A DNA stretch of 64,000 bases from Marinobacterium halophilum (GTDB lineage: Bacteria > Pseudomonadota > Gammaproteobacteria > Pseudomonadales > Balneatricaceae): NCBI RefSeq assembly GCF_003014615.1, contig NZ_PYGI01000007.1, positions 1 through 64,000 on the forward strand. The letters are read 5' to 3'. Both the position numbers and the translations under genes were made by a program. Positions 1 to 64,000 of the stretch are shown piece after piece (positions within the stretch are counted from its first letter, which is position 1; each line of letters begins with the position of its first letter). The notes beneath the pieces were generated by a model. That model saw nothing but the letters and a program-made list of their open reading frames with translations. It did not search any database and was not told the DNA's origin.

Positions 1-2
1 TG

Positions 3-137
3 CAGATGTTCATGAAACGGACCTGGGCGCTGGAAGCCTCCTGGGGCGACCGTGGATTCCATAAGGCGCGCATCAGTGACGCCATCTTTGCTGACAACGC
101 GCCGCTGGGCCCGGGTCAGACCTTCGGGAGGTCATAA
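3..137 (+). CDS. 3' end of an unrecognised gene (partial)
   Basis: An open frame enters from the left edge and ends at a TAA at 135-137, giving about 44 residues (QMFMKRTWALEASWG... to ...GQTFGRS). It contains no motif that I recognise, so I assign no function. It ends about 180 bases before the terminator of the convergent initiator tRNA. The frame could be the C-terminal tail of a longer protein. That it is coding is inferred only from the open frame running in from the edge. Confidence 0.35.
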   Translation, partial: QMFMKRTWALEASWGDRGFHKARISDAIFADNAPLGPGQTFGRS

Positions 138-317
138 AGGCTGAAGCTTATATTGCCGACCCTTGAGTATGTCCGCCGATAACCATGGCCGGTAATACCA
201 GAGGAGCGGTGTGAAAGGGGAGTTGGTCAACGTGACATGAATTGAGCGTTTGGCCGCTCCGTAGGTCCAGCCATAGACCGGTCCCGCCACAGACATTTGC
301 CGTAACTGCCAGACACG

Positions 318-350
318 AAAAAGCCGGCACCTTTCGGTAACCGGCTTTCT
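318..350 (-). terminator. Rho-independent terminator of the initiator tRNA
   Basis: On the minus strand an 8-bp stem (AAAGCCGG / CCGGCTTT) closes a loop of about 13 nt and runs into a T tract. It starts about 8 bases past the CCA end of the tRNA, so it ends that transcript. Confidence 0.8.
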
Positions 351-357
351 CTAAATT

Positions 358-434
<77 letters not shown>

Positions 435-481
435 TCAACTTGGTGCGAATATTAAGGACTTACGGCGCATAGGTCAAGTCT

Positions 482-856
482 TTATTCCGTTTTGTTGTCC
501 TGATTGCGGATCTGCTCGGACTGGTATCCGGTAATGAACTCCGATAGCAAGCGCTGTTGCTGTGGGTTGAGCTCGGAAAAGTCCGCACACCAGATGTGTC
601 CACTCTTGCGTACCAGGCGCAGCGTACATTCAATTGTGAAAATGCGCTCTGCAATCTTGAACTTGATCACTGCTGCACAGTACTGGAGCGTCAACTGGGT
701 TTCGGTGGTGAAGGCCAGGCCGGTCGCGGAGATGTTGTCTACCTTGACGGGCTTGCCATTTATTCTTACCCGCAGCGGAGCGTCGGGTCCTATCTTGAGG
801 CGGAAGGCGCGACGTCCGCTATCGGTTATATCCGGAATGCGTATGATGGGTTTCAT
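482..856 (-). CDS. PilZ-domain protein
   Basis: A 124-residue single-domain protein. The two parts of the c-di-GMP-binding PilZ signature are visible: an Arg-rich RRAFRL segment near residue 15 and D-N-I-S-A-T-G near residue 41. PilZ proteins bind cyclic di-GMP and pass the signal on by protein contact. The start codon shares one base with the stop of the PomB-like stator gene (TAATG), so it is probably the third gene of that operon. This fits a role in coupling c-di-GMP to motor output, which is an inference from position. The C-terminal tail is polar and has no second domain. Confidence 0.85.
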   Translation of the reverse strand: MKPIIRIPDITDSGRRAFRLKIGPDAPLRVRINGKPVKVDNISATGLAFTTETQLTLQYCAAVIKFKIAERIFTIECTLRLVRKSGHIWCADFSELNPQQQRLLSEFITGYQSEQIRNQDNKTE

Positions 857-1656
857 TATTCTAATGCCCGTTTTTCCAACACAAATTCAATGCGACGATT
901 GATGGCTCGATTTTCCGCCGAGGTATTGGGTACCAAGGGTAGCGCCGAGCCATAGCCGGTCGCTGTCAGGCGTTTGGGATTGATACCGGCATCGACCATA
1001 TAGCGCAGTACGGTTGTAGCACGTACTGCCGACAGCTCCCAATTGGAGGGGAACTGAGCGGTGCTGATCGGGATATCATCCGTGTGCCCTTGTATCTCTA
1101 ACTTATAGTTCGGATTTTGCGCCAGTGTATCCAGCAAGGCATCCAGCATCGGCAGCATGGCGCGGTTAAACGTTGCCGCACCAGAGCCGAAAAGTACGCC
1201 GCCCTTGACGCGCAGTGAAAGTTTGCCATCTTTGGGCGTGCCTATTTCAATAGCATCCTGCATTTGCATTTGTTCGAAAGCGTCTTTCAGGTCGCTGTTC
1301 AATTGTTGCCAATCCAGCTTCAGGGCTTGTGCCTGCAAGTCAGCGTCGGACTCCTTGAGCTCTTCACTGCTGCCGCTTTTTACGGGGGATTGAAGGATGA
1401 CATCATTGATATCGCTGGGGCTGCTGGTAGGGGCGTTATGCTCCAGCGGCACGATACTGTTGGGCGCGCCCGAAACTGCCCGCTGAAAGGCCCCCTGGAA
1501 TGAGCGCATGGCCTCGGCGAAACGCTCGTTCTCCAGATTGGACATGGAAAACAGCAGCACAAAGAAGACCAGTAGCAGGGTCATCAGATCCGCGTAGGTC
1601 ATGAGCCAACCCGGTGCGCCGGACTCGTCTGTCAGCTCGCGCTTGCGGCTGCTCAC
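856..1656 (-). CDS. Flagellar stator protein, MotB/PomB family
   Basis: A 266-residue stator subunit. A single membrane helix at about residues 17-39 contains the ion-binding Asp23 in the motif TYADLM. A polar linker follows, then a C-terminal OmpA-like peptidoglycan-binding domain (about 187-262) with the GHTDD and NRRIEF segments. With its partner it forms the ion channel of the flagellar stator and anchors it to the cell wall. The start is GTG, overlapping the partner's TGA in a GTGA junction, which points to translational coupling. PomB is the closest fit given the partner, but MotB/MotD naming cannot be excluded. Confidence 0.92.
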   Translation of the reverse strand: MSSRKRELTDESGAPGWLMTYADLMTLLLVFFVLLFSMSNLENERFAEAMRSFQGAFQRAVSGAPNSIVPLEHNAPTSSPSDINDVILQSPVKSGSSEELKESDADLQAQALKLDWQQLNSDLKDAFEQMQMQDAIEIGTPKDGKLSLRVKGGVLFGSGAATFNRAMLPMLDALLDTLAQNPNYKLEIQGHTDDIPISTAQFPSNWELSAVRATTVLRYMVDAGINPKRLTATGYGSALPLVPNTSAENRAINRRIEFVLEKRALE

Positions 1657-2471
1657 GAGCGTCGTTCCTGTGCAGGCGACTTGGCTTTGCTGGCGCTCGC
1701 GGCCTTTTCCTTGCCGATTTTGATGGGTTTGCGCTGCGCTTCTGGCAGGTAGGATGCCAACTGTTCATAGACATGCATGTAATGGTCGTTGGTCAGAATG
1801 CTGATGCAGCCCTCACGAATGATCTCAAGGTTGGTCACCTCGGTCAGGGTACGTGCGTGAAGCTTGCCGGCGATGGGCAGAAACACCATGGTTGCCAGCA
1901 CTGAACCGTAGAATGTTGTGAGCAGGGCAACGGCCATGGCCGGACCGATAGTATCCGGGTTGGACAGCTGGCTCAGCATCTGGATCAGGCCAATCAAGGT
2001 GCCGAGCATGCCAAATGCGGGTGCCGACGCAGCCATTTTGCGGAATACATCCTGAACCGAATGATGGCGTGCAATCAGCGAGTCGATCTCATTTTGCAGA
2101 GTGTTGCGGATGACCTGCTCCGAGGCGGCTTCCGACAGCAGGTTGCAGGCACGCTTGAGTACATGAGAGTCACTTTCCACATCGCCCAGCTTAAGCAAGC
2201 CGTGACGATGCGAGACGCGGCTGAGTTCAAGCATGGTGTCGATCATTTCCTGGGGATTAGTATTGTCCCGGGTAAAGACAATCCAGGCGGCCTTGAAGGC
2301 GTTGAGTACATCCTTGAACTGAACCGTCAGCAGGATGGCGGCAATGGTACCACCGGCGACGATCATCAGACCGGGGACATTAACGAAGACGTCGGCATTA
2401 CCACCCAGAAAAATAGCGCTGATGATCAGGGCCAGACCTGAGATAATGCCTAGTAACGATGCGAAATCCAT
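1653..2471 (-). CDS. pomA: Flagellar stator protein, MotA/PomA family
   Basis: A 272-residue inner-membrane protein with two N-terminal helices, a cytoplasmic loop, and a second helix pair containing the conserved APAFGMLGTLIGL and GPAMAVALLTTFYG segments. These are the channel helices of MotA/PomA stators. The sequence resembles Vibrio-type PomA, so sodium drive is likely but not shown. I start at ATG 2471 (MDFASLLG, matching the MD start of PomA proteins) rather than the upstream GTG at 2483. It is first in an operon with the MotB/PomB partner and a PilZ gene. The rest of the flagellar genes are not in the window. Confidence 0.9.
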   Translation of the reverse strand: MDFASLLGIISGLALIISAIFLGGNADVFVNVPGLMIVAGGTIAAILLTVQFKDVLNAFKAAWIVFTRDNTNPQEMIDTMLELSRVSHRHGLLKLGDVESDSHVLKRACNLLSEAASEQVIRNTLQNEIDSLIARHHSVQDVFRKMAASAPAFGMLGTLIGLIQMLSQLSNPDTIGPAMAVALLTTFYGSVLATMVFLPIAGKLHARTLTEVTNLEIIREGCISILTNDHYMHVYEQLASYLPEAQRKPIKIGKEKAASASKAKSPAQERRS

Positions 2472-2545
2472 GTGTTTGAGCACCCTGTGTCAGCCTGTTG
2501 GCTGAGCTGGTTTAAACGAAAGTCGAGTATAACAATAGCAAAGCG

Positions 2546-3409
2546 ATGCCGTCAGACTACTTTATTGGCCTACCGCAATGGAAACATCCGCAATGGAGCC
2601 GTTCGCTGCTGCAGGATCCTGTGCAGGGCGAGCTTGAGCAATATGCGGCGAGCTTCAACTCGGTAGAAGGGAATACTACGTTTTATGGTTTGCCGAGTGC
2701 AGCCAGTGTGTGCCGCTGGGACGAACAAACGCCTCCCGGCTTTCGCTTCTGCTTCAAATTTCCGCAGAGTATCAGTCATCAGGGCGCGCTGCGGAATGTG
2801 GATGCAGAAGCGAATGCGTTTCTCGACCGCCTGCAACCGCTGGCATCAAAACTGGGCATGTTATGCCTGCAGTTGCCTTCACGTTTTGGGCCTGAGCAGC
2901 TGCCAGATCTGATTCGTTTCCTGAGTGGTTTGCCGGCGGGGCTGCGCTATGCGGTCGAGGTGCGTCATCCCGCCTTTTTTCAGGAAGGGGACGATGAGCA
3001 GAGGCTGAATACGATTTTGCAGACGTTCGGCGTGAACCGGGTCAGTTTTGATACCCGTGCCTTGTTTGCCCATCCGCAACCGGATCCGGTGACACAGGAG
3101 GCGTTACAGCAGAAGCCACGGCTGCCGTTACGGGTGTTGGCGACCGGTGATGCACCGATGCTGAGGTTTATCGCGCCGTTGGATTTGCAGCAGGGGCAGC
3201 GTTGGTTGTCGCCCTGGGTGGACCAGGTTGTACGCTGGATCGGTGAAGGGCGTACGCCCTTCATTTTCATGCATACGCCCAGCAATGGTGAAGCGCCGGA
3301 GCTGGGTCGCTGGTTTGCACAGCAGTTGCAACAGCAGCAACCGCGCCTGCGCTCCGGATTCTCGGATTGGTCGTCATTCCGACGCGTGCGCCAGCCCGGC
3401 CTGTTTTAA
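2546..3409 (+). CDS. DUF72 (YecE-type) protein
   Basis: A 287-residue protein of the DUF72 family, a TIM-barrel-like fold of unknown biochemical role. Family landmarks are the N-terminal FIGLPQWKHPQW, the NSVEGNTTFYGLP segment, the FCFKFPQSISH strand, the AVEVRHPAFF motif and the FIFMHTPSNGEAP C-terminal motif. It diverges from the stator operon, and its stop lies two bases from that of convergent apaG. No strong ribosome-binding site is seen before the ATG. The family assignment is firm but no function can be given. Confidence 0.85.
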   Translation: MPSDYFIGLPQWKHPQWSRSLLQDPVQGELEQYAASFNSVEGNTTFYGLPSAASVCRWDEQTPPGFRFCFKFPQSISHQGALRNVDAEANAFLDRLQPLASKLGMLCLQLPSRFGPEQLPDLIRFLSGLPAGLRYAVEVRHPAFFQEGDDEQRLNTILQTFGVNRVSFDTRALFAHPQPDPVTQEALQQKPRLPLRVLATGDAPMLRFIAPLDLQQGQRWLSPWVDQVVRWIGEGRTPFIFMHTPSNGEAPELGRWFAQQLQQQQPRLRSGFSDWSSFRRVRQPGLF

Positions 3410-3411
3410 AC

Positions 3412-3798
3412 TCAGTGCAGGGCGTTTGGCTGTGCCAGAGTGAAGGTCTGGATGGGAGCGTCGAATGTTACTTCATCAGTTGTCGTCATGTGATACACCC
3501 CCTGCATGCTGCCAACCTCGGTAGCCAGTACTGTCCCGCTGGTGTACTGGTAGGTTTGGCCGGGTTCAATGACGGGTTTCTCACCGACAACGCCTTCGCC
3601 TTCCACTTCCTGCACATGCTCGTTGCCATCGGTGATACGCCATTGGCGGCTCAGCAGTTGGACACTTTCCGTGTTGTGGTTGGTGATACTGATCTGGTAT
3701 GAAAACACGAAGCGGTGTGCATCAGGCTCGGACTGGTCCGGCAGGTACGCAGTGACAACATTGATTTCGATATTGTGGCTGTAGTCGGTGGCATCCAT
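3412..3798 (-). CDS. apaG: ApaG protein
   Basis: A 128-residue ApaG, a fibronectin-III-like beta-sandwich protein. The Gly-rich VEGEGVVGEKPVI segment, the LLSRQW motif and the SMQGVYHM motif near the C-terminus are visible. ApaG is a conserved partner of the rsmA-pdxA region in gammaproteobacteria, and its precise role is unclear. It follows rsmA by about 18 bases on the same strand and is probably last in the surA-pdxA-rsmA-apaG transcript. apaH, which often follows, is absent here because the DUF72 gene converges on apaG. Confidence 0.93.
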   Translation of the reverse strand: MDATDYSHNIEINVVTAYLPDQSEPDAHRFVFSYQISITNHNTESVQLLSRQWRITDGNEHVQEVEGEGVVGEKPVIEPGQTYQYTSGTVLATEVGSMQGVYHMTTTDEVTFDAPIQTFTLAQPNALH

Positions 3799-3816
3799 CA
3801 GTTCGGGACTATCCTT

Positions 3817-4650
3817 TCAGTTCGGTTCGCATGGGGGCGTGTTCGCAGCGGCATCCGTCAGCGCATCGCTGATCGCCACAAACTGCGCCAGTGTCAGCCG
3901 TTCCGGGCGCAGGCCTGGGTCAATCCCCAGCTGTTGCAAGCGCTCGGCATCGATCAGCGGCTTGAGATTGTTGCGCAATGTTTTACGGCGCTGGCCGAAA
4001 GCCGTACGCACCACGTTCTGCAACTGGCGCACATCCTTGGCCGGAATCGGTGGCTCGGTATAGGGTACGAGACGGACGATGGCGGAGTCGACCTTGGGCG
4101 CTGGTGAAAAGGCTTCGGGCGGTACGATGAACAGCGGCTCAACCCGGCAGTAGTACTGGGCCATGATGCCCAGGCGGCCATAGTGATTGTCGCCAGGGCC
4201 AGCGGCCAGGCGATCCACGACCTCTTTCTGCAGCATGAAGTGCATGTCATGGATAAGGCCGTTGAAGCTGAGCAGGTGGAAGATCAACGGGGTCGAAATA
4301 TTGTAGGGCAGGTTGCCGACGATGCGCAGCGGGCGTTCATCCTGTTTGAGACTGGCGAAGTCGAACTTGAGGGCATCGGCTTCATGGATGGCGAAAGTGT
4401 CGGCATAGCGGAAGAATTGGGTGCGCAGGATGGGCACGAGGTCGCGGTCCAGCTCTACGGCATCCAGGTGGCCATCACAGGCACTCAACAGTTCTTCGGT
4501 CAGCGCGCCCAGACCCGGGCCGATTTCGACCATATGCTGGGTGGGCTTCGGGCTGATGGCACGGATGATACGACCAATCACGCCCTGATCATGCAGAAAG
4601 TTCTGGCCAAAGCGCTTGCGGGCCTTGTGTCCTACGGGTTTTTTACTCAT
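3817..4650 (-). CDS. rsmA: 16S rRNA dimethyladenosine transferase RsmA (KsgA)
   Basis: A 277-residue methyltransferase that dimethylates the two adjacent adenosines in helix 45 of 16S rRNA late in 30S assembly. Visible features are the RFGQNFLHD start motif, the SAM-binding [14 protein letters not shown] loop, and the catalytic NLPYNIS motif (family N-L/I-P-Y/F). I start at ATG 4650 ([15 protein letters not shown]) because the longer frame would overlap pdxA by more than 30 bases. This start leaves a 4-base gap and matches the family length. Confidence 0.96.
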
Positions 4651-4654
4651 TGGG

Positions 4655-5647
4655 TCAATTACCTGATTGGTGGCGTGCCATGTCCAGTGCAAACTGGAGT
4701 GCGGTCAGCAGACTGCCGGCGTCGGCGCGGCCGGTACCGGCCAGATCCAGCGCGGTGCCGTGATCGACCGATGTACGGATAATCGGCAGTCCCAGGGTGA
4801 TATTGGCGGCTCGGCCGAAGCCTTTGTATTTCAGTACCGGCAGTCCCTGGTCATGATACATCGCCAATACGGCATCGGCGTCCTGCAGATGGTGTTCGGT
4901 GAACAGTGTGTCCGCCGGCAGCGGACCGACCAGGTTGGCACCGCGCGCACGGAAGGCATCGAGCACGGGGGTAATGGTATCGATCTCTTCTCGTCCCATA
5001 TGTCCCCCTTCACCGGCATGAGGGTTGAGGCCTGCAACCAGAACGCGCGGGGCATCAATACCGAACGAGCGAGTCAAATCCTGCAGCAGAACGTCAATGA
5101 CCTCTTCCAGCAATGGTCGGGTGATGGCTGTTGGTACTTCTGCCAAGGGCAGGTGGGTGGTCGCCAGTGCAACCTTGAGCCCTTCTGTAGCCAGCATCAT
5201 CACCACCTTGCGGGTATGGGTCATCTCCTCAAGGAATTCGGTGTGCCCGCTGAACGCGATGCCAGCGTCATTGATCACGCCCTTGTGTACCGGTGCAGTG
5301 ACCAGGGCATCATAGGTGCCGGCCATACACCCCAGCGTTGCGATGCGCAGGGTGTCGAGTACGTAGGCAGCATTGGCGGGATCAAGCTGGCCGACCTGGC
5401 TGGGAGCGGTCAGCGTGACCGGACAGCAGTAGAGGCTGCCCGGCGGTGCCGGTTGTGCGGGCGCAGCGTCATGGAACGGCAGAATCTGCAGCGGCAGGCC
5501 GAGCAGTGCGGCACGCGCCTGCAAGAGTGTCGGGTCGGCAATGACAATCAGCTGGCAGGAGTGTGCCTGCTGAGCCAGTTGAACGCAAAGCTCCGGGCCG
5601 ATGCCGGCCGGTTCGCCCGGGGTGATGGCAATACGAAGGCAGGTCAC
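4655..5647 (-). CDS. pdxA: 4-hydroxythreonine-4-phosphate dehydrogenase PdxA
   Basis: A 330-residue dehydrogenase of de novo pyridoxal phosphate synthesis. It oxidises and decarboxylates 4-phosphohydroxy-L-threonine with NAD. Family landmarks are the N-terminal [12 protein letters not shown], the metal-ligand histidines in [10 protein letters not shown] and [25 protein letters not shown], and the C-terminal [14 protein letters not shown]. It starts two bases after the surA stop and ends four bases before rsmA, so it belongs to the surA-pdxA-rsmA-apaG operon. Confidence 0.97.
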
Positions 5648-5649
5648 GG

Positions 5650-6939
5650 TCAGATCTTGCGCTCAATGTAGGCCTGAGAGCGGATCTCGCGCAGCCAGTT
5701 GCTCAATTCTTCAGTGAACTTGCGCTGACGTATGCTGCTGCGCGCACGGGAAGACAGCATCTCGTCACCCAGATCCTGGGTGCGGTAATCCTGTACTTGC
5801 AGGATGTGCCAGCCGAAACGTGACTCGAACGGTTCACTGATTTCGCCTTTGGTCGTGTTGTTCATCACCTGCTCGAATTCAGGCACCATCTGGCCATCCT
5901 GGGTCCACCCCAGCGAGCCGCCCTGAGAGCCACTGGCAGAGTCGTCACTGTAACGGCGAGCAAGCTCGTCGAAAGGCTGGCCTTCACGCAGGCGCTGATA
6001 CAGATCGTTGATCTGTCGCTTGGTCTGCTCGGGACTGCGGATTTCATTCGGTGTCAGCAGGATATGACGCACCAGACTCTGGTTGACCAGCTGGACCTTG
6101 CCGCCGCGCTTGTCTTCCACCAGTAGCAGGTGGAAACCACCGGGCGTGCGCACCGGCTGGCTGATCTCGCCCGGTGACAGGCGACGGATGGCGTTGGCCA
6201 GCGGCTCCGGCAACTCCGATTCGCGGCGCCAGCCCAGCTCGCCTCCCTGCAGTGCGTTGGGGGCGTTGGATACGGCGATTGCCAGCTCGGCAAAAGGTGT
6301 CCCCTGTTCCAGCTGACGTCGTACGTCCAGTGCCTTGGCTTCGGTCTTGCGGATCATCTCCGGTGTGGCACCTTCAGGCAGAGCGAGCAGGATGTTACGC
6401 AGCTGGAATTCGCCCTCTACCTGCTGCTGGCCCAGTTCGGAATCGAGGAAGTTCTGCACTTCCTGCTCCGACACGCTGATGCGCCGGTTGACACTGCTCT
6501 GCTGGACCTGGGTCAGCAGGATCTCGCGACGAATCTGCTCGCGTGCCTGGGCATAATCCTGACCCTCGGCAATCAGCGCGTCACGGAACTGCTCCAGAGT
6601 CATATTATTCTGCTGCGCGATGCGGCCAAGCGCCTCGTTCAATTGGCGGTCGGAAACGCGAATGCCCTGACGTTCGGCGATCTGGAACTGGATGCTTTCC
6701 AGAATCAGACGGTCCAGTACCTGTTGGCGTAACACATCTTCAGGCGGCAAACGGGTTTCACCCCGGGCGGCGATTTGTTCGCGGATCAGCTCCAGGCGTT
6801 GGTCCAGCTCGCTTTCCAGTACGATGCCTTCATTGACGACGGCCGCAATGCGGTCCAGTACTTCAGCCTGTGCAGGTGCCATGGGAGCGGTCAGCAGTAT
6901 CAGCGCCAGCAGGGGCTGTCTGAGTTTAGAAAGCGCCAT
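5650..6939 (-). CDS. surA: Periplasmic chaperone/peptidyl-prolyl isomerase SurA
   Basis: A 429-residue periplasmic chaperone for outer-membrane proteins, including LptD encoded just upstream. A signal peptide ([16 protein letters not shown]... ending in AQA) precedes a SurA N-terminal chaperone domain ([22 protein letters not shown]...). Two parvulin-type isomerase repeats follow, recognisable as [10 protein letters not shown] and a related segment near residue 200. I start at ATG 6939 because GAGG lies 8-9 bases upstream. The in-frame ATG at 6945 would leave no room for it. The start overlaps the lptD stop by 14 bases. Confidence 0.96.
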
Positions 6940-9841
6940 TTTCATCCTCGTTATATCCGGTGATATCTTCCAGGAATTCACGTCCTTCGCCCTGGCCGAA
7001 AGCGCCCAGGCCACGCAGTACGAACTGCAGGAAAATGCCATTGTCAGTTTCAAATTCTTCCGCGTTGCCGGCGGTATCGGGGTCAACAACCCAACTGCGG
7101 CCGGTCAGGCGGACCTTCCAGCAGCAGCTGGCATACTCGACCCCTAACAGGGTTTCGAGGTTTTCATTGTTTTCCAGATCCTGCTGCCAGCGGCCATAGC
7201 CGGTCCAGCTGTGGTTCAAAGGCCAGCGGAAAGCCATGTCCAGCTGCTGGTTGCCGTTCGGATCTTTCTCGATATTATCGCGGTAGCTTACATACAGCAG
7301 CCGTTTGTTATCCGGCAGGTAGCTGAGCTTGTAGTTGTGCTCAAGCAGTTCATAAGTGTCGCGCTCAATTTCGCCGTTGTGGGTCAAGCGCAGGTTGCGG
7401 GTGAAGTTCCAGTTGGCCAGTGTGGCCAGGTTGGATGCACTTTCCGTTGAGCCGTTGCGCAGGTCACCGGGACGTCCGGCATACTCGCGATCGGCAAAGT
7501 AATATGCCTGGGCAGCTCCCAGCCGCAATTTTTCGATACCTTGCTCGGAATATACGGCGCTGGATAGGCCTATGGTTGCCTGCTGGGTGTCAGCGACGCG
7601 GTCGTTGCCACTCCAGCCGGTTTCGTTGAACAGGTTGTAGTAGGTAAAACTGAGCTGTGAAGAGTCAAACGCAGGAATATCATTCTGTTCATCAGCGTCG
7701 ACATCGGCATGCAACAGGAGCAATCTTGGCTCCAGAGTCTGGGTATAGTTACCATCAGCCAATTGGAACGGACGCTCGAGAACCAGACCGCTGTCCATAC
7801 TGAAAATGCCGGCACTGATTGAGCGACTACCGTTGCGGGCGGCATCCTTGTCATTTTCCAGATCGTATTCTGAATGCCAAAGCGTTGCTGCTGGGCGCAG
7901 GTAACCCCAGGTATTCTCGAATGCAGCACTGATGCGTGGACGTACATGAACACGATCCCCGATAGTAGCGGCTGCTGTGCCGGCAGGTGCGTACACACTA
8001 TCCAGGTCTCGCTCGAAGCGGGTGTATTCTGCCTGGTAGTTTAGATTGAACACACCCGCCAAGTTGTTTTGGTAACCGTTCAGCAAAAGCTGTGGTACTT
8101 TTTCATAGGGAGTGGTGCCACCGATGGTTTGATAGCCTTGAGTACGCAGCGTCAGGTTCCATCCTGGCTGCAGGTAGCGCAGCTCGAACAGCTGGTCCAA
8201 GTGGTCGTCACGCTGTACTTCTAAGCCGGTTCCCAAGTCTTCGAAGTAATCGTCATCGCTGACGCGTGTGAAGTCAATCCGGCTGTGAAGATTATCCAGC
8301 GGTGTTCCGATGTGTTCAAAACCGAGCAACCAGCGGTCATCTTCGTAGCGGCTGTCACTGCCTAACCAGGCCGTGTTCAGACTGTTGTGAGACCAACGAT
8401 CCATATAGCGGAACTCGTTTTCCAGCAACAGGCCACGCTCACCGATATGGCGCAGTGTCAGGGTGTCGTCAAAGTTGGCCGCCAGGTTGAAATAATAGGG
8501 GATGGAAAGATCGACCCCGTCACTGACCGAGTAGCTGATGCTTGGATACAGGAAACCGGACTGGCGACGATCATCAATCGGGAATGACATGTAAGGCGTG
8601 TACAGGATCGGGATGCCGGCAATATCCAGGGTGGCGTTGCGCGCAACACCACGACCGGTCTCGGGATTCAGTTCAATCGAACCGGCAGCAATCTGCCAGG
8701 CGTTGCTGCCCGGTTCGCAATAGGTGATCGCACCTTCATCCAGGCGAATGCGGCGGTCGCCGTAACGGGTGATCTGCTGGGCCTGGCCACGCATATGTTC
8801 CTGGTGCAGGACATATTGGGCATTGCTGAAGCGGGTGTCGCCGCTGAGCATATTGCTATCGGCCTGGTCGCCGAGCAATAGCAGCCCTTGCTCGCGGTAG
8901 CGCACCTGACCGAACAGGCGCGCTGTGCTGGTGTTCTGGTCATACTCGCCGCGGGTACTGGTGATCAGGCGGCCACCGCGTTGAACCTGGATGCCGCCTT
9001 CCATTTGGGTGACGCCGCCGATCTCGGTGCTGGAGGTCAGCGCATTGACATACACAGGCTGCTGATCCAATGGGCGGTCGTCATCGAGAAAAGTAAATTC
9101 CGGTTCGATGTAGCGGCCATAGCATGCGCCTGGCGCTTCACCCGGGGCATAGGCATACCAATCCAGCGCAGCCGCACTGGCTGGCGTGACTGGCTGGATA
9201 GAGGAGCCGGCAACCGCCGCTGCAGCGGGTGTGGAGCCCGGCACTTCCTTACAGGCCCATTCGCCGTCACTGGCTGCACAGTTCCATTCGGGTTTGCCGG
9301 TGTTCGCTCGGGCGGATACCTGGCCGGAAACTGGCATGGCGCGGGCAGCAGATGTCGCTTGCTGAGATGTTGGCTGGTTGCAGTCCCAGCTATCACCGCT
9401 GGCAACACAGTCCCACTCGGTTTGCGGAGCCGTTGAGACTACAGAAGGCACAGCTGTCGGCGGGGTTTGCGGGTTGGCTGGTGGCGGTGGCCAGTTGATC
9501 GTCGTTGGCGGAGTAGAGATGGCAGTACTGATTATCTCAGTAGCCACTGGGGCGGTGCTATCAATAGATTGTGCAGCAGGTGTCGAGCTTGTATCAGCAG
9601 TATCCGTTGTCTGTCTACGAGACGCGGCTGCAGGGGGCTGTGTCTGCACCGGGGCCGGTTCTGCCACGGTATCCGTTTGCTGCATCAGCGTGTTGTTGAC
9701 TTCACAGTCCCATTCGCCGGTTGGCGTCAGGTTACAGCTCCACAGGCGTTCCGGGCCTTCTGCTGCATGCAGTGTTTGAGCACTGATCGCAGCGGCTACC
9801 GCCAGTGTGAGTTTGAATGCAGCACGGGTGTTAAAGGGCAT
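6926..9841 (-). CDS. lptD: LPS-assembly outer-membrane protein LptD
   Basis: A 971-residue LptD, which with LptE inserts lipopolysaccharide into the outer leaflet. Start ATG 9841 gives a clean signal peptide (MPFNTRAAF... cleaved after LHA). A jellyroll domain begins near residue 240 and a large beta-barrel follows. The adjacent Cys pair in YASCCWKV near the C-terminus and N-terminal cysteines such as PGAC (240) are the likely disulphide partners. The protein is longer than E. coli LptD because residues 30-230 form a Pro/Thr/Ser-rich stretch with three Trp-Cys...Trp-Cys modules (34-46, 143-154, 186-197). It overlaps surA by 14 bases. Confidence 0.95.
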   Translation of the reverse strand: MPFNTRAAFKLTLAVAAAISAQTLHAAEGPERLWSCNLTPTGEWDCEVNNTLMQQTDTVAEPAPVQTQPPAAASRRQTTDTADTSSTPAAQSIDSTAPVATEIISTAISTPPTTINWPPPPANPQTPPTAVPSVVSTAPQTEWDCVASGDSWDCNQPTSQQATSAARAMPVSGQVSARANTGKPEWNCAASDGEWACKEVPGSTPAAAAVAGSSIQPVTPASAAALDWYAYAPGEAPGACYGRYIEPEFTFLDDDRPLDQQPVYVNALTSSTEIGGVTQMEGGIQVQRGGRLITSTRGEYDQNTSTARLFGQVRYREQGLLLLGDQADSNMLSGDTRFSNAQYVLHQEHMRGQAQQITRYGDRRIRLDEGAITYCEPGSNAWQIAAGSIELNPETGRGVARNATLDIAGIPILYTPYMSFPIDDRRQSGFLYPSISYSVSDGVDLSIPYYFNLAANFDDTLTLRHIGERGLLLENEFRYMDRWSHNSLNTAWLGSDSRYEDDRWLLGFEHIGTPLDNLHSRIDFTRVSDDDYFEDLGTGLEVQRDDHLDQLFELRYLQPGWNLTLRTQGYQTIGGTTPYEKVPQLLLNGYQNNLAGVFNLNYQAEYTRFERDLDSVYAPAGTAAATIGDRVHVRPRISAAFENTWGYLRPAATLWHSEYDLENDKDAARNGSRSISAGIFSMDSGLVLERPFQLADGNYTQTLEPRLLLLHADVDADEQNDIPAFDSSQLSFTYYNLFNETGWSGNDRVADTQQATIGLSSAVYSEQGIEKLRLGAAQAYYFADREYAGRPGDLRNGSTESASNLATLANWNFTRNLRLTHNGEIERDTYELLEHNYKLSYLPDNKRLLYVSYRDNIEKDPNGNQQLDMAFRWPLNHSWTGYGRWQQDLENNENLETLLGVEYASCCWKVRLTGRSWVVDPDTAGNAEEFETDNGIFLQFVLRGLGAFGQGEGREFLEDITGYNEDENGAF

Positions 9842-9959
9842 CAGATCGCCATCCAGTTGCGGTCGAAGGCCGGTTTCACGCCAGCCCGTAAGTCGAGTAC
9901 CATATCGAGCCATGCATGATAAAGCATTCACAACTTCAAGTGCTAGAGGATAAGAGCGA

Positions 9960-11680
<1,721 letters not shown>

Positions 11681-11689
11681 GGATATTTC

Positions 11690-12508
11690 ATGCAGGAACT
11701 GATCGCACAACTGAAACACAACCGCACTGGCCTGGTGATTGGTGGTTTGATCGGCCTGCTCAGTGGTGGTCCGGTCGGATTGCTGCTGGGCGGTACCGTC
11801 GGCTTTCTGTTGCAGCGTGCGCTGCGTCGCAAGTTGCAGGACTACAATCCGCAGCAGCTCTTTTTCCGCGCAACCTTCAGTGTTATGGGGCGGTTGGCAA
11901 AAGCAGATGGCCGTGTGTCCGAGCAGGAGATCCGTTTTGCCCGTGAGGTGATGACGCGCATGGGGCTTAGTGATGCCCGTAAGCGCGATGCGATCGCATG
12001 CTTTAATGAGGGCAAGGACGAGGATTTTGACTTAGCCCAAGTGCTGCGGCCGCTGTCGATTCTGTTACGCAATCGCGCGGCGGTGAAACTGATGTTCATC
12101 GAAATTCAGCTGCAGGCGGCGATGGCGGATGGCGAAGTCAGCCCGGCAGAGCAGGCTGTGCTCCAGCAGGTGTTTACGCTGCTGCAGTTTACGCCGGAAG
12201 AGGTCGAGTTGTTGATGTCACGGATGCGGGCGGAAGATGCCTTTCGACGTCATTCATGGGAGTCGCACCAGCAGAGCGGATTCAATTCGGCCGGTTTGCT
12301 TGAAGATGCCTATGGTGTGTTGGGCGTCAGTGCGGATGCCACTGATGCCGAAGTGAAAAAGGCATGGCGCAAGCTGATGAGTCAGCACCACCCGGACAAG
12401 CTGATTGCCAAGGGTGTACCGGAAGACATGGTGCAGCTGGCCAAGGAGCGAACGCAGGAAATTCAGGCAGCCTACGACCGAGTCAAGTCGGCTCGCGGGA
12501 TGCGCTGA
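11690..12508 (+). CDS. djlA: Co-chaperone DjlA (TerB-like and J domains)
   Basis: A 272-residue membrane-anchored DnaK co-chaperone. A Gly-rich N-terminal membrane segment lies at about 13-35. A TerB-like helical domain with two acidic repeats (LAKADGRVSEQE and AMADGEVSPAEQ) follows, and a C-terminal J domain carries the QHHPDKL motif. It stimulates the DnaK ATPase at the membrane. It starts 9 bases after murU and probably shares that transcript. Its last 26 bases overlap the convergent DUF3530 gene. The TerB-like fold is shared with terB at 22 kb but does not imply a functional link. Confidence 0.93.
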   Translation: MQELIAQLKHNRTGLVIGGLIGLLSGGPVGLLLGGTVGFLLQRALRRKLQDYNPQQLFFRATFSVMGRLAKADGRVSEQEIRFAREVMTRMGLSDARKRDAIACFNEGKDEDFDLAQVLRPLSILLRNRAAVKLMFIEIQLQAAMADGEVSPAEQAVLQQVFTLLQFTPEEVELLMSRMRAEDAFRRHSWESHQQSGFNSAGLLEDAYGVLGVSADATDAEVKKAWRKLMSQHHPDKLIAKGVPEDMVQLAKERTQEIQAAYDRVKSARGMR

Positions 12509-13463
12509 TCGGTTTGCTGCCGGGAGAGGTCTGAACCGGAAGCGATGGCGTTTCTGTTTTCTTGCCTCTGAGCTTGCGGCTGTCATCCAATATGATCCGT
12601 TCCAACAGTCCACGGACATGTCGCGTCAACCAGGGCATATCGGCTTGCCAGCCACGAAACGCACCGGGCAGACGGCTTTGGTGGTAGTGCTTCAGACTAG
12701 CGCGCTGGGCTAGCAGGCGCCGTTGGCGAGCGTCAGGCTCTGCGTTGGGATAGCCCGGCAATGGTGCATGATACAGATCGATCAAAGTACGCCGCCCGGT
12801 CAGGGGCAGAAGAGCCTCCAGGGACTGCTCGGTTTCGGGTGAGGGGCGTGGATCTATCAACAACAAATTGACGCCATCATCTTTGCCTTGTGCCCAGGCA
12901 GCACTCCAAACCGCGCTGCGGCCCATGCCGGTGATGATGCGCTGTCGTAGATCGGGGGCGCGCCGAACCAGTGTGTTGTGAGCTTCCTGTAGACGTTGTT
13001 GCATCTGCTGTGCAAAAGACATTGCCGGTGGTGTAGCATTTGAGCTTGGATCGGTATTTTCATCAACCGTCAGGTTTGTGGCTGTAGCAGTACCTGTCGT
13101 TTGAGCCGTGCGCTGCGGGGTTTGGTTGCTGGGCAGCTCAGGTGGCTCGACTGCAATGACAGTCCAGCCGTGTTCCGGTAAATAGGCCATGAGTGCGCGC
13201 ACCTGTTCCAGCCAGCTATTGCCGCTGCCAGGGTCCGGCAGCAACAATACAGCGCCCAAGGGCTTGGGTGTCATGGCCGGCCGATACAGCAGGCGAAACT
13301 GATCGCCCTCGACATTCACGTCTATCAGCTCATGGCTGCCGCCCAGTTGTTGCAGAATGTATGCCTGTGGGGTGTCACTACCGGCGCTGTAGCGCGGCAG
13401 GTCGGCGGCAGAGGAAGCGGGGGCGCTGATCAAGCAGGCCAGCACAAGGAGTCGTTTTAACAT
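12483..13463 (-). CDS. Exported DUF3530 (alpha/beta-hydrolase-like) protein
   Basis: A 326-residue protein with a signal peptide ([19 protein letters not shown]). The body resembles the DUF3530 family, with the strand-loop [18 protein letters not shown], an [11 protein letters not shown] segment and a [12 protein letters not shown] element resembling a nucleophile elbow. DUF3530 proteins look like alpha/beta-hydrolase relatives, but no substrate is known to me. The insert at about 110-140 is low-complexity Thr/Ala. Its 3' end overlaps the end of djlA by 26 bases in the opposite direction. Confidence 0.75.
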
Positions 13464-13513
13464 GCCGTGATTATCGGCTGATCATGGTTTGGCCGCAAGC
13501 ATGGATAGAGCTG

Positions 13514-13542
13514 CTGAATCCGACGCCCGCCTTGGGTACAAT
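13514..13542 (+). promoter_or_regulatory. Candidate sigma-70 promoter for rpe
   Basis: CTGAAT (13514-13519) and TACAAT (13537-13542) are separated by 17 bases and end about 30 bases before the rpe ATG. The -10 is good and the -35 matches only half of the consensus. Confidence 0.4.
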
Positions 13543-13573
13543 AGCGCCATTGTTAACCAGCGAACGAGTTCCC

Positions 13574-14248
13574 ATGGCCGACTTCAAAATTGCCCCTTCG
13601 ATCCTATCTGCCGATTTTGCCCGTTTGGGTGAAGAGGTTGAAAACGTACTGGCTGCCGGTGCGGATATTGTCCACTTCGATGTGATGGACAACCACTATG
13701 TGCCCAACCTGACGATTGGCCCGATGGTATGCAAGGCGCTGCGCAAACATGGCATTACTGCGCCGATTGATGCCCACCTGATGGTCAAGCCGGTGGATCG
13801 CATGATCGGTGAGTTCATCGATGCTGGTGCCAGCTACATTACCTTCCACCCGGAAGCCTCCGAGCATATCGACCGCTCACTGCAGATGATCCGCGATGGC
13901 GGCTGTCAGTCCGGTCTGGTATTCAATCCGGGCACGCCGCTGCACTACCTTGATCACGTGATGGACAAGGTGGACATGATCCTACTGATGTCGGTAAACC
14001 CGGGCTTTGGCGGCCAGAAGTTCATCCCGTCTACGCTGGATAAGCTGCGCCTGGTACGTGAGCGTATTGATGCCAGTGGTCGTGATATCCGACTGGAAGT
14101 GGATGGCGGTGTGGGTATCGCCAATATTGCCGAGATCGCGGCGGCAGGTGCGGATACCTTTGTGGCTGGCTCAGCCATCTTTAATACCGATGACTATGCG
14201 GCCACGATTGCGGCAATGCGCGCAGAGCTGGCCAAGGTTGGCGGCTGA
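13574..14248 (+). CDS. rpe: Ribulose-phosphate 3-epimerase
   Basis: A 224-residue TIM-barrel epimerase of the pentose phosphate pathway that interconverts ribulose-5-P and xylulose-5-P. Landmarks are the N-terminal [14 protein letters not shown], the metal ligands in [12 protein letters not shown] and [17 protein letters not shown], and the catalytic Asp in LEVDGGV. I start at ATG 13574 (MADFKIAPS), the usual family start, and not at the longer upstream frame. Its stop overlaps the gph start by one base (TGATG). Confidence 0.97.
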
Positions 14249-14928
14249 TGCGTAGTCTGTTCAACGGTGAACTGCCACGGTGTGTCATGTTTGATCTGGA
14301 TGGCACCCTGGTAGACAGCGCGCTGGATCTGACCGCGGCTGTGGATAACATGCTGCAGGCACTGGGACGGGTGCCTGCAGGTGAAGCGCAGGTGCGCCAG
14401 TGGGTCGGCAACGGTGCGCCGGTGCTGGTGATGCGTGCGCTCAGTGGCGAGATGCATCCGGCTGATGATGCGGTGGAGCCGGAACTGTTTCAGGCGGCGT
14501 TCGATGTCTTCCTGGCGGCGTACACTCAAAGCAACGGCCGTTACAGCAAATTGTATCCCGGCGTGGAAGAACTGCTGGTACATCTGCAACAGGCAGGTGT
14601 ACCCATGGCGGTCGTCACCAACAAGCCGATGGCCTTTACCACGCCGTTGTTGAAAGCACTGAAAATCGATCACTACTTCGATCAAGTGCTGGGTGGTGAC
14701 AGTTTGCCAGTGAAAAAGCCGGATCCGCTACCGCTGCTGACCGTGCTGGAAGCCTCCGGCTGTGCATCGGAGTGGGCGCTGATGTTGGGCGATTCCCGTC
14801 ATGATGTTGATGCGGCGCGTGCTGCAGGCTGTCCGGTCGTGTGTGTCAGCTATGGCTATAACCATGGTGAACCGGTGGAAAACTGCTCACCGGATCGGGT
14901 TGTGGACAGTTTCGTTGAGTTGATTTAA
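14248..14928 (+). CDS. gph: Phosphoglycolate phosphatase
   Basis: A 226-residue HAD-superfamily phosphatase that removes phosphate from 2-phosphoglycolate, for example after DNA repair. Motif I is MFDLDGTLVDSA, motif II lies in VVTNKP, and motifs III/IV are KKPDPLP and MLGDSRHDVDAA. It is coupled to rpe by a one-base TGATG overlap, the usual gammaproteobacterial pair. In Pseudomonas trpE follows, whereas here the Ter locus begins about 120 bases later. Confidence 0.94.
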   Translation: MRSLFNGELPRCVMFDLDGTLVDSALDLTAAVDNMLQALGRVPAGEAQVRQWVGNGAPVLVMRALSGEMHPADDAVEPELFQAAFDVFLAAYTQSNGRYSKLYPGVEELLVHLQQAGVPMAVVTNKPMAFTTPLLKALKIDHYFDQVLGGDSLPVKKPDPLPLLTVLEASGCASEWALMLGDSRHDVDAARAAGCPVVCVSYGYNHGEPVENCSPDRVVDSFVELI

Positions 14929-14989
14929 AGCTGACGGTATTTGAGTTTTCAGGTTGTGTGGGATCGACTTTTATCCTGTTTAGCTAAGT

Positions 14990-15006
14990 GATAACGTACT
15001 GTTATC
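14990..15006. promoter_or_regulatory. Candidate operator: inverted repeat before the Ter locus
   Basis: GATAAC and GTTATC form a perfect 6-bp inverted repeat separated by 5 bases, 42 bases upstream of the first Ter gene. The 17-bp size and position suit a dimeric repressor site. No cognate regulator gene is seen in the locus, so the role is inferred. Confidence 0.35.
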
Positions 15007-15028
15007 TTCATACCCACTGTTTGTATCA

Positions 15029-15043
15029 GCACACGGAGTGTGC
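15029..15043 (+). promoter_or_regulatory. Small hairpin holding the ribosome-binding site of the first Ter gene
   Basis: GCACAC-GGA-GTGTGC is a perfect 6-bp stem with a 3-base loop. GGAG, the only Shine-Dalgarno candidate for the ATG at 15048, spans the loop and the first stem base, so folding of the mRNA could limit initiation. Confidence 0.35.
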
Positions 15044-15047
15044 CTTC

Positions 15048-16187
15048 ATGAAAGTTATTGCTTTAGGCGCAAATGTCTCCATACCAAGTAGTAAATGTAC
15101 CTGGATGCTGACGTCAGCCAAGCACTCCTCTCTGGGTGAATATGCCGCTCTGGCCCTGTTGCCGGTTGATGCCAAGCGCCAGCCGCAAGGCAGTCCAGCA
15201 CTGTTTCATGTTGAGCAGTCATGGATGGAGTGGCAAGGCGATCCGCATACACCTCGTTGTGATATTGACCTCGACAAACTTCCTGATGGAAGTGATCGAG
15301 TACTGCTGGTGTTGTACACATTTTCTGCCCAAGGGCCTGTCAGCGAACTTGCAGGTGTGAAATTGCAGGTGAATGCTCAGATTGAACATGAAGTCGATCT
15401 GAGTGGGCATGGTGACGCAGCAATGATCATCGGAGAGTTCTACTGTCGTGCAGAGCAGTGGAAGTTTCGTGCGTTGGCAGAAGGGTCGGCCTATGGATTG
15501 GCGGCATTGGGACGCAGGTTGGGCATAGATATTGATGATGCTCATCCACGTAAAAGTGCAGAGGCTTCTCGACTCGGAGGGGCGCCTGCGCAGGCCAGCG
15601 GTTCAGGCTTTGCTGTGACACATAATCGTATTTTGACATGTGCGCATGTTATTGAAGGCATGAGCGATATCTATATCACTTCGTTTGAAGGACGCTACCG
15701 GGCAGAACCGGTGATGGTTGATCGTCAGAACGACTTGGCGCTGCTGCGCGTTCAAGATGTACCTGCGCTGATACCTGTTGTATTCAAAAACGGTGTGGGT
15801 TGTCAGTTGGGCGAAAAAATAGTGGCTTTGGGTTTTCCGCTGTCCGGGTTGGCGGGTGGCGGGGTGCATGCGACCAGTGGAGACGTATCTGCTCTGTTTG
15901 GCTTGCATAATGATGCCAGTCTGTTGCAATTCACCGCACCTATTCAACCGGGTTCTAGCGGTAGCCCTGTGTTGGATGGCTCTGGCGCTGTGATCGGTAT
16001 GGTTACATCGACAGTACCCGATGCTCAGAACATGAATTTCGCTGTGAAATCCGTGTTATTGGTCGCTTTTCTCGCGGCCTGTGGTGTCGACATACCTTCG
16101 AACTCCCTCAACCGGGATTGCCCCACTGCGGAAATGATCCGCACGCTTCAACCCTCTTTGTGGCGTATTGAGGCGAGAAATACATAA
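15048..16187 (+). CDS. TerD-like domain fused to trypsin-like serine protease
   Basis: A 379-residue fusion. Residues 1-160 resemble a TerD domain: GANVSIP at the start, IIGEFYCRAEQWKFRALAEG matching the '[18 protein letters not shown]' end of TerD. The Ca-binding [12 protein letters not shown] loop is lost. Residues 185-345 form a trypsin-fold protease with His200 (TCAHVIEG), Asp229 (RQNDLALL) and Ser304 (GSSGSPV). No signal peptide or membrane helix is visible, so it should act in the cytoplasm. I start at ATG 15048 (MKVIALGANVS), with GGAG 10 bases upstream. It opens the Ter locus, 11 bases before the PRTase gene. The target is unknown, and a stress-triggered protease role is an inference. 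Confidence 0.82.
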   Translation: MKVIALGANVSIPSSKCTWMLTSAKHSSLGEYAALALLPVDAKRQPQGSPALFHVEQSWMEWQGDPHTPRCDIDLDKLPDGSDRVLLVLYTFSAQGPVSELAGVKLQVNAQIEHEVDLSGHGDAAMIIGEFYCRAEQWKFRALAEGSAYGLAALGRRLGIDIDDAHPRKSAEASRLGGAPAQASGSGFAVTHNRILTCAHVIEGMSDIYITSFEGRYRAEPVMVDRQNDLALLRVQDVPALIPVVFKNGVGCQLGEKIVALGFPLSGLAGGGVHATSGDVSALFGLHNDASLLQFTAPIQPGSSGSPVLDGSGAVIGMVTSTVPDAQNMNFAVKSVLLVAFLAACGVDIPSNSLNRDCPTAEMIRTLQPSLWRIEARNT

Positions 16188-16198
16188 ATTTTCTGAGC

Positions 16199-17335
16199 AT
16201 GAATTACATGGATAGCATCACATCCCCCGAAAGACATAATGTGCAGCTGATGCGTGGTCAGCTGGAAGTCATGGTTGATCATGCAGTTATTGAACCTGAT
16301 CGCTTGTTTGATATTGCTGAGCGTCGGAATCCCCGGCGAGCCTTTCTATTTGTATCCAAAGTGTTAGGTCGTCACATTCCTGCACGCCCATCGCTGATGT
16401 CAGCCAGCGCTCAGCAGTTGGCTGATGGTATACCGGCTGATTTGCCCGGGCCCGTCTTGGTGGTGGGTATGGCAGAAACGGCTGTCGGTCTTGGTGCCAG
16501 TGTGCACCGTGCTTTCAGTACAGACCGTGATGATGTGGTTTACCTGACCAGCACTCGACACCCGCTGGGTACTGAACTCTTTACTCGATTTGAAGAAGAG
16601 CATAGTCACGCGAGTGCTCACCTTATCCACATGCCTCAGGACGATACACTCCGAGCGTTGATGTTGAATGCTCGCTCACTGGTCATGGTGGACGATGAGG
16701 CTTCAACCGGGAAAACATTTATTAATCTTTATCAAGCCTTGGTGAATGCAGGCTTGAAGCATGTTGAGCGAGTCGTGACATGTGTGTTGACGGACTGGTC
16801 ATCCGGCAGTGTCGGTGAGTCGATCGGGGTTCCTGTGTCTCAAACGTCCCTGTTACAGGGGCGCTATCAGTTTATTGAAGATCCTGAAGCTCCTCTGCCA
16901 GAAATGCCCGAAGTCGCGACGGTATCTGCCGGGGAGTGGCCGGTTCGCCCCGACAATGACTGGGGACGGCTGGGGACGCGTAATGTAAATGACACGCTGG
17001 CTCCAGGACTTCAGGTTCGTCCGGGTGAGCGTGTGCTTGTTGTTGGCACAGGGGAATTTGTATGGCGGCCTTTTTTGCTGGCTGAGCGTTTGGAGCGTGA
17101 AGGCGCTGACGTATTCTTCAGTTCTACGACGCGTTCTCCGATCGCTCGCGGTCATGCGATCAAGCATGCGCTTGCGTTCACGGATAACTACGGCCTTGGT
17201 ATTCCCAATTATCTTTATAACGTCCGTCCGGGTGAATTTGATCGAGTGTTGATCTGCTCGGAAACATCCGCTCAAGCCGTTAGTCGAGAGCTAACGGAGA
17301 TATTGCAGGCAGAGGTGATCGTAGATGCAGGCTGA
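16199..17335 (+). CDS. Ter-associated phosphoribosyltransferase with C-terminal TRSP domain
   Basis: A 378-residue protein. The PRPP-binding loop LVMVDDEASTGKTF (161-174), with the acidic pair and TGKT turn, identifies a type I phosphoribosyltransferase. The C-terminal part (about 275-378) carries the namesake TRSP motif at 311-314, which follows PRTase domains in Ter loci. It presumably joins a base-like group to ribose-5-phosphate in the proposed nucleoside-like metabolite pathway. The substrate is unknown. The next gene overlaps by 11 bases, so translation is coupled. An alternative start is ATG 16208. Confidence 0.82.
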   Translation: MNYMDSITSPERHNVQLMRGQLEVMVDHAVIEPDRLFDIAERRNPRRAFLFVSKVLGRHIPARPSLMSASAQQLADGIPADLPGPVLVVGMAETAVGLGASVHRAFSTDRDDVVYLTSTRHPLGTELFTRFEEEHSHASAHLIHMPQDDTLRALMLNARSLVMVDDEASTGKTFINLYQALVNAGLKHVERVVTCVLTDWSSGSVGESIGVPVSQTSLLQGRYQFIEDPEAPLPEMPEVATVSAGEWPVRPDNDWGRLGTRNVNDTLAPGLQVRPGERVLVVGTGEFVWRPFLLAERLEREGADVFFSSTTRSPIARGHAIKHALAFTDNYGLGIPNYLYNVRPGEFDRVLICSETSAQAVSRELTEILQAEVIVDAG

Positions 17336-18083
17336 GCGCCCATTAGTGTTTGTTGATCTTGATGACACTCTGTTCCAGACGGCTCGCAAAATGCTGCAGG
17401 GGGCTTCCCGGTATACCGCCACCCTCGATGCAGAAGGGCAACCTAATGGCTATATGAGTTCAGTGCAGAAAATGTTTGCCGATTGGTTGCTTGCCAGCGC
17501 AGATGTCGTACCGGTTACTGCTCGAAGCACCGATGTTTACCGAAGGGTTGTTCTGCCTTTTACCCAAGGAGCCGTGTGCTCTCATGGCGGTATTATCCTC
17601 CGTGCTGATGGCACACCGGATCAGGATTGGGCGATGCAAATGGCAGCTACACTGGAGCCCTTGCAGGAGCGGCTTCATGCCTTGACTGTCCATATCCTGG
17701 AAGCAGGAGAGATGATTGGTGTGTCATTGCGTACATGGGTCGTTGAGGAAGCGGGTATAGGCCAATATGTAGTGGCGAAGCACAATGGTGCTGGGGACGC
17801 CGTGTTAGGTGACGTATTGGCTGTAATCAAAGCCAAAGGTCTGGTAGCCGGTATGCATGTCCACCGTAACGGGAATAATTTGGCACTCCTTCCTGTGGGT
17901 TTAGAGAAAAAACATGCCGTACAGGAATGGCTGCGCAGGGATAGAGAAATACATGGAGAGCGTCCTGTTCTGGGAATGGGTGACAGTATTACTGATCTTG
18001 GCTTCATGCAGTCATGTGATTTATGGGCAACCCCTTCGGGCAGTCAGTTGGCTGCTCTGGTAGAGGATAATAGTCATGACTGA
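17325..18083 (+). CDS. HAD-family hydrolase of the Ter enzyme module
   Basis: A 252-residue haloacid-dehalogenase-fold hydrolase. Motif I is VFVDLDDTLF (Asp11 nucleophile, Asp13 acid/base), motif II is VVPVTARST, and motif IV is GMGDSITDLGFM. The size and cap arrangement resemble Cof-type sugar phosphatases. In Ter loci such a HAD protein is proposed to dephosphorylate the PRTase product. It overlaps its upstream and downstream neighbours (11 and 8 bases), so the four enzyme genes are probably made in step. The substrate is not known. Confidence 0.85.
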   Translation: MQAERPLVFVDLDDTLFQTARKMLQGASRYTATLDAEGQPNGYMSSVQKMFADWLLASADVVPVTARSTDVYRRVVLPFTQGAVCSHGGIILRADGTPDQDWAMQMAATLEPLQERLHALTVHILEAGEMIGVSLRTWVVEEAGIGQYVVAKHNGAGDAVLGDVLAVIKAKGLVAGMHVHRNGNNLALLPVGLEKKHAVQEWLRRDREIHGERPVLGMGDSITDLGFMQSCDLWATPSGSQLAALVEDNSHD

Positions 18084-19173
18084 CAAACTGGCTGCGCTGG
18101 AAACGGTAGGCAGTGGCAGTTATGCCACTGCCGATGTGCATTTTCTGTTGCGCGCTGTAGAAGTCGATACAACGGATATCGAAGAAAAGGAGCGCTTGAT
18201 ACAGAGCGGTCAAAAGCATTATTCCGACATGATAAGTTTGGAACGTCCGCCTTCTGAGATGCACATGGCACTGTATACGCAGGCAATGGAGCGCAACAGC
18301 TGCCGAATGTCCAAGGATATACAGTCGTTGGCGCAAGCGTTACACACTTTGTATGCTGGAGAGCCTTTGGCTCTGGTGTCGTTTGTCCGTGCAGGCTTGC
18401 CGCCTGGGGTGCTTTTGCGCCGTGCGCTTGAAGGGATGGGCCTAACAACGCGACATTACGGTATTAGTATCGTGCGTGACCGGGGGATCGATACCGTTGC
18501 ACTGGACGCTGTAATCGAAGCTCATGGCGCAGCTAATATTGTTTTCGTGGATGGATGGACTGGCAAGGGAGCTATTGCCGGTGAATTGCAAACGGCACTC
18601 AGTCAAGATCCACGTTTTCCGGAGAAGCCTCGACTCGTAGTACTGGCCGATCCGTGTGGGCGTGCCTGGCTGGCGGCTTCTGCAGATGACTGGGTTATTC
18701 CGTCCGGCATTCTGGGGGCTACTGTTTCCGGGCTGGTATCGCGATCTATCTGGCCGACAGATGACGGCCTGCATGGCTGTGTTGTTTATGAGCATCTGCG
18801 GGAGCATGACATGACCCGTGCGTTTATTGATCATATCGACGCCGAACGGGTGCAATTGGGGCCAGTTGCTTCAGCGACGCCGTGGAGTGAGAGTAAAAAA
18901 GAGTCCCTCCAGATCAAGGCTTCAGGGGTCATCAGCATGCTGGCCGAGCGCTTTGATGTCACTAACGTCAATAGAATAAAACCAGGCATTGCAGAAGCGA
19001 CTCGTGCTGTATTGAGGCGGGTTCCTGACCGTGTTCTGGTACGTGATCGCGGGGATGCTGATGTGCAGTTGTTACAGTATCTGACTGATCGGGCTGGCGT
19101 CGCAGTCGAAGAGGTGGGCGATGATATTGCGCCATATAAAGCCGTTACCATTATCAAGGCGGTAGGCCAATGA
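18076..19173 (+). CDS. StiP-type phosphoribosyltransferase with PELOTA RNA-binding domain
   Basis: A 365-residue protein. The N-terminal 260 residues resemble the family annotated as 'StiP' or 'cysteine protease StiP', which carries a PRTase-like fold: VSFVRAGLPPGVLL, then VFVDGWTGKGAI (157-168), which is a PRPP-loop variant. The C-terminal about 50 residues (DRVLVRDRGDADVQLLQYL ... VTIIKAVG) match the PELOTA-type RNA-binding domain found in Ter modules. It could make or modify a base-ribose bond, or act on an RNA; neither is shown. Starts and stops overlap the flanking genes by 8 and 4 bases. The protease label in databases is probably historical, as no catalytic set is evident. Confidence 0.8.
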   Translation: MTDKLAALETVGSGSYATADVHFLLRAVEVDTTDIEEKERLIQSGQKHYSDMISLERPPSEMHMALYTQAMERNSCRMSKDIQSLAQALHTLYAGEPLALVSFVRAGLPPGVLLRRALEGMGLTTRHYGISIVRDRGIDTVALDAVIEAHGAANIVFVDGWTGKGAIAGELQTALSQDPRFPEKPRLVVLADPCGRAWLAASADDWVIPSGILGATVSGLVSRSIWPTDDGLHGCVVYEHLREHDMTRAFIDHIDAERVQLGPVASATPWSESKKESLQIKASGVISMLAERFDVTNVNRIKPGIAEATRAVLRRVPDRVLVRDRGDADVQLLQYLTDRAGVAVEEVGDDIAPYKAVTIIKAVGQ

Positions 19174-20132
19174 GCATGCCTTCACCTTATGCATTGGGTG
19201 CCACCCTTTACATGCCAGCCACCCGCGGAGATCTGCTGGATGTAGTGTTTCGTGACAAGCTTCCCTCGCTTAGATCTCTGGTGATATGTCTGGAAGATGC
19301 GGTGGCCGAGATCGATGTGGCGACGGCCTTGGCTAATCTGTCTCGACTGTTAAGCGCAATCGACCAGCGGGGAGGGCGTCTTGAAGAGGGGCCCTTGCTA
19401 TTTGTACGACCCCGCGATGCGAAAATGGCCGAGATACTGAATGAGTGGTCATTGATCAAACATGTCGATGGCTTTGTTGTGCCCAAGCTGACGTTGGGAA
19501 ACCTTTTATCTTGGCAGAAGGCGGTAACGAATCCAGAACTTTGCCTGATGCCTACACTGGAAACACCGGATGTTTTCAGTCCGGAATCCATGACGAATCT
19601 GGCCGAAGCGCTTCAGGAAACCCTTCACGACCGTATCATAGCGCTAAGGATTGGAGGGAACGATCTACTAGGTGGGTTGGGGCTGCGGCGCAACCCGGTT
19701 ACGACGCTTTATAGCACACCGATGAGCTATGTGATCTCGATGCTTTCAGGCGTGATGGGGTCGCACGGTTTTGCGCTGACAGCACCGGTGTTTGAGCAGC
19801 TATCGACGCCGAGGCTTCTTGAGCAGGAGCTGGAGCTTGATGTGGCGCATGGACTTGTTGGAAAAACAGCGATTCATCCGGATCAGATCGATATTATTCA
19901 CGATAAATTGCGTGTCAGCCTGGATGATCTGAATTCGGCACGCCAGATTGTTCAGGAAAAAACGACAGCGGTATTCAAGCATAACGATGCAATGTGTGAG
20001 CCTGCGACGCATTACAAATGGGCTACCAATATATTGGAACGCGCCAAGTGGCATGGGGTTCAGCAGCCGTGTGAGAGACATGGTCGCGAGCCTTTTCAGG
20101 TGCAGGCGCGTGTGGCAGATTTCGGCTGCTGA
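19170..20132 (+). CDS. HpcH/HpaI-CitE-like C-C bond lyase of the Ter module
   Basis: A 320-residue TIM-barrel enzyme resembling CitE/HpcH aldolases. LYMPATRGDLL, the acidic CLEDAV segment, LFVRPRD, MPTLETPD and the C-terminal GLVGKTAIHPDQIDIIH motif are all visible. In Ter loci this C-C lyase family accompanies the PRTases and HAD hydrolase. It presumably cleaves or forms a C-C bond in the shared metabolite. The start overlaps the previous stop by 4 bases (ATGA). About 137 bases without a gene follow before terZ, so the second half of the locus may have its own promoter, but I could not pick one. Confidence 0.85.
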   Translation: MSMPSPYALGATLYMPATRGDLLDVVFRDKLPSLRSLVICLEDAVAEIDVATALANLSRLLSAIDQRGGRLEEGPLLFVRPRDAKMAEILNEWSLIKHVDGFVVPKLTLGNLLSWQKAVTNPELCLMPTLETPDVFSPESMTNLAEALQETLHDRIIALRIGGNDLLGGLGLRRNPVTTLYSTPMSYVISMLSGVMGSHGFALTAPVFEQLSTPRLLEQELELDVAHGLVGKTAIHPDQIDIIHDKLRVSLDDLNSARQIVQEKTTAVFKHNDAMCEPATHYKWATNILERAKWHGVQQPCERHGREPFQVQARVADFGC

Positions 20133-20269
20133 TGGCTTCTTGGCGTATAAAAGGCTGTCGAAAGCATAATAAGTAGATGGCCAGCAGCCCAAACGATTGA
20201 ACGAAATAGCCGAACTTGATGTCGGTAGAAATGCGAACTCAAATTACTAACGTAACAAGGAATGTGAAA

Positions 20270-20854
20270 ATGGCGCTGACGCTGAGTAAGAATCAAAGTA
20301 TTTCCCTGGAGAAAACCGCCGGAACCGGTTTGACGTCTATCAGCCTTGGTCTTGGCTGGGACCCTGTGAAAACCGGTTTCCTGGGCAAGCTGATGGGTGG
20401 CGGCAGCATCGATCTGGATGCTTCTTGTATCCTGTTCGATCAGGGGCTTCAGCCAATTGATGTTGTCTGGTTTCGGCAGTTGGCATCCAAGGATGGTTCT
20501 GTCACTCATTCCGGAGACAATCTGACTGGGGAGGGTGATGGTGATGATGAGACTATCCATGTAAACCTGCCGAATCTGCCTGCTGCGGTTAAGCACTTGG
20601 TATTCACCGTGAACAGTTTTACCGGTCAAAATTTCGAGAAAGTCGAGAATGCGTATTGCCGCATACTGGATCAGGCAGGTAATAAGGAGTTGGCGCGCTT
20701 CAATCTGTCTGAAAAGGGCCAGCACACCGGTATTGTCATGTCCACCCTGACTCGAGAAGGCAGTGGCTGGCAGTTTAAGGCCATAGGCCAAACAACTCGT
20801 GGCCGCACGGTTGACGATTTGGTTGGCTTGGCTGCTCAGGCGGTACGTTCATGA
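20270..20854 (+). CDS. terZ: TerD-family protein TerZ
   Basis: A 194-residue TerD-fold protein closest in layout to TerZ: GLGWDPVKTGFLGK with a Gly-rich insert before SIDLDAS, VWFRQL, and the Ca-binding loop [13 protein letters not shown]. The tail GRTVDDLVG is as in TerZ rather than TerD or TerE. TerD-fold proteins bind calcium cooperatively and are thought to sense metal or membrane stress with TerC. I start at ATG 20270 with AAGG about 10 bases upstream. The stop overlaps terA by 4 bases (ATGA). Confidence 0.9.
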   Translation: MALTLSKNQSISLEKTAGTGLTSISLGLGWDPVKTGFLGKLMGGGSIDLDASCILFDQGLQPIDVVWFRQLASKDGSVTHSGDNLTGEGDGDDETIHVNLPNLPAAVKHLVFTVNSFTGQNFEKVENAYCRILDQAGNKELARFNLSEKGQHTGIVMSTLTREGSGWQFKAIGQTTRGRTVDDLVGLAAQAVRS

Positions 20855-22002
20855 TAGCACTGGTGCCTGGAGGTAACGCTCCGGTCACATCCGGGCAGGT
20901 TTACGTCAAAATCGATTACACACCTGTTCCCAATGCCGATATTGATGTGTCCGGTTTTGCCTTGGGTGCGGCTGGAAAAGTACGTGGCGACGGTGACATG
21001 TGCTTTTATGGTCAGACCCGTGTGCTGGACAGTGCTATCCAGATGACAGAGTCATCGGCGGGCCTCGCTGTTTTTGTATTGGATTTAAGTCGGTTGGAAA
21101 GTGGGATCGACAAGGTGGCGTTAACCGCGACAATCCATGAGAACAAGGCAAGCTTTGACCGTGTATCTCGGCTATCGGTTTCTGTTGGCGATGATATCGT
21201 TGCCGATATTCCTACTACAGGAATGCAGGAGACCGCTCTGATTCTTGGCGAAATCTATCGGCGCGCAGAGGGGTGGAAGTTTCGTTGTGTTGCTCAAGGC
21301 TTTGCGGGAGGACTTGAACCATTAGCTGAGCACTTTGGGGTTGAGGTTGCGGCATCTGCCGCTTCCACCCCGCCACCGCCACCGCCACCTCAAGGCAAAC
21401 CGTCGGTTAATTTGAGCAAGGTTACCCTTGATAAAAGCCGTTCGTCGATCAGTCTGGCAAAAAGTACGGCCGACTTTGGGGAAATCAAGGTCAATCTCAA
21501 TTGGCACCGTGGCACCAGTGGTGGCTTTTTTTCTCGTAACCGTGCTATCGATCTTGATGTCGGCTGTTTGTTCGAGTTGAAAAACGGAAGCAAGGGGGTT
21601 GTCCAGGCGCTGGGTAATGCCTTTGGTGACCTTGCATATGAGCCTTACATTCAATTGATGGGCGATGATCGGACAGGGTCCATCGATGGCGGTGAATGGC
21701 TTCATATCAACGGACACAAGTGGAGCGAGATTCGTCGCGTGCTGGTGTACGCGTTTATTTATGAAGGTGCACCTGACTGGAAGCAAACCGATGGCGTCAT
21801 CACGATTCATATGCCTGACCAGCCAGACATTGAAGTTCGTTTGAACGAGGAGGGTGGGCGCTACGGAATGTGTGCAATTGCGATGCTGGAAAATGACAAC
21901 GGTGCAGTCAAGATTACCCGTCTGGTTGACTTCCATAAAGGACATTCCTATATGGATAAGGCCTATGGCTGGGGAATGCGCTGGAGTGCAGGTTCTAAAT
22001 AG
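20851..22002 (+). CDS. terA: Tellurium resistance protein TerA (two TerD-like domains)
   Basis: A 383-residue protein with two TerD-like domains. The first (about 1-165) ends in LGEIYRRAEGWKFRCVAQGFAGGL but has lost the Ca-binding loop. A Pro run (174-180) and linker follow, then a second domain (about 185-383) with a partial loop GDDRTGSIDGGE and the TerA-typical WLHINGHKWSEIRRVLVYAFIYEG segment. It is coupled to terZ by a 4-base overlap. As in enteric ter operons it lies between terZ and terB. It probably acts as a non-signalling scaffold partner of the calcium-binding paralogues, which is an inference from the degenerate sites. Confidence 0.92.
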   Translation: MIALVPGGNAPVTSGQVYVKIDYTPVPNADIDVSGFALGAAGKVRGDGDMCFYGQTRVLDSAIQMTESSAGLAVFVLDLSRLESGIDKVALTATIHENKASFDRVSRLSVSVGDDIVADIPTTGMQETALILGEIYRRAEGWKFRCVAQGFAGGLEPLAEHFGVEVAASAASTPPPPPPPQGKPSVNLSKVTLDKSRSSISLAKSTADFGEIKVNLNWHRGTSGGFFSRNRAIDLDVGCLFELKNGSKGVVQALGNAFGDLAYEPYIQLMGDDRTGSIDGGEWLHINGHKWSEIRRVLVYAFIYEGAPDWKQTDGVITIHMPDQPDIEVRLNEEGGRYGMCAIAMLENDNGAVKITRLVDFHKGHSYMDKAYGWGMRWSAGSK

Positions 22003-22049
22003 TAGTCACCGGCAGGCGTGTGCCTGTCGCCACTTTTGAGGAATACATT

Positions 22050-22499
22050 ATGCTTGATTGGTTGAAAACAAATGCGACAGCAGCGCGTAACAAGCTGAGT
22101 ACTGAAGTGGGCAAGTTCAAGAACAAGGACTTCATGACGGCAACAGCGAACGCTTGTGCGATGATTGCTGCGGCGGACGGTGAGGTTTCATCTGCCGAAA
22201 AGATGAAAATGACCGGCTTTATTAACAATAGTCCCGAGCTACAAGTATTTAATCTTAAAGATGTGATCAAGGTTTTCAATGATGCTTGTGGCAAGTTTGA
22301 ATTCGATTTCCAGATCGGTCAGGCTGAGGCGTTAAAAACAATCAACAAGATCAAGAGTAATGATGGCGCTGCTCGGTTGTTGGTGCGTGTTGCCTGTGCC
22401 ATTGGTGCTTCGGATGGTGATTTTGATGGCAAGGAAAAAGATGCTTGTCGTTTGATCTGTAAGGAGCTGGGTCTCAATCCGGCCGACTTCGACCTCTGA
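22050..22499 (+). CDS. terB: Tellurium resistance protein TerB
   Basis: A 149-residue all-helical TerB. The paired acidic repeats AMIAAADGEVSSAEKMKM and AIGASDGDFDGKEKDA are the expected metal-binding elements. TerB sits on the inner face of the membrane and bridges TerC and the TerD-fold proteins. I start at ATG 22050 (MLDWLKTNATAARNK) with GAGG about 9 bases upstream. Ten bases separate it from terC, whose ribosome-binding site overlaps the end of terB. Confidence 0.93.
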   Translation: MLDWLKTNATAARNKLSTEVGKFKNKDFMTATANACAMIAAADGEVSSAEKMKMTGFINNSPELQVFNLKDVIKVFNDACGKFEFDFQIGQAEALKTINKIKSNDGAARLLVRVACAIGASDGDFDGKEKDACRLICKELGLNPADFDL

Positions 22500-22509
22500 G
22501 GATCCAATA

Positions 22510-23541
22510 GTGGAGACGACACAACTGGGCTTCCCACCGTTAACGATGGCCGTATTTGTTGGCATTGCCTTAGGTGCTTTGCTGCTGGATATGGTGACAC
22601 ATCGGGACGAAAAACCGATTACTTTGCTGCGAGCCTCAGTTTGGTCTGTTTTTTGGGTCGCTATCTCTCTGGCTTTTGCTGGTTTCCTTTATGTTCAGCA
22701 CGGGCCGGATATAGCCTCATTGTTCATTACAGGCTATGCACTTGAAAAAGTGCTAAGTGTCGATAATCTGTTTGTGTTCATGGCCATATTTGCATGGTTT
22801 AAGGTTCCAGATGGGCTTCGGCACAGGGTGCTTTACTGGGGCATTATTGGGGCTATCGTGTTCCGTGGCATCTTTGTGGTTATCGGGACGGGGTTGTTGG
22901 CGTTCGGACCCTGGGTCGAGATCCTGTTTGCAGTCATCGTAGCCTGGACGGCGGTGATGATGCTCAGGTCTGAAGAGGGGGACGAAGAAGAAGACTACTC
23001 TCAGCATATGGCTTACCGTTTTGCCCAAAAACTGTTTCCGGTTTGGCCCAAACTATATGGGCACAATTTTTTTGTATCTCGGAAAAAGCTGGAAATTGAA
23101 GTCCAGAAACCTGAAAACAGTGGTATCAGCCTGGCTACGAAAGGCAAAATTTTTGCAACTCCACTGCTATTGTGCCTATTTGTGGTTGAGGTGTCAGATG
23201 TCCTGTTTGCATTTGATTCGGTACCTGCGGTGATAGCCGTTAGCCGTGAGCCTCTGATCGTATATTCCGCGATGCTGTTTGCGATTCTTGGTTTGAGGAC
23301 GCTCTATTTCGTACTTGAAGCACTCAAGCGATACTTGGTGCATTTGGAAAAGGCCGTAATCGTGTTGCTGTTTTTCATTGCTGGAAAGCTGGCATTGAAT
23401 GCAACTAATCACCTTTTTCACCACGGTATAAGTATTGATCCCGATACTAGTCTGCTCATCGTGTTGGTGGTGTTGGCGATCGGTATTGTGGCCAGTGCTC
23501 TTTTCCCTGAAAAAGAAGAAGCACAGACCGATAGTTTGTAA
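22510..23541 (+). CDS. terC: Integral membrane protein TerC
   Basis: A 343-residue polytopic inner-membrane protein with about nine hydrophobic segments. The TerC signatures are TGYALEKVLSVDNLFVF and its inverted counterpart VVEVSDVLFAFDSVPA, each carrying the acidic membrane residues typical of the family. An acidic cytoplasmic loop (EEGDEEEDYSQ) lies mid-protein. TerC proteins handle Mn/metal export, and in Ter systems they form the membrane anchor of the sensor complex. The start is GTG 22510 with GAGGAT upstream. By eye its base composition is more AT-rich than the flanking housekeeping genes. Confidence 0.95.
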   Translation: METTQLGFPPLTMAVFVGIALGALLLDMVTHRDEKPITLLRASVWSVFWVAISLAFAGFLYVQHGPDIASLFITGYALEKVLSVDNLFVFMAIFAWFKVPDGLRHRVLYWGIIGAIVFRGIFVVIGTGLLAFGPWVEILFAVIVAWTAVMMLRSEEGDEEEDYSQHMAYRFAQKLFPVWPKLYGHNFFVSRKKLEIEVQKPENSGISLATKGKIFATPLLLCLFVVEVSDVLFAFDSVPAVIAVSREPLIVYSAMLFAILGLRTLYFVLEALKRYLVHLEKAVIVLLFFIAGKLALNATNHLFHHGISIDPDTSLLIVLVVLAIGIVASALFPEKEEAQTDSL

Positions 23542-23577
23542 TTTTCCGTAGCAAAAAACTTACAAGGAGAAGTATTC

Positions 23578-24153
23578 ATGGCTTTGTCTCTGCAAAAAGG
23601 CGGCAATCTGTCTCTGTCAAAAACTGATCCGAGTTTGACCAAAATACTGGTCGGGCTGGGTTGGGATCCGCGAGCTACTGATGGCACAGAGTTCGATCTG
23701 GATGCGAGTGCATTTCTATTGAATGCGGCGGGTAAGGTGCGTGGTGAAGCGGATTTTATTTTCTACAACCAACTGCGCAGTGTCGAAGGAGCTGTAGAGC
23801 ATACTGGGGATAACCGCACCGGTGAGGGTGATGGCGACGATGAGGTTATTAAGGTAGATCTCAGTCTGGTTCCTGCTGACATTGACAGGATCGCTTTCAC
23901 TGTCACTATTCATGATGCTGAAGCCCGCAAACAGAATTTTGGTCAAGTCAGCAACTCGTTTATTCGTGTTGTGAATGAAATCTCGGGTGCAGAAATTGTG
24001 CGTTATGATTTGGCCGAGGATGCATCAACTGAAACAGCAATGATTTTTGCCGAGTTGTATCGGCATAATGGCGAATGGAAGTTCCGTGCAGTAGGCCAAG
24101 GCTATGCCGGAGGGCTTAAGGCATTGGCCAATGGCTATGGAATGAATTTCTGA
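23578..24153 (+). CDS. terD: Tellurium resistance protein TerD
   Basis: A 191-residue canonical Ter[31 protein letters not shown], an intact calcium loop [33 protein letters not shown], and the C-terminal [23 protein letters not shown]. TerD binds two calcium ions and is one of the genes essential for tellurite resistance in enteric ter operons. AAGGAGA stands about 7 bases before the ATG, the best Shine-Dalgarno of the locus, so high expression is likely. The gene is 36 bases after terC. Confidence 0.96.
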
Positions 24154-24180
24154 TATTTTCTTATTACAAGGAGTAGGGTA

Positions 24181-24759
24181 ATGGCTATTAGTTTGTCCAA
24201 AGGCGGTAATGTATCTCTCACCAAGGAAGCGCCTGGTTTGAGTGAAATTATTGTGGGTTTGGGTTGGGATCCGCGTGTAACAGACGGGACTGAATTTGAC
24301 CTGGATGCATCTGTGTTTATTACGGGTGAAGATGGTAAGGTTCTGAATGATTCCAGCTTTATTTTCTACAACAATAAACAATCAGCAGACGGTTCTGTTG
24401 AGCACCAGGGCGATAATCGCTCCGGTGAAGGTGAGGGCGATGACGAGCAAGTCGTTGTCAAACTGACTGGGCTGGCAGCAGACGTTAAAAAGCTGGTGTT
24501 CGCTGTGACTATTCACGAAGCAGAAGCCCGCCAGCAGAACTTTGGTCAGGTTTCCAACGCCTTTATCCGTGTTGTGAATAAAGCGGATAATAAGGAAATT
24601 GCTCGTTTTGACCTGTCTGAGGATGCATCGGTCGAGACTGCCATGATCTTTGGTGAAGTATACCGTCATAATGATGAGTTCAAATTCAAAGCTATTGGTC
24701 AGGGTTTTGCTGGCGGCCTCAAGCCGTTGGCAGAGGCGCACGGCGTCAATATCGGTTAA
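24181..24759 (+). CDS. terE: Tellurium resistance protein TerE
   Basis: A 192-residue TerD-fold paralogue in the TerE position: [37 protein letters not shown] and [22 protein letters not shown] lies just upstream of the ATG. It is the last gene of the locus, and a strong hairpin terminator follows within 30 bases. terF is absent. TerD and TerE look like an old tandem duplication, since their conserved blocks line up along the whole length. Confidence 0.95.
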
Positions 24760-24782
24760 TACGGTGAAAAAATAACCGTATG

Positions 24783-24819
24783 AAAAAAGGCCGGTCCCTT
24801 TAAGGGAACCGGCCTTTTT
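24783..24819 (+). terminator. Rho-independent terminator of the Ter locus
   Basis: AAGGCCGGT ... ACCGGCCTT forms a GC-rich stem continued by a CCC/GGG extension, with an A tract before and a TTTTT tract after. It can end transcripts in either direction, serving terE and the convergent gatB. Confidence 0.9.
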
Positions 24820-24838
24820 GTATAAAATACAGCTGAGT

Positions 24839-26293
24839 TCAGTCGCAGAGCGCGTCCAGTTTCTGCTTCAGGATGCCGGTCACGGCTCCCGGATTGGCTT
24901 TGCCGCCGGTCGCTTTCATCACTTGCCCCATGAAGAAGCCCAGCATCTTGCCGCGCTTGTCCGGTTCCGCTGCCTTGTACTGCTCGACCTGCTTGTCGGC
25001 GTTGGCGATCACGTCGTCGACGATCTTTTCAATGGCACCGGTATCGGTAACCTGTTTCAGGCCTTCGGCTTCGATAATCTCGTCGGCGCTGCCACCCTTG
25101 CTCCACATCAGTTCGAACACCTTCTTGGCGATGTTGCCGGAGATGGTGTTGTCCTTGATGCGGACCAGCAGACCACCGAGCTGATCAGCCGTAACCGGGC
25201 TGTCCTTGATGTCGGTGTCGTTCTGGTTGAGGAACTTGGCCAGTTCGCCCATTACCCAGTTGGCGGCCAGTTTGGCGTCACCACACTGCTTGACGACCTG
25301 CTCGTAGTAGTCGGCCTGAGCACGGTAGGCGGACAGTACGCCGGCATCGTATTCGGACAGGCTGTATTCGCTGGTGAAGCGTGCGCGGCGGGCGTCCGGC
25401 AGTTCCGGTAGAGTGGCGCGAACGGCTTCAATGTAGTCGTCGTCAATCACTACCGGCAGCAGGTCGGGGCAGGGGAAGTAACGGTAATCGTTGGCTTCTT
25501 CCTTGGAGCGCATACTGCGGGTTTCGTTCTTGTCCGGGTCGTAGAGGCGGGTTTCCTGGACTACGGTGCCGCCGTCTTCGATGAGGTCGATCTGGCGTGC
25601 CACTTCAGTGTCGATGGCACGTTCGATGAAACGGAACGAGTTGATGTTTTTCAGTTCGGTACGCGTACCCAGCGCTTCCTGCCCCTTCGGGCGGATGGAA
25701 ACGTTGCAGTCGCAGCGCATGGAGCCTTCGGCCATGTTGCCATCGCAGATGCCCAGCGTGGTAACAATGGCGTGTACCTTGCGGGCATAGGCGGCGGCTT
25801 CCTTGGAAGAGCGCATGTCCGGGTCGGAGACGATCTCGACCAGCGGGGTGCCGGCACGGTTCAGGTCGATGCCGGACATGCCGTGGAAATCTTCATGCAG
25901 GGATTTGCCCGCATCTTCTTCCAGGTGGGCATGGTGCAGCCCGACGCGACGTTGTACGCCCTCATCGGTTTCGATGTCGATGTATCCAGGCCCTACAATC
26001 GGCTCGGCCAGCTGAGTTGTCTGGTAGCCCTTGGGCAGGTCGGGGTAAAAGTAGTTCTTGCGCTCGAATACGGAGCGTTTGCCGATCTCGGCGTTCACGG
26101 CCAGACCGAACAGCACGGCCATGCGCAGTGCGTTTTCGTTGAACACCGGCAGGGTGCCCGGCAGTGCCAGATCAACCGCGCAGGCCTGTGTGTTGGGCTC
26201 GGCACCGAATGCGGTGCTGGCACCGGAAAAAATCTTGGTTTTGGTCGACAGCTGGACATGAATTTCCAGGCCGATAACGACTTCCCATTCCAT
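24839..26293 (-). CDS. gatB: Aspartyl/glutamyl-tRNA amidotransferase subunit B
   Basis: A 484-residue GatB, the tRNA-binding kinase and transamidation subunit of GatCAB. GatCAB converts misacylated Glu-tRNA-Gln or Asp-tRNA-Asn to the amidated forms. Landmarks are [44 protein letters not shown]-like [15 protein letters not shown], and the YqeY-like helical tail. It starts 4 bases after gatA. GatCAB with the usual role implies that this organism lacks a complete pair of amide-specific synthetases. Confidence 0.97.
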
Positions 26294-26296
26294 CGT

Positions 26297-27754
26297 TTAC
26301 ACCTCCAGTCCGGCAGGGGTCTGTTTATGCCAGTCAGTTGCCTGCTGGAACTGATGTGCCACGTTGAGCAGCTTGGATTCGGCAAAGTAGTTGCCGATGA
26401 TCTGTAGTCCAACCGGCAGGCCGTTGGTCTGGCCGCAGGGGATGGAGATGCCAGGCAGGCCCGCAAGGTTCAGTGACAGGGTGAAGATATCTTCCATGTA
26501 CATGGAGACCGGATCGCTACTTTTCTCGCCCAGTTTGAACGCCGTTTGCGGTGTGGTCGGGCCCATGATGACGTCGACGTCGTTCAGCACGGCGACAAAA
26601 TCCTGCTGGATCATGCGGCGAATCTGCTGTGCCTTGTTGTAGTAGGCATCGTAATAACCGGCAGATAGCGCGTAAGCACCCACCATGATGCGGCGCTTCA
26701 CTTCAGTGCCGAAGCCTTCGCCGCGGCTGCGCTTGTACAGGTCTTCCAGGTCGACCGGGTTCTCGCAGCGGTAGCCATAACGCACGCCGTCGAAGCGGGA
26801 CAGGTTGGAAGAGGCTTCTGCCGGGGCCAGGATGTAGTAGGCCGGGATACACAGCTCGGTGTTGGGCAGGCTGACTTCCTTGACGCTGGCGCCCAGTTTT
26901 TCAAACTCGGCCACGGCGTTGCGCACCTGCTCGGCGACACCGGCATCCAGTGCGGCTGAGAAGTACTCTTTCGGCAGGCCGATCTTGAGGCCGGCCAGTG
27001 GCTGGTTCAGCCCGGCCGTGTAGTCTTCGCTGTCACGTTCGGCACTGGTGGAGTCCATCGGGTCGAAACCGGCCATCGCGTTCAGCACCATGGCGCAGTC
27101 TTCAGCGGTGCGAGCCATGGGGCCCGCCTGGTCCAGTGAAGACGCGAAGGCGATCATGCCGTAGCGGGAGACGCGGCCATACGTTGGCTTGAGGCCGGTG
27201 ATACCACAAAGTGCAGCAGGCTGACGGATGGAACCACCGGTGTCTGAGCCGGTCGCGGCCGGGGTCAGGCGGGCAGCCACGGCAGCCGCAGAGCCGCCGG
27301 AAGAGCCGCCCGGTACACGGTCGGTACCCCAGGGATTGCGCACAGGACCGTAGAAGCTGCTCTCGTTGGAGGAGCCCATGGCGAACTCATCCATGTTCAG
27401 CTTACCCAAGGTCACGGTGCCGGCATTTTTCAAGCGGCTGACAATCGTGGCGTCATAGGGCGAAATAAAGTTGTCCAGCATCTTTGAGGCGCTGGAGGTG
27501 CGTACACCCTGAGTGCAGAACAGATCTTTATGCGCAATCGGCAGGCCGCAAAGGGCACCGGTGTTGCCGGTGGCGCGGGCCTCGTCAGCGGCTTTGGCCT
27601 GGGCCAGTGCCTGTTCTTCGGTAACAGTAATAAAGCTGTTGTACTGGCTATCCAGTGCATTAATGCGCTGCAGGTAGGCCTGGGTCAGTTCGGTACTGCT
27701 GAAGTCGCCGCGTTCCAGCCCCTGGGCCAGTTCGGCAAGTGTCTTGTCAAACAT
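26297..27754 (-). CDS. gatA: Aspartyl/glutamyl-tRNA amidotransferase subunit A
   Basis: A 485-residue amidase-signature enzyme that releases ammonia from glutamine for GatCAB. The catalytic Ser-cisSer-Lys elements are visible: Lys in LPIAHKDLF and the Gly/Ser-rich [15 protein letters not shown] with [10 protein letters not shown]. It is second of gatC-gatA-gatB, 27 bases downstream of gatC. Confidence 0.97.
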
Positions 27755-27781
27755 GTGTAATTCCTTGAACGTGAGCGGGGC

Positions 27782-28069
27782 TTATTCAATGACCTTGGGT
27801 ACCAGGAAAAGACCGTTTTCGGTCGCCGGGGCAACGGCCTGCAGCGCTTCACGCTGGTTGGTCTCGCTCACTTCGTCGGCGCGCAGACGCTGTACCGCAT
27901 CCAGCGGGTGGGCCAGCGGCTCGACCCCCTCGGTGTTGGTTGCCTGCATCTGATCCACCAGGTTCAGAATGCTGTTGAGGGCTTGGCTGTAGCTGTCGAT
28001 ATCGGCCGCATCAATCTGCAGGCGCGCCAGATGGGCTATTTGTTCCACATCGGATCGGTCCAGTGACAT
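27782..28069 (-). CDS. gatC: Aspartyl/glutamyl-tRNA amidotransferase subunit C
   Basis: A 95-residue GatC, the small wrap-around subunit that stabilises GatA-Gat[11 protein letters not shown] at the start and the [19 protein letters not shown] segment are family hallmarks. It leads gatCAB and diverges from mreB across about 200 bases, which must hold both promoters. I saw no clear consensus boxes there. Confidence 0.95.
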
Positions 28070-28167
28070 AGGTCCGCTTCTCGCTCTGGTCAGTCTGTTT
28101 GCTTAAGGGCGCCTGAATGCCGGAAGCCCTGAAACAGGTGAGGTTGGAAAGGATGAATGAAGCATAA

Positions 28168-29307
<1,140 letters not shown>

Positions 29308-29361
29308 TTGTGTGTGAGCATGGGATGTCGTCAGCGGGTGGTTGCCGTCAGGGGGTGAGGT

Positions 29362-30216
29362 ATTAAGCCGATCTTCAGTGGCGGCTCGCCGCGTCGTCTG
29401 TTCATGCTGCTGCTGCTGTTGGCAGCACTGTTGATGGTGGCCGATCTCAACTGGCCCAAGATGAAGGAAGGGCGTGCCTGGCTCTCCCTGCTGGTGACGC
29501 CGTTACAGTGGGTAGTCGATATCCCGACACGGGTTGCAGACAACTTGTCTGGTGTGGTGGTTGATCGTGCCACGCTGCTGCGTGATAACGAAGCCCTGAA
29601 ATCCGAAGCCTTGATCCTTGAACGCAAGGTGCAGCAGATGGCTGCGCTGACAGCGGAGAATATCCGCCTGCGCGAGCTGCTCACCGCTGCAGAAAGTCTG
29701 GAGCCGGACACACGTCTGGTTGAGTTGATTGGCGTCAACCCCGATCCTTTCCAGCATGAAGTGATCCTGAATCAGGGCTCCGAAGATGGTGTGTTTGCCG
29801 GTCAGCCGGTATTGGACGCTGGCGGCGTGATGGGACAGATCGTGTCGTTGGCGCACTACACCAGTCGGGCCATGCTGGTCACGGATGCCCGCTCGGCAAT
29901 ACCGGTTGAAGTCAACCGCAACGGTTTTCGTTCGATTGCACTTGGCAAGGGTACGCTGGGTGAGCTGGAGCTGGAACATGTGCCCGATACCGTTGATATT
30001 CGCGAAGGTGACCTGCTGGTGACCTCTGGCTTGGGTGGGCGCTTCCCCCGTGGTTATCCGGTCGCACGGGTACGGGAAGTCGTGCGTGACCCTGGACGCC
30101 CATTTACGCTGGTCAGGGCCGAGCCTGCGGCACGGCTGGACCGCAGCCGTCATCTGCTGTTGGTGGATTACCGCTCGGAGCTGACGGCAGCCGTGCGTGA
30201 GACTGTAGATGACTGA
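29362..30216 (+). CDS. mreC: Rod-shape-determining protein MreC, probable ATT start
   Basis: A 284-residue bitopic protein with a short cytoplasmic N-terminus, one membrane helix, a coiled coil (about 65-110), and a periplasmic beta domain with NRNGFRSIA and DLLVTSGLGGRFPRGYPVARV. MreC organises the elongasome with MreB and MreD. The conserved N-terminus KPIFSGGSP (E. coli MKPIFSRGP) is read in frame from an ATT at 29362, preceded by AGGGGG and a stop at 29356. No ATG, GTG or TTG exists upstream of ATG 29404, which would remove the cytoplasmic part. I therefore choose ATT. If only standard starts are allowed, the gene begins at 29404 (270 residues). It overlaps mreD by 8 bases. Confidence 0.88.
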   Translation: MKPIFSGGSPRRLFMLLLLLAALLMVADLNWPKMKEGRAWLSLLVTPLQWVVDIPTRVADNLSGVVVDRATLLRDNEALKSEALILERKVQQMAALTAENIRLRELLTAAESLEPDTRLVELIGVNPDPFQHEVILNQGSEDGVFAGQPVLDAGGVMGQIVSLAHYTSRAMLVTDARSAIPVEVNRNGFRSIALGKGTLGELELEHVPDTVDIREGDLLVTSGLGGRFPRGYPVARVREVVRDPGRPFTLVRAEPAARLDRSRHLLLVDYRSELTAAVRETVDD

Positions 30217-30694
30217 GCAACGTGGCGGTGGTCTGATCATCTTTGCGACGTTTCTGGTCGGCATGGTGCTCAGTCAAATGCCGCTGCCTGATATGCTGGT
30301 ATGGGCGCGCCCCGAGTGGGTCGTGTTGATGCTGATCTACTGGGTGATGGCCTTGCCACATCGGGTTGGTCTGGGCGGCGCTTTCCTGTTGGGTGTTCTG
30401 TTGGATGTGGTGCGCGGCAGCGTGCTGGGCCTGAGTGCCTTGTCATTGACTCTGATTGCCTTCGTTGTCTTGATACTCTACAAGCGCCTGCGCCGGTTTC
30501 CGTTATGGCAGCAGTCGTTTATGGTATTGGTACTGGTTGGACTTAACCAGTTGCTGTTTCACTGGATGCAGAGCATTACCGGAACTACCGGTGGCTCGCT
30601 GCTGTTTCTATTGCCGGCCCTGGTCAGCGCACTGGTCTGGCCCTGGCTGTATCTGCTGCTACGTGCCGTTCGTCACACTTTCTACATACAGTGA
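30209..30694 (+). CDS. mreD: Rod-shape-determining protein MreD
   Basis: A 161-residue inner-membrane protein with about five helices and little soluble sequence. Typical MreD features are ARPEWVVLMLIYWVMALPHRVGLG and GVLLDVVRGSVLG. It completes the MreBCD complex. The 8-base overlap with mreC suggests coupled translation, and maf starts just after its stop. Confidence 0.93.
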   Translation: MTEQRGGGLIIFATFLVGMVLSQMPLPDMLVWARPEWVVLMLIYWVMALPHRVGLGGAFLLGVLLDVVRGSVLGLSALSLTLIAFVVLILYKRLRRFPLWQQSFMVLVLVGLNQLLFHWMQSITGTTGGSLLFLLPALVSALVWPWLYLLLRAVRHTFYIQ

Positions 30695-30699
30695 GTTTC

Positions 30700-31272
30700 A
30701 TGTCTGAACTGATCCTGGCATCTGCTTCTCCCCGTCGTCGAGAATTGTTGACGCAAATCGGGGTATCCTTTCGTTGTGACCCCGTCGATATTGATGAAAC
30801 ACCCACCGCGCAGGAATCTGCTCGGGATTACGTCGAGCGGCTGGCGCTGGAAAAGGCACAAGCCTGTCTGCACCGGCACGGGGATGCAGTAATACTCGGG
30901 TCTGATACCAGTGTGGTGGTCGATGGCTGTATCCTTGGCAAGCCCGTAGACGAGAACGATGCCGTGCAGATGCTGCAGCGCTTGTCCGGGCGTTGCCATC
31001 AGGTGATGACGGCGATAGCGGTTGTCTCTGCACAACAGCAGCAGGTTCAGACGGTGGTGACAGATGTCACCTTTGTTACGTTGGATGAAGCACGTTGTCG
31101 CGCCTACTGGCGGACGGGCGAGCCTTGCGACAAGGCGGGCGCTTATGGCATACAGGGGTTGGGTGCCGTGCTGGTGAAACGTATCGAAGGCAGCTATTCC
31201 GCCGTGGTTGGTTTGCCGTTGATGGAAACCGCTGATCTGTTGCAACAATTTGACATCCCGGTCTGGCAGTAG
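30700..31272 (+). CDS. maf: Maf-family nucleotide pyrophosphatase
   Basis: A 190-residue Maf protein, a dTTP/UTP or modified-nucleotide pyrophosphatase. LASASPRRRELL is the signature start, GSDTSVV holds the catalytic acidic residue, and KPVDENDAVQML and GAYGIQG follow. I take ATG 30700; an in-frame GTG at 30691 would overlap mreD. Position between mreD and rng is the conserved gammaproteobacterial arrangement. The subtype (dTTP/UTP versus m7GTP) cannot be fixed with certainty by eye. Confidence 0.92.
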   Translation: MSELILASASPRRRELLTQIGVSFRCDPVDIDETPTAQESARDYVERLALEKAQACLHRHGDAVILGSDTSVVVDGCILGKPVDENDAVQMLQRLSGRCHQVMTAIAVVSAQQQQVQTVVTDVTFVTLDEARCRAYWRTGEPCDKAGAYGIQGLGAVLVKRIEGSYSAVVGLPLMETADLLQQFDIPVWQ

Positions 31273-31311
31273 CCATACATGAATAACAACAGCTGATCGA
31301 GGGCACAGAGG

Positions 31312-32781
31312 ATGGGTGAAGAGATCCTGATCAACTTCACGCCGATGGAAACGCGCGTGGCAGTGATCGAAAATGGTATGCCGCAGGAGATCTACGTCGA
31401 GCGTGCCAAGCGTCGGGGTATTGTCGGCAATATCTATCAGGGCAAGGTAGTGCGTGTGTTGCCGGGCATGCAGGCGGCGTTTGTCGATATCGGCCTGGAG
31501 CGGGCTGCCTTCATCCATGTGGATGAGGTGGTGGATCAGGGTCTGTCGACGGAGCAGCGTAATGCCATGTCCATTGCACAGGTGCTGCGTGAAGGCCAGG
31601 CGTTACTGGTACAGGTCACCAAAGACCCGATCGGCACCAAGGGTGCGCGCCTGACGACACATATTTCCATACCGTCACGCTATCTGGTGTTGATGCCGGG
31701 CAGTACGCATATTGGCGTATCCCAGCGTATCGAAGACCCGCAGGAACGTGATCGTCTGCGTACCCGTATGCAAAGCCTGATGCAGGATGAAACAAGTACG
31801 CCGGAGTGGGGCGTCATTCTGCGTACGGTGGCTGAGGGCATCTCCGAAATAGAGCTGGAGAGTGATCTACAGTTTTTGCGCCGGTTGTGGGAATCGATTC
31901 GCCAAAAGATCAAGAAGGTCAAGGCTCCGGCGATTGTGTATGAAGACCTGCCGTTGAATATGCGCGCTCTGCGCGACATGGCGCATGGCGGTATCGAGCG
32001 GATCCGAATCGACTCGCGCGAGACCTTTCAGCGTGCCCGTGAATTTGTGCAGGCGCTGGTGCCGGAGATCGAAAGCAAGCTGGAGTACTATCCCGGTGAG
32101 CGGCCGATTTTCGACATGTTCAATGTCGAAGAGGAGATGCAGAAAGCCTTGGGTCGCAAGGTTGAACTGAAATCTGGCGGTTATCTGATCTTTGATCAGA
32201 CCGAAGCGATGACCACCGTGGATGTGAATACCGGTGCCTTTGTCGGCCATCGCAACCTGGAAGAAACCATCTTTAAAACCAACCTGGAAGCGGCAACCGC
32301 GATTGGCCGTCAGCTGCGCTTGCGCAATCTGGGCGGTATTATCATCATCGATTTCATCGACATGGAAGACTCGGATCATCAGCGCCAGGTGCTGCGCACG
32401 CTGGAGCGGGTGCTGGAAAAAGACCATGCCAAGTGCAAGGTCACCGGAGTGTCCGAACTTGGGTTGGTGGAAATGACCCGAAAGCGGACCCGCGAGAGTC
32501 TGGAACAGGTATTGTGTGAGCCCTGTATCCACTGTCAAGGTCGTGGCTCGCTGAAGACGCCGGAAACGGTGTGTTATGAAATATTCCGTGAAATTTTGCG
32601 CCAGCATCGTGCCTACGATACTGAAACCTATCTGGTGCTGGCGGCGCAGTCCGTGGTGGAGCACTTGCTGGATGATGCATCCGATTATGTTGCCGAACTT
32701 GAGGATTTTATTGGTAAAACGGTCCGTTTCCAGGTTGAGCCGCTCTATACACCCGAGCAGTTCGACGTTGTACTCCGCTAA
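31312..32781 (+). CDS. rng: Ribonuclease G
   Basis: A 489-residue RNase E/G-type endonuclease that matures 16S rRNA 5' ends and degrades some mRNAs. An N-terminal S1 domain (about 35-130) carries GIVGNIYQGKVVRVLPGMQAAFVDIG. The DNase-I-like catalytic region has VDVNTGAFVG and IIIDFIDMED with acidic metal ligands, and the zinc-link Cys pair is in CEPCIHCQGRG. The length and the absence of a long C-terminal scaffold distinguish it from RNase E. yhdP follows after 12 bases. Confidence 0.96.
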   Translation: MGEEILINFTPMETRVAVIENGMPQEIYVERAKRRGIVGNIYQGKVVRVLPGMQAAFVDIGLERAAFIHVDEVVDQGLSTEQRNAMSIAQVLREGQALLVQVTKDPIGTKGARLTTHISIPSRYLVLMPGSTHIGVSQRIEDPQERDRLRTRMQSLMQDETSTPEWGVILRTVAEGISEIELESDLQFLRRLWESIRQKIKKVKAPAIVYEDLPLNMRALRDMAHGGIERIRIDSRETFQRAREFVQALVPEIESKLEYYPGERPIFDMFNVEEEMQKALGRKVELKSGGYLIFDQTEAMTTVDVNTGAFVGHRNLEETIFKTNLEAATAIGRQLRLRNLGGIIIIDFIDMEDSDHQRQVLRTLERVLEKDHAKCKVTGVSELGLVEMTRKRTRESLEQVLCEPCIHCQGRGSLKTPETVCYEIFREILRQHRAYDTETYLVLAAQSVVEHLLDDASDYVAELEDFIGKTVRFQVEPLYTPEQFDVVLR

Positions 32782-32793
32782 CCGGTCCTGACC

Positions 32794-35700
32794 GTGCGGC
32801 GCCATCTGAGCCGAGCCTGGTGGCTGAGTGTCATCCTGCTGTTGCTGTTAGCGTTGCTGCTGACGGCGGCACGGGTGTTGCTGCAGTCTGTTGACCGGTG
32901 GCGCCCTGATCTCGAAGCCTACCTTAGCCAAACACTGAGTGCTCCGGTTGTTATTGGGCAACTACACGGGCAGTGGAACTATGCCTATCCGGTTCTGACC
33001 GTGGACCGGCTTGACGTACGTACGCCGGCTGCTTCCGGCCCGGAAGGGCAGCTGGTGCTTGACCGCCTGACGCTGGAGTTGGATCCCTTTGCCTCACTAC
33101 TGGCCCGTGCCCCGATCTTCAACCGTTTTGAAGCCCAGGGTGCGCGGATGCGTTGGCATCAGCGCAGTGGAGCATGGTTACATCGTCCGGGGGCGGCACC
33201 GGAAGCTCCGGCCCGAGAGGGTATTTCCATCGCTGCCTGGGAACGTCTGTTGGCGGTGCTGTTACAGCAGCCCTATGCCGTAATTCGTGACGTTGAGTTG
33301 GCTTTGGTACCTGAACAGGGGCAGAGTCTGGTAATTTCGCCTGCCGATATCGAGCTGGAAAACGCTCCGAATAAACACCGTCTCAGTGGTCTGTTCCGCA
33401 TGCCGTTGTTGGGTGAGGCGACGGAGATGGCCTTTGTCGTCGAGACTGAGTCGGTATTGGAGCCGAATGCTCTGGACGCTCGCTACCGGGTGTTTTTTGA
33501 TATGAAACACCTCGGGCCTGAGCTGTTCCGGCTATTCGGACGTGAGTGGGGTGTGGAACAGCTGGATCTGAATACTCGGATCTGGAGTGAATTCGAGCAT
33601 CGTCGGCTGCAGAGCGCACAGGCAGAAGTGGCGCTGTCACAACTTGCGCTGACGAGCCCCGGCGTACCTTATCCACAATCGGCCCGTGTCGATATCAGCG
33701 TGCAACCCCGTGGCGATCACTACCAACTGCAGCTTGAACGTCTGCAACTGGCTCATGAGCAGGCCCGTTTTGAACTGCCGTTACTGATGCTGCAGGGCTC
33801 GTTGCCGTGGTCGGGCCGCCCTGATGGTGTGCAGGCCGGTATTCCCGAACTGGATATTGAGGCGTTGTCGAGCTGGCTGGCAACGGCCCCTGGTATGCCG
33901 ACTGCAGCGGCCGCGTTGCTGGGTGAATTGCAAGTGCGGGGGCGGTTGCAACAGCTGAGCGTGGACATGCCGGTTGGTGGCAACTGGCAGGCGTTGCAGC
34001 TGACGGCAGATCTGGAACAGTTGCAGGTGAGCGCATGGCACGGTGCCCCTGCTTTGGTGGGCGTCAGCGGTCGCCTGGAAGCGGGAATGAAGAGTGGTCG
34101 TATCGATCTGGACAGTACCGATTTCAGCATGCATTTCCCTGAGTTGTATCCACAGCATTGGAACTATCAGCAGGCACAGGGTCGGATCAAGTGGGCTGTG
34201 GATCAGCGTGGTGTGCGTGTAGGCAGTGAGCATTTGCAACTGCGCAATGAGCATGTCAATGCGGGCGGGCGTTTCAGTATCGATCTGCCGTTCGACCAGA
34301 GTCGCCAGAGCGAGTTGGTGCTGATGATCGGCATGACCGATAGTGATGGGCGGCAAGCACCGGTCTATACACCTGCAGATGCGGTCGGTCAGGGCCTGCA
34401 CCGTTGGCTTGAGCAGGCGCTCAAGAGCGGGAAGCTGCGTCAGGGCGGGTTGCTGTTGCGCACGGGAACCCGCCGCTTGCAGCAGCCGACATCGCCGGTG
34501 GTGCAGCTGTTTTTCGATATTGCGGATGGGCAGTTGGCGTACCAGCCAGGCTGGCCGGCCATAACCGCCGGTGATCTGTATGTACTGGTGCGTGATGCCG
34601 GTGTTGCGATCAATATCAACCGGGCGAAGCTGTTGCAAAGTGACATTCCGTCCGGTTGGGTGTATCTGCCACCGGGTGAGCACACCTTGCAGGTTGAAAC
34701 CCTGCTCCAGGGGCCTGTGAGCGATCTGGACCATATCCTCAAACAGACGCCACTGGCGCAGCTGTTGGGGAGCCCTGTGCAGGAATGGACGCTTGATCGT
34801 GGGCAGGCGAAAACGCGGTTGAGCCTCGCGATTCCGTTGGTCGATAGCATGACGCCGGCAGTGGAGGTAACGGTTGCACTGGACCAGGCCCGTCTGCGTC
34901 GTCAGACGCTGGAGGTGTCCGGCATTTCGGGTGAATTGAACTATCACCAGGGTACCGGGCTGAGTGCTGACAAGCTGCAGGGCTCCTTTCTTGGTCAGCC
35001 GGTGCAGGCCCGTATCGATACCCAAGAGCAGAATTATCGGGTGCAGCTGCAGGGACAGTCGGAAATGACGCAACTGCAGCAATGGTTACAGCTGCCGATA
35101 CTGGAAGCGAGTGCGGGCCTGGCGCAGTGGCAGGCACAGCTGGATCTGTGCCGTGAGGCACAGTGTCCACAATTGACGGTCCGCTCGGACTTACAGGGTG
35201 TGGGCCTGACATTACCGGGTATTCTGGCCAAAACAGCCGATCAGCCGGCACCGCTCGCGCTGACCCTGGGTCTGATGCCGGAGGTGCATGTGCAGGCACT
35301 GGATCTACGTTTGCCGGCAGACGGTATTGTCCCGCTGCAGGTGCGTGCCGCTGCATCCGGTAGTGAGCCGCTGCGCGTACGACTGGATCATCCCCAGTTG
35401 TCGGGCGAAGTGGCATTGGCCTCGTCGACACAGCCTCTGACGCTGCACCTTGAGCACTTACAACTGGACGCCTTGATGCCTGCCGCCGAGTCGGTAGCCA
35501 ATGGCGTGCAGCCGTCTTCGGTGCCAACGCCCCATCAATTGACTGATCCGACAGCCATCGCACGGCTGCCACTCACGGCTGTACGCATTCGGGACCTATG
35601 GTTTGATGGCAAGCCGCTTGGTGAGTGGCGTTTCAGGTTACAGCCAGCCGTGGATGGACTTCAGGTTCGTGATCTTGAGGCGTCTCTGGAGCAGCTGACT

Positions 35701-36381
35701 GTGCGTGGTGAACTCGATTGGGTGCAAAGCGAAACGCCGTATACGGCAACGTCACTGACACTGGCGGGCAAGGATCTGGGGCGCTTGCTGAAGACCTGGG
35801 GTTATGGTCGAGTCATGGAAACCGAGCAGTTGGACGGGATGCTGCAGCTGCAATGGTCTGGTGCGCCCTGGCAGTTTGCACCGGATGATCTGGATGGAGA
35901 GTTTATATTTGATCTGGGCAATACCCGGCTGATTGAAACCACTGACAGCAGCAACATCCTGCGCGTGTTCGGTATTCTCAATTTCAACTCACTGGCACGC
36001 CGGTTGCGACTGGACTTCAGTGATCTGTTTAAAAAGGGCATCAGCTTCGACAGTATCAATGGTCATTACCGGCTGGAAAATGGTGTTGCCCGTACGGTGA
36101 AGCCGTTGCGGCTGCAGGGGCCATCGGCCAACATGCAGTTGAGCGGGGAGGTGAATCTGGTGACTGAACAGCTGAATAAATCGGTTGAGGTGACGTTGCC
36201 ACTCAGCAGTAATGCGCCGTTGGCAGCAGTGCTGCTCGGAGCCCCCCAGGTTGCAGGGGCGGTGTTTGTCATCGATAAGCTGATTGGTGACCGGCTGGAG
36301 CGCTTCAGTACGCTCAGTTACCGCTTGTCAGGGCATTGGGATGACCCGCAGCTGGAGCTGCAGGTTATCCCGGAAGGCTGA
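32794..36381 (+). CDS. yhdP: YhdP-family AsmA-like inter-membrane lipid-transport protein
   Basis: A 1195-residue protein with an N-terminal signal anchor (about 7-27) and a long periplasmic beta-rich body with repeated AsmA/DUF3971-type segments. The C-terminal block LDGEFIFDLGNTRLIETTDSSNILRVFGIL is diagnostic. YhdP proteins are large bridge-like (RBG-type) proteins that help move phospholipid to the outer membrane. The start is GTG 32794, chosen because it yields MRR before the membrane helix as in homologues. It ends 5 bases from convergent darP. Three long antisense frames here are shadows. Confidence 0.93.
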   Translation: MRRHLSRAWWLSVILLLLLALLLTAARVLLQSVDRWRPDLEAYLSQTLSAPVVIGQLHGQWNYAYPVLTVDRLDVRTPAASGPEGQLVLDRLTLELDPFASLLARAPIFNRFEAQGARMRWHQRSGAWLHRPGAAPEAPAREGISIAAWERLLAVLLQQPYAVIRDVELALVPEQGQSLVISPADIELENAPNKHRLSGLFRMPLLGEATEMAFVVETESVLEPNALDARYRVFFDMKHLGPELFRLFGREWGVEQLDLNTRIWSEFEHRRLQSAQAEVALSQLALTSPGVPYPQSARVDISVQPRGDHYQLQLERLQLAHEQARFELPLLMLQGSLPWSGRPDGVQAGIPELDIEALSSWLATAPGMPTAAAALLGELQVRGRLQQLSVDMPVGGNWQALQLTADLEQLQVSAWHGAPALVGVSGRLEAGMKSGRIDLDSTDFSMHFPELYPQHWNYQQAQGRIKWAVDQRGVRVGSEHLQLRNEHVNAGGRFSIDLPFDQSRQSELVLMIGMTDSDGRQAPVYTPADAVGQGLHRWLEQALKSGKLRQGGLLLRTGTRRLQQPTSPVVQLFFDIADGQLAYQPGWPAITAGDLYVLVRDAGVAININRAKLLQSDIPSGWVYLPPGEHTLQVETLLQGPVSDLDHILKQTPLAQLLGSPVQEWTLDRGQAKTRLSLAIPLVDSMTPAVEVTVALDQARLRRQTLEVSGISGELNYHQGTGLSADKLQGSFLGQPVQARIDTQEQNYRVQLQGQSEMTQLQQWLQLPILEASAGLAQWQAQLDLCREAQCPQLTVRSDLQGVGLTLPGILAKTADQPAPLALTLGLMPEVHVQALDLRLPADGIVPLQVRAAASGSEPLRVRLDHPQLSGEVALASSTQPLTLHLEHLQLDALMPAAESVANGVQPSSVPTPHQLTDPTAIARLPLTAVRIRDLWFDGKPLGEWRFRLQPAVDGLQVRDLEASLEQLTVRGELDWVQSETPYTATSLTLAGKDLGRLLKTWGYGRVMETEQLDGMLQLQWSGAPWQFAPDDLDGEFIFDLGNTRLIETTDSSNILRVFGILNFNSLARRLRLDFSDLFKKGISFDSINGHYRLENGVARTVKPLRLQGPSANMQLSGEVNLVTEQLNKSVEVTLPLSSNAPLAAVLLGAPQVAGAVFVIDKLIGDRLERFSTLSYRLSGHWDDPQLELQVIPEG

Positions 36382-36386
36382 TGCAA

Positions 36387-36905
36387 TCAGACTTCGTACA
36401 ACTCGCGGATATACTTGAACAGCTTGCGTGAATGGGTTGGCGGCTGTTCGCGTTGACGTTCGCGCTGTGCATTGCGGATCAGCTGGCGCAAATGCTGAAT
36501 ATCGGCGTTCGGGTGAGCTTCGATAAAGCTTTGCAACTCGGCATTGCCCCCATCAATCAGGCGCTCGCGCCACTGCTCCATGCCGTGGAACAGTTGGTTG
36601 TGGGCAGCACTGGACGAGTCAAAGCGGTCCACGACTTCGCGAATTGCATCGGCATCCGCTGTGCGCATCAATCTGCCGATGTACTGCAGATGACGGCCCT
36701 TGGCGTTGTTGGATTTCAGCCGTGAATATTCTGCAATAGCACTTCTTAGTTGGTCGTCAATGGGCAGTCTGGCCTGCTGGTCCGGGCGCAGTTCAGCCAT
36801 GTGTTTGCCCAGCTGCTGCAGTTCTTCGGCTTCCCGCTTGAGCTGGGACTTGCTGGGCGGCAGCTCTTCGGCGTCGTCCGGGTGGTTCGGGTCAAAGTCG
36901 GTCAT
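36387..36905 (-). CDS. darP: Ribosome-associated protein DarP (YjgA, DUF615)
   Basis: A 172-residue helical, highly charged protein of the DUF615 family. It assists late 50S assembly at the peptidyl transferase centre. PPSKSQLKREAEELQ at the N-terminus and LFKYIRELYE at the C-terminus are family features. I start at ATG 36905 (MTDFDPNHPDD) because GGAAGA precedes it at a good distance. An ATG at 36917 overlaps mgtE and has no ribosome-binding site. It is the last gene of the long minus-strand run. Confidence 0.92.
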   Translation of the reverse strand: MTDFDPNHPDDAEELPPSKSQLKREAEELQQLGKHMAELRPDQQARLPIDDQLRSAIAEYSRLKSNNAKGRHLQYIGRLMRTADADAIREVVDRFDSSSAAHNQLFHGMEQWRERLIDGGNAELQSFIEAHPNADIQHLRQLIRNAQRERQREQPPTHSRKLFKYIRELYEV

Positions 36906-36916
36906 AGGATCTTCCA

Positions 36917-38266
36917 TCAAGCAAAAAACAGGGTTGCCAGGCCCAGAAAGGCAAAAAAGCCGACAACATCGGTAATGGTAGTCAGCAATACGCTACCGGC
37001 CAAGGCCGGGTCGATCCCCGCTGATTTGAGGATCATCGGTAACAGGGTGCCGGCCATGGCCCCTGCCAGCAGGTTGATCACGATGGCCAGGGCGATGACG
37101 ATGCCAACCGTCAGGTCCTGGAACCAGAGCACGGCGACAACGGCGACAACCAGCGCCCACAGCAGACCGTTGAGTGCGCCGACGATCAGCTCGCGGTTGA
37201 ACAGCCAGCCGATGTTGGAGCGTTCAACGTGCCCCAGTGCCTGGCCACGGATCATCAGGGTCAACGTCTGGCTACCGGCAATGCCGCCCATGGAGGCGAC
37301 AATCGGCATCAGTACGGCGAGGGCGACCACTTTATCAATGGTGTCCTCGAACAGGCCAATCACGGCGGACGCGATGAAGGCGGTAATCAGGTTGATGCCG
37401 AGCCAGACTGCGCGTCGTCGAGTGGTCTTCATGATCGGTGCAAAGGTATCTTCGTCCTCGTCGAGACCGGCCATGCTCATCAGCGAATGGTCGGCATCTT
37501 CACGGATGACGTCAACCACGTCATCAATGGTGATACGGCCGAGCAGTTTGCCTTGGGCATCGATAACGGGGGCGGAGATCAGATCCAGCTGTTCGAACTG
37601 GCGGGCTACGCTTTCGTCAGGCATGTCCGCCGGAATCGCTTCGACTCCGGTGTTCATCACCTCACGTACCAGTACATCCGGATCGGTGGTCAGCAGTCGG
37701 GTCAGCGGCAGTACGCCAATGTAGGCACCCTTGCGGCTGACCACGAACAGGGTGTCGGTCATTTCCGGGATTTCCTTGTGCCGGCGCAGGTAGCGCAACA
37801 CGGTCTCCACAGTAATGTCCGGCCGAATGGTCACCGTATCGGTGTTCATCAGGCCGCCGGCAGTATCCTCGGGGTACGAGAGCACCTGTTCAACACGCTC
37901 ACGGTTTTCCTGGTCCATGATCTGCAGCAGTTCTTTCATTACCCGGTCGGGTAACTGCTGCAGAATGTCGACCATATCATCCGTTTCCAGCGTCTCGGTT
38001 ATCGCCAGAACTTCGGAGGCTTCCATGCGGCTTAGAATATCGGCCTGGGCTTCGTCGCCGAGGTACTGCAGAACCTCGCCTTCCAGGTTTTTGTGCAGCA
38101 GATTCCACAGAATCTGGCGCTCGCGAGGCGGCGTTTTTTCCAGCAGGTGAGCCACTTCAGCAGGGCGTAGCCCCTTGTTGAGCATAAACCGAAGCTGCTG
38201 GAGTTCACCCACCTCCAGTGCGGCACTGAGCGTTTCCAGGTTGGAGGGCGTGTCCGGCTGGCTCAT
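36917..38266 (-). CDS. mgtE: Magnesium transporter MgtE
   Basis: A 449-residue Mg2+ channel. The N-terminal helical domain (about 20-130) has LEKTPPRERQILWNLL. The paired CBS domains (about 130-255) include EDTAGGLMNTD and GRITIDDVVDVI. The C-terminal five-helix pore has PIVASMGGIAGSQTLTLMIRG and LPMILKSAGIDPALAGSVLLTTITDV, the pore-lining Asp motif. The N and CBS domains sense cytosolic Mg2+ and close the gate. No M-box riboswitch is apparent in the 70 bases upstream. Confidence 0.95.
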   Translation of the reverse strand: MSQPDTPSNLETLSAALEVGELQQLRFMLNKGLRPAEVAHLLEKTPPRERQILWNLLHKNLEGEVLQYLGDEAQADILSRMEASEVLAITETLETDDMVDILQQLPDRVMKELLQIMDQENRERVEQVLSYPEDTAGGLMNTDTVTIRPDITVETVLRYLRRHKEIPEMTDTLFVVSRKGAYIGVLPLTRLLTTDPDVLVREVMNTGVEAIPADMPDESVARQFEQLDLISAPVIDAQGKLLGRITIDDVVDVIREDADHSLMSMAGLDEDEDTFAPIMKTTRRRAVWLGINLITAFIASAVIGLFEDTIDKVVALAVLMPIVASMGGIAGSQTLTLMIRGQALGHVERSNIGWLFNRELIVGALNGLLWALVVAVVAVLWFQDLTVGIVIALAIVINLLAGAMAGTLLPMILKSAGIDPALAGSVLLTTITDVVGFFAFLGLATLFFA

Positions 38267-38336
38267 GGGTGTATCTCACTCACAGGGTTTGTCGCAGAAA
38301 TTGCCGCAACGTGTGCAGATGGCGCAGAAACGTTGG

Positions 38337-38606
38337 TTATTCGGGTTCGTCGAAGCGGTTGTTGATCAGTGTTTCCAAGGCATTCAAGGCGTCCAGTTCA
38401 TCCTCGCCATGGGCGCTGAGCTGGATTTTCGTGCCCTTGTTGGCGGCCAGCATCATGACCGACATGATGCTTTTGCCATCAATCTCGCGGTCTTCGCGGG
38501 TGATGCGTATATCGGCCTGGAATTGACTGGCTGTGGTCACCAGTTTGGCCGCCGCCCGGGCGTGTAGCCCCAGTTTGTTGATAATGGTCAGTTGCTTTTC
38601 AATCAT
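38337..38606 (-). CDS. ptsO: Phosphocarrier NPr of the nitrogen PTS
   Basis: An 89-residue HPr-fold protein. His15 in NKLGLHARAA is the phosphorylation site, and Ser46 lies in GKSIMSVMML. NPr relays phosphate from PtsP to PtsN in the regulatory PTS-Ntr branch, which adjusts potassium and envelope functions. The start overlaps the rapZ stop by 8 bases. Position after rapZ is as in other rpoN clusters. Confidence 0.94.
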   Translation of the reverse strand: MIEKQLTIINKLGLHARAAAKLVTTASQFQADIRITREDREIDGKSIMSVMMLAANKGTKIQLSAHGEDELDALNALETLINNRFDEPE

Positions 38607-39483
38607 GTGGATGTCCCGCAGCAGGCTGACTCAGTTCACGGTGCAGCACCTGGACATTATCCATATGCGCGCGGAAATAACCAGCCAGTTGCTCAGCGAC
38701 ATAGACAGAGCGGTGCTGGCCACCGGTACAGCCGATGCCGATGGTAATGTAACTGCGGTTGTTGGCCTGAAAACGGGGCAGCCATTTGTCGACGAATTCA
38801 CGGATATCCTGCACCATTTCACTGACGTCATCGGCGCGGGATAAAAAGTCGACGACGGCCGGGTCGCGGCCGGTAAAGCCACGCAGTTCAGGTACCCAGT
38901 AAGGGTTGGGCAGTGAGCGCACATCGAAGGTGAAGTCGACATCAAGCGGGACGCCGTGCTTGAAACCGAAGGACTCGAATTGCAGTGACAGGGTCTGTTC
39001 ACTGCGGCCAGCCACGCGCAACTTTATTTCGTCCCGGAGCTCGTAGAGTGACAGGCGAGTGGTATCGATGCGCAGGTCGGCAAGGTTGGCGATCGGTTCA
39101 AGCAGTTCGCGTTCGGTGCGGATTGCCTGTTGCAGGCTCTGGTTCTGATCGGTCAGCGGGTGGCGACGTCGAGTTGCATTGTAGCGCCGCAACAGGGTGG
39201 ATTCACCGGCATCAAGAAACAGGGTTTCGCTGTTCAGTTCCGGGTGTTGACGCAGCTGCTGCATCACTGCCGGGAACTGTTTCAGATTACTGGGCAGGTT
39301 GCGTGCATCGATACTGACTGCGATCGACTGGGCCGGATACTCCTCGGCCAGCATCAACCGGATCAGCTCGGGCAGCAGCAGGGCGGGCAGGTTGTCGATG
39401 CAATAGAAGCCGACATCCTCCAGCGCCTGCAACGCAGTACTTTTGCCGGATCCGGAACGGCCGCTGAGAACGACCAGACGCAT
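38599..39483 (-). CDS. rapZ: RNase adapter protein RapZ
   Basis: A 294-residue nucleotide-binding protein. It starts MRLVVLSGRSGSGKST with a P-loop at 8-16. The C-terminal domain has SFGFKHGVPLDVDFTFDVRSLPNPYW and IGIGCTGGQHRSVY, the glucosamine-6-phosphate-sensing half. In E. coli RapZ guides RNase E to the sRNA GlmZ and so controls GlmS. I start at ATG 39483, directly after ptsN with 1 base between. The upstream frame is a ptsN shadow. Confidence 0.96.
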   Translation of the reverse strand: MRLVVLSGRSGSGKSTALQALEDVGFYCIDNLPALLLPELIRLMLAEEYPAQSIAVSIDARNLPSNLKQFPAVMQQLRQHPELNSETLFLDAGESTLLRRYNATRRRHPLTDQNQSLQQAIRTERELLEPIANLADLRIDTTRLSLYELRDEIKLRVAGRSEQTLSLQFESFGFKHGVPLDVDFTFDVRSLPNPYWVPELRGFTGRDPAVVDFLSRADDVSEMVQDIREFVDKWLPRFQANNRSYITIGIGCTGGQHRSVYVAEQLAGYFRAHMDNVQVLHRELSQPAAGHPHD

Positions 39484-39484
39484 G

Positions 39485-39946
39485 TTATCGCTCCTGACAC
39501 AGGCGCTGTACACGGCTGAGCAGACTCGCGGAGTCTTCACAGGCGCGCAGTGCTTCACGTGCTTCCGAGTGGTTGAACAATTCTGCCAGTCCGGCCAGGG
39601 TCTGCAAGTGTTCCTCGGCACCCTGTTCAGGTACCAGCAGGAGGCACACCAGATCCACCGGGCGGTTATCGATGGCGTCAAAGTCGATGGGTGATGACAG
39701 GGTCATCAGCATCCCGATCGCTTTGTCGACACCGGCCATGCGGCAGTGCGGAATCGCGACCCCTTCACCGATACCGGTGCTGCCAAGGCGCTCACGATTA
39801 ATAAGGCCGCTGAATATGTCTTCAGCGGCCGGGCCGTCCAATTGCTCGGCAATTGTTTGGCTGGCGAGTTCGAGGACCCGCTTCTTGCTGACCACATCTA
39901 CATGGCAGAGGGTGCGAGATGGGGTCAGCAGTTCAGATAGTTGCAT
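39485..39946 (-). CDS. ptsN: PTS IIA-like nitrogen-regulatory protein PtsN
   Basis: A 153-residue EIIA-Ntr with phospho-acceptor His67 in GEGVAIPHCRM. It receives phosphate from NPr and controls K+ transport and sigma-54-linked functions by direct protein contacts. It lies between hpf and rapZ in the conserved rpoN-hpf-ptsN-rapZ-ptsO cluster, one base before rapZ. Confidence 0.95.
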   Translation of the reverse strand: MQLSELLTPSRTLCHVDVVSKKRVLELASQTIAEQLDGPAAEDIFSGLINRERLGSTGIGEGVAIPHCRMAGVDKAIGMLMTLSSPIDFDAIDNRPVDLVCLLLVPEQGAEEHLQTLAGLAELFNHSEAREALRACEDSASLLSRVQRLCQER

Positions 39947-39967
39947 GTCGTGACGTGCTGCTACCGG

Positions 39968-40258
39968 TTATTTGTGGGATTTCATTTTTTCTTTGTGCTT
40001 GATGATCTGGCGATCCAGTTTATCGACCATCCCATCAATCGCAGCATACATATCGTCGTGTTCGTTGGATGCAAACACTTCTCCGCCTGCCAGATGGATA
40101 TCAGCCTCGGCTTTCTGGCGCTGCTTTTCAACACTGAGTGTTACCTGTGCATTGGTGATGTTATCGAAGTGGCGCTCCAGGCGGTCAAACTTGGTACGAA
40201 CGTATTCGTTAAGGGCGTCAGTCAGTTCGACGTGATGGCCAGTGATGTTGATCTGCAT
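39968..40258 (-). CDS. hpf: Ribosome hibernation promoting factor (short form)
   Basis: A 96-residue HPF/YfiA protein (MQINITGHHVELTDALNEYV ... HKEKMKSHK) with the beta-alpha-beta-beta-beta-alpha pattern and a basic C-terminal helix. Short HPF binds the decoding centre and favours 100S dimers with RMF in stationary phase. I start at ATG 40258, the conserved N-terminus, not 8 codons upstream. It follows rpoN by about 50 bases. Confidence 0.95.
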   Translation of the reverse strand: MQINITGHHVELTDALNEYVRTKFDRLERHFDNITNAQVTLSVEKQRQKAEADIHLAGGEVFASNEHDDMYAAIDGMVDKLDRQIIKHKEKMKSHK

Positions 40259-40309
40259 AGGTTTTCTCCTCGTGATGGACACGTTCTTTCAGCGTTCCTT
40301 TCACTCTCA

Positions 40310-41830
40310 TTAAACCAGACGCTTGCGCTCATTAGAAGGCGGAATGTTCATTGCTTCACGATATTTTGCAATCGTGCGTCTGGCGACATTGATTCCCTGT
40401 TCTTTTAGCAGCTGAGCGATCTTGTTGTCACTGAGCGGTTTGGTGGTGCTCTCATTATTGACCAGTTTCTTGATCAAGGCCCGTATGGCCGTAGAAGAGG
40501 CCGCTCCGCCATCGGATGTGCTGACATGGCTGGAAAAGAAATACTTGAGCTCGAAGATGCCTCTGGGAGTGTGCATGTACTTCTGGGTGGTGACACGAGA
40601 AATGGTGGACTCGTGCATCTCCACGGCCTCTGCAATGTCATGCAGCACCATCGGTTTCATGCCTTCTTCGCCCTCTTCGAAAAAATCGATCTGGCGGGCG
40701 ACGATTTCGGTGGCTACCTTGAGCAGGGTTTCGTTGCGGCTAAGCAGGCTTTTCAGGAACCAGCGTGCTTCCTGCAGATGGTTTTTCAGGTAGGTATTAT
40801 CGGCACTATTATCGGCGCGCCGGATCAGATCGGCATACTGGGTATTGATACGCAGGCGCGGTGACGCATCGTTGTTGAGGCTAACATTCCAGTGGCCCTG
40901 TATCTTGCGCACAATAATGTCCGGAATGACGTATTCGGGCTGTTCCGAACTGATCAGGGTGCCGGGTTTTGGATTCAGGCTCTGGATCAGGCTGATTACC
41001 TGTTGCAGACTGTCTTCCTTGAGGCGCAGACGGCGCATCAGGCTGCGATAGTCGTGGCTGCCGAGCAGGTGCAAGTGGTCGCGCACCAGCCGTATGGCTT
41101 CGTTGAGCAGTGGGGTTGTTTCAGGCAGTTGGCGCAGTTGCAGTTGCAGGCATTCGCTCAGGTCTCGGGCGCAGACGCCGGCCGGATCGAATTGCTGGAC
41201 TCTGTGCAGCACGGCTTCGACTTCGGCAATGTCGGCTTCTGCGAACAGGGCGGCTTCGCTCTGCTGGAAATGCTCCAGAACGTCGTCGAGTGTCGTGCGC
41301 AGATAGCCATCGGCATCAACCGCGTCGATCAACGCCAGCGCGACCATACGGTCGCTGTCATTCATCGGCGTAAGGTTGAGCTGCCACAGCAGATGGTCCT
41401 GAAGGTTGTCTTCGGCGCAGTCGTTGTCGCCGGGCTCCCAATCACTGTCCCGTTCAGGGCCGGGTGTGCTCTGGCTCTGGAAGGTATCATCCCACTGGCT
41501 ATCGGTGGCCAGTTCGGCCGGGATCTGCTCATTCCAGCTGTCTTCGCCGTGGGTCTCGTCGTCCCAGGCCTCGTCCGCAGACGCTTCCTGAGCGTCATGT
41601 TCGTTATCACCCTGTTCCCGCGCCTGTTCCTGCTTGTCGGCCTCGGCCTCGGCTTCGGCGGCAGCCGTTTCCTGGTCATCTTCGGCTTCAAGCAAGGGGT
41701 TGCTTTCCAGGGCTTCCTGAATTTCCTGCTGCAGATCCAGAGTCGACAGCTGCAGCAAGCGAATAGCCTGCTGCAGCTGAGGTGTCATGGTCAGTTGTTG
41801 GCCGATCTTGAGTTGTAACGACTGCTTCAT
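40310..41830 (-). CDS. rpoN: RNA polymerase sigma-54 factor RpoN
   Basis: A 506-residue sigma-54. The Gln-rich activator-interacting region I ([27 protein letters not shown]) is followed by an acidic region II rich in Glu/Asp (about 45-130). The core-binding domain comes next, then the HTH and the C-terminal RpoN box ARRTIAKYR that reads the -24 element. I use ATG 41830 (MKQSLQL). It needs an AAA+ enhancer-binding protein to open promoters; none is encoded in this window. It follows lptB and precedes hpf, the standard arrangement. Confidence 0.97.
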
Positions 41831-41880
41831 ATACACCTTGCCGAATTGACAGAGTTAGGGGATGGCATGGCTGGCGCGGT

Positions 41881-42618
41881 TCAGAGCGAGAACTGCTCTC
41901 CAAGATAGGCCCTGCGTACCTGTTCGTTGTTCAGTATATCCTGTGGATTGCCCTGGGCGAGGATGCCGCCTTCACTGACGATATAGGCCTGCTCACAGAT
42001 ATCAAGGGTCTCACGGACATTATGGTCGGTGATCAGGATGCCGATATTGCGCGACTGCAGGTGGCGTATGGTCTGTTTGATATCACTGACGGAGATCGGG
42101 TCGACACCGGCGAAGGGTTCGTCCAGCAGAATGAAATCCGGTTCGGTAGCCAGGGCGCGGGCAATTTCAACCCGGCGTCGCTCACCGCCTGACAGTGCCA
42201 TGCCGAGGCTGTCACGCAAGTGGGTAATATGAAACTCTTCCAGCAGCTGCTCAAGCAGCGTGGAGCGCTGTGCGGCGGACAGCTCCTTGCGCGTTTCCAG
42301 AATGGCGAGCAGGTTGTCACGCACGCTGAGTTTGCGGAACACTGAAGCTTCCTGGGGCAGGTAGCCGATGCCGCGACGCGCGCGCTCGTGCATGGGCAGG
42401 CGAGTCACATCGTCATCGTCGATGCGGATCTGGCCCCGGTCTGCGTTCACCAGTCCCACAATCATGTAGAAGCAGGTGGTCTTGCCAGCTCCGTTGGGGC
42501 CGAGCAGGCCGATGATCTGGCCGCTGTTCATCTGCAGTGAGACATCACGCACGACCTGACGTCCCTTGTAGCTTTTGGCCAGGTTCAGTGCTTGCAGCTG
42601 TTTTATCGGCGCTGGCAT
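41881..42618 (-). CDS. lptB: LPS export ABC transporter ATP-binding protein LptB
   Basis: A 245-residue ABC ATPase. Walker A is [11 protein letters not shown], signature [15 protein letters not shown], Walker [15 protein letters not shown], and the H-loop [10 protein letters not shown]. With LptF and LptG (not in the window) it extracts LPS from the inner membrane. It shares one base with the lptA stop (TGATG), so the two are coupled. Confidence 0.97.
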
Positions 42619-43127
42619 CAGTTGCCTCCGCTTTTCGGCTGAATCACCATTTGTACGCGTTGTCCGGCATCGGTGTCGCTGCCGAAGGCGTTGACGATGG
42701 CTTTTTCCATGTTGTAAATGATGCGCTCGCCGGTAAAACTGTCCTGACCCTGGTCAACCCGTGCCGACTCGGTAATGGTCACTTCCTGCTGGGTGACGTG
42801 ATAATCCATCCGCTCGCCGTAGGCCTTGGTCAATGCCTGATCCTTGCGTGGCTGTTGCTGGAACTCGGCGGGTTTGCCGGTCGAGATGATGCGTTCAACG
42901 TTGCCGGCAGCGGTGCGATGCAGCTCGACTCGCTGGCCGCGAATAACCATGGTGCCCTGTACGATTTCAACCCGTCCGCTGTACACGGTTACGCCGGTAC
43001 GTTCATTCATGCTGGCACGGTCGGCGCTGATATGGATCGGCTGTTGCTGGTCTTCGGGCAGTGCGTGTGCCGCGAACGGCAACGTCAGCAGGGTGGCCAG
43101 TAGCAGTGGTTGAAGTTTATTGCGCAT
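42618..43127 (-). CDS. lptA: Periplasmic LPS-transport bridge protein LptA
   Basis: A 169-residue LptA with a signal peptide ([22 protein letters not shown]) and an OstA/LptA beta-jellyroll: [32 protein letters not shown] and a [17 protein letters not shown] end. It polymerises into the bridge that carries LPS from LptC to LptD. I start at ATG 43127 with AAGGGTG about 6 bases upstream. It overlaps lptC by 11 bases. Confidence 0.93.
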
Positions 43128-43680
43128 GATATTCACCCTTGACGTTCGAAAGCAGCTCTATCCGTTGTTGATCGAAAAATATATCCATGCCGACTGCTGA
43201 GGTCATATCGTCACCGCGCTGTACCCTTACCAAGGCATCGGTATGGGCAAACTCACGGGGTGGATACAGCGTCAGATGGTCGGTGGTCATCCGTGCCGGC
43301 AGTCCGGCAGCGGGTGTATCATGCAGTTGTACATTGCCGGTCAGCAGAATCTGTTCCTGCGAATCGGGCAGTGTGCCGCTATCGGCTTGCAGCTGGTAGT
43401 GCCCGCCGGGCTGGCGTGGAATACGCGTGACCGGGGTGTCCAGTTGCATGGCGGCCTGTTCCGGGTAGTGCTGCATCAGCGGTGTGGTGAGCACTTGCCC
43501 GGTAGTCCCATCCTCTTGCCAGCGGGTAATTTCTGCCTGACGGATGAAGAAATCGACCTGTTCAACGTCATCGCCGGTCACGGAGATTAACGGTTCTTCA
43601 CCGGTTTTCAACCCCAACCAAAGCAAAGGGGCCGCCAGCAGTACGGCAGCAACCAGCAGGCGCTGACGCTGGTTCAGCAT
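43117..43680 (-). CDS. lptC: LPS export inner-membrane protein LptC
   Basis: A 187-residue bitopic protein with an N-terminal helix (about 6-24) and a periplasmic jellyroll with DFFIRQAEITRWQEDG, LLTGNVQLHD and the C-terminal DIFFDQQRIELLSNVKGEY motif. It accepts LPS from LptBFG and hands it to LptA. Its start overlaps the kdsC stop by 7 bases. Confidence 0.93.
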   Translation of the reverse strand: MLNQRQRLLVAAVLLAAPLLWLGLKTGEEPLISVTGDDVEQVDFFIRQAEITRWQEDGTTGQVLTTPLMQHYPEQAAMQLDTPVTRIPRQPGGHYQLQADSGTLPDSQEQILLTGNVQLHDTPAAGLPARMTTDHLTLYPPREFAHTDALVRVQRGDDMTSAVGMDIFFDQQRIELLSNVKGEYHAQ

Positions 43681-44219
43681 CCGCGGTACTCCGCATAGAT
43701 GGCGTCCAGTTTGTTCTGGGCGGCCAGAATCAGTTCGCAGAACTCACGTGCGGCACCCTTGCCACCGGCCGCAGTGCTGGTCCAGTTGGCGTCTTTGCGC
43801 ACCAGCGGGTGGCCGTTGGGTACGCAGGCGCCGAACGCACAGGCGCGAATTGCGGACAGATCGGGCAGGTCGTCGCCGATATAGGCGGTGTCGGCCGCTG
43901 AATGATCGCTGTGTGCCCAGAGTTCGTTGAGGGCGACCAGCTTGTCTTCACGCCCCTGGCGCAGGTAGGTGATGCCCAGTGCTTCGGCACGGTGCTCGAC
44001 CTGAGGTGAGCGGCGTCCGGTAATGATTGCGGTTTCGATGCCGCAGCGCTGCAATAGCTTGATACCGAGCCCGTCCAGGGTGTGGAAGCTTTTGACTTCG
44101 CGGCCATCTGCCAGGAAGTTCAGGCGACCATCGGTCAGGATGCCGTCGACATCGAATACGGCCAGACGGATACCGGAGAGGGCGTCTCTCAGCTGGGGTG
44201 AAAGGCTGTCCAGGTGCAT
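43674..44219 (-). CDS. kdsC: 3-deoxy-D-manno-octulosonate 8-phosphate phosphatase KdsC
   Basis: A 181-residue C0-type HAD phosphatase without a large cap: motif I AVFDVDGILTDG, motif II TGRRSPQVEHRAE, motif IV YIGDDLPDLSA. It frees Kdo from Kdo-8-phosphate for LPS core synthesis. Its start overlaps the kdsD stop by one base. Confidence 0.96.
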   Translation of the reverse strand: MHLDSLSPQLRDALSGIRLAVFDVDGILTDGRLNFLADGREVKSFHTLDGLGIKLLQRCGIETAIITGRRSPQVEHRAEALGITYLRQGREDKLVALNELWAHSDHSAADTAYIGDDLPDLSAIRACAFGACVPNGHPLVRKDANWTSTAAGGKGAAREFCELILAAQNKLDAIYAEYRGC

Positions 44220-45190
44220 TAGATAACTCCCGCTTTGAGCATGTCATGCATATTGAGGGCACCGACCGGGCGGTCCTGTGCATCCACTACCAGCAGGGCG
44301 TTGATCTTGCGTTCCTGCATCAGGCTCAGGGCTTCTGCCGCGAGAATGCCGGGCTGAATCCGGGTGGCATCGGCGGTCATGACATCCTTGATCAGGGTCG
44401 TGGCCAGGTCGACACCCTGGTCGAGGGTGCGGCGCAGGTCGCCGTCGGTGAAGATGCCCAGCAGGCGCTGGTTACTGTCGGTGACGGCGGTCATGCCCAG
44501 GTGTTTGCGAGTCACTTCCATCAATGCTTCACGTACCGGAGTATCGGCCTGGACCAATGGGATGTCGTCGCCGGTATGCATGATGTCGTCGACCTTGAGC
44601 AGCAAACGACGTCCGAGGCTGCCACCGGGATGGGAAAAGGCAAAGTCTTCACTGCTGAAACCGCGTGCTTCCAGCAGGGCGATGGCAAGGGCGTCGCCCA
44701 GTACCAGCTGCGAGGTGGTGCTGGACGTGGGTGCGAGTCCCAGCGGGCAGGCTTCGCGGTCAACCGGAATATGCAGGCTGACATCTGCCGTGCGCGCCAG
44801 GGTTGATGCCGCGTTGGCGGTCATGCTGATCAGCGGGGCACCCATGCGTTTGATCAATGGCAGAATGGTAATGACTTCGGCGGTTTCGCCGGAATTGGAC
44901 AGTGCGAGCACCACGTCATTACCGGTAAACATGCCCAGATCACCATGGCTGGCCTCGCCCGGGTGAACAAAGAAGGCCGGGGTACCAGTGCTGGCCAGGG
45001 TCGCGGCAATCTTGTTGCCGATATGACCGGACTTGCCCATGCCGGTGACGATAACCCGCCCCCGGCAATTGAACAGCAGGTCGCAAGCCTGGCTGAAGGT
45101 CTGGTCCAGGTGATTGAGGAGCTCCTGGACAGCTTCGAGTTCAAGCTGGATGGTCTGGCGACCGGATTTCAAATAGTCAGTAGCGGTCAT
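44219..45190 (-). CDS. kdsD: D-arabinose 5-phosphate isomerase KdsD
   Basis: A 323-residue isomerase that makes arabinose-5-phosphate, the first committed precursor of Kdo. An N-terminal SIS domain (GMGKSGHIGNKIAATLASTGTPAFFVHPGEASHGDLGM) is followed by two CBS domains (about 205-320, with MTRKHLGMTAV-like VTRKHLGMTAVTD and DGDLRRTLDQG). It leads the kdsD-kdsC-lptC-lptA-lptB run and diverges from mlaF over 188 bases. Confidence 0.96.
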   Translation of the reverse strand: MTATDYLKSGRQTIQLELEAVQELLNHLDQTFSQACDLLFNCRGRVIVTGMGKSGHIGNKIAATLASTGTPAFFVHPGEASHGDLGMFTGNDVVLALSNSGETAEVITILPLIKRMGAPLISMTANAASTLARTADVSLHIPVDREACPLGLAPTSSTTSQLVLGDALAIALLEARGFSSEDFAFSHPGGSLGRRLLLKVDDIMHTGDDIPLVQADTPVREALMEVTRKHLGMTAVTDSNQRLLGIFTDGDLRRTLDQGVDLATTLIKDVMTADATRIQPGILAAEALSLMQERKINALLVVDAQDRPVGALNMHDMLKAGVI

Positions 45191-45280
45191 GAAGCGATGC
45201 CTGTCTTACGCGATCGGTTACAAAACGCCATTCTACCTCAGACCGGCGTGAAGAATGAAATCGGTGCGCCGGCGTTTGGA

Positions 45281-45309
45281 TTCACGTTTGCGGGTGACAA
45301 TGGTATATT
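45281..45309 (+). promoter_or_regulatory. Candidate sigma-70 promoter of the mla operon
   Basis: TTCACG (45281-45286), a 17-base spacer and TATATT (45304-45309) lie in the kdsD-mlaF divergent gap, about 70 bases before the mlaF start. The -10 matches 5 of 6 and the -35 matches 4 of 6 consensus bases. Confidence 0.5.
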
Positions 45310-45378
45310 GCGCTGTCAAATTTCTGCCGGCCGACTCTGTGCCGGCTTGGTGAATGGAAGCAGGAGTTTTCCGGGTCA

Positions 45379-46188
45379 ATGAAGCCTGCAGACGATAGCA
45401 TTATCGATGTTCAGGGGTTGAGCTTCTCCCGTGGTGAGCGGGCAATCTTTGATGCCGTGGATATTCAGATTCCACGTGGCAAAATCACGGCAATCATGGG
45501 GCCTTCGGGTACGGGCAAAACCACGCTGTTAAAATTGATCGGCGGCCAATTGCGCCCGGAAGGCGGTAAAATCCTGCTGGACGGTGACAATATCCCGTCA
45601 CTCGGGCGGCGAGAACTCTTTGAGGTGCGTGAGCGCATGGGCATGTTGTTTCAGAGCGGTGCTCTGTTTACCGACATGACCGTTTTTGAAAACGTCGCTT
45701 TCCCCTTGCGGGTACATACCGAACTGCCTGATGACATGATCCGTGATGTGGTACTGATGAAGCTTCAGGCGGTGGGCTTGCGCGGTGCGCGCGAGCTGAT
45801 GCCTAGCGAGCTTTCCGGTGGCATGGCGCGGCGGGTGGCACTGGCGCGCGCGATTGCGCTGGATCCTGACATTGTCATGTATGACGAACCCTTTACCGGC
45901 CAAGACCCGATAGCCATGGGGGTGCTGGTCAATCTGATTCGGCGTTTGAACCAGGCGCTGGGGCATACCAGTATTATTGTCTCGCATGACATCAAGGAAA
46001 CGCTGGGCATTGCCGACTATATCTATCTGCTCTCTGATGCCAAGGTGATCGCCCAGGGCACGCCGGAAGAGCTGGCCGATGTCGATTCCGAACAAGTGCG
46101 CCAGTTCATGCAAGGGTTGCCGGACGGCCCGGTGCCGTTTCACTTCAAAGCGCCTGATTATTATCAGGATCTGCTACAGGAACTCTGA
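45379..46188 (+). CDS. mlaF: Phospholipid transport ATP-binding protein MlaF
   Basis: A 269-residue ABC ATPase of the Mla system: Walker [11 protein letters not shown], signature [14 protein letters not shown], Walker [15 protein letters not shown], switch His in [10 protein letters not shown]. MlaFEDB moves phospholipid between the inner membrane and the MlaC shuttle to keep the outer leaflet free of phospholipid. It leads mlaF-mlaE-mlaD-mlaC-mlaB, and mlaE starts 2 bases after its stop. Confidence 0.96.
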
Positions 46189-46190
46189 TC

Positions 46191-46973
46191 ATGCTGGAAC
46201 TCTTACAGCGACTGGGTCATAAAACCCTGTCGCGCCTGGCCGCGATAGGGCGTGCCGGGCAGGTGCTGGTGCAATCGTTGGTGGCGGCACCGCAGCCGCT
46301 GGTCATGTTGCCGCTGGTGCTGAAACAGATCTACTTCGTTGGCGTGTTGTCGCTGGTCATCATTGTGGTCTCCGGTGGCTTCATCGGCATGGTTTTGGGG
46401 CTGCAGGGCTATACCATTCTGGTCGACTACGGCTCGGAGCAGGCGGTGGGGCAGATGGTGGCGCTCAGCCTGGTGCGCGAGTTGGCACCGGTGGTGGCCG
46501 CCTTGCTGTTTGCCGGTCGGGCCGGTTCTGCGTTGACAGCTGAAATCGGCCTGATGAAGGCCACTGAGCAGCTGGCCAGTCTGGAAATGATCGGGGTCGA
46601 CCCGCTGCGCCGTATTGTGGCACCTCGCCTGTGGGCAGGCTTCATCTGCATGCCGATTCTGGCAATCATCTTTGCCGTAGTCGGCATCTGGGGTGGTTCA
46701 TTGGTGGCAGTAGACTGGCTGGGCATTTATGAAGGTTCGTTCTGGGCCAACATGCAGCAGTCAGTAGATTTTTATGATGACGTGCTTAACGGCATCATCA
46801 AGGCGGTGTGTTTCGGGGTGGTAGTAACCTGGATTGCCGTATTTGAGGGGTATGATTGTATCCCGACTTCTGAAGGAATCAGTCAGGCAACGACGCGTAC
46901 TGTGGTGTATTCATCACTGGCAGTCCTCGGTCTGGACTTTATCCTGACAGCATTGATGTTTGGAGAATTGTAA
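46191..46973 (+). CDS. mlaE: Phospholipid transport permease MlaE
   Basis: A 260-residue permease with about five or six membrane helices. The MlaE signatures are [14 protein letters not shown], the conserved [30 protein letters not shown] cytoplasmic loop, and [12 protein letters not shown] near the C-terminus. It dimerises with MlaF and holds the MlaD hexamer. mlaD begins 2 bases downstream. Confidence 0.95.
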
Positions 46974-46975
46974 AA

Positions 46976-47434
46976 ATGCGTATGCGAACCGTTGAAATCG
47001 GTGTCGGTGCTTTCATGTTGGCGGGTATTCTGGCGCTGGTGGTGCTGGTGCTGAATGTCAGTGGCCTGAATCTGTCCGAACAGACCGGGGGCTACAAGGT
47101 ATATGCCCGCTTTGACAATATCGGCGGCTTGACGCCGCGCGCCAAGGTGGCAATGTCCGGCGTGCAGATTGGTCAGGTCACGGCAATCCGAATCGACCGG
47201 GATATGCTGATGGCCGAAGTCGAAATGGAAATCTTCAATGATGTCGACTACTTGACCACGGATAGCTCGGCCAGCATTCTGACGGCTGGCCTGCTGGGTG
47301 AGCAGTATATCGGTCTGGTGCCGGGTGCCGAAGATGAAATTCTGGGGAGTGGCGACTACATTCGTGATACCCAGTCGGCGCTGGTTCTGGAAGAACTGAT
47401 CGGCAAGTTTTTGTTCAACAAGGTGAGTGAATGA
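46976..47434 (+). CDS. mlaD: Phospholipid-binding MCE-domain protein MlaD
   Basis: A 152-residue protein with one N-terminal membrane helix (about 8-30) and a single MCE domain: YKVYARFDNIGGLTPRAKVAMSGVQIGQV and LTAGLLGEQYIGLVPG. Six copies form the periplasmic ring that carries lipid between MlaE and MlaC. The stop and the mlaC start are within a few bases. Confidence 0.95.
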   Translation: MRMRTVEIGVGAFMLAGILALVVLVLNVSGLNLSEQTGGYKVYARFDNIGGLTPRAKVAMSGVQIGQVTAIRIDRDMLMAEVEMEIFNDVDYLTTDSSASILTAGLLGEQYIGLVPGAEDEILGSGDYIRDTQSALVLEELIGKFLFNKVSE

Positions 47435-47435
47435 C

Positions 47436-48098
47436 ATGATGTTGAAACAGTGGATGACGGCGCTGCTGATGGCAGTGGCCCTGTGGATCAATCCAGCGGT
47501 GGCTGAAGCCAACTGGCAGGAGGCCAGCGAAGTTGTGGATACAGCGACTCGCGATATGCTGGCATTGATGGAGCGTGACGAGTTGACTCGTGAGGAAAAT
47601 ACCGAGCAGCTTATGCAGGAAATCGAGACCATCATTTCGCCAGTGGTTGATTTCCCCTATATCGCCAAGCGGGTCATGGGCAAATATCATCGCCGTGCTT
47701 CGCCTGAAGAGCAGGCACGCTTTGCCGACGTGTTCAAAACCACGTTGCTGCGTACCTATGCCAAATCGGTTGCGGGCTTTGAGTTGCAGCAATACCAGAT
47801 TCAGAAACCGAACGGGACCAGTCCGGAGCCGGACAAGCAGGTGGTTAACGTCGATCTGAGCGCGGCCAACGGTGAGGTGTATACGCTGGTGTATTACATG
47901 CTCAAGCAAGACGGACGCTGGACGCTGGTAAACGTGCTGGTGGATGGCATCAATCTGCGCATTACCTTCCGTAATCAGTTTGCGGACCTCTACCAGCAGA
48001 ACCGCACCATTGGCAAAACCATTGAAGCCTGGGCCGTTAAAATGCAGGACGTCAAACTGGAGAAAACCGGTAATGAAGACGACAGCAGCGAAGGTTGA
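47436..48098 (+). CDS. mlaC: Periplasmic phospholipid shuttle MlaC
   Basis: A 220-residue periplasmic protein. A signal peptide (MMLKQWMTALLMAVALWINPAVAEA) is followed by a lipid-binding Tol-Tol-Ttg2D-type domain (VVDFPYIAKRVMGKYHRRASPEEQARFADVF, LLRTYAKSVAGF). It ferries phospholipid between MlaA and MlaFEDB. I use ATG 47436, with AAGGTGAG upstream. ATG 47439 is equally possible, and the GTG at 47427 is unlikely. Its last 26 bases overlap mlaB. Confidence 0.94.
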   Translation: MMLKQWMTALLMAVALWINPAVAEANWQEASEVVDTATRDMLALMERDELTREENTEQLMQEIETIISPVVDFPYIAKRVMGKYHRRASPEEQARFADVFKTTLLRTYAKSVAGFELQQYQIQKPNGTSPEPDKQVVNVDLSAANGEVYTLVYYMLKQDGRWTLVNVLVDGINLRITFRNQFADLYQQNRTIGKTIEAWAVKMQDVKLEKTGNEDDSSEG

Positions 48099-48375
48099 AG
48101 CACCTGCGGCGGGCCAGGTCCAGCTCAGTGGTGAGCTGACATTTGCTTCCGTCCTGCAGGTACGTACGCCACTGCTGAATCAGCTGGAAGCCGCCGGCGA
48201 TGCCTGCACGCTGGATCTTGCTGGCGTGACGCGGGTCGACAGTTCGGCGTTATCACTCTGGCTGGTGTGTCAGCGACATGCCAGTCAGCGCAAACAACAG
48301 CTTAAGCTGAGCGGAATTTCTGCTGATTTTCGGGCCATTGCCGTATTGGTTGGCCTGGGCGACCAGTTGGATTGA
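48073..48375 (+). CDS. mlaB: STAS-domain protein MlaB
   Basis: A 100-residue cytoplasmic STAS protein: VQLSGELTFASVLQV, then LDLAGVTRVDSSALSLWLV with the conserved Ser pair, and a C-terminal helix. It binds MlaF and is needed for complex stability. The start ATG 48073 lies inside mlaC, a 26-base overlap in another frame. The longer in-frame extension inside mlaC is a shadow. Confidence 0.92.
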   Translation: MKTTAAKVEAPAAGQVQLSGELTFASVLQVRTPLLNQLEAAGDACTLDLAGVTRVDSSALSLWLVCQRHASQRKQQLKLSGISADFRAIAVLVGLGDQLD

Positions 48376-48387
48376 CGGTCGTATACA

Positions 48388-48417
48388 GGGGGCGTGATCG
48401 CCTTTTGCGCCCCTTTT
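48388..48417 (+). terminator. Probable terminator after mlaB
   Basis: GGGGCG and CGCCCC can pair around a loop of about 13 bases and are followed by TTTT. It sits 12 bases past the mlaB stop, before ibaG. The loop is large, so it may be weak. Confidence 0.5.
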
Positions 48418-48468
48418 CGGTATCATTCCGCGTTATTACAGAGCACACGTTAGGTACGGGAGCACCGC

Positions 48469-49990
<1,522 letters not shown>

Positions 49991-50006
49991 GTGAGCGAAG
50001 AGGCCA

Positions 50007-50657
50007 ATGAAACCACAGCTGACCATTGCCCTGTCGAAAGGGCGCATCCTGAAAGAGACGCTGCCGTTACTGGCAGCGGCGGATATCGTACCCGCTGAAG
50101 ATATTTTCAGCAGTCGTAAACTGATATTCGATACCAATCATGACCATATCAAGTTGGTGGTGATCCGTGCCACCGACGTGCCGACCTACGTCGAGTATGG
50201 CGGTGCCGACATGGGCGTGGCGGGCAAGGATGTGCTAATGGAGCATGGCGGCGCCGGCCTCTACGAGCCTCTGGATCTGGAAATTGCGGCATGCCGGTTG
50301 ATGGTTGCGGGCATGAAAGATGCGGCACCGGTGGAAGGCCGAATGAAGGTGGCCACCAAGTTCGTTAACCTGACCCGTGAATATTTCGCCCGTCAGGGAC
50401 GCCAGGTGGACATCATCAAGCTCTACGGTGCGATGGAACTGGCACCGATCATGGGGCTGGCCGACCGTATTGTTGATATCGTTGATACCGGTAATACTCT
50501 GCGTGCCAATGGTCTGGAGCCGATGCAGCACATTGCTGATATCAGCTCGCGTCTGGTTGTTGGACAGCCATCGATGAAAATGAAACATGCCCTGATTCAG
50601 CCTATTCTGGACCAGTTGCAGCTGGCGATCGACCGGCGTCGGGAGGGAGGCGAATGA
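50007..50657 (+). CDS. hisG: ATP phosphoribosyltransferase HisG (short form)
   Basis: A 216-residue HisG, the first enzyme of histidine synthesis, which joins PRPP to [21 protein letters not shown] opens the protein, and [14 protein letters not shown] is the PRPP-binding loop. It is the short form without the C-terminal regulatory domain, so a HisZ partner (not in this window) is needed for activity and feedback control. Its stop overlaps hisD by 4 bases. Confidence 0.96.
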
Positions 50658-51958
50658 GTATCTCCATTCGACGTCTGGATACGGCGCAAGCGGATTTCGA
50701 TCAGCAACTGGAAGCATTGCTGGCCTGGGAAAGCGTCTCCGACGGCAAGGTCAACGAGATCGTCAACGAGGTCATTGCACGGGTGCGTGCCGAAGGTGAT
50801 ACGGCGCTGGTGGAATACACCAACCGTTTTGACCGTACATCGGCCAGCAGCATGCAGGATCTGGAGTTGGGACAGGCGCGACTGCAGCAGGCACTGAACG
50901 GCCTGCCGGCTGATCAGCGTGCAGCATTGGAGAAAGCGGCTGAACGTGTACGTGCTTACCATGAACGCCAGAAGGGCGAATCCTGGCAGTACACCGAAGC
51001 CGATGGCACCATGCTGGGGCAGCAGATTACGCCGATGGATCGGGTTGGCATCTATGTCCCCGGTGGCAAGGCCGCTTACCCGTCTTCCGTACTGATGAAC
51101 GCACTGCCGGCCCATGTGGCTGGAGTGAAAGAGATCATCATGGTCGTGCCGACACCTGAAGGCGTGCTCAACGAGCTGGTGCTGGCCGCCGCCGCACTGG
51201 CGGGTGTTGACCGCGTATTCACCTTGGGCGGTGCCCAGGCCGTGGCTGCCTTGGCCTATGGTACGCAGACCGTACCGCGGGTCGATAAAATTGTCGGTCC
51301 GGGCAATATCTTTGTAGCTACCGCCAAGCGTGCCGTATTTGGCACGGTGGGTATCGACATGATCGCCGGGCCCTCTGAAATTCTGGTGCTGTGTGATGGC
51401 CTGACCGATCCCGACTGGGTAGCGATGGACCTGTTTTCCCAGGCCGAGCATGACGAAGATGCCCAGTCGATCCTGCTGTGTCCGGATGCAGACTACATCG
51501 ATCAGGTGGAGGCCAGCATCAACAAGCTGCTGCCGACCATGGAGCGCCGTGAGATCATCGAGATTTCATTACAGAACCGTGCGGCATTGATCAAAGTGGC
51601 CGATATGGAACAAGGCACGGCCTTGAGTAACCGTATTGCACCTGAGCATCTGGAACTGTCCGTGGCGGATCCTGAGGCCATGTTGCCGCAGATTCACCAT
51701 GCCGGTGCGATCTTCATGGGGCGTTATACCGCCGAAGCACTGGGCGACTACTGCGCCGGCCCCAACCATGTGCTGCCAACATCCGGTACTGCGCGCTTCT
51801 CCTCACCACTGGGTGTCTATGACTTCCAGAAACGCTCTTCGCTGATCATGTTCTCTGCGGATGGCGCGTCGGAGATGGGTAAAGTAGCCTCTGTACTGGC
51901 ACGGGGCGAAAGCCTGACGGCGCATGCGCGTTCTGCCGAGTACCGTATCAAGGATTGA
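50654..51958 (+). CDS. hisD: Histidinol dehydrogenase HisD
   Basis: A 434-residue zinc enzyme that oxidises histidinol to histidine in the last two steps. Landmarks are [50 protein letters not shown], the EHDEDAQ and [26 protein letters not shown] metal and catalytic region. A perfect-palindrome terminator lies about 28 bases after the stop. hisC, which follows hisD in Pseudomonas, is absent here. Confidence 0.98.
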
Positions 51959-51986
51959 TAGCGTTCAGGTTATCCACACGTGCAGA

Positions 51987-52020
51987 TACACAAAAAGCTC
52001 CCTTGGGAGCTTTTTGTGTA
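51987..52020. terminator. Bidirectional terminator between hisD and algW
   Basis: A 16-bp perfect inverted repeat (TACACAAAAAGCTCCC and its complement) with a 2-base TT centre carries an A run and a T run on its two arms. It can stop both hisD transcripts and the convergent protease gene. Confidence 0.92.
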
Positions 52021-52043
52021 TTGGGCCTATCCAGCCTGCTGAT

Positions 52044-53195
52044 TCAGTTTCGGCTCTGCGGGCGTTCGCCAATGCTGGCTGCCAGACTCATCTCGTGGCC
52101 ATTACGTAGAATGCCCAGCTCGATACTGGCGCCGGGTTTGAACTGTGCAATACGGGTCATGGCATCGTAACTGTTGCTGACCGGTTCACCGCCGATCTGC
52201 AGCAGCACGTCACCCGGTTGCAGTCCGGCCTGGTGGGCGGGTCCGTTACGGAAAATGCCGGCGATGATCAGCCCAGTGCGATCACCGACACTGAAGGACT
52301 CGGCGAGGCGCGGTGTCAGTTCCTGAATTTCGATGCCCAGCCAGCCACGAATGACGCGGCCATGGGAGATCAGGTCCTGCATGACCTGACGTGCCAATGT
52401 TGATGGAATGGCAAACCCGATTCCCTGTGAGCCACCGGATTTGGAAAAGATGGCGGTGTTGATGCCGATCAGGTTGCCGTGGGCATTGATCAAGGCACCG
52501 CCGGAGTTGCCGGGATTGATGGCCGCATCGGTCTGGATAAAGTCCTCGTAGGTACTCAACCCCAGACGGTTACGCCCGGTCGCGCTGATGATGCCCATGG
52601 TAACCGTCTGGCCGACACCGAACGGGTTGCCGATGGCCAGAGCAACATCACCGATTCTCAGCTCGTCGCTGGCCAGGGTAATACTGGGCAGTTCATCCAG
52701 CTCGATTTTCAGCACTGCCAGATCCGTTTCCGGGTCAAGTCCAACGACCTCGGCTTGGGCTTCGCGGCCATCGCGCAGTGCCACCACAATGCTGTCGGCA
52801 CCGCTGATGACATGGTTGTTGGTGACCACATAGCCCTGTTCATTGAGGATCACGCCGGAGCCCAGGCTAGACTCGATCCGCTCCCGTTGCGGCAATTTTT
52901 CGGCATTGAAATAGTTGCGAAACAGGGGGTCATTGAGCAGCGGGTTTGCGGGTTGGCGAACCAGTGTGCGCGTGTAGATGTTGACCACGGCGGGCGCTGC
53001 ACGGTCTACCGCATCGGCATAAGAGACCACGCCCGTTGCGTTGCTGCTGACCGGTGCCGGAGTGACAGCTGCCGCTTCGCGAATTTCAACGGTGGTGACC
53101 GGCGGAGCGATCAGTTGTGGGTAAAACTGAACAATGAGTAACGCGGCCAAAATGCCGGTTACAACAGGCCAGATCAGGTAGGAGACTTTACGCAT
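52044..53195 (-). CDS. algW: Membrane-anchored periplasmic serine protease AlgW/DegS-like
   Basis: A 383-residue protein with a signal anchor at about 5-27 and a trypsin-fold domain with His128 (TNNHVISG), Asp158 (TDLAVLK) and Ser231 (NPGNSGGAL). One PDZ domain (about 280-375) carries the GLQPGDVLLQIGG motif. AlgW and DegS sense mis-sorted outer-membrane proteins and cut the anti-sigma factor of RpoE/AlgU. One PDZ domain and the anchor separate it from DegP. It converges on hisD. The target anti-sigma factor is not encoded in the window. Confidence 0.93.
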   Translation of the reverse strand: MRKVSYLIWPVVTGILAALLIVQFYPQLIAPPVTTVEIREAAAVTPAPVSSNATGVVSYADAVDRAAPAVVNIYTRTLVRQPANPLLNDPLFRNYFNAEKLPQRERIESSLGSGVILNEQGYVVTNNHVISGADSIVVALRDGREAQAEVVGLDPETDLAVLKIELDELPSITLASDELRIGDVALAIGNPFGVGQTVTMGIISATGRNRLGLSTYEDFIQTDAAINPGNSGGALINAHGNLIGINTAIFSKSGGSQGIGFAIPSTLARQVMQDLISHGRVIRGWLGIEIQELTPRLAESFSVGDRTGLIIAGIFRNGPAHQAGLQPGDVLLQIGGEPVSNSYDAMTRIAQFKPGASIELGILRNGHEMSLAASIGERPQSRN

Positions 53196-53279
53196 CGACT
53201 TGCTTGCACCTGTAAATCATTTCAGTATGCGTATCATTATACGGTTCCAGACTTATTTTGAACAACGATGGGAGAGTAC

Positions 53280-54041
53280 ATGGCCACGTCAATTGATCAA
53301 TTGGTCCACTATTGTGATCAGCTACTGCAGGTGGAACGCTTTCGCGACTACTGTCCGAATGGGTTGCAGGTCGAGGGGCGTCGTGAGGTCAAGCGAGTGG
53401 TCAGCGGTGTCACGGCTTGTCAGGCGTTGCTGGATGAGGCTCTGGCCTGGCAAGCCGATCTGGTGCTGGTGCACCACGGTTATTTCTGGAAGGGGGAGCC
53501 AGCGCCGGTTACCGGGATCAAGCGCAAGCGTCTGCAGACGCTGCTGACTGCCGATATCAATCTGGTGGCCTATCATCTGCCGTTGGATGCGCATCCAGAG
53601 TTGGGCAATAACGCCCAACTGGCACGTCGTTTGGGCATTACGCTGCAAGGCCCGCTGGAGTCGGGACAGGATCCAGCGATCGGCAATATGGGTGAACTGG
53701 AGCAGCCGTTAACGGTGGCGGAATTCGGGCAGAGAGTCGAACAGGTCTTGGGTCGAGTGCCGCAGTTGATTACCGGTGGGGAGCATAGGGTGAAGCGGGT
53801 TGCATTGTGTACCGGGGCGGCCGAACGCATGATTGATCTGGCGTTGCTACAGCAGGCAGATCTGTATCTCAGTGGTGAAATTTCAGAACCGGTGGTGCAT
53901 GTTGCCCGCGAAGCGGGTATTCACTATTGCGGTGCCGGTCATCACGCCACCGAGCGTTATGGTGTGCAGGCTCTGGGTGAGCATCTGGCGCAGGCGTTTG
54001 AATTGGAACATCGGTTTATCGACATCGATAATCCGGTATGA
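53280..54041 (+). CDS. Nif3-like dinuclear metal-centre protein
   Basis: A 253-residue Nif3/YbgI-family protein: CPNGLQVEGRREVKRVVSGV at the N-terminus, VHHGYFWKGE and AYHLPLDAHPELGNNAQLA with metal-ligand histidines, and GAGHHATERYG near the end. The family binds a two-metal cluster; GTP cyclohydrolase activity has been suggested for it, but no role is settled. I start at ATG 53280 (MATSIDQLVHYC) with GGGAGAG upstream. ATG 53268 is less likely. Confidence 0.92.
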   Translation: MATSIDQLVHYCDQLLQVERFRDYCPNGLQVEGRREVKRVVSGVTACQALLDEALAWQADLVLVHHGYFWKGEPAPVTGIKRKRLQTLLTADINLVAYHLPLDAHPELGNNAQLARRLGITLQGPLESGQDPAIGNMGELEQPLTVAEFGQRVEQVLGRVPQLITGGEHRVKRVALCTGAAERMIDLALLQQADLYLSGEISEPVVHVAREAGIHYCGAGHHATERYGVQALGEHLAQAFELEHRFIDIDNPV

Positions 54042-54047
54042 ACGGGT

Positions 54048-54074
54048 GCCGGACGGGTTGGTCTCCCGTCCGGC
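54048..54074. terminator. Hairpin between convergent Nif3-like gene and zapG
   Basis: A perfect 10-bp stem GCCGGACGGG / CCCGTCCGGC with a 7-base loop, 6 bases after the stop of the Nif3-like gene. No T tract follows on either side, so termination may be inefficient or Rho-assisted. Confidence 0.5.
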
Positions 54075-54085
54075 ATGCTGAAGGC

Positions 54086-54634
54086 TCAGGCTTTTTCGGC
54101 GCGGCGTGTTTCGGTCGGTTCATCATCGCCATAGGCGGTGGGGTCGTTTACCACCGGTGGCGTCACGCCTTCTTCCTTGTCACCGTGTTTCAGGCCGTAT
54201 TCTTCCGACAGAGTACCGGCTTCATCCGCTTTCTTGGGCGCATAGTCACGCGGCGGTTCGGGCAGCTCTTCCTGGTCGTTGTTGTCCAGTGCATCGGTTA
54301 CAGTTGGAATGGCGGCGTTCTGAGCCGGTTCCAGTTCGTGCTGGAGAGCGGCAGACGCTGGCAGCCCCGGGCACAGGCTTTCGGCGCTGTTGGCCAGATG
54401 CTGGTGGACCTTGCGGTATTGTTCACTCAGGCCGTTCACCAACTCGGCCGTGGTCTCAAAATGGGTACCCACTTGGCGTTTGTATTGTTCCAGCTCAGCG
54501 CGGGCGCTGTCCAGTTCATCTACCAGCGTCTGTTCACGGCTGGAGCTGCCGCCGGCACGTCCAAGCAAAAAGCCGATCAGAGCACCAATCCCAAGAGCGA
54601 CAAGGGTTACTACCCAGATATTCGTTTGTTCCAC
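54086..54634 (-). CDS. zapG: ZapG/YhcB family (DUF1043) membrane protein
   Basis: A 182-residue protein with one N-terminal membrane helix (about 7-25, with GALIGFLLGRAGG) and a coiled coil at about 34-85. The long acidic, Pro-rich disordered tail is much more variable. YhcB/ZapG links divisome and elongasome to envelope growth in enterics. The neighbour algW is where yhcB usually sits in enterics (near degS), which supports the call. Confidence 0.88.
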   Translation of the reverse strand: MEQTNIWVVTLVALGIGALIGFLLGRAGGSSSREQTLVDELDSARAELEQYKRQVGTHFETTAELVNGLSEQYRKVHQHLANSAESLCPGLPASAALQHELEPAQNAAIPTVTDALDNNDQEELPEPPRDYAPKKADEAGTLSEEYGLKHGDKEEGVTPPVVNDPTAYGDDEPTETRRAEKA

Positions 54635-54779
54635 GCATCAGTCCTCGGTCACAAAATCTGTTCACGGGTCATATTAAAGCAAAGCGGCTTTGAAACCCAT
54701 GCGGTCGGGTATTATTCCCTGCCACTACCTGCAGTCTATTATCGATTGGTCGACTTGCGTGCTGAATTTTGTTGCGACT

Positions 54780-55514
54780 TCAGCGTCGGTCCTGGCGCGC
54801 CTGTTCCATTTGCTGCCCCAATCTAAGTGCCTGTTGATGTACCAGTGCACAGGCTTCTGTGCTGTGACCACTGCTCAGGTACGCCAGCAGCTGCCTGTGT
54901 TCGGCAATGACGGTGGTGCGATCACGGTAGCGGACAGTAACCATGTTGCTGACGGGCTGCAATGCTTCGATCACCAGGTGCATGATCAACTGGATCAAAG
55001 GGTTACCGGTCGCATCGGCCAGCGCACGGTGGAAGTCCACATCGGCGGCACAGAAGGCTTCGGCACTGCTGGTATCATCTTCCTGGCGCTCCAGTGCGGC
55101 GACCATGGCCTGGTGCCCATCTGTTGTCATTTTAGCTGCGGCGAGTCGGCAGCAGAGCTGCTCCAGTGCACTGCGTGCTTCGATGATATCGGCTGAACTG
55201 AATGTACCCATGCCGACCAGCAAGGTCGACAGGCTGGTCAGTTGTTCACTGACGTCGCTCAACTGTGGGCGGGCGACAAAGGTACCACCGGTCGGCCCGC
55301 GTCGGGAGTGGATCAGGTTCTGTGCAGCCAGGCGTTTGAGTGCTTCGCGCACGGTGGGTCTGGAAACCTGAAAGCGCTCAGCAAGCTCGCCTTCAGTCGG
55401 TAAACGATCATCGGCTTGCAGTTCCCCGGTGCGAATGGATTCGTGAATTCGCTCGGCGATCTGTTGTGACAGGCTTTTCTTGCGCAGCGGCGCAAACTCA
55501 ACACTCGATTTCAC
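54780..55514 (-). CDS. GntR-family (FadR/FCD) transcriptional regulator
   Basis: A 244-residue regulator. The winged helix-turn-helix is at about 15-75 (LPTEGELAERFQVSRPTVREALKRL, then HSRRGPTGGTFV). The C-terminal FCD helical ligand domain (about 95-235) has DVDFHRALADATGNPL and the metal-site histidine HRQLLAYL. I start at GTG 55514 (VKSSVEFAPLRKKSL), with GGGAG 5 bases upstream, instead of the longer frame. It diverges from acuI across 125 bases containing two matching operators, so it most likely represses acuI and perhaps itself. The ligand is unknown; an acrylate- or propionate-type effector is a guess from the neighbour. Confidence 0.86.
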   Translation of the reverse strand: MKSSVEFAPLRKKSLSQQIAERIHESIRTGELQADDRLPTEGELAERFQVSRPTVREALKRLAAQNLIHSRRGPTGGTFVARPQLSDVSEQLTSLSTLLVGMGTFSSADIIEARSALEQLCCRLAAAKMTTDGHQAMVAALERQEDDTSSAEAFCAADVDFHRALADATGNPLIQLIMHLVIEALQPVSNMVTVRYRDRTTVIAEHRQLLAYLSSGHSTEACALVHQQALRLGQQMEQARQDRR

Positions 55515-55570
55515 ACTATACTCCCGTGATGGATAGGGCCATTTTGCCACACTTTCCAGCATTAAGTTAA

Positions 55571-55583
55571 TTTGTTTGACAAA
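55571..55583. promoter_or_regulatory. Operator 1 (acuI/GntR)
   Basis: TTTGTTTGACAAA, an inverted repeat TTTGT-n3-ACAAA shared with operator 2. It covers the -35 element TTGACA of the acuI promoter and lies 56 bases before the regulator's start. Confidence 0.7.
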
Positions 55584-55604
55584 TAGATTCCAGCGGATTA
55601 AAAC
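55576..55604 (+). promoter_or_regulatory. acuI promoter
   Basis: TTGACA (55576-55581, perfect -35), a 17-base spacer and TAAAAC (55599-55604, 4 of 6). Its -35 lies inside operator 1 and operator 2 falls just downstream of the expected start site, a layout suited to repression. Confidence 0.65.
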
Positions 55605-55615
55605 GTTAATACACA

Positions 55616-55628
55616 TTTGTAAGACAAA
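55616..55628. promoter_or_regulatory. Operator 2 (acuI/GntR)
   Basis: TTTGTAAGACAAA, the same inverted repeat as operator 1, 45 bases further on. It directly precedes the acuI ribosome-binding site GAGG, so a bound regulator would block transcription elongation or initiation. Confidence 0.7.
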
Positions 55629-55639
55629 TAGAGGTTACT

Positions 55640-56617
55640 ATGTTCAAGGCATTGGTACTGGAGCAGGAAGACGGCGCAACCCGGGCAGAAGTACGTATGC
55701 TGGATGAGTCCAGTTTGCCCAACGAAAAGGTTCAGGTGGCAGTTGAGTACTCGTCATTGAACTACAAGGATGGCCTGGCGATTACCGGTGCCGGCAAGAT
55801 CATCAACCAGTTTCCGATGGTACCGGGGATTGATTTGGCGGGCACCGTGATCCATTCCGAGGATGATCGTTTTCAGCCGGGACAGGCAGTCGTGCTGACT
55901 GGCTGGGGGGTGGGTGAACGCTATTGGGGCGGTTTCGCCGAGCGTGCCAATTTGAACCCTGACTGGCTGGTGCCGTTGCCGTCCGGGTTGAGCCCGCGTG
56001 AAGCGATGGTGATTGGCACGGCAGGCCTTACCGCAATGCTGTGCGTCATGGCGCTTGAAGACGGTGGAGTAACACCGACGTCAGGTCCCATTCTGGTCAC
56101 TGGTGCATCCGGCGGTGTCGGTAGCGTGGCGATCGCACTGCTGGCCCAGCTGGGATATGAGGTTGTGGCGGGCACCGGGCGTCCGGAAGGCGAGGAGTAT
56201 CTCAAGCGTCTGGGTGCGGACAGTATCCGCTTGCGCGACGAAATGGCGGCACCGTCACGGCCGTTGGAAAAACAGCTGTGGGCCGGGGTGATCGATACCG
56301 TCGGTGATCAGGTTCTGGCGCGGGCACTGGCAGAGACGCGCTACGGTGGCGTGGTCGCGGCCTGTGGATTGGCCGGTGGGGTGAAATTGCCGACCACAGT
56401 GATGCCGTTTATCCTGCGCAATGTACGCTTGCAGGGGGTGGATTCGGTGATGTGTCCGACCACTCAGCGTATTCGTGCCTGGGAGCGTTTGCAGCAGGAT
56501 CTGCCCCGCGAGCAGCTGCAGGCAGTGGAAGCGGAGATCAGTCTGGAACAGCTGCCTGAATATGCAGCTCGCATTCTGCGGGGTGAAGTACGCGGGCGTA
56601 CACTGGTCGCGCTCTAG
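55640..56617 (+). CDS. acuI: AcuI/YhdH-type acryloyl-CoA reductase
   Basis: A 325-residue zinc-free medium-chain dehydrogenase/quinone-reductase-type enzyme. EYSSLNYKDGLAITGAG and VPGIDLAGTVI mark the YhdH/AcuI clade, and VTGASGGVGSVAIALL is the NADPH-binding loop. AcuI reduces toxic acryloyl-CoA to propionyl-CoA, for example in DMSP breakdown by marine bacteria. The GntR-type gene and paired operators upstream indicate dedicated regulation. No dddL/dddP-type DMSP lyase is nearby. A general quinone-reductase role as for other YhdH proteins is the alternative. Confidence 0.88.
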   Translation: MFKALVLEQEDGATRAEVRMLDESSLPNEKVQVAVEYSSLNYKDGLAITGAGKIINQFPMVPGIDLAGTVIHSEDDRFQPGQAVVLTGWGVGERYWGGFAERANLNPDWLVPLPSGLSPREAMVIGTAGLTAMLCVMALEDGGVTPTSGPILVTGASGGVGSVAIALLAQLGYEVVAGTGRPEGEEYLKRLGADSIRLRDEMAAPSRPLEKQLWAGVIDTVGDQVLARALAETRYGGVVAACGLAGGVKLPTTVMPFILRNVRLQGVDSVMCPTTQRIRAWERLQQDLPREQLQAVEAEISLEQLPEYAARILRGEVRGRTLVAL

Positions 56618-56639
56618 GCATATGTCTGTCCCTCAACTT

Positions 56640-56648
56640 TGATATACT
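56640..56648 (+). promoter_or_regulatory. Candidate extended -10 promoter for the HDOD gene
   Basis: TGATATACT reads as TGN followed by TATACT, an extended -10 element, 39 bases before the GTG start. No convincing -35 is present, as is usual for extended -10 promoters. Confidence 0.4.
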
Positions 56649-56686
56649 GCCGCTGATCAGCAACAGCATCTGCTGAATCGGTACCC

Positions 56687-58288
56687 GTGCGCGGGTTTGA
56701 ATCAATAAATGATGACGGTAGCCCCCCGGTCATCCTGTTGTGGGACAGGCTGAATTTGAAGTATCAGGACACCTTGAATGCGATCTATGCGCGGCTTGAC
56801 CGGCTGGGCGATCTGCCGGTCTTCAGTGCGACGATCAACCGTATCCGCCAAGTCAGCAGTTCACGGCAAAGTGATGCCATGGCGCTGGCGATGGCGGTGA
56901 TGAAAGATGCCAACCTGTCGGCTCGACTGCTGAAGATTGCCAATACACCCACCTATAACCGCAGTGGTGGTCAGATCAGTGCGGTATCCCGTGCCGTGGT
57001 ACTGATCGGCTTCGAGCGGATTCAGAACCTGTGTGTCACGCTGAAGCTTATTGAAAGTTTCCGTGACGAACAGCCGGACTCCGGTATCGAACAGCTGCTG
57101 ATCAGTGCGTTCCTGAATGCTTCTCTGGCTCGTGAAATGGCTGCCGCCGCCGGTGCGCTGGATATTGAGGAAACCTATATCTGCGGCCTGCTTTATGGCC
57201 TTGGCGAAATCATTGTGGCTTTTACCCTGCCTGACGTATATGCCGAGATGTTGCGTGCCCGGCAGCGGGCGCGTGATAACTGGCCGCGCATTCAGTTACA
57301 GCAGCTGGGCGGGCATTTCAGTGATATCGGTCAGGATCTGGCTCAGAGCTGGGGTTTCCCCAAGCGTGTGGTGCAGGCGATGGACCCGTTGACGGCGGAA
57401 CAGCAACGCGGCAATGGCCGTCTTAACCACCAGCTGGCGGTGAGTTGTCACGACCTGTTGGAGCTGGTTTACAGTCGCGACACGGCGGGCGAGCTGGACT
57501 TCTCGGTGTTGATGTCGGGCTTGGCGGAGATCACTCGTCAGCCGGTGGAAAATCTGGATCAGCATCTGGGGGAGGCGTTTCGGCAGGTCTGTGATCTGGC
57601 CGATGAATATGGCCTGTCCCACCGCATTATCAGCCCTCGGCTCAATGTGAGTGATGATGTTGATCTCGACGAAATGACCCGCAAGCTTGCCTATTACGTG
57701 CATTCGCGTGAGGCACGTCATCGTGAGGTGCCAGCCCCCAGCGAGTTGGTCGAGACGCAGCCCTCCGAGGAAACTCGGCAGATGGAGCGACAGCTGCATC
57801 ATCTTCAGGCGATGAATGCACTGATCATTGCCCCGACCAGTCCCAGCCAGATTCTGGAGGCAACAGTGGCTGCGATTGTGGATGCCTGTGCCCTGGAGCG
57901 AGTGGCCTTTTGTCAGTTGGGTGCTAATGGACAGGAGTTGAAGACGCGAATTGCGGCTGGCACCGGGCATGAAGTGGTTAAGGCCTTTTTCCAGTTACAT
58001 CGACAGATGCCGGATGTGCTGTTGTTCTTCCGCATTATGGAAAAGCGCATGACGCTGCTGGTGCCGGATACCGAAGAGCCGGGCTGGCGTGAACGATTGC
58101 CTGAACATTTTCTGCAGAGTGTTGATCCCAAGGGCTTCATCATGGCACCGCTGGTCGTTCAGGACCGCGTGTTGGGGCTGATGTATGCCGATAAGGGTGA
58201 TCTGATTGAAGACCATGAGTTCAAGGTCTTCAACCAGTTCCTGATGCAGGCCCGGCTGGGCCTGGAAGTGTTGCAGAGCCGACGTTAA
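56687..58288 (+). CDS. HDOD-GAF domain signalling protein
   Basis: A 533-residue protein. Residues about 40-235 form an HDOD domain (VFSATINRIRQVSSS, MAVMKDANLSARLLKIANTPTYN, SRAVVLIGFERIQNL), a catalytically degenerate relative of HD phosphohydrolases. A linker follows, then a C-terminal GAF-like domain (about 380-525, with LEATVAAIVDACALERVAFCQL and LGLMYADKGDLIED). HDOD proteins act as scaffolds in stress, motility and c-di-GMP networks. The start is GTG with a poor ribosome-binding site, so it may lie further in. Its stop overlaps the convergent adenosyltransferase gene by 4 bases. Confidence 0.83.
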   Translation: MRGFESINDDGSPPVILLWDRLNLKYQDTLNAIYARLDRLGDLPVFSATINRIRQVSSSRQSDAMALAMAVMKDANLSARLLKIANTPTYNRSGGQISAVSRAVVLIGFERIQNLCVTLKLIESFRDEQPDSGIEQLLISAFLNASLAREMAAAAGALDIEETYICGLLYGLGEIIVAFTLPDVYAEMLRARQRARDNWPRIQLQQLGGHFSDIGQDLAQSWGFPKRVVQAMDPLTAEQQRGNGRLNHQLAVSCHDLLELVYSRDTAGELDFSVLMSGLAEITRQPVENLDQHLGEAFRQVCDLADEYGLSHRIISPRLNVSDDVDLDEMTRKLAYYVHSREARHREVPAPSELVETQPSEETRQMERQLHHLQAMNALIIAPTSPSQILEATVAAIVDACALERVAFCQLGANGQELKTRIAAGTGHEVVKAFFQLHRQMPDVLLFFRIMEKRMTLLVPDTEEPGWRERLPEHFLQSVDPKGFIMAPLVVQDRVLGLMYADKGDLIEDHEFKVFNQFLMQARLGLEVLQSRR

Positions 58289-58851
58289 TCCTGCTGTGGA
58301 CGACGCGGCTGCCATAGCACTTCGGTGCCGGTATCGCGACGGCTGAGTACACGGGCACAGACAAACAGCAGGTCGGACAGCCGGTTCAGATAGACCACGG
58401 CCTGTGGATTGACGCTTTCCGCTTCGGCCAGTACCACTGCCCGGCGTTCGGCGCGACGGCAAACGCTGCGGGCCAGATGGGCCTGGGCCGCTGCAGGGCT
58501 ACCGCCGGGCAGGATGAATTCCTGCAGCGGCGGCAGCTGCTCATTGAGGGCATCCAGTTCGGTTTCCAGCCATTCCACCACCGCGGCGGTGATCACCGTA
58601 TAATTCGGGTCCGCAACCGCCAGTTCGCCACCCAGATCAAACAGGTCGTTCTGGATGCGCTGCAGCAGAGTGCTCATGGCGTCATCGCTCGGTAACGCGG
58701 TCTGTAGACAGCCCAGCAGGCAGTTCAACTCGTCGACATCTCCCAATGCTTCGATACGCGGGTGGTATTTGGCCACTCGGCTACCGTTGGCGAGCGCGGT
58801 TGTACCCTTGTCGCCGCCACGGGTATAGATGCGGGTCAGGCGGTTACTCAT
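58285..58851 (-). CDS. Cob(I)alamin adenosyltransferase, PduO type
   Basis: A 188-residue PduO/ATR-type enzyme that makes adenosylcobalamin from cob(I)alamin and ATP. The ATP-binding TRGGDKGTTALANG, RIEALGDVDELN, and the RSVCRRAERRAVVL and NRLSDLLFVCARVL helices are visible. It is the last gene of the panE-ppk2-ATR run, 9 bases after ppk2. It implies use of B12 by this organism, for example by methylmalonyl-CoA mutase, which would fit propionyl-CoA made by AcuI; that link is an inference. Confidence 0.93.
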   Translation of the reverse strand: MSNRLTRIYTRGGDKGTTALANGSRVAKYHPRIEALGDVDELNCLLGCLQTALPSDDAMSTLLQRIQNDLFDLGGELAVADPNYTVITAAVVEWLETELDALNEQLPPLQEFILPGGSPAAAQAHLARSVCRRAERRAVVLAEAESVNPQAVVYLNRLSDLLFVCARVLSRRDTGTEVLWQPRRPQQD

Positions 58852-58860
58852 GTGGATTCC

Positions 58861-59667
58861 TCAGGTAAATGATGGGGATCGTTTCTGTTTCAGGCTGACA
58901 TGCGCGGGCTCCACGATCAGTGGGTCCGGGGTCAGATCAAGTGTCTCGTTCGCATCCGGGTAGGGCAGTTGGCTGAGGATATGGCGAATGGCATTGAGTC
59001 GTGCCCGTTTCTTGTCATCCGACTTGATGATGGCCCAGGGCGCATCAGCGGTATCGGTATGAAAGAACATCGACTCCTTGGCTTCGGTATAGGCATCCCA
59101 TTTGTCCAGCGATGCCAGATCGATCGGAGACAGTTTCCAGTGTTTCAGCGGATCGGTCCGGCGGGACTGGAAACGCTGGAACTGTTCTTCACGACTGACT
59201 TCGAACCACAGCTTGAATACACGAATACCACTACGCACAAACATCCGCTCCAGTTCAGGGGCTTCGCGCATGAACTCGAGGTATTCCGAGGGCGTGCAGA
59301 AATCCATGACGCGTTCGACTCCAGCCCGGTTGTACCAGGAGCGGTCGAACAGGATGATTTCTCCGGCTGAAGGCAGGTGCTTGATATAACGTTGGAAGTA
59401 CCACTGGCTGCGTTCGCGCTCGGTCGGTTTTTCCAGCGCAATGACCCGTGCGCCACGAGGATTCAGGTGTTCCATGAACCGCTTGATGGTGCCGCCCTTG
59501 CCAGCGGCATCACGGCCTTCAAAAATGATCAGAATCTTCTGCCCGGTTTCACGTACCCAGCGCTGCACCTTGAGCAGTTCAATCTGCAGCAGGCGCTTGT
59601 CGGTTTCGTACACATCTCGTTTGAGCTTTTTGGCATAAGGATATGGTTGGGTGCGTGGTTCCGACAT
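58861..59667 (-). CDS. ppk2: Polyphosphate kinase 2
   Basis: A 268-residue class I PPK2: Walker A FEGRDAAGKGGTIKRF, lid region EKPTERERSQWYFQRYIKHLP, Walker B FDRSWYNRAGVERVM. PPK2 enzymes phosphorylate nucleoside diphosphates with polyphosphate. I start at ATG 59667 (MSEPRTQPYPYAKKLK), two bases after panE. The longer frame lies inside panE. The nucleotide preference is not visible from sequence. Confidence 0.95.
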   Translation of the reverse strand: MSEPRTQPYPYAKKLKRDVYETDKRLLQIELLKVQRWVRETGQKILIIFEGRDAAGKGGTIKRFMEHLNPRGARVIALEKPTERERSQWYFQRYIKHLPSAGEIILFDRSWYNRAGVERVMDFCTPSEYLEFMREAPELERMFVRSGIRVFKLWFEVSREEQFQRFQSRRTDPLKHWKLSPIDLASLDKWDAYTEAKESMFFHTDTADAPWAIIKSDDKKRARLNAIRHILSQLPYPDANETLDLTPDPLIVEPAHVSLKQKRSPSFT

Positions 59668-59669
59668 GT

Positions 59670-60581
59670 TCAATGGGCCCCTTCGTTCGGGCCAAGTGCC
59701 CGTATCTGCTGCAACAGGGACCGGTTGACCGGTACCTCGATGCCCAGTGCCTGTGCTTGCTGGCACAGAAAACCGGTAATTTGCTCAATTTCGGTACGGC
59801 GCTGGTGACGCACATCGGCCAGCATGGAGGATACGTTTGCGGCGGTGGCCGTGGCGACAGTGGTGGCCTGATCCGTGAGTGATGTACTGAACAGGGTGAT
59901 GCCTGCGGCGGCTGCGACCCGCTCAACCTCATGGCAAGCAGCATACATCTTCTGCTTGCGCTCGGGGTGGGTCAGCAGCTTGCCATTATGACAGTCGAAC
60001 AGTGCGGTCAGCGGATTGATGGCACAGTTGATCGCCAGTTTGCGCCAGAGATGCGGATAAATATCGGTACAGTGCTGTAACGGGATATCCATATCCGCCC
60101 AACCGGCCGGCAGGTATGATGTGGCCGCACTCAGGGCACCGATATGAGTGTCGCCCAGGCTGACACAATGCACGCGGTGGCGGGCTTCACGCCAGGCACC
60201 TGCCGTGGTGGTAGCCGCCCAGAGCGGGTGCGTCGGCAGATACGCATGCACGGCTTGCTGTTGGCCCATGCCGTTCTGCAGCAGTACGACTTCTGCGTCG
60301 GGGCTGAGTCGAGGCTGTATGGCTTCGATCGCGCTCAGGGTATCATAGGCCTTGGTGGCGACCAGCAGGTGGGTGATGGTGGTGTCGGCAGCCAGTGTTT
60401 CCAGGTGGCAGTCAACGGAGTGACAGGTACCAGCCTGCAGGATGTCGAGACGTCCGGGCGTGGGCCACTGGTCAAGAGTGTGCCGGTTACGCAGAATCAG
60501 GGTGACATCCTGCCCGGCTCTGGACAGGATACCGGCCCAGAGGCAGCCAATGGCGCCCGCGCCGAGGATATGCCAATGCAT
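59670..60581 (-). CDS. panE: 2-dehydropantoate 2-reductase PanE
   Basis: A 303-residue ketopantoate reductase of the pantothenate pathway: NADPH-binding [30 protein letters not shown] with the conserved Lys, and [16 protein letters not shown] with the catalytic Lys and Asn. It leads panE-ppk2-ATR with a 2-base gap to ppk2. Its divergent neighbour is yajQ, with a small inverted repeat CCCTGT-TGCG-ACAGGG at 60613-60628 between them. Confidence 0.93.
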
Positions 60582-60658
60582 GGAAGCTCCGTTACAAAAT
60601 AGATGATCTTAGCCCTGTTGCGACAGGGAATAAAACCGATATTAACAGGAGATGTGAT

Positions 60659-61141
60659 ATGCCTTCATTTGACGTCGTATCCGAGCTGGATATGCATGAA
60701 GTGACCAATGCTGTGGATCAGGCGAACCGTGAGTTGCAGAGCCGTTACGACTTCAAGGGTGTCAAGGCAGCATTCGAGCAGAAAGCCGAGGTTGTGACCC
60801 TGGAAGCGGAAGTGGATTTCCAGCTGCAGCAGATGCTGGAGATGTTCAAGGCCAAGCTGACCAGCCGCAATATCGACATCAAGTGTATGGAAATCAAGGA
60901 TCCAGATGTCAGCGGCGTCAAGGCAAAGCAGGAAGTGGTGTTGCGTCAGGGGCTTGATCAGCCGATGTGCAAGCAGATCGGCAAGTTGGTGAAAGAAGCC
61001 AAGCTCAAGGTACAAACCCAGATTCAGGGCGATAAGGTACGCGTGACTGGCAAGAAGCGTGATGATCTGCAGGAAGCGATCGCACTGTTACGCAGTGCTG
61101 AGCTGGAACTGCCGTTGCAGTTCAATAACTTCCGCGACTGA
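60659..61141 (+). CDS. yajQ: YajQ-family nucleotide-binding protein
   Basis: A 160-residue Yaj[35 protein letters not shown] at the N-terminus and [20 protein letters not shown] near the end. The family has a double ferredoxin-like fold, binds RNA or nucleotides, and some members bind c-di-GMP. AGGAGA stands just before the ATG. The order yajQ-ampG matches Pseudomonas. Confidence 0.95.
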
Positions 61142-61144
61142 CCA

Positions 61145-61180
61145 GTACGGGCGCTGCCGTATTACAGGCAGCGTCCGTAC
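61145..61180. terminator. Long hairpin after yajQ
   Basis: A 14-bp stem with one G-T pair (GTACGGGCGCTGCC / GGCAGCGTCCGTAC) and an 8-base loop begins three bases after the yajQ stop. No T tract follows, so it may be a Rho-assisted terminator or an mRNA-stabilising hairpin serving both convergent genes. Confidence 0.5.
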
Positions 61181-61186
61181 CGCTTG

Positions 61187-61402
61187 TCATTCCTGGCAGC
61201 AAAGCAGAAACAGCTCCCGTGCCAATGCCTGTTGTTGGTTTTCGCCGTGATGACGGAAATCTTCCGCAACCAGTCCGCCCTTACTCAATAATCGATGCAG
61301 TTGTGCCCCCTGCCATTGCAACAGCATCAGGCCACTGCTTTTCTCGCTGATGCTCAATGTGGGGTTGGGTTGTTCTAGCCAGGCATTGATTTGAAATGTC
61401 AT
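61187..61402 (-). CDS. Small hypothetical protein
   Basis: A 71-residue frame between yajQ and ampG. ATG 61402 has GGAG 8 bases upstream, better than the GTG at 61411. The protein (MTFQINAWLEQPNPTLSI... ending LFLLCCQE) has no signal peptide or membrane helix and ends in a Cys pair. The Leu/Gln-rich middle could form helices. I do not recognise a family. The good ribosome-binding site and lack of a competing frame support it. Confidence 0.55.
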   Translation of the reverse strand: MTFQINAWLEQPNPTLSISEKSSGLMLLQWQGAQLHRLLSKGGLVAEDFRHHGENQQQALARELFLLCCQE

Positions 61403-61475
61403 CAGAGCCACTCCAGTCGTGAATGAATACTTAGACTATAGTGACCACCGCTCGACATGTAAATGATAATGATTT

Positions 61476-62831
61476 CTATTTGTATTTTTTGTGGGCACTG
61501 CCTTCGGAATTTTCACTAATGCCATTGAAACGGTCTCTTAACATCCAAAGCATACATAGAGACGGCAGCACCATCAGTGCGGTAACAACAAAGAACCGTT
61601 CCCAGCTGCCAAGCCAATCGACGCTATAGCCGCTCAATCCAGCCAATGTCGTTCGTCCCAGGTTGCCGAGGGACGCGAGCAGGGCATATTGGGTTGCGCT
61701 GAATGCGCGTCCGGTCAGCAGGGTCAGGAAGGACACAAAGGCGACTGTAGAGAAAGCCGTGGTGAAATTGTCGATCACCAGTGTCAACACCAGCAGCCAC
61801 TCGATGGGGCCGGTGGATGCCAGTACGGCAAACATCAAGTTGCTGGCAGCCATGGCACTGCCACCTAGCAGCAACCCCTTGACGATGCCGAAGCGGGTGT
61901 TGAACAGGCTGCCAAGGAGAGTGAAACTGACGGTCAGGAACCAGCCAAACAGTTTGGTGTACTCACCTACCTGTTCGTTGCTGAAGCCGATCTCCTTGTA
62001 GAACACGACCGACATGCGGCCGAGAAATGCTTCGCCAATCTTGAACAGGAAAATGAACAACAACAGCATGAGAGCGACCTTGACGCCATTCTTGCGGAAG
62101 AATTCGGCGAAGGGCTCGACCACGGTGACCGCAACCCAGCTCAGCCAGCGGTGTCCATGCAGCTGGCGCTGATATTGCCGGTCGGCTTGCTCCTGCAACC
62201 GATCACGCCCGGTATCCGGCTCGCGTACCAGCAGGGTGAATAGCATCAGCAGCATAATGACGCCGGCCATCATCAGGTAGATCGTACTCCAGCCCAGATT
62301 ATCGGCCTGGGTAAAGGCCAGGTAGCCGGGCCAGGAATAGCCGGTCCACCAGCCAATGATGGCGATGGCGGCTGCCGGTGGCAGGTAGTCACGTTCATGG
62401 GGAGCAAACTGGTCGATGCGGAAGGCATCAACAGCGATATCCTGAGTCGCGGAACTGGCGGCGATACCAAATGCGAACAGCCCTGCCATCAGCAGGTGCG
62501 AGGTCGGGTCGACGGTGGCCAAGAGCAGGGTAAAGGCCAGCATCATCGCCTGAGTGACCAGAATCCAGCTGCGCCGTTGGCCGAGACGGCCGATCAGCGG
62601 CAAATGCACGCGGTCTACCAGAGGTGCCCAAAGAAAGTTGATTGCATAGACAATGGCGACGCTGCCCAGCAAACCGACTTCAGCCCGCTTGATGCCGGCA
62701 TCGGTCAACCAGCCGCTGAGAATGCTGCCGGTGAGCAGAAACGGAAATCCACTGGAGCAGCCCATGAGGAATATCCACAGCAACCGGATATCCCGGTAGC
62801 GTGAAAAGGTCTCTTTCCAGGCTTGAGGCAT
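61476..62831 (-). CDS. ampG: Muropeptide permease AmpG
   Basis: A 451-residue major-facilitator permease with about 12-14 membrane segments that imports GlcNAc-anhydroMurNAc-peptides for wall recycling. LLWIFLMGCSSGFPFLLTGSIL, the QDIAVDAFR motif and VALMLLLFIFLFKIGEAFLGRM are typical of AmpG. It supplies the muropeptides whose MurNAc is later rescued by AmgK and MurU, encoded at 10-11.7 kb. Confidence 0.92.
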   Translation of the reverse strand: MPQAWKETFSRYRDIRLLWIFLMGCSSGFPFLLTGSILSGWLTDAGIKRAEVGLLGSVAIVYAINFLWAPLVDRVHLPLIGRLGQRRSWILVTQAMMLAFTLLLATVDPTSHLLMAGLFAFGIAASSATQDIAVDAFRIDQFAPHERDYLPPAAAIAIIGWWTGYSWPGYLAFTQADNLGWSTIYLMMAGVIMLLMLFTLLVREPDTGRDRLQEQADRQYQRQLHGHRWLSWVAVTVVEPFAEFFRKNGVKVALMLLLFIFLFKIGEAFLGRMSVVFYKEIGFSNEQVGEYTKLFGWFLTVSFTLLGSLFNTRFGIVKGLLLGGSAMAASNLMFAVLASTGPIEWLLVLTLVIDNFTTAFSTVAFVSFLTLLTGRAFSATQYALLASLGNLGRTTLAGLSGYSVDWLGSWERFFVVTALMVLPSLCMLWMLRDRFNGISENSEGSAHKKYK

Positions 62832-62949
62832 TGCGTGTGTCCCTGCAGGTGTAAAGCGCGCCAGTATAGCAAAGGGTGCTGGACAGATGCTGAATCGGGA
62901 CGGGGAATACGACCGGCACAGAGGAACCGGTCGCTATGGCCGTTCGAGT

Positions 62950-63711
62950 CTAGATGCGCAGGGCACCGTCGACTTCGATGCAGCGACCGTTGATGTAGTC
63001 GTTTTCGAGAATGAAGCTGACCGTTTTGGCGATCTCTTCCGGCTTGCCCAAGCGTTTGGCCGGGATGCCTGCCGCGATCTTGTCCAGCGCTTCCTGCTTC
63101 ATGCTCATGACCATCTCGGTGCCAATATAGCCGGGGGCGATGGACGCCGCACGGATGCCGTAACGGGCCAGCTCTTTGGACCAGGTCACGGCCATGGCCT
63201 GTACACCGGCTTTGGTTGCGGTGTAGTTGGTCTGGCCCATGTTGCCGGAGCGGGAAACGGATGAGATGTTGATGATGCAACCTTCAGAGCCGGTTTCGAT
63301 CATCTTGGCAGCGGCTTCGCGGGCGCAGAGGAAGGTGCCGGTCAGGTTGACGTTGATAACCTGATTCCACTGCTCCATCGACATTTTGCTGACTACCTGA
63401 CCGTCTTTGGCTTTCAGGAACAGGCCGTCGCGAGTGATACCGGCATTGTTGACCAGACCATTGATGGCACTGAAGTCACGGGCAATATCGGTAAACAGCT
63501 TTTCGACTTCGGCTTCGTCGGCAACATTGGCTACATAGGTGCGTACTTCAACGCCTTTTTCCATGCACAGACCGGCAGTTTCATCCAGATCTGCCTGGTT
63601 CAGATCGACCAGCGCCAACTTGGTACCTTTATCGGCCAATTCCAGAGCCATTGCACGACCCAGACCACGGCCGCCGCCGGTTACCACTACAACTTTATCT
63701 TTGAGTTCCAT
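62950..63711 (-). CDS. FabG-like short-chain dehydrogenase/3-oxoacyl reductase
   Basis: A 253-residue SDR. NADPH-binding VVTGGGRGLGRAMALELADKG, NNAGITRDG, Ser in NISSVSRSGN, and the YTATK catalytic Tyr-Lys pair are all present. The closest types are FabG and acetoacetyl-CoA reductase (PhaB). I start at ATG 63711 (MELKDKVVVV) with AGAGGTG upstream. No acp or fabF lies beside it, so a role outside core fatty-acid synthesis, such as polyhydroxyalkanoate precursor supply, is possible. The TAG stop is followed on the same strand by a 6-bp GACCGG/CCGGTC hairpin. Confidence 0.88.
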   Translation of the reverse strand: MELKDKVVVVTGGGRGLGRAMALELADKGTKLALVDLNQADLDETAGLCMEKGVEVRTYVANVADEAEVEKLFTDIARDFSAINGLVNNAGITRDGLFLKAKDGQVVSKMSMEQWNQVINVNLTGTFLCAREAAAKMIETGSEGCIINISSVSRSGNMGQTNYTATKAGVQAMAVTWSKELARYGIRAASIAPGYIGTEMVMSMKQEALDKIAAGIPAKRLGKPEEIAKTVSFILENDYINGRCIEVDGALRI

Positions 63712-63720
63712 GGGATACAC

Positions 63721-63962
63721 CTCTGTTGGTATGGAAATTTTTTATTGTGCAGCGCAGCATGTTGCACTGCACCAATCTAGTTGTCATCGTCCGAAAAGTC
63801 TATATTTCACATTAAAAAGGCATTAAAAGAGCTGATAATCGAAAAATTTTCAATTGCTTATGATGCTGATTTATTGCGCTAAAATACTGTTTAATAAGGG
63901 TTTTTACTTATCTCTTGGCGCGTCTTCAGTTTCTGGCGGTGACTTGGTTGAACCGAACAAAA
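63721..63962. other. AT-rich divergent intergenic region
   Basis: This 240-base gap upstream of the FabG-like gene is markedly AT-rich, especially 63800-63915, with runs such as GAAAAATTTTC. It should contain promoters for the FabG-like gene and for a gene to the right. I see no RNA gene, repeat or reliable -35/-10 pair. Confidence 0.4.
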
Positions 63963-64000
63963 ATGAAACAATCCAACCCTACAACCACAGGTCATCACCG
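63963..64000 (+). CDS. Possible 5' end of a gene cut by the window edge
   Basis: ATG 63963 opens a frame (MKQSNPTTTGHH...) to the edge of the window. There is no convincing ribosome-binding site and only 12 codons, so this is speculative. Confidence 0.18.
   Translation, partial: MKQSNPTTTGHH

What the first reader, a model, noticed from the sequence alone, without database searches (positions are those of the whole stretch)
15048..24759. Eleven-gene Ter locus with protease, metabolite-synthesis and sensor modules in one run
All eleven genes lie on one strand and end at one strong terminator. Seen: a TerD-like-protease fusion, four overlapping enzyme genes, then terZ-terA-terB-terC-terD-terE. 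Known: Ter systems combine calcium-binding TerD proteins, TerB/TerC and a nucleoside-like metabolite module. Having a cytoplasmic trypsin-like protease as the first gene of such a set is the novel-looking part. A working model is that the TerD/TerC complex senses stress, the enzymes make a small signal, and the protease is the output.
Basis: partly seen in the sequence, partly recalled or inferred. Interest (0 to 1): 0.75.

Follow-up and report, generated by a model that had tools for sequence, protein, structure and literature searches.

The report
Known Ter stress locus with protease
This is an eleven-gene bacterial stress locus of a type that is common in Pseudomonas and its relatives, protease fusion included; what stands out is that this copy lacks one enzyme of the usual set and that the protease seems to belong with the sensor proteins rather than with the metabolite enzymes.

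Summary
In detail: eleven + strand genes at 15048-24759, led by a TerD-like/trypsin-like fusion with an intact triad. The 'novel-looking' part is not new: a TerD-trypsin fusion was listed in Pseudomonas syringae in 2008 (PMC2605481), and 62 of 80 fusion-bearing loci hold the eleven genes in this order. It is a low-GC island; StiP is absent from one same-genus and five same-family genomes. (1) The ATP-grasp gene found in 71 of 80 fusion loci is missing from this locus and genome. (2) The fusion's TerD-like part lacks TerD's acidic loop in 81 of 81 proteins: more likely a TerA-like docking domain than a calcium sensor. (3) Protease and metabolite module are separable: Ventosimonas keeps fusion plus ter genes with no StiP or PRTase_2 found in its genome; two enterobacterial ter plasmids keep the module without the fusion. 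Best reading: a known kind of locus whose HtrA-type protease is an optional partner of the TerD/TerA/TerC core. No function was tested.

The parts
15048..16187 (+). TerD-like (TerA-N-like) domain fused to HtrA-type Trypsin_2 serine protease, 379 aa; triad H200, D229, S304
   Evidence: Pfam TerD and Trypsin_2; triad invariant in 81 of 81; HtrA/Deg relatives in the PDB; model with a weak stretch at 170-181 between two parts
16199..17335 (+). phosphoribosyltransferase (PRTase_2) with TRSP domain
   Evidence: PRTase_2 E 1.4e-58, TRSP E 1.4e-23
17325..18083 (+). HAD-like phosphatase
   Evidence: no Pfam match; weak HAD-SF-IIB match (E 5e-5, below cut-off); homologues at the same place loci
18076..19173 (+). 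StiP domain plus PELOTA_1 (L7Ae-like) domain
   Evidence: StiP E 3.8e-89; L7Ae match E 3e-4; model pLDDT 94.4
19170..20132 (+). C-C bond lyase (TIM barrel family)
   Evidence: E 3.2e-100
20270..20854 (+). terZ (TerD domain, acidic loop present)
20851..22002 (+). terA (TerD domain without the acidic loop, plus a C-terminal half)
22050..22499 (+). terB
   Evidence: E 1.5e-21; start read
22510..23541 (+). terC, membrane protein family
   Evidence: E 8.8e-42; TIGR03718 above cut-off
23578..24153 (+). terD, acidic loop present
   Evidence: E 1.8e-87; PDB 2kxt E 1.6e-90
24181..24759 (+). terE, acidic loop present
   Evidence: 280 bits
24789..24819 (.). G+C-rich hairpin with T-run, possibly shared with convergent gatB
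   Evidence: read by eye; equivalent after gatB in a same-genus genome without the locus
14929..24838 (.). probably acquired island between gph and gatB, GC 50.6% against 57.6% and 57.4% in the flanks
   Evidence: in same-genus G263 gph and gatB lie about 0.8 kb apart

Best explanation
This is a probably horizontally acquired Ter stress-response island of the type common in Pseudomonas. TerZ, TerD and TerE (acidic-loop TerD proteins), TerA, TerB and the membrane protein TerC would form the sensing assembly at the membrane (from the literature). The first gene makes an HtrA-type serine protease whose N-terminal TerA-like domain docks it onto that assembly (inferred); stress-induced rearrangement of the assembly would switch the protease on or present a substrate to it (inferred). 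The PRTase, HAD, StiP-PELOTA and C-C lyase genes are a separate metabolite module, usually inherited with it but not required for keeping the protease. Shown here: gene content, intact triad, missing acidic loop, separability of protease and metabolite module, and absence of the ATP-grasp gene. Not shown: any activity, any complex, any substrate. Confidence about 0.95 for what the locus is and about 0.4 for the docking mechanism.
For: Gene content. 62 of 80 fusion loci hold the eleven genes in the same order. Triad invariant in 81 of 81, also when rows were picked without use of the serine motif (one search had used it). Acidic loop in 0 of 81 fusions, but found 218 times in 75 of the 80 loci and in window TerZ, TerD and TerE. 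Ventosimonas: fusion plus TerD, TerC and TerA, with no StiP and no PRTase_2 found in the genome. Enterobacterial ter plasmids: module and ter core without fusion. Island. A predicted membrane-associated TerC complex, with some experimental support, is described in passages of PMC8115787.
Against: Ventosimonas is one genome, of untold completeness, and its fusion lies about 2.5 kb from the nearest ter-type gene on the other strand. G199 carries a different fusion, about 26 kb from its row of TerD genes. The 80 loci were found by searching with the fusion, so their conserved order does not measure how often Ter loci carry it; in the order sample only 2 of 11 StiP-positive genomes have it, and those two also hold the module, which fits coupling as well. 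No complex was modelled. The fusion model has pTM 0.61.
Confidence: 0.5

Rival explanations
1. One reading: the TerD/TerC complex senses stress, the enzymes make a small signal, the signal activates the protease as output.
For: In 62 of 80 fusion loci all modules lie in one order on one strand; in the order sample fusions of the window's kind occur in 2 of 11 StiP-positive and 0 of 183 other genomes.
Against: Fusion retained with no StiP or PRTase_2 found in the Ventosimonas genome; module without fusion in two enterobacterial plasmids and without an adjacent fusion in 10 of 12 other StiP stretches (L145 and L154 reach a contig end, and G068 of L143 has a fusion on another contig); ATP-grasp gene absent here and in five Burkholderia genomes while the fusion stays.
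Confidence: 0.15
2. The fusion is a quality-control protease for the Ter assembly itself, trimming or clearing TerD-type proteins, like other HtrA/Deg proteases.
For: Closest solved relatives are HtrA/Deg proteases.
Against: Two enterobacterial ter loci do without it; Pfam finds no PDZ domain.
Confidence: 0.2
3. The fusion is a growth-arrest or cell-suicide effector against phage or colicin, as trypsin-like domains are in some defence systems.
For: PADLOC profiles RT-Protease_XI, LmuA and Avs1b match its protease part. PMC9796965 passages cite Whelan 1995 for phage and colicin resistance from ter genes.
Against: The PADLOC matches lie within the generic protease domain (residues 181-335), so they show domain kinship, not membership; no defence genes were sought around the loci.
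Confidence: 0.15
4. The protease is a passenger that spread with the cluster in Pseudomonas and has no function tied to Ter.
For: Absent beside many StiP genes; in G074 its frame ends early, at about residue 314 of the query.
Against: It is fused to a Ter-type domain, its triad is invariant in 81 of 81, and it stays near ter genes when the metabolite module is gone.
Confidence: 0.1

Closest known systems
TerD-Tryp architecture, P. syringae YP_273108.1 (PMC2605481, 2008)
   Same: N-terminal TerD module followed by a trypsin-like protease; such fusions head ter loci in many Pseudomonas
   Different: The passages seen report the architecture, not the operon, and say it is not functionally characterised
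Pseudomonas megaplasmid and chromosomal ter loci, e.g. NZ_CP133095.1 (L126)
   Same: Same order fusion-PRTase-HAD-StiP-lyase-terZABCDE, 58-88% identity by gene
   Different: L126 has an ATP-grasp gene before the fusion and a second HAD gene before terZ, both absent from the window
Enterobacterial plasmid ter loci (L124 Klebsiella, L125 E. coli)
   Same: PRTase, HAD-like, StiP and lyase genes plus terZABCDE
   Different: Two divergent gene sets, ATP-grasp present, no fusion protease, and further genes annotated as TerD family, vWA, TerY-C and PP2C phosphatase
Ter-dependent stress response systems (Anantharaman, Iyer and Aravind 2012)
   Same: Ter core with a predicted nucleoside-like metabolite module (recalled, and as cited in PMC8115787 passages)
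   Different: Paper not held, so whether it already describes the protease fusion could not be checked

Membership tests
Ter stress-response locus | TerD-family proteins with the acidic loop together with TerB and TerC | tested here: met
Ter stress-response locus | Metabolite module PRTase-TRSP, HAD, StiP-PELOTA, C-C lyase | tested here: met
   the HAD gene only by homology and a weak NCBIfam match
Ter stress-response locus | ATPgrasp_Ter ligase (PF15632) in the module (usual, not universal: a match in 4 of 12 other StiP stretches) | tested here: not met
   none in the window; the only genome match is a 1087-aa frame, 33.5 bits, probably carbamoyl-phosphate synthase (the name is inference); no match with the Pseudomonas plasmid protein
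Ter stress-response locus | Confers tellurite, phage or colicin resistance | not testable with these tools
   needs experiments
TerD-trypsin fusion | TerD-type domain N-terminal to Trypsin_2, triad intact | tested here: met
TerD (calcium-binding) | Acidic loop GDNxTGxGxGDDE and DLDAS in the fusion's N-domain | tested here: not met
   strict loop 0 of 81; a loose DLDAS-like match in 1 of 81; that these are the ligand regions is recalled
HtrA/Deg protease | HtrA-like protease domain | tested here: met
   NCBIfam full-length cut-offs not reached
HtrA/Deg protease | PDZ domain and export signal | tested here: not met
   no PDZ; no strongly hydrophobic N-terminus by a simple hydropathy scan, not a trained predictor
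Anti-phage protease systems (RT-Protease_XI, LmuA, Avs1b) | Match beyond the protease domain | tested here: not met
   matches confined to the protease part

The most novel reading that the evidence does not exclude
Ter systems of Pseudomonas and relatives contain a dedicated output arm: a cytoplasmic HtrA-type protease held on the TerD/TerA/TerC membrane assembly by a calcium-insensitive TerA-like domain and switched by it, independent of the nucleoside-like metabolite. The old question of what Ter does would then become a search for one protease substrate.
Probability: 0.3. Interest if true: 0.65.

Novelty: new member of a known kind. Interest (0 to 1): 0.3.

Why it matters
The biologically relevant function of the ter operon is called unknown in the abstract of PMC9933665. 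A conserved, apparently active protease tied to the sensor core gives a concrete, testable output, and genomes that lack either the metabolite module or the ATP-grasp gene show which parts can be studied apart.

Tried and rejected
Novel fusion: rejected after PMC2605481. Dead protease: not supported, triad invariant in 81 of 81; one search had picked its rows with a serine-motif pattern, so I repeated it without, with the same result. Calcium sensing by the fusion's own domain: made unlikely. ATP-grasp moved elsewhere in the genome: not supported. Shared ATP-grasp-less ancestry with Burkholderia: not supported, because the tree puts the window with Oceanobacter (which has the gene) and needs two changes; both branches are long, so the exact place is unsure. 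Other fusions in the order sample: several N-domain matches lie in frames of 405-455 aa; one search shows they are terA-like, with a protease beside the match only in the own genome and G380. Phage-borne origin of the fusion: the phage collection gave 4 records, protease part only, none covering 80% of the query. StiP as a cysteine protease: the 26-row alignment has no invariant or nearly invariant Cys, while its RAGxP and VDGWTGKG motifs and predicted alpha/beta order look phosphoribosyltransferase-like to me; but hhalign against PRTase_2 was not significant (probability 1.2%), so this stays a lead. Literature searches showed no functional study of the fusion among the rows listed; one search found no paper, and the 20 rows listed by one search (of 184) looked unrelated. 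Papers seen: passages of PMC2605481, PMC8115787, PMC9796965, PMC11167607 and PMC10853773 (the last two only as reference entries); outline and abstract of PMC9933665; the rest only as search listings.
Full report
What is there. Eleven + strand genes run from 15048 to 24759. Pfam names nine of the ten scanned: a TerD-like/Trypsin_2 fusion, PRTase_2-TRSP, StiP-PELOTA_1, C-C_Bond_Lyase, TerD (terZ), TerD (terA), TerB, TerC and TerD; the third gene has no Pfam match and a weak HAD match in NCBIfam; terE scores 280 bits to TerD. The enzyme genes overlap by 11, 8 and 4 bp. The fusion lies 11 bp before the PRTase gene and 119 bp after gph; 137 bp separate lyase and terZ (with the terZ start corrected to 20270). 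The end hairpin faces convergent gatB and has a counterpart after gatB in a genome without the locus, so it need not be the operon's own.

It is probably an acquired island. GC is 50.6% between gph and gatB against 57.6% and 57.4% in the flanks. In the same-genus genome G263, gatB and gph lie about 0.8 kb apart with a 195-aa lipoprotein-like reading frame between them, so the site is variable rather than strictly empty. StiP has no match at E 0.001 in G263 and in the five same-family genomes of the sample; over the curated cut-off it is in 11 of 194 genomes of the order and 8 of 229 of the class, own genome included in both.

The fusion is old and widespread. A scan of genome contigs with the fusion gave 156 relatives, of which the best 80 loci were kept: mostly Pseudomonas, also Burkholderia, Thiothrix, Thiofilum, Oceanobacter, Ventosimonas, Stutzerimonas, Enterobacillus, Parachitinimonas and Fluviicoccus. 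62 of the 80 hold the window's eleven genes in the same order on one strand, 6 the same without a terC match, and 12 differ; of these 12, L010, L018 and L033 are cut by contig ends. All 62 also have an ATP-grasp match and 58 of them a second HAD gene between lyase and terZ, so none of the 80 shows exactly the window's reduced set. These loci were chosen for having the fusion. Among plasmids, 127 records hold a match covering 80% of the fusion, while 2562 hold one covering 80% of StiP. The TerD-Tryp architecture was tabulated for P. syringae in 2008 and called not functionally characterised (PMC2605481, passages).

The protease looks active. H200, D229 and S304 are invariant in 81 of 81 sequences, with rows picked by similarity alone, and every one of the 80 fetched fusions is one open frame over at least query residues 7-375. 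Relatives of known structure are HtrA/Deg proteases. The protease half is better conserved than the N-terminal half in each of the eight loci printed. No PDZ domain was found by Pfam, and there is no strongly hydrophobic N-terminus by simple hydropathy. The AlphaFold2 model has mean pLDDT 83.3 and pTM 0.61, with a weak stretch at 170-181 between the two parts. Against this, the more distant fusion of G074 ends early, at about residue 314 of the query.

The N-terminal domain is not a TerD calcium sensor by sequence. It matches only profile positions 84-183 of TerD. The acidic loop GDNxTGxGxGDDE is in 0 of 81 fusions, whereas the same pattern occurs 218 times in 75 of the 80 loci and in window TerZ, TerD and TerE but not TerA. 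The alignment resembles the N-domain of TerA (window and nine relatives), and in the order-wide search the second-best place in the own genome is terA. That this loop holds calcium ligands is recalled from work on TerD, not taken from a call.

One enzyme is missing. 71 of 80 loci have an ATP-grasp match; the Pseudomonas plasmid protein used as query matches ATPgrasp_Ter PF15632. The window has none. The own genome gives only one marginal match, inside a 1087-aa frame that is probably carbamoyl-phosphate synthase (the name is inference), and none with the plasmid protein. Of the nine loci without it, L010 is cut at the contig end; L069 and L080 have it elsewhere in their genomes; four Burkholderia genomes have no match and a fifth, G426, only a marginal one at 19.7 bits; Ventosimonas has none. 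The fusion tree places the window beside Oceanobacter L057, which has the gene (support 99/91), and needs two changes for the six labelled ATP-grasp-less rows (window and five Burkholderia; Ventosimonas was not labelled), so the loss looks independent. The second HAD gene is absent too. Either the window's metabolite lacks a ligation step or a housekeeping enzyme supplies it (inference). ATP-grasp is not universal in StiP loci at large: 4 of 12 other stretches have a match.

The modules separate. Ventosimonas L045 has fusion, TerD, TerC, TerA and a HAD gene, while no StiP and no PRTase_2 was found in its genome, whose completeness is not told. G199 (100% complete) has a row of TerD genes and a complete-TerD/Trypsin_2 fusion about 26 kb away, with no StiP or PRTase_2. 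Conversely, one Klebsiella and one E. coli plasmid locus have the module without the fusion. Of 12 StiP stretches fetched from other genomes, 2 have the fusion (L144, L152); L145 and L154 reach a contig end, and G068, the source of L143, has a fusion on another contig. In the order sample fusions of the window's kind are in 2 of 11 StiP-positive and 0 of 183 other genomes, so the two are associated but not obligate partners. I take the protease to be a partner of the TerD/TerA/TerC core.

Known functions. [quoted passage not shown] pneumoniae strain and that terZ-F confers it on E. coli MG1655, and describe a predicted membrane-associated TerC complex and a predicted nucleoside-like metabolite. 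[quoted passage not shown] PMC9796965 passages cite phage and colicin resistance. None of the passages seen addresses the protease.

Verdict. A real, conserved, already recorded type of locus; this copy is a new member with a reduced gene set that lacks the ATP-grasp gene. The coupling of an apparently active protease to the Ter core is a good hypothesis, with no experimental test seen in the searches made; the key 2012 paper could not be read.

Noticed in passing
window 18076-19173: StiP is named a cysteine protease in Pfam, but 26 aligned members have no invariant or nearly invariant Cys; motifs and predicted alpha/beta order look phosphoribosyltransferase-like. The profile comparison with PRTase_2 was not significant.
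   Followed up: partly
L142:3122-4342 (G199) and L141:6378-7616 (G068): A second kind of fusion, with a complete TerD domain and Trypsin_2 (Pfam scan for L142 only), lies beside genes that look like biotin synthesis (L142 scanned), away from the TerD gene row.
   Followed up: partly
L061:9327-9873: In Burkholderia sp. D-99 the ATP-grasp match comes in overlapping pieces in different frames, as if the gene is decaying.
   Followed up: no
L057 (Oceanobacter) and L019, L025, L028, L029, L040 (Burkholderia): These six fusion loci lack a terC match; in L057 the terD match is also partial.
   Followed up: no
L140, about 2790-3390, reverse strand: In the same-genus genome G263 the place of the ter island holds a 195-aa reading frame that looks like a lipoprotein.
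   Followed up: no
L151 and L152 (G355, G380, same genus): Two congeneric ter loci differ: G380 has the fusion between ATP-grasp and PRTase, G355 has an MFS transporter on the other strand there.
   Followed up: no
L144 (G074): The fusion frame next to this StiP module stops early, at about residue 314 of the window protein, just after the catalytic serine.
   Followed up: no
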